NCBI GenBank assembly: GCA_028717525.1
Contig: JAQUNT010000014.1
Coordinates: 1 to 13,732 of the forward strand
DNA: 13,732 bases
Direction of reading: 5' to 3'
Source: Elusimicrobiota bacterium
Lineage (GTDB): Bacteria > Elusimicrobiota > Elusimicrobia > UBA1565 > UBA9628
Shown: piece after piece, positions 1 to 13,732 of the stretch
Position numbering within the stretch: the first letter of the stretch is position 1
How the letters are laid out: each line of letters opens with the position of its first letter
Program-made: the position numbers and the translations under genes
Notes under the pieces: model-generated
What the model was told of the DNA's origin: nothing
Database searches by the model: none
What the model saw: only the letters and a program-made list of their open reading frames with translations

Positions 1-2286
1 CTGTTCGACAGCAAGAGCAAGGAGGGCCGGGTCAAGGACCCGCGCGGCGTGGCGATCAACGAGACGGGCACGGTCTACGTGGCGGACGCGGGCAACCGGC
101 GCATCGACGCCTTCAGCCCGGACGGCGCCTTCCTGTTCGGCTTCGGCCCGCAGGTGGGGCCGTACAACCTGGTCGAGCCCACGGCCCTGGCCTGGGACCA
201 GGGGCGCTTCCTCTACTTCACGGACCGGGCCTTGAAGAAGGTCTTCAAGGTCGAGCCGTCCGGGGCCTTCATCGCGGCTTGGGGCGAGGAGGGCGAGGGC
301 CCGGGGCAGTTCCAGTCGCCCTCGGCCCTGGCCTTCGACGGCCGCAACTACCTCTACGTGCTCGACGACGAGCTCTCCCGGGTCTCGGTCTACACCAAGG
401 ACGGCCGCTGGCTGACGGACTTCTTCGCGCCCGGCCCGGAGGAGCGCGAGCTCAAGGGCCCGACCTCCCTGGCCATCCAGGGCGAGCGCCTTCTGGTGGC
501 GGACTACGGCAAGGCCCGCATCGTGACCTACGACCTGCACCCGCACCTGGCGGCCCCGGTGGCCATCACGAGCTCGACCAAGGAGGGCGTGGCGAGCCTG
601 TCCTGGCAGGCCTCGGCCGACTCCTGGGCCGCGGGCTACGTGGTCAGCCGCGCCACGGACCCGGCCGGGCCTTTCGTCGAGCTGGGGACGACGGACAAGC
701 CCAGGTTCCAGGACTCCGGCGCGGCCCCGGACGCCGTCTCCTGGTACGTGGTGGCGACCGCGGCCAAGACCAAGGACCTGGGGCCGCTCTCCCGGCCTTT
801 CCCGGTCCACGTGCCTCCGGCCTCCAACAAGGCCCCGGTGGAGATCTCCACCGCGGCCATCGGCAACATCTTCTCCGCCAACTACAAGTGGTACCTGAAG
901 AATCCGGTGGGCAAGGCGAGGGTGACCAACACCGTGAGCGTGCCGTTCCAGAGCCTGAAGCTGAGCTTCCGGCTCAAGGAGTTCATGGATTTCGGCTACG
1001 ACACGGAGATCAAGAGGCTGGAGCCGCAGGAGTCGGTGGAGATCCCGCTCATCGCCACCTTGAACAACAAGGTCCTGGAGGTGAGCGAGGATACGCCGGT
1101 GCAGGCCGAGCTGACGCTGACCTACTTCGAGAACGGCAAGCAGGAGTCGGTGTCCTTGACCAAGCCCCTGCGCGTCTACTCGCGCAACGCCATCACCTGG
1201 GAGGACCCGCGGCGCATCGCCAACTTCCTGACCCCGAAGGACCCGCCGGTGCGCGACTTCGGGGTGGAGGCCCTGCGCGACCGGCCGCGCTGCGCGGCGG
1301 CCGGGGCCTTGAACCCGAACCTGGTCACCGCCATGCACCTCTGGGAGGCGCTCTCCGAGGCGGGGGTTCGCTTCCAGAGCAACCCGAACAACCCCTACGA
1401 GTCGGTGCGCGAGGACGCGAACTTCCCGGTGGACTACGCCCAGTTCCCGCGCGAGACCTTGAAGCGCAAGAGCGGGCAGTGCGACGACCTGTCCACCTTG
1501 CTCGTCTCCTTGCTCTACGGCGCCAACGTGCGCGCCGCCATCCTGGACTATCCGGGGCACATGGCCCTGATGTTCGACACGGAGACGGACGACCCGGCCG
1601 AGGCCGGGCTGCCCGCCTCCGAGATGGTGAGCTTCGAGGGCAGCTACTGGATCCCGCTGGAGGCGACCTTGCTGGGCAGCTCCTTCGCGGAGGCCTACCG
1701 CAAGGCGCTCTACGCGTACAAGACGGAGTTCGAGAAGGGCCGGGTGCGCGTGCTGGACCCGCGCGAGGCCTGGGAGAGCTTCGAGCCGGCCACCTTGCCG
1801 GAGACGGCCGCGGTCACCGAGGCGCCCAAGGCCGAGGCGCGCGCCAAGCGCTTCACCGGAGACGCCGAGACCTTGGCCGCCGAGCGCTACGCCTTCCTTA
1901 AAAAGCTCTACGCGGAGCAGGCGGCGGCCGCGCCGCAGGACGCGGACCTGCGCGTGCAGCTGGGCCTGCTGGAGTACCAGAAGGGCGACCCGGCCGCGGC
2001 AGCGGCGGAGTACGGGAAGGCTTTGGCCCTGGACCCGAAGAACCCCGCGGCCTTGAACAACCAGGCGGGCCTGTCCTACGAGGCGGGGGACCTGGCCAAG
2101 GCCGAGGCCCTGTACCTGAAGGCGACGGAGGCGGACGCCGCGGACCCGGACCTGTGGCTGAACCTGGTCAAGACCGGGGTGCGGCTCAAGGACAAGGCCA
2201 AGGCGCGGGCTTGGGCGGACAAGGCCCTGGCCCTGGACGGCTCGTTGAAGCCGGCCGTGGAGACCTTGCTGGGCGGACTGAAGTGA
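1..2286 (+). CDS. NHL-repeat / transglutaminase-like / TPR protein (5' partial)
   Basis: The reading frame is open from base 1, and the first codons already lie inside an NHL-type beta-propeller repeat (pattern GVAI...YVADAGNRRIDAFS), so the gene starts upstream of the window and the GTG at 49 is an internal Val. Order seen: about four NHL blades (about 1-540), an FN3-like beta domain (about 550-800), a second beta-rich stretch (about 830-1170), a transglutaminase-like core (about 1270-1720), a linker, and at least three TPR units (about 1860-2280). The transglutaminase core has Cys in SGQCDDL (codon 1480-1482), His in YPGHMALMF (1558-1560) and an acidic residue in WIPLEAT (1660-1662, Glu where many relatives have Asp). 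From family knowledge, such Cys-His-Asp folds are peptidases or crosslinkers. NHL, FN3 and TPR parts suggest an extracytoplasmic scaffold with an enzymatic core; the signal peptide, if any, is off the window. The substrate is unknown. It is followed 13 bp later by a co-oriented gene. Confidence 0.85.
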   Translation: MFDSKSKEGRVKDPRGVAINETGTVYVADAGNRRIDAFSPDGAFLFGFGPQVGPYNLVEPTALAWDQGRFLYFTDRALKKVFKVEPSGAFIAAWGEEGEGPGQFQSPSALAFDGRNYLYVLDDELSRVSVYTKDGRWLTDFFAPGPEERELKGPTSLAIQGERLLVADYGKARIVTYDLHPHLAAPVAITSSTKEGVASLSWQASADSWAAGYVVSRATDPAGPFVELGTTDKPRFQDSGAAPDAVSWYVVATAAKTKDLGPLSRPFPVHVPPASNKAPVEISTAAIGNIFSANYKWYLKNPVGKARVTNTVSVPFQSLKLSFRLKEFMDFGYDTEIKRLEPQESVEIPLIATLNNKVLEVSEDTPVQAELTLTYFENGKQESVSLTKPLRVYSRNAITWEDPRRIANFLTPKDPPVRDFGVEALRDRPRCAAAGALNPNLVTAMHLWEALSEAGVRFQSNPNNPYESVREDANFPVDYAQFPRETLKRKSGQCDDLSTLLVSLLYGANVRAAILDYPGHMALMFDTETDDPAEAGLPASEMVSFEGSYWIPLEATLLGSSFAEAYRKALYAYKTEFEKGRVRVLDPREAWESFEPATLPETAAVTEAPKAEARAKRFTGDAETLAAERYAFLKKLYAEQAAAAPQDADLRVQLGLLEYQKGDPAAAAAEYGKALALDPKNPAALNNQAGLSYEAGDLAKAEALYLKATEADAADPDLWLNLVKTGVRLKDKAKARAWADKALALDGSLKPAVETLLGGLK

Positions 2287-2299
2287 ACTGGGGGGAGAG

Positions 2300-2782
2300 A
2301 TGAGATATCTGGCGCTGGTCTGCATGCTGGCCGCAAGCGCGCACGCGGCGGGGAGCCGTTGGGACTCCCTGAAGACCTACTTCAAGAACTTGAAGCAGGG
2401 GCTGGCCGAGTCGTCGGTGGAGGGGCATTACCAGAAGCGGGGCGTGGCGATCGTGGCCGCGGTCCGCGGCGACGACCAGCGCAGCCCCAGGTCGGACCTG
2501 GACCGGCCGGCCATGAAGGACCCGGCCAAGGAGAAGAAGGTCAAGGTGCGCAAGTCCGAGGCGCGCGAGTTCGAGAAGGCGGCGGACCTGGCTGTCTCGG
2601 GCAAGTACGAGGAGTCCTTGGCCGCGCTGGAGGCTTTCGAGAAGGCGCACCCGAAGAGCCCGTTCCTGGGCGAGGTGAAGGAGGCCAAGGCCAAGGTGAA
2701 GGAGGCCTGGGAGGCGCAGAAAGCGGAGACGGCTCCCTCGCCGGCCGCGGCCCCGGCCGAGCCGGCCAAGGCCGGACCGTAA
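2300..2782 (+). CDS. Exported hypothetical protein with TPR-like helical C-terminal half
   Basis: This 160-aa protein starts at ATG 2300 behind a purine-rich GGGGGGAGAG ribosome site. It opens with a short hydrophobic segment ending AHAAG (residues 1-18), which looks like a Sec signal peptide. Residues 75-140 are charged and helical with a pattern like a single TPR-type hairpin (KAADLAVSGKYEESLAALEAFEKAHPKSP, written here only as the region around 2570-2660). The end is a low-complexity Ala/Pro/Glu tail. I do not recognise a family. It lies 13 bp after the NHL/transglutaminase gene and 3 bp before the next gene, so the three are probably co-transcribed and could act together in the periplasm. 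A function cannot be assigned. Confidence 0.75.
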   Translation: MRYLALVCMLAASAHAAGSRWDSLKTYFKNLKQGLAESSVEGHYQKRGVAIVAAVRGDDQRSPRSDLDRPAMKDPAKEKKVKVRKSEAREFEKAADLAVSGKYEESLAALEAFEKAHPKSPFLGEVKEAKAKVKEAWEAQKAETAPSPAAAPAEPAKAGP

Positions 2783-2785
2783 GCG

Positions 2786-3202
2786 GTGTCCCGCTCCCGC
2801 ACCCCGCTCGCGGATCAGGTCCTCGCGGCGGCGGTCATCGTTATCTTCGGCACGATCCTCATGGCCGGCCTGTTCGAGAATCCGTTGTCATCCCTGCTGA
2901 ACCGGAGCGGGGAGCAAAGCCTGCGGTCCGGGACCACGGCCGCCTATTCGGGGACCGCGGCGGTGGACCTGCAGCTGGCGCACAAGGCCATCGCGGGCGG
3001 GGACCTGGCGGGCGGCGAGGGCCGCGTGGGCCGGGCCCAGGATAAGCTCTACGCGCCCCAGCTGGGGGGCCGGGCCGCGTCCGAGGTGAGCGGGGACATG
3101 AAGGGCCTGGAAGAGCGCTACGGCAAGGAGTTCAAGGCGATCCGCCGCAAGCGCTCGCTCGAGCGCCTGGGCCGGGAAGGCGCGGAGACGGTCAAGCCTT
3201 AG
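2786..3202 (+). CDS. Small membrane-anchored hypothetical protein
   Basis: This 138-aa protein opens with GTG 2786, three bases after the stop of the preceding gene; no upstream in-frame ATG exists before that stop, and translation is probably coupled. Residues 9-31 form one hydrophobic transmembrane helix (LAAAVIVIFGTILMAGLF), followed by an Ala/Gly-rich helical region and a basic C-terminus (KAIRRKRSLERLGREG). I recognise no family; it looks like a single-pass protein with its charged C-terminal part outside the bilayer. Its last five codons and TAG stop (3185-3202) are part of the 25-bp sequence repeated at 3989-4013, so the gene end sits exactly at the left border of the toxin-antitoxin insertion. 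The alternative, that this is a shadow ORF, is unlikely given its position, the TM helix and consistent codon bias. Confidence 0.65.
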   Translation: MSRSRTPLADQVLAAAVIVIFGTILMAGLFENPLSSLLNRSGEQSLRSGTTAAYSGTAAVDLQLAHKAIAGGDLAGGEGRVGRAQDKLYAPQLGGRAASEVSGDMKGLEERYGKEFKAIRRKRSLERLGREGAETVKP

Positions 3203-3209
3203 GCCGCCG
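3185..3209. repeat. 25-bp perfect direct repeat, left copy
   Basis: The sequence from 3185 (GAGACGGTCAAG...) to 3209 (...GGCCGCCG) is identical over 25 bases to 3989-4013 and in the same orientation; the bases on either side differ. This copy encodes the last five residues (ETVKP) and TAG stop of the 138-aa plus-strand gene. The centre holds a small near-palindrome, GCCT-T-AGGC (3196-3204). Confidence 0.95.
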
Positions 3210-3262
3210 CGCACCCCCAAGTGGATGGAACAATCCGGTCTCTCACTCGTATGAATAGTGGG

Positions 3263-3298
3263 GTAACGGCACTTGACAGAGTGTGACTTATACGTTAC
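3263..3298. promoter_or_regulatory. Candidate HigA operator (inverted repeat around the promoter)
   Basis: GTAACG at 3263-3268 and its reverse complement CGTTAC at 3293-3298 flank the -35 box and run into the -10 box. A second small inverted repeat, CACT at 3270-3273 and AGTG at 3280-3283, covers the -35 itself. HigA-type antitoxins usually repress their own operon by binding such palindromes. The arms are short, so this is a suggestion only. Confidence 0.35.
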
Positions 3299-3301
3299 TC
3301 T
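3273..3301 (+). promoter_or_regulatory. Sigma70-like promoter of the toxin-antitoxin module
   Basis: A perfect TTGACA -35 box (3273-3278) is followed after 17 bp by TACTCT (3296-3301, three of six matches to TATAAT at the key T, A and T positions). Transcription would begin near 3308, just before the ATG at 3316, and this excludes the GTG at 3283 as the toxin start. Confidence 0.6.
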
Positions 3302-3315
3302 ATGGGGGATGGGAA

Positions 3316-3630
3316 ATGGACCTGCGTCGCTATCAGACGGCCGAAGGATGCGTCCCGTATTCGGACTGGATACGAGCCCTGGACAGCGGGACCGCCGGCC
3401 GAATCTCGGCATACGTGGATCGGATGAAGTACGGGAACTTCGGAAGATCGGAACCGGTCGGCCGGGGTGTCTCCGAACTGAAGATCGATTTCGGTCCGGG
3501 CTACAGAGTCTACTACCTTCAGGACGGAGGCACAGTGGTCGTGCTGCTCTGCGGGGGAGACAAGAGTTCTCAACAGGGCGACATTCGGCTGGCGCAGGAG
3601 TTCTCTGAGGATTACTGGAGGAGAAGATGA
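3316..3630 (+). CDS. higB: HigB-type toxin (RelE/ParE superfamily, phage Gp49-like)
   Basis: This 104-aa protein belongs to the phage-derived Gp49-like / addiction-module killer family. Family signatures are the N-terminal RRYQTAEG...PYSDWI (residues 4-19), GVSELKIDFGPGYRVYY (51-67) and LLCGGDKSSQQGDI (77-90). Members are RelE-fold ribosome-dependent mRNA interferases neutralised by the partner antitoxin. The start at ATG 3316 is preferred: GGGGGATGGGAA lies directly before it and the promoter's predicted transcription start is downstream of the alternative GTG at 3283. The stop overlaps the antitoxin ATG by four bases (ATGA), so the pair is translationally coupled, with the toxin first as in the HigBA class. 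Codon usage is less G/C-biased than in the flanking genes, which fits horizontal acquisition. The superfamily call is firm; the activity is inferred. Confidence 0.9.
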   Translation: MDLRRYQTAEGCVPYSDWIRALDSGTAGRISAYVDRMKYGNFGRSEPVGRGVSELKIDFGPGYRVYYLQDGGTVVVLLCGGDKSSQQGDIRLAQEFSEDYWRRR

Positions 3631-3953
3631 AGAAGAGGGCCCCCGGCGTTTCCCACGAGAAGGAGCAACTTCGGGAGTTCCGGGCCGATCCCAAGCTGGC
3701 CGCTGCATATCTCAATTCGGCCATCCAAGTCGCCTTCGACGAGAACGAACCGGAATTGCTGCTCATCGCGCTTGCCGCCGTTGCGAGGGCCTACGGCATG
3801 ACGCATGTGGCCAAAGAGGCAGACCTCAAGCGCGAAAGCCTCCATCGCATGCTCTCCAAGCGCGGCAATCCGGAGTGGAACAGCATGTTCCGGGTGCTCA
3901 AAGCTCTGCACCTGCGCCCCAGGCTGGAAAGCACGGGACCGGCCATAGCCTGA
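3627..3953 (+). CDS. higA: HigA-type antitoxin (helix-turn-helix)
   Basis: This 108-aa protein matches the 'probable addiction module antidote' HigA family. An N-terminal toxin-contact region (about 15-45, LREFRADPKLAAAYLNSA) is followed by a lambda-repressor-like helix-turn-helix at about 50-95, with the family hallmarks ARAYGMTHVAKEA, LKRESLHRML and GNPEWNSMFRVLKAL. It should bind HigB and repress the promoter at 3273-3301. ATG 3627 overlaps the toxin stop (ATGA), and AGGAGAAG just upstream within higB is a good ribosome site. Both genes lie between the 25-bp direct repeats, so the module is complete and self-contained. After the stop there is a 5-bp hairpin (3954-3967) without a T tract. 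Confidence 0.9.
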   Translation: MKKRAPGVSHEKEQLREFRADPKLAAAYLNSAIQVAFDENEPELLLIALAAVARAYGMTHVAKEADLKRESLHRMLSKRGNPEWNSMFRVLKALHLRPRLESTGPAIA

Positions 3954-3988
3954 GACGCGACGGCGTCCCGGCCGTGCCGATCCCGGCC

Positions 3989-4013
3989 GAGACGGTCAAG
4001 CCTTAGGCCGCCG
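3989..4013. repeat. 25-bp perfect direct repeat, right copy
   Basis: Identical to 3185-3209. This copy contains the TAA stop (minus strand, 4003-4005) and the last two to three codons of the methyltransferase gene. It also retains a silent copy of the ETVKP-stop coding end of the plus-strand 138-aa gene, 804 bp from the real one. Confidence 0.95.
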
Positions 4014-4755
4014 GGCTCTTTCGGGCCAGGACCATGATCTCGAACTCGTCGAGCTTGAGGGTCCTTCTGCCCCAGTCGCCGGCCGTGCCGCCCCCGATGT
4101 GGAGGACCTGCAGGTCCGCCATGCGGAAGAGCAAGACGAGTTCCGTGGGGAGGAAGCCGCGCTCGCGCAGGGCCAGGGCCGGCAGGCCTTTGCGCGGCGG
4201 GAAGCGAGAGCTCTCCACCAGAGTCAGGGGGTCGAAGCGGCCTTTGGCCACGTCCTGGTCGCTGTGCATGCGCAGCAAGCGCGCCCCGTTGAGCACGGTG
4301 AAGAGCGCCTTGGCCCCGGGCTTGAGGCTGCGCGCTATGTTGCGCAGTATGGCGAGGGGCTGCGCGATGGGGTCTTGGCCGAGGCCGAGGAGTCCGAAGG
4401 AGCCTTCGCAGAGGCAGATGGCGGCGTCGAAGCGGCGGGGAAAGGAGAAGCGGGCCGCGTCGCGGCGCAGCCAGCGCACCTGCACGCCAGCAGCCTTGGC
4501 CCGGGCCCGGGCCTGGGCGAGCATTCCGGAGGATAGGTCCAGGCCGGTCACAGCAAAGCCGCGCGTGGCAAGCTCCACGGAGTGGCGGCCGGTGCCGCAG
4601 CCGATATCAAGGATCTTCCGGCCTGGGCGCAGGCCTAGCTCCTTGACGATGAATGGTATCTCGCGCGCGGTGTTCTTGGTGAAGATGTTGTCATCGTAGA
4701 CCGGCGCGTGGCCGTCGAAGAAGCGCTCCCAGTTGGTCTTGGCCTGTTTCGTCAT
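4003..4755 (-). CDS. Class I SAM-dependent methyltransferase
   Basis: This 250-aa protein has the SAM-binding motif I ILDIGCGTGRHSVELA (residues about 47-62), the acidic motif II residue in TGLDLS (about 71-76), and a typical post-core IARSLKPGAKALFTV strand. It resembles ubiquinone/menaquinone-type small-molecule methyltransferases of the Methyltransf_11/25 class; the substrate cannot be read from the sequence. I place the start at ATG 4755 (MTKQAKTNWERFF), which overlaps the stop of the upstream 58-aa ORF (TGATG); an in-frame ATG at 4824 would run through that whole ORF and gives an unlikely N-terminus. It is the last gene of a three-gene minus-strand operon. Its stop lies in the right 25-bp repeat, and transcription past it would run antisense into the toxin-antitoxin module. 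Confidence 0.88.
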   Translation of the reverse strand: MTKQAKTNWERFFDGHAPVYDDNIFTKNTAREIPFIVKELGLRPGRKILDIGCGTGRHSVELATRGFAVTGLDLSSGMLAQARARAKAAGVQVRWLRRDAARFSFPRRFDAAICLCEGSFGLLGLGQDPIAQPLAILRNIARSLKPGAKALFTVLNGARLLRMHSDQDVAKGRFDPLTLVESSRFPPRKGLPALALRERGFLPTELVLLFRMADLQVLHIGGGTAGDWGRRTLKLDEFEIMVLARKSPAA

Positions 4756-4931
4756 CAGCTTGGCTCCACGATGTAGGACAGGATCCGCGGCCATTGGCCT
4801 TTCTTCCCGTTGTCCAAGGTCCATATCTGGCGCGCGCGGAACGAGACGAAGCTCTTGATGTCGTTCTCGGTGAATCGGTTCTCCTTATGCAGACGGACCG
4901 CAGCGATGTAGTCACGATTCTCATTGCTCAC
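4755..4931 (-). CDS. 58-aa hypothetical protein, GTG start, coupled on both sides
   Basis: A short frame opens with GTG at 4931 and ends with TGA at 4755-4757. The product begins MSNENRDYIAAVRLHK and ends RILSYIVEPS. It is hydrophilic, mixed alpha/beta in character, with many Lys, Arg, Asn and Trp residues rather than the Ala/Gly/Arg bias of shadow frames. It overlaps the end of the membrane-protein gene by 11 bp and its stop overlaps the methyltransferase ATG by one base. These close overlaps, and the otherwise unexplained gap between the two genes, are the evidence that it is real. I recognise no family. It may be a small partner of the membrane protein or methyltransferase. Confidence 0.65.
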   Translation of the reverse strand: MSNENRDYIAAVRLHKENRFTENDIKSFVSFRARQIWTLDNGKKGQWPRILSYIVEPS

Positions 4932-5355
4932 CCGCTTTGTCCCGTTCGAACTGGGGAGATTCTCCCTGGCGGATCTCCTGTTGGTCCGGCTGGCTGAGAG
5001 GCTCCCATAACTTGCGGATCCCGGCGATCGCGCCGAAGACCATTCCGAGCAGCGTCGCGAAGAAGAGGACTCCGCCGCGATGTGTCCGCATATGCAGGAA
5101 TTCTTCAGAAAAGGCGGCCAGGCCGAAGCCTGCCGCGGCTCCGGCTGCGATCCCGAGGGCTATGGCGAGACAGAAGTATCCGGCTCCGCGCAGGCCCTGT
5201 CTGGGCACGATACGCCACCGCCAATACAGGAGCGCGGCCAGGAAAGCCGATGCGGCTATGCCGAGGCCGGCGACGACATAGAAGAGTGATGCGGCCAGAA
5301 CGCCCGCCAAGGCGACGAGGCCATCGGCCAGCTTCCTCTCCCTTCTTTCGATCAT
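4921..5355 (-). CDS. Four-helix integral membrane protein, unknown function
   Basis: This 144-aa protein begins at ATG 5355 and has about four hydrophobic helices (about residues 12-29, 31-47, 57-82 and 95-113), rich in Ala, Gly and Leu with GxxxA-type packing. A hydrophilic C-terminal tail follows (about 117-144). The short loop between helices 3 and 4 contains EEFLHMRTHRGG. AAGGCGG lies about 10 bases before the start. I recognise no family. It is the first gene of an operon with the 58-aa ORF and methyltransferase, driven by the promoter at 5425-5453, and diverges from the deiminase gene. Confidence 0.75.
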   Translation of the reverse strand: MIERRERKLADGLVALAGVLAASLFYVVAGLGIAASAFLAALLYWRWRIVPRQGLRGAGYFCLAIALGIAAGAAAGFGLAAFSEEFLHMRTHRGGVLFFATLLGMVFGAIAGIRKLWEPLSQPDQQEIRQGESPQFERDKAGEQ

Positions 5356-5424
5356 GGTTGATCCGCCTTGACTATAGAGTCACCTGACTTGGCAGCACGA
5401 CGATGAGTCCCACCAATAGCAGAG

Positions 5425-5453
5425 ATTGTATATGAGCCGCCTAGGTTTGGCAA
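5425..5453 (-). promoter_or_regulatory. Sigma70-like promoter of the membrane protein-methyltransferase operon
   Basis: Read on the minus strand: TTGCCA (5453-5448, five of six to TTGACA), a 17-bp spacer, then TACAAT (5430-5425, five of six to TATAAT). Transcription would start near 5418, giving a leader of about 63 bases before ATG 5355. Confidence 0.65.
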
Positions 5454-5502
5454 TGGAAGAGACCAGCCTCATCCTATCCGCCGGGCCCCGCGCCAGCGCC
5501 CG

Positions 5503-5530
5503 TTGCAGCCGCGCCGGGAGATGCTATGAT
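5503..5530 (+). promoter_or_regulatory. Candidate promoter of the deiminase gene, possibly leaderless
   Basis: TATGAT at 5525-5530 matches five of six -10 bases. A weak -35, TTGCAG at 5503-5508, lies 16 bp upstream. The ATG at 5537 is only six bases past the -10, about where transcription would start, and no Shine-Dalgarno sequence lies between, so the mRNA may be leaderless. Confidence 0.4.
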
Positions 5531-5536
5531 ACCCCA

Positions 5537-6715
5537 ATGAGCCTATTCTCTTTGGCCCTGGCCGCCTTCCTGCCCTTGGCGCCCCAAGCCCGCGGCGCCG
5601 AGCCCGTGTCGTTCGGCGAGGACCGCGTCGACGTCCCGGCCGCGCTGCGCAAGGCCAAGGCCGCCTCCGTCGCGTTCCCGGACGTGTCCGGCGCGCCCAT
5701 CGCCAAGGCGCAGGCTCCCCGCCCCAAGCCCCCGACCAATTTCTCCCACGACGCCACCCCCGCCGAGATCAAGGCCGCGGTGGAGCGCAACGCCGACAAC
5801 CACCTGCCCAAGGGCGTCAAATCCCCCTTCCGCCCGGTGGAGGACACCGCCGCCTTCGCCTACGTGCTCATGAGCGCCTACGAGCAAGGCTCCGAGGTCC
5901 CCAACCTGCGCAAGACCATCGCCTCCAACCTCCCGGCCGGGGTCCGGCTCGTCATCCTGGCCGACGCGGACGAGGCGGACCGCGTGCGCAAGAAGTACCT
6001 CAAGTGGCTGCCCGCCGAGCGCCTCATCATCGCCACGGACGAATACACCGGCAACGGCTTCTGGGCGCGCGACGCCTTCCCCGTCCCGGTCTACGACGAC
6101 TCCTCCAAGAAAGCCTCCTTGGTCGCGGCCCACTACTACCGCGACTTCACCTCTTGGGACGCCGTCGCCTCCAGCGTCAACGGCCCCATAGCCAAGAAGG
6201 GCTTCACCTTCGTGGGCGGAAACCTCCTGGCCGACGAGGACGGGACCTGCTTCGCCATCGACAGCTACCGCCTCTTCACCGTCACGCCCCAGGACCTCAC
6301 CGGCGCCTACGGCTGCAAGACCGTGCACATCATGCCCCATGTCCACGGCATCGGCGACGTGGACGAAGTCCTCAAGCCCCTGCCCGGCAAGCGCATGCTC
6401 ACCAACACCGTCGAATACAAGGAATCGCTCGAGTCCTGGGGCTACCAGCTCGTCTGGCTGCCCCATCTCAAGGAGGCCTACCGCACCTACGCCAACGCCC
6501 TGATCGTGCGCGACACGGTCTTCATGCCGGCCTACAACGTCCCGGCCGACCAGGAAGCGCGCCAGGTCTTCGAGAGCCTCGGCTACCAGGTCTTCCCCAT
6601 CCCCACCGTGGACCTCTCCGACGACCTGCACGGCTCCATCCACTGCCAGACCATGGCCTACCCGCCCATGCCCAAGCAGGCCCTGCTCAAGGCCCTGCGC
6701 CTGGTCGAGCTCTAG
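5537..6715 (+). CDS. Exported agmatine/peptidylarginine-deiminase-family protein
   Basis: This 392-aa protein has a Sec-type signal peptide (residues 1-21, MSLFSLALAAFLPL, cleavage near ARGAEP). The rest fits the guanidino-group-modifying (PAD_porph/agmatine deiminase) fold. The substrate-binding WARD (W176, D179), GGN (227-229) and C-terminal GSIHCQT with the nucleophile C370 are all present. The canonical His-x-Asp motif (GHVD or GHID in relatives) reads GDVD at 273-276, so the expected catalytic His is Asp274 (codon GAC, 6356-6358). H268 and H270 lie close by and might substitute. The start at ATG 5537 is chosen over an in-frame ATG at 5426 because it gives the signal peptide and follows a -10 box. 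Export favours a protein or peptide arginine substrate over free agmatine, by inference. A lipoprotein metallopeptidase follows 14 bp downstream. Confidence 0.82.
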   Translation: MSLFSLALAAFLPLAPQARGAEPVSFGEDRVDVPAALRKAKAASVAFPDVSGAPIAKAQAPRPKPPTNFSHDATPAEIKAAVERNADNHLPKGVKSPFRPVEDTAAFAYVLMSAYEQGSEVPNLRKTIASNLPAGVRLVILADADEADRVRKKYLKWLPAERLIIATDEYTGNGFWARDAFPVPVYDDSSKKASLVAAHYYRDFTSWDAVASSVNGPIAKKGFTFVGGNLLADEDGTCFAIDSYRLFTVTPQDLTGAYGCKTVHIMPHVHGIGDVDEVLKPLPGKRMLTNTVEYKESLESWGYQLVWLPHLKEAYRTYANALIVRDTVFMPAYNVPADQEARQVFESLGYQVFPIPTVDLSDDLHGSIHCQTMAYPPMPKQALLKALRLVEL

Positions 6716-6729
6716 GTCCGGCGGCGGCC

Positions 6730-7548
6730 ATGAACAGGACCCTCGCCGCCGCGCTGCTCGCCGCCGGCCTCTGCGCCTGCGCGGACCTGCCGGAGAGCGC
6801 CTCTCCCGCCGCGGGCATCGTGCGGTCCCCCTTCGCGCCGCTCGACCCCGGCTCCTACGAGCAGGTCAGCCTGCACTTCAAGGTCTTCGCCTACGGCGGC
6901 GACAACGCGCGCGCCGTCTCCAGCCAGGCCGAGGGCTTCTACACCACCATCATGACGGACACCAACCTCTTCTCCTTCATGCCCTCCGGCCTCTACGAGA
7001 TCGTGGTCTACGCCAGCCACGAGGAGTACGTGCGCAAGACCGGCCAGCCGGACTGGTCCGGCGGGGTCGCCTACGGCAACTGCATCTGCAGCTACAACGG
7101 GCCCCAGCTCCTGCAGACCATCGCGCACGAGATGACCCACCTCATCTTCATCGAGTACATGGGACGGCCGCGCCGCGACCTGCTCTGGCTCAACGAGGGG
7201 CTGGCGGTCTACGAGCAGGCCAAGGCCGCCAGCGGCGGGCGCGCGCCCGCCGACCTTTTCGCGGGCGTGCGCCCGCGCCTGCGTTCCCAGCCCCTGACCA
7301 TGGACGAGATCCTCGGCTTCGTGCCGCTGGGCGAACGGGCCGGCGCCGACCAGAAGGTCGCTCTGTGGTACGCCGAGTGCGCCAGCCTGGTCCAGTTCAT
7401 GCTCGAGCGCGGGGGCCGCATCGGCTTCTCCCAGCTGCTGCCCGCCCTCAGGGACGGCAAAGGCTTCGACGAGGCCATCCGCTCGGCCTACATCGGGGTC
7501 TGGGGCGACCTGGCCGGGCTCTACCGCGCCTGGCAGGCCGCACTCTAG
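6730..7548 (+). CDS. Lipoprotein zinc metallopeptidase (gluzincin, peptidase MA-like)
   Basis: This 272-aa protein opens at ATG 6730 with a lipoprotein signal peptide (MNRTLAAALLAAGL) and a lipobox LCAC with lipidated Cys17. Metal-binding signature HEMTH is at 133-137 and the third ligand is Glu156 in WLNEGLAVYEQ, 18 residues after the second His, the classical gluzincin spacing. Family knowledge: peptidase_MA-like proteins are membrane-associated zinc proteases of mostly unknown substrate. The preceding half (GGDNARAVSSQAEGFYTTI...EIVVYASHEEY) matches the usual N-terminal part of such proteins. It is 14 bp after the deiminase gene, so the pair is likely co-transcribed. Its TAG stop overlaps by two bases the TAG of the convergent FecR gene (CTAG at 7545-7548), leaving no room for a terminator between them. 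Confidence 0.88.
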   Translation: MNRTLAAALLAAGLCACADLPESASPAAGIVRSPFAPLDPGSYEQVSLHFKVFAYGGDNARAVSSQAEGFYTTIMTDTNLFSFMPSGLYEIVVYASHEEYVRKTGQPDWSGGVAYGNCICSYNGPQLLQTIAHEMTHLIFIEYMGRPRRDLLWLNEGLAVYEQAKAASGGRAPADLFAGVRPRLRSQPLTMDEILGFVPLGERAGADQKVALWYAECASLVQFMLERGGRIGFSQLLPALRDGKGFDEAIRSAYIGVWGDLAGLYRAWQAAL

Positions 7549-8273
7549 AGCTGCGAATCCGTGTCCTTGTAGGCGGACTTCGCCGGGGGCGGCGGCTCGG
7601 CCGGCTTGGCCTTCTTCGCCGCGGGTTCGGGTTCCCGGGCCGCTGGTTGGGCCGGTTCGGGCGCCGCCCGCTTCACGGCCTTGGCCGGCTTGCGCTCCTT
7701 GGGCCGGACCGCGGCGGCCGGCAGGGGCGCCGGAGTCGAGGCCCCGGTCTGGGCGCCCAGCTCCGTGCGCTGGCCCGGACCGACCTGCACGGAGCGGCCC
7801 TGGCTGTCCACCACCGCGGCCGTGCCCGCGAAGACGTCGAGCGTCGCGCTGGCCTCGCTCAGGATCTCGGCCGAGAGCACGCCCTCGGGCAAGGTGGCCG
7901 TGAAGAGCGGCGCCATGATCCGGAACTCGGCGCGTTCGCGCTGGGGCACCGAGGCTTCCAGCTTCCCGGCGCCCAAGGACAGCGTGGTCCTCTCGGGGGT
8001 CAGCTCGGCCAGGCGCACATTGGCAAGCGGGCCCACGCGCAGCCGGCTCCCGTCGGAGAAGGCCAGCGCGCAGGAGGAGTCCGCCGCCGTCTTGAGCACG
8101 GAGCCGGCCGGCAGGGCCCGGCCGGGCCGGGCCAGGAACCAGACGTCCGAGCCGCGCAGCTGCAGCTGCGTGGAGCCCGAGGCCGCGGCTATGGCGGCCG
8201 TCGGCGCCGTCGCGACCTGGGCCAGGGCCGGCGCTCCCGGCGCCAGAAGTGCGGCGAAGAGGACGAGTCTCAT
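7545..8273 (-). CDS. Exported FecR-domain protein
   Basis: This 242-aa protein starts at ATG 8273 with a good ribosome site, GGAGG (8279-8283), five bases upstream. A signal peptide (residues 1-19, ending ALAQVA) is followed by a FecR-type beta domain (about 30-160): ARPGRALPAGSVLKT, then LAFSDGSRLRVGPLANVRLAEL and a repetitive beta pattern ending VQVGPGQRTEL. The last 70 or so residues are a Pro/Ala/Lys/Glu tail, likely disordered. FecR domains are known from sigma-factor signalling in iron uptake, but isolated exported copies occur in many diderms as surface or periplasmic proteins; no anti-sigma N-terminus or TM helix is seen here, so a regulator role is unlikely. It is the last gene of the long minus-strand operon. 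The longer frame that runs back to 8885 is out of context with the preceding genes and is not used. Confidence 0.82.
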   Translation of the reverse strand: MRLVLFAALLAPGAPALAQVATAPTAAIAAASGSTQLQLRGSDVWFLARPGRALPAGSVLKTAADSSCALAFSDGSRLRVGPLANVRLAELTPERTTLSLGAGKLEASVPQRERAEFRIMAPLFTATLPEGVLSAEILSEASATLDVFAGTAAVVDSQGRSVQVGPGQRTELGAQTGASTPAPLPAAAVRPKERKPAKAVKRAAPEPAQPAAREPEPAAKKAKPAEPPPPAKSAYKDTDSQL

Positions 8274-8278
8274 GGGGA

Positions 8279-8283
8279 CCTCC
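8279..8283 (-). promoter_or_regulatory. Ribosome binding site of the FecR-domain gene
   Basis: GGAGG on the minus strand lies five bases before ATG 8273. It fixes the start inside a frame that is open for another 600 bases upstream. Confidence 0.7.
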
Positions 8284-8286
8284 GGT

Positions 8287-8763
8287 TCAGGCCTTTTCCT
8301 GCAGACGTCGGATGAGGGCGGTGGTCGAATAGCCGGCTTTGAGCGTAACGCGCGCCACGCGCCCCGCGTGCCGCGCTCCCGCGATCTGGTGCCGGCCGTA
8401 GTCCGCGCCCTTGACCAGCACGTCCGGCTTGAGCTTGGCCAGCAGCGCCTCCGGGGTGTCCTCGGCGAAGGGCACCACGGCGTCCACGCAGGAGAAGGCC
8501 GCCAGAAGCGCGGCGCGGTCGCGCAGGCGGTTGACCGGCCGCCCCGGTCCCTTGCCCAGGCGCCGGGCCGAGGCGTCGCTGTTGACGCCCACGATGAGCA
8601 CGTCGCCCATGGAGCGCGCCCGCTCCAGCAGCTGGACGTGGCCCGCGTGCAGGATGTCGAAGACCCCGTTGGTGAACACCACGGTCTTGCCCTGCCAGCC
8701 CCAGAGCTGGCGCAGGGTCGCCAGGCGCCGGACGGTCTTGATCTTGGCTCGGGAGGAGGCCAT
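8287..8763 (-). CDS. rfaE2: D-beta-D-heptose 1-phosphate nucleotidyltransferase (RfaE2/HldE C-domain type)
   Basis: This 158-aa protein is a stand-alone nucleotidyltransferase of the cytidylyltransferase-like fold. It has TNGVFDILHAGHV (31-43, with the nucleotide-binding HAGH at 39-42), GVNSDASARRLGKGPGRPVN (59-78), the VDAVVPFAEDTPE strand and a C-terminal GYSTTALIRRL (144-154). It should transfer AMP from ATP to D-glycero-beta-D-manno-heptose 1-phosphate in the ADP-heptose route for LPS inner core. The kinase half of HldE is absent, so the organism would need a separate HldA-type kinase elsewhere. It lies one base after the gmhA stop, the preceding enzyme of the same pathway. A GDP-heptose (HddC-type) role is less likely because HddC belongs to a different nucleotidyltransferase family. 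Confidence 0.92.
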   Translation of the reverse strand: MASSRAKIKTVRRLATLRQLWGWQGKTVVFTNGVFDILHAGHVQLLERARSMGDVLIVGVNSDASARRLGKGPGRPVNRLRDRAALLAAFSCVDAVVPFAEDTPEALLAKLKPDVLVKGADYGRHQIAGARHAGRVARVTLKAGYSTTALIRRLQEKA

Positions 8764-8764
8764 C

Positions 8765-9361
8765 TCAGTGGACTTTGGGGCTCTTCGGGAAGAGGATGCT
8801 CTCGACCGCCGAGCACCAGGCGTGGATGACCGCGGCGTGCACCTCCTGGACGCGGGCCGTGTCGGACGAGGGGGCCCGCACGCACACGTCGCAGAGGTCC
8901 TTGAGCCGGCCGCCGCCGGCCCCGGTCAGGCCGATGACCGCCAGCCCGCGGCGCCGCGCCGCGGCCGCCGCCTTGAGCACGTTGGCCGAGCTGCCCGATG
9001 TGGTGATGGCCACGGCCACGTCGCCGCGCCGGCCGTGGGCCTGCAGCTGGCGCGCGAAGACCTGGTCGTAGCCGTAGTCGTTGCCGATGGCGGTCAGGTC
9101 CGAGGTGTTGACGGTCAGGGCCAGGGCCGGCAGGGGCCGCCGCTCGCGCGCGAAGCGCCCCACCAGCTCGGCCGCGAAGTGCTGGGCGTCGGCGGCCGAG
9201 CCGCCGTTGCCGAAGATGAGGGCCTTGCGGCCGCGGCGGTAGGCGGCCACCAGCAGCTCGGCCGCGGCCGCGATCTCCGGGGTCAGGCGCGCGGCGGCCG
9301 CCAAAGTGCGGCTCGACTCACGCAACTGGGACGCGATGAGCGGCTTGAGCCCCTTGGGCAT
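8765..9361 (-). CDS. gmhA: Phosphoheptose isomerase GmhA
   Basis: This 198-aa SIS-domain protein matches the usual length of GmhA. It converts sedoheptulose 7-phosphate to D-glycero-D-manno-heptose 7-phosphate, the first step of ADP-heptose synthesis. GNGGSAADAQHFAAELVGR starts at residue 51 and carries the catalytic Glu65; TSGSSANVL (121-129) binds phosphate, and SDTARVQEVHAAVIH (166-180) brings the conserved His residues H175 and H180. The start ATG 9361 lies 44 bp inside accC and has a near-perfect ribosome site (AAGGAGG, 9365-9371), so accC and gmhA overlap and are coupled. rfaE2 follows directly, giving a two-gene heptose block embedded in a longer operon. Confidence 0.95.
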   Translation of the reverse strand: MPKGLKPLIASQLRESSRTLAAAARLTPEIAAAAELLVAAYRRGRKALIFGNGGSAADAQHFAAELVGRFARERRPLPALALTVNTSDLTAIGNDYGYDQVFARQLQAHGRRGDVAVAITTSGSSANVLKAAAAARRRGLAVIGLTGAGGGRLKDLCDVCVRAPSSDTARVQEVHAAVIHAWCSAVESILFPKSPKVH

Positions 9362-10700
9362 GTTCCTCCTTGAGGGTTTCCACGAAATGGGTATCGAACT
9401 CCCCGGACCGGAACTTCGGGTGGGCCAGGACGCGGCGGTGGAAGCCCGCCGTGGTCGGGATGCCCTCCACGTGCAGCTCGCCCAGGGCGCGCAGGGCCCG
9501 GCGGATGGCGGCGGGCCGGTCCGGCGCGTGCGCGATGAGCTTGCCCAGCAGGCTGTCGTAGTACATGGGCACCGTGTAGCCGGGGTAGATGTGGGTGTCC
9601 ATGCGCACCCCGGGGCCGCCGGGCAGGCGCAGGTCCGAGATGCGGCCCGGCCGGGGCGCGAAGCCGTGGTCCGGGTCCTCCGCGTTGATGCGGTGCTCGA
9701 TGGCGTGGCCGCGGATCTCGGAGGCCCGGTCCTGGCCGAAGGGCAGGCGCTCGCCCGCGGCCAGCGCGATCTGCAGGGCCACCAGGTCCAGGCCGGTCAC
9801 GCACTCGGTCACCGGGTGCTCCACCTGCAGGCGCGTGTTGACCTCGATGAAGTAGAACTTCCCGTCCGGGGCCAGCAGGAACTCCACGGTCCCCACGTTG
9901 CTGTAGCGGGCCGCCTTGGCCAGGCGCGCGGCCGCGGTCTGCATGGCCTCGCGGGTCTTGGCCGGCACCGCGGGGGAGGGGGACTCCTCGATGAGCTTCT
10001 GGTGCCGGCGCTGCACGCTGCAGTCGCGCTCCGGGAAGGCCGCCACCCCGCCCTGCCGGTCGGCCGCGATCTGGATCTCCACGTGGCGCGGCCGCTCGAT
10101 GAACTTCTCGATGTAGACCGAGCCGTCCTTGAACGCGGTCTTGGCCTCGGTCTGGGCCAGCCGCACCGCGGCTTCCAGGTCCTCGGGGCGGCGCACGAAG
10201 CGCAGGCCCTTGCCGCCGCCTCCGGCCGCGGCCTTGACCATGACCGGGAAGCCCACGGCCTCGGCCTCGCGCAGGAAGCCCGTCTCGATGGTGCCGGCCG
10301 TGCCCGGCACGACCGGCACGCCGGCCTCGCGGGCCAGGGCCTTGGCCGCGCTCTTGTGCCCGAGCTTCCGGATGGCCTGGGGCGTGGGGCCGATGAAGGT
10401 CAGGCCGAAGTCGGCGCAGGCCTGGGCGAAGTCCGCGTTCTCGGCCAGGAAGCCGTAGCCGGGGTGGACGGCGTCGGCCCCGGTGAGCTTGGCCGCGGCC
10501 AGCAGGGCCTCCACGTTGAGGTAGCTCTGCGTCGAGGGGGCGGGCCCTATGCAGACGGCCTCGTCGGCCAGGGCCACGTGCAGGGACTCCCGGTCCGCCT
10601 CGGAATAGACGGCCACGCTGGGGATGCCCAGTTCCCGGGCGGCGCGGATGACGCGCACGGCGATTTCGCTGCGGTTGGCGATCAGGATCTTCTTGAACAT
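9318..10700 (-). CDS. accC: Biotin carboxylase subunit AccC
   Basis: This 460-aa ATP-grasp enzyme carboxylates biotin on a carrier protein. It keeps the ANRSEIAVRVIRAARELG N-terminus, HPGYGFLAEN (79-88), the ATP lysines K116 and K156, the glycine-rich GGGGKG loop, ERDCSVQRRHQKLIEE with K235, and catalytic E286, N288 and R290 in FIEVNTRLQVEH; R337 in EHRINAED is also present. All expected active-site residues are intact, so it should be functional. About 19 residues after the usual FDTHF ending form a tail (TLKEEHAQ...RVPVA) that overlaps gmhA. ATG 10700 follows AAAGGTGA and is four bases after the zinc-ribbon gene. The AccB-like gene two genes upstream is the natural partner but lacks the biotin-accepting Lys. 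Confidence 0.95.
   Translation of the reverse strand: MFKKILIANRSEIAVRVIRAARELGIPSVAVYSEADRESLHVALADEAVCIGPAPSTQSYLNVEALLAAAKLTGADAVHPGYGFLAENADFAQACADFGLTFIGPTPQAIRKLGHKSAAKALAREAGVPVVPGTAGTIETGFLREAEAVGFPVMVKAAAGGGGKGLRFVRRPEDLEAAVRLAQTEAKTAFKDGSVYIEKFIERPRHVEIQIAADRQGGVAAFPERDCSVQRRHQKLIEESPSPAVPAKTREAMQTAAARLAKAARYSNVGTVEFLLAPDGKFYFIEVNTRLQVEHPVTECVTGLDLVALQIALAAGERLPFGQDRASEIRGHAIEHRINAEDPDHGFAPRPGRISDLRLPGGPGVRMDTHIYPGYTVPMYYDSLLGKLIAHAPDRPAAIRRALRALGELHVEGIPTTAGFHRRVLAHPKFRSGEFDTHFVETLKEEHAQGAQAAHRVPVA
9365..9371 (-). promoter_or_regulatory. Strong ribosome binding site of gmhA inside accC
   Basis: AAGGAGG on the minus strand, three bases before ATG 9361 and within the accC coding sequence. 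It confirms the 44-bp gene overlap. Confidence 0.75.
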
Positions 10701-10704
10701 GCAT

Positions 10705-12009
10705 TCACCTTTGGGGCGGGGCCTCGGACAGGGCGGCCCGCCGTTTGCGGATGTAGCCGAGGTCCTCGGGCTTGGTGCAGATTCCGACGGCGGCCTGCAG
10801 GTCCGCGGTCGCCTCGGGGTTCTGGCCCATGGCCAGGCGCGTGTCGGCGCGCGCCAGCAGCAGGTCGCACTGGTCGGCCGGAGTCAGGTCCGGGAAGGCC
10901 AGCAGGGCGTCGTACTCGGCGACCGCCTCGGGATATTTCTGCAGGGCGTTCTTATAGGTGTCGCCCAGGATGGCGTGGAGATGGTAGAGGCTCTTGAGCG
11001 AGAGCTTGGAGGGGTAGACCTGCGCGAGCTTCAGGGCGGCGGCGCATTCCTTCTCCGTCTGGGTCGGGACCTTGCGGTAGTAGACCGCCTCGCAGAGGTA
11101 GCCCCGGGCCATGGGGTCGCGGGGGTCGATGTCGACCGCGGCCTGGGCCATGATGAGGGCCATGTCCGGGTCGCTGCGGATGAAGGCCTCCTCGGCCCGC
11201 TGTAGGAGGTTCCAGTTGTAGGGGCGCACCCAGCTGCGGTCCTCGCGCAGGAAGATGAGGTAGTCGTCCTTGGCCGGCTGCCCCTTGACCTGCAGCCGGT
11301 ACTTGACCACCGCGGCCTCGGGCTCCAGGCGCGCCAAGGAGATGTCGGACCAGGTCCAGGGCGTCTCCTCGCGCCCGGCCCGGAACTCGTCCAAGGTGCA
11401 GCGGATCCGGGAGGCGTTGGAGAGCAGGGCGTAGGCGCCCGCGACGTCGCCGCGACTGAGGGCGTCGAGGTACTGCGCCGCGGCGCGGGGGATGGCGCTC
11501 TGCGGCTTCTGGTAGTCGTAGTAGAGGAACCCCGCGGCGGCGAACACGGCCGCGATCGGGGCCCAGAAGATCATGCTGAACCGGGAGTCCCGGCGGCGCA
11601 GGCGGCTCAGAGAGACCTCGGTGGGCGGCGGGGGCGGGATATAGTGCCCTTCCGGAACGGGCGCGGGCGCGCCGGGCTCCCGGCGCTGGGCCGCCGGGAT
11701 GGAGAGGCCCGAGGGGGGCTCGACGATATGCAAGGACGGGGCCTGCGGCGGTCCGGAGCGCTGCAGCGCCGCGTTGGGGAGGGGCGCCGGGGCGGCCGAG
11801 CCGAAAGGCGATGCTCCCGACGCCGCGGGCGCCAGCACCATGGGCGTGCCGCAGCGGTCGCAGTAGTTCTTGGCCACGGCGTTCTGGAATGAGCAGTTGC
11901 CGCAGACCTTGGCCAAAGAGCTCTGGCACTTCGGACAGGCGTAGCCCGCCACCGGCAGCTGGGCCGCGCACTTGGTGCAGACGATCCGGGAGTAGCCGGT
12001 CTCGGGCAT
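10705..12009 (-). CDS. Double zinc-ribbon, single-TM, TPR-repeat membrane protein
   Basis: This 434-aa protein opens with two zinc ribbons: C11/C14 with C25/C28, then C36/C39 with C50/C53, in CxxC pairs of the DZR/zinc-ribbon type. A Pro/Ala-rich linker (about 60-130) leads to one TM helix at about 145-164 (SMIFWAPIAAVFAAAGFLYY). Then comes an NTF2/DUF4878-like alpha+beta region (about 175-255, AAAQYLDALSRGDVAGAYALLS, closing WVRPYNW), and about four TPR-like helix pairs to the end (about 255-430). By positive-inside bias (SRLRRRDSRF before the helix), the zinc ribbons are cytoplasmic and the TPR part is outside. I cannot assign a function; bacterial zinc-ribbon/TM proteins are often scaffolds or regulators. 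It lies between the AccB-like gene (12 bp) and accC (4 bp), so it is co-expressed with them. Confidence 0.85.
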   Translation of the reverse strand: MPETGYSRIVCTKCAAQLPVAGYACPKCQSSLAKVCGNCSFQNAVAKNYCDRCGTPMVLAPAASGASPFGSAAPAPLPNAALQRSGPPQAPSLHIVEPPSGLSIPAAQRREPGAPAPVPEGHYIPPPPPTEVSLSRLRRRDSRFSMIFWAPIAAVFAAAGFLYYDYQKPQSAIPRAAAQYLDALSRGDVAGAYALLSNASRIRCTLDEFRAGREETPWTWSDISLARLEPEAAVVKYRLQVKGQPAKDDYLIFLREDRSWVRPYNWNLLQRAEEAFIRSDPDMALIMAQAAVDIDPRDPMARGYLCEAVYYRKVPTQTEKECAAALKLAQVYPSKLSLKSLYHLHAILGDTYKNALQKYPEAVAEYDALLAFPDLTPADQCDLLLARADTRLAMGQNPEATADLQAAVGICTKPEDLGYIRKRRAALSEAPPQR

Positions 12010-12021
12010 CTCGGCCGGCGC

Positions 12022-12408
12022 TCAGCCGCGCTCCAGGAAGAAGAGCGGCTGGCCGTACTGGACCGCCTGGCCGGCCGAGGCGAAGACGCGGGCCACCCGT
12101 CCCGCGCAAGGCGAGCGCACCACGTGGGGCTGCCCCGCGCCGGTCTCGACCTGGCCGAGAGCGTCGCCCTCCTTGACGGATAAGCCTTCCTCGCCCAGCT
12201 TGGCCCGTCCCGGCGCGCTGGCCTGGAACACCCCCACGGCTGGGGCGCAGACCGGGACATAGCGGCAGGACGGAATGCCCGGAGGCGGCGCGGCCGGGGC
12301 CTGGCCCGCGGCCAGCTCGAAGCCGAAGGACCCGTCGTGGTAGCTCACGGCGGCGAGGTCCGTGGTCTTGAGCCAGGCCATCACGGCGTGGAGCTTGGAG
12401 TTCTTCAT
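12022..12408 (-). CDS. AccB-like carrier protein lacking the biotinylation lysine
   Basis: This 128-aa protein has the two-part layout of the acetyl-CoA carboxylase carrier: an N-terminal helix-strand segment (KLHAVMAWLKTTDLAAVSY, 5-23), a Pro/Ala linker, and a biotinyl-type beta barrel (about 50-126: VCAPAVGVF, SVKEGDALGQVE, SPCAGRVARVF, GQAVQYGQPLFFLE). At the hairpin tip where relatives carry E-A-M-K-M, this sequence reads ETGAG (88-92, bases 12133-12147); the last Lys is K79, nine residues earlier, and no other frame gives an EAMKM-like motif. It therefore cannot carry biotin in the usual way. It starts at ATG 12408, overlapping the cdd stop (ATGA), with GGAGG at 12417-12421. An alternative role could be structural or regulatory with AccC. 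The family match is strong; loss of acceptor is seen directly. Confidence 0.8.
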   Translation of the reverse strand: MKNSKLHAVMAWLKTTDLAAVSYHDGSFGFELAAGQAPAAPPPGIPSCRYVPVCAPAVGVFQASAPGRAKLGEEGLSVKEGDALGQVETGAGQPHVVRSPCAGRVARVFASAGQAVQYGQPLFFLERG

Positions 12409-12917
12409 CGTCGGTCCCTCCGGGACACGGCCCTGCGGCGGTCGTCCTTGCGGCGGCGGTGGGACTGGCGGGAGCGCAGCAGGTTCTGCGGGTTGGGCGG
12501 CAGCAGCCCCGAGGCGATGGGGTCGAAGGCCGCGGGCAGCATGCGGAAGACCGTGGTCTTGGTGATGGTTTTGCGGCCCGAGGTCGGGTTGAGGTCCACG
12601 AGGTAGAGCTCGGTATCCTTGCTGCTGAACTCGATCATGACTTGGCGGCAGGCGCCGCAGGGCTTGGCCGCGCTGGCCACGATGCAGACGGCCTTCAGGG
12701 CCCGATGCCCGCGCGACACGGCGTTGAAGATGGAGACGCGCTCGGCGCAGATGCTCAGGCCGTAGGAGGCGTTCTCCACGTTGGCGCCCGAGAAGATGCG
12801 GCCGGTCTCGGTGAGGACCGCGGCGCCCACCCGGTAGCGGGAATAGGGGCAGTAGGCGCCCTTCTGGGCGGTGATCGCGGTATCGATGAGTCGGATGATG
12901 GGCTTGGTCAGTTTCAT
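12405..12917 (-). CDS. cdd: Cytidine deaminase with an arginine-rich C-terminal extension
   Basis: This 170-aa protein hydrolyses cytidine or deoxycytidine to uridine in pyrimidine salvage. The substrate loop NVENASYG (47-54), zinc/catalytic CAE (57-59, with Cys57 and Glu59) and PCGAC (86-90, Cys87 and Cys90) are intact, and the fold ends at the usual VFRMLPAAFDP (123-133). About 37 residues follow that the family does not need; from 148 to 170, 13 of 23 residues are Arg or Lys. The frame is used, since its stop overlaps the AccB-like ATG by four bases. The tail might bind RNA or membrane, or be a relic of a late stop codon. ATG 12917 follows AGGA and sits 16 bp after the phosphorylase gene, another nucleoside-salvage enzyme. 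Confidence 0.92.
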   Translation of the reverse strand: MKLTKPIIRLIDTAITAQKGAYCPYSRYRVGAAVLTETGRIFSGANVENASYGLSICAERVSIFNAVSRGHRALKAVCIVASAAKPCGACRQVMIEFSSKDTELYLVDLNPTSGRKTITKTTVFRMLPAAFDPIASGLLPPNPQNLLRSRQSHRRRKDDRRRAVSRRDRR

Positions 12918-12933
12918 GAAGGTTTCCTGTCGG

Positions 12934-13732
12934 TCATTTCTTGAGGTGCCTACCCACGAGCAGGTCGAGCTTGCGCAGGGTCCGGCGGCTGGCCCGCGCG
13001 GGGTCGGTGAAGATGGCGCCGGCCAGCGCCGCGGCGCAGCGGCAGCGGCGCGGCCGGGCCGCGAGCGCGGGCAAGGCGGCGGCCAGGAGGCGCTGGGCGT
13101 TGGCCACGTTGACGGCGAGGTTCTCCACCACCTTGCCGCTGGAGACCTCCTCGCCCTCCTTCCAGCAGTCGTAGTCCGTGACCAGGCAGACCGGGGCGTA
13201 GCAGAGCTCGGCCTCGCGCGCCAGCTTGGCCTCGGGCAGCACGGTCATGCCGATGAGGTCGTAGCCCTGGCGCCGGTGATACTCGGACTCCGCCTTGGTC
13301 GAGAAGGCCGGGCCTTCCATGCACACCAAGGTCCCGCCGCGCTGCGCCCGGATGCCCAGGGCGCGGGCGGCCTCGTGGAGGATGCCCGACTGCTCGTCGC
13401 AGAAGGGGCGGTCGAAGGCGACGTGCGCGACCAGGCCCGCGCCGAAGAAAGTGGAAGGGCGCCCCTTGGTCTCGTCGACGAGCTGGTCCGGGAAGACGAA
13501 GTCCCGCGGCGGCAGCTCCTCCTTGAGCGAGCCCACGGCCGAGACGGCGACCACGCGCTCGACGCCCAGGGACTTGAGCGCCCAGAGGTTGGCCCGGCTG
13601 TTGACCTCGCAGGGCAGCCGGGTGTGGCCGCGGCCGTGGCGGGGCAGGAAGGCGCAGGCCACTCCCGAGAGCTCTCCCAGCAGGATCGGGCCCGAGGGCG
13701 CGCCGAAGGGGGTCTTCACCCGGACCTCGCGG
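12934..13732 (-). CDS. mtnP: S-methyl-5'-thioadenosine phosphorylase (5' partial)
   Basis: The frame is open to the window edge and the first codons visible (REVRVKTPFGAPSGPI) match the interior of the family shortly after its N-terminus, so the true start is beyond 13732; the GTG at 13719 is an internal Val. MTAP/PNP family marks are FLPRHGRGHTRLP, NSRANLWALKSLGV, SAVGSLKEE, VFPDQLVDETKGRPSTFF, CMEGPAFSTKAES and IGMTVLPEAKLAREAELCYA. The TDYDCW motif favours MTA over purine nucleosides because these aspartates recognise adenine. It cleaves 5'-methylthioadenosine phosphorolytically to adenine and methylthioribose 1-phosphate in methionine salvage. It leads the minus-strand operon in this window. 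Six-amino-purine specificity is inferred from the motif, not proven. Confidence 0.92.
   Translation of the reverse strand, partial: REVRVKTPFGAPSGPILLGELSGVACAFLPRHGRGHTRLPCEVNSRANLWALKSLGVERVVAVSAVGSLKEELPPRDFVFPDQLVDETKGRPSTFFGAGLVAHVAFDRPFCDEQSGILHEAARALGIRAQRGGTLVCMEGPAFSTKAESEYHRRQGYDLIGMTVLPEAKLAREAELCYAPVCLVTDYDCWKEGEEVSSGKVVENLAVNVANAQRLLAAALPALAARPRRCRCAAALAGAIFTDPARASRRTLRKLDLLVGRHLKK

Follow-up and report, generated by a model that had tools for sequence, protein, structure and literature searches.

A toxin-antitoxin module between 25-bp direct repeats at a convergent gene junction of an Elusimicrobiota bacterium

In a contig of an Elusimicrobiota bacterium (JAQUNT010000014.1, 13,732 nucleotides, which we will call the window) we have found a toxin-antitoxin (TA) module placed between two identical copies of a 25-bp direct repeat, GAGACGGTCAAGCCTTAGGCCGCCG, in which two convergent genes have their ends. 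Our preferred reading, to which we give a probability of about one half, is that a foreign TA module entered the tail-to-tail junction by a non-homologous event, an illegitimate capture, in which 25 bp of the target were duplicated. We favour an insertion with target duplication because the module has a lower GC content, because TA homologs are found in other contexts and, above all, because there is a second locus with the same anatomy, L179, in a member of the Desulfobulbaceae. The first-pass annotation of this DNA had already proposed that an insertion at the convergent junction duplicated its target, and the same three observations support it. The features of the locus are collected in Table 1.

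Table 1. Features of the repeat-flanked module and of its two neighbours (positions in the window).
Feature	Position	Strand	Evidence or remark
138-aa neighbour gene; stop TAG (3200-3202) within left repeat copy	2786..3202	+	ORF list, homologs
Left copy of the 25-bp repeat	3185..3209	.	Sequence, repeat search, genome search
Putative inserted segment, 779 bp	3210..3988	.	GC drop; no terminal inverted repeats found
Motif GGAAC-N15-TCGTATGA	3227..3254	+	Only match in its own genome
Candidate -35 box TTGACA, with weak -10 TACTCT (3296-3301)	3273..3278	+	Read from sequence
Imperfect palindrome GTGACTTATACGTTAC, candidate operator	3283..3298	.	Counterpart in L049
Predicted toxin, RelE/ParE superfamily, TIGR02683 (upstrm_HI1419)	3316..3630	+	E=5.8e-31; PF05973 Gp49
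Predicted antitoxin, TIGR02684/PF21716 (dnstrm_HI1420)	3627..3953	+	TIGR02684 E=2.4e-18; PF21716 E=4.8e-15
Right copy of the 25-bp repeat	3989..4013	.	Sequence, repeat search, genome search
Class I SAM methyltransferase neighbour gene; stop within right repeat copy	4003..4755	-	ORF list, Pfam search

The repeat search gives a spacing of 804 between the copies at 3185-3209 and 3989-4013. Together with the sequence itself it bears out the earlier description of 25 identical bases in direct orientation with unlike flanks; when the copies are compared over 31 nt, 29 positions match. In its own genome (3.02 Mb in 562 contigs, 79% complete) the 25-mer is found in exactly two places, with up to three mismatches permitted, and the reversed 25-mer, used as a control, has no match there. 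It is also absent from viral_contigs and, besides its own locus, from the collected TA loci. The length of the repeat is far above chance expectation: the longest word common to the 400-bp flanks has 25 bases, while 300 first-order Markov simulations gave a maximum of 16 and a mean of 9.2. On 14 other contigs of the same genome, two of them shortened to 20 kb, none of 1039 overlapping pseudo-modules has an exact repeat of at least 20 bp in a range of 350 bp; in a range of 600 bp there are 7 in 1003, none of the seven with unlike flanks.

The insert is made up of the TA module with 106 bp on its 5' side and 35 bp on its 3' side. The ORFs identified between the repeat copies are, as had been stated, the two TA genes, with no transposase among them. 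Its lower GC content was also seen correctly: in 200-bp windows it is 0.585-0.61 in the module and 0.65-0.77 outside, about ten points of difference.

The ORF ends confirm that the 138-aa gene terminates within the left copy and that the methyltransferase has its stop codon in the right one. In the reconstructed junction the two convergent stops overlap by two bases, TTAG. The ORF list contains another pair of overlapping convergent ends at 7545-7548, which had been noted too. The 138-aa gene has no Pfam match. Its homologs in genomes G001 (62%) and G006 (58%) have ..LGREGAE(T/V) in common with it as far as the point where the repeat begins and then diverge; they adjoin different genes, and in G006 the gene that follows resembles by eye the deiminase-like gene at about 5.5-6.7 kb of the window. 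Sequence comparison supports the view that the left half of the repeat is native to the target. For the right half this is not demonstrable, because the alignment with the methyltransferase homolog of G039 (36-39%) ends four residues before the end of the gene.

The neighbourhood of the junction appears to be variable among relatives, and none of the relatives compared has the same junction, so that an empty site is not readable here. Relatives do carry TA copies without repeats, but those found lie elsewhere and not at the position of the window locus. Empty sites were also sought in relatives of G085 and G098, and none was seen at the places inspected; part of this search supplied the gene ends with which L179 is compared below.

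The module is predicted to be a type II TA system of the HI1419/HI1420 type. Both proteins pass the curated cut-offs (106.7 against 62.85 bits for the toxin with TIGR02683, 66.1 against 53.7 for the antitoxin with TIGR02684), the toxin comes first and the start of the antitoxin gene overlaps the toxin stop as ATGA. No difference from this type was seen in the proteins; the unusual part is the insertion anatomy. The first-pass annotation had called the module HigB/HigA-type, which holds for gene order and rough class but goes no further: by family the toxin belongs to Gp49/TIGR02683, the antitoxin to PF21716/TIGR02684. TA homologs elsewhere in the order sit in different contexts. PADLOC matched neither protein, and a profile search of the PDB gave nothing with the toxin and one designed protein with the antitoxin. 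The DNA of the window has three short matches in a plasmid search, and its antitoxin has no match in phages. Plasmids commonly carry antitoxins of this family, with 729 records, all below 60% identity to the antitoxin of locus L159 (see below). Two plasmid TA pairs of the TIGR02683/TIGR02684 family were traced in E. coli genomes by megablast, and every place found, 13 for one pair and 3 for the other, is on a plasmid; therefore they provide no usable polymorphic chromosomal site.

A promoter in the insert had been proposed and is only in part apparent: TTGACA is present at 3273-3278, but the sigma-70 signal is weak and a scan with the sigma-70 consensus gave no promoter. Some TA homologs have TATACT at the place of the weak TACTCT. 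The palindrome GTGACTTATACGTTAC is possibly an operator for autoregulation; the homolog L049 has GTAACCTATAGGTTAT at the equivalent place. Further upstream, the motif at 3227..3254 resembles an ECF-sigma promoter. Its general form, GGAAC-N14..17-CGTAY, is found 5' of 10 of the 93 TA loci grouped as Elusimicrobiota and of none of the 98 others, among which records titled only 'bacterium' were placed. Genome G031 has a near-identical 27-bp form of this motif in 15 copies with up to three mismatches, one of them in L072 (9621-9647, reverse complement), and some copies precede TA and other accessory genes. When up to five mismatches are allowed, 14 of the 16 copies fetched have an ORF of at least 50 aa on the same strand, starting at most 400 bp downstream.

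A scan of genome_contigs with the antitoxin profile gave 73 loci, of which 69 were examined, and further loci were fetched besides. After deduplication the survey set comprises 191 TA loci; those with short flanks or short matches were dropped beforehand. Only exact repeats were scored, the control windows overlap, and the locus in the window is counted among the 191 even though it prompted the test. The geometry was widened equally for loci and controls and takes in L179, whose truncated toxin put the edge of the module beyond the repeat. In a range of 350 bp an exact direct repeat of at least 20 bp is found in 11 of the 191 TA loci and in 6 of 1167 control windows taken from those loci (Fisher p about 2e-6, which can be no more than indicative as the controls overlap). 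With unlike flanks there remain five loci (the one in the window, L179, L159, L072 and L187), against 3 of 1167 controls and 0 of 1039 windows of the own contigs (p about 1e-4); one of these three controls is in L188, where the repeat is the TA's own motif. At 600 bp the figures are 15 of 191 against 7 of 787. With unlike flanks they are 6 of 191, L365 being added, against 4 of 787, and three of these four are one identical pair.

Once L072 and L187 are set aside (see below), two clean cases remain besides the locus in the window, L179 and L159, or three with L365. The repeat lengths are 22 bp in L159, 25 bp in the window, 29 bp in L179 and 50 bp in L365. When the repeats of L179, L159 and L365 were sought in 371 loci, each was found only in its own locus or in another copy of it. 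The first-pass annotation had suggested a search for other repeat-flanked TA cassettes at convergent gene ends: L179 is such a case. The 25-bp core of the window locus is present nowhere else in the genome to which the window belongs.

Other candidates were set aside. The 27-bp repeat around the TA of L072 is the dispersed motif of G031 (15 copies at up to three mismatches), and L188 has the same motif. In L308, L189, L165 and L314 the similarity extends past the exact repeat, while the repeat of L187 (30 bp, unlike flanks) is palindromic and looks dispersed by eye. In L250, from genome G133, a TA module of the TIGR02683/TIGR02684 family is duplicated in tandem with a period of 1111 bp. In L125, on contig C7 of the own genome, the 25-bp exact repeat belongs to a longer imperfect repeat of about 60 bp (719-780 and 2177-2240, extent by eye) which has no Rfam match at the gathering threshold. 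L213, L190, L184 and L113 have longer gene-end duplications. In L113, from genome G024, a TA of the same family and a longer ORF are bounded by a small gene on one side and by an incomplete second copy of this gene's 3' end on the other (4409-4762 and 6849-7073); L184 and L190 resemble it by eye, with diverged copies. Looser settings give repeats also at, for example, L141, L149, L155, L160, L164, L185, L192, L199, L209 and L114.

L179 is the anatomical twin of the locus in the window, the sole one in the 191 loci, and comparison with its relatives supports that its repeat is a target duplication. Its TA module is flanked by a 29-bp repeat at a convergent junction where the stops overlap by two bases, TTAA. 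The left copy ends a release-factor-like gene and the right copy a ParE-like gene, both named by eye, the first from its GGQ motif. BLAST matches of the release-factor-like gene in L290 and L291 reach into the left copy by 14 bases, and the bases that remain align with the gene ends of the same two loci after a three-base shift. For the ParE-like gene the match in L288 starts within the right copy, 2 bases ahead of the stop, and the match in L287 starts only at the last three bases of this copy, with the stop and the last codons aligning gap-free; the gene ends of L287 and L288 agree with L179 in 9 of 13 positions each, counted by eye. Since both copies carry both parts, the best explanation is that a pre-existing junction was duplicated by the insertion. 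The toxin of L179 is without about 139 bp relative to L289, and this TA copy is probably inactive as a result of the truncation. The match to the one close relative of the module begins in the promoter region and ends 42 bp beyond the antitoxin stop.

L159 and L365 are weaker parallels. The 22-bp repeat of L159 includes the stop of a transketolase-like gene (named by eye), and the left flank has an identity of 0.56, near the set limit of 0.6. This repeat is not demonstrably native, because the transketolase tails differ in the relatives displayed. The inserts, 1066 bp in L159 and 1320 bp in L365, clearly exceed the module; the former also holds an additional small gene, together with a stretch which is seen near contig ends of a relative. 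All five DNA matches to the L159 module, in four relatives, break off precisely at the antitoxin stop; on the left one of them reaches the promoter region.

According to the capture reading a foreign module of 779 bp, with promoter, toxin and antitoxin, would have been inserted into an existing tail-to-tail junction. The non-homologous event would have duplicated 25 bp of the target and rebuilt both neighbour genes, by a long-staggered break with fill-in or by template switching that resumed upstream of its point of departure, and no transposase or integrase would have acted on defined ends. Survivorship would do the rest: the junction has zero spare bases, so other outcomes would damage a gene and the duplicating one would be kept, while the addictive property of the module would favour its retention. 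Illegitimate capture is favoured because there are no inverted repeats, the ends of the modules differ in the few copies compared, the repeat lengths vary and Ku is lacking in the genus. In the ends of the four inserts no inverted repeats were found (0.67-0.97 of the shuffles reach the observed score), and an ungapped test of the 40-bp ends of the insert in the window gave an inverted-repeat score of 5 against a shuffled mean of 5.3. Ku is present in 3 of the 57 genomes searched but in none of the seven of the genus, including the own one (79% complete), and classical end joining (NHEJ) is therefore unlikely. A prediction of capture with survivorship is that repeats need not flank a lone TA module where the intergenic space is ample. 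The rarity of repeats is in line with this, though age also erodes them. Several points speak against capture: no empty site was seen, the right half of the repeat is not demonstrably native, L179 is the only twin with good support, lengths of 22, 25 and 29 bp may be near enough for one enzyme with a loose stagger, and the position of both the window locus and L179 on overlapping stops could indicate a target preference rather than survivorship.

Such an enzyme, a dedicated transposase or nuclease absent from the locus and inserting TA modules in trans with duplications of 22-29 bp, is somewhat unlikely in our opinion. Three clean cases at 22, 25 and 29 bp speak for it, as does an Acinetobacter plasmid on which an ISNCY transposase gene lies near a TA pair of the TIGR02683/TIGR02684 family. 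A possible model is the group of IS1202-family elements with long duplications: their description gives target duplications of 16-28 bp in bacteria (PMC10132070), similar in length to ours, but it also gives inverted repeats for this family, whereas our insert has neither a transposase nor terminal inverted repeats, and the ends of all four inserts are without the latter. Moreover, the extent of module homology varies between families, the repeat of L365 has 50 bp, and 176 of the 191 TA loci are without an exact repeat of at least 20 bp inside 600 bp, although age could erase repeats. An undescribed process, common to phyla as distant as Elusimicrobiota and Desulfobacterota, might have TA pairs of the TIGR02683/TIGR02684 family as its cargo, target tail-to-tail junctions with overlapping stops, duplicate about 25 bp and leave the neighbours unharmed; we consider this unlikely. 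A literature search that covered titles, the beginnings of abstracts and passages of PMC10132070, PMC5481352 and PMC6957337, with subscription journals mostly outside its scope, gave no description of such a footprint.

It is quite improbable that the 25 bp are an att-like core and that a tyrosine recombinase integrated the module as a circle at gene 3' ends. Where tyrosine-integrase elements have their att sites at gene 3' ends, a direct repeat restores the end of the gene. The exact repeat in the window does the same, and the longer, partly diverged gene-3'-end duplications of L213, L184, L190 and L113 surround TA-bearing segments. However, no integrase or shared core was found, the insert is tiny with the TA pair as its only genes, the 25-mer is limited to its two places in the genome with none in viral_contigs, and the repeats of L179 and L159 are unrelated. 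The first-pass annotation had noted that there is no recombinase, and no recombinase family is found among 15 proteins scanned in the window. The agents it proposed, a new type of cassette or an integrase working in trans at an att-like core, find no support: the 25-mer is present nowhere else in its own genome, in viral_contigs or in the collected loci, the other repeats have different sequences and lengths (22, 29 and 50 bp), and no terminal inverted repeats were found.

Two other systems carry TA pairs. The dif modules of Acinetobacter plasmids are small, include TA pairs and are bounded by sites of about 28 bp. In contrast, our repeat consists of gene ends, and its region has at best 14 mismatches in 22 positions to a dif arm pattern of the Acinetobacter type. 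In the Acinetobacter plasmid mentioned above (L371) the TA has the ISNCY transposase gene on one side and an IS3-like element on the other; the plasmid has one dif-like site, at 1552, with 5 mismatches to the dif pattern. TA pairs are also common among integron gene cassettes, but the 25-mer has no GTT on either strand, hence no GTTRRRY core.

That the insert is the remnant of a larger element stripped down to its TA module is very improbable. TA modules are often found in genomic islands, and PMC5481352 reports the partial loss of an island in which the TA was kept; yet besides the module the insert has only 106 bp upstream and 35 bp downstream of it, and both the window locus and L179 would then have had to decay to about one and the same minimal unit. 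An assembly artefact of the metagenome bin is hardly credible: the assembly does have 562 contigs and is 79% complete, but the repeat is interior to the contig, 25 bp is far below the usual read lengths and L179 has the same anatomy in an unrelated assembly.

To our knowledge, the entry of solitary TA modules into chromosomes, with no transposon or integrase, is largely unexplained. Two insertions with the same footprint, one of them checked against relatives, suggest that a lone module can enter a convergent junction with zero gap and do no harm. They also give a signature which can be searched, a lone module at a tail-to-tail junction enclosed by a direct repeat that is short and unique, suited to collections of isolates in which empty sites can be found.
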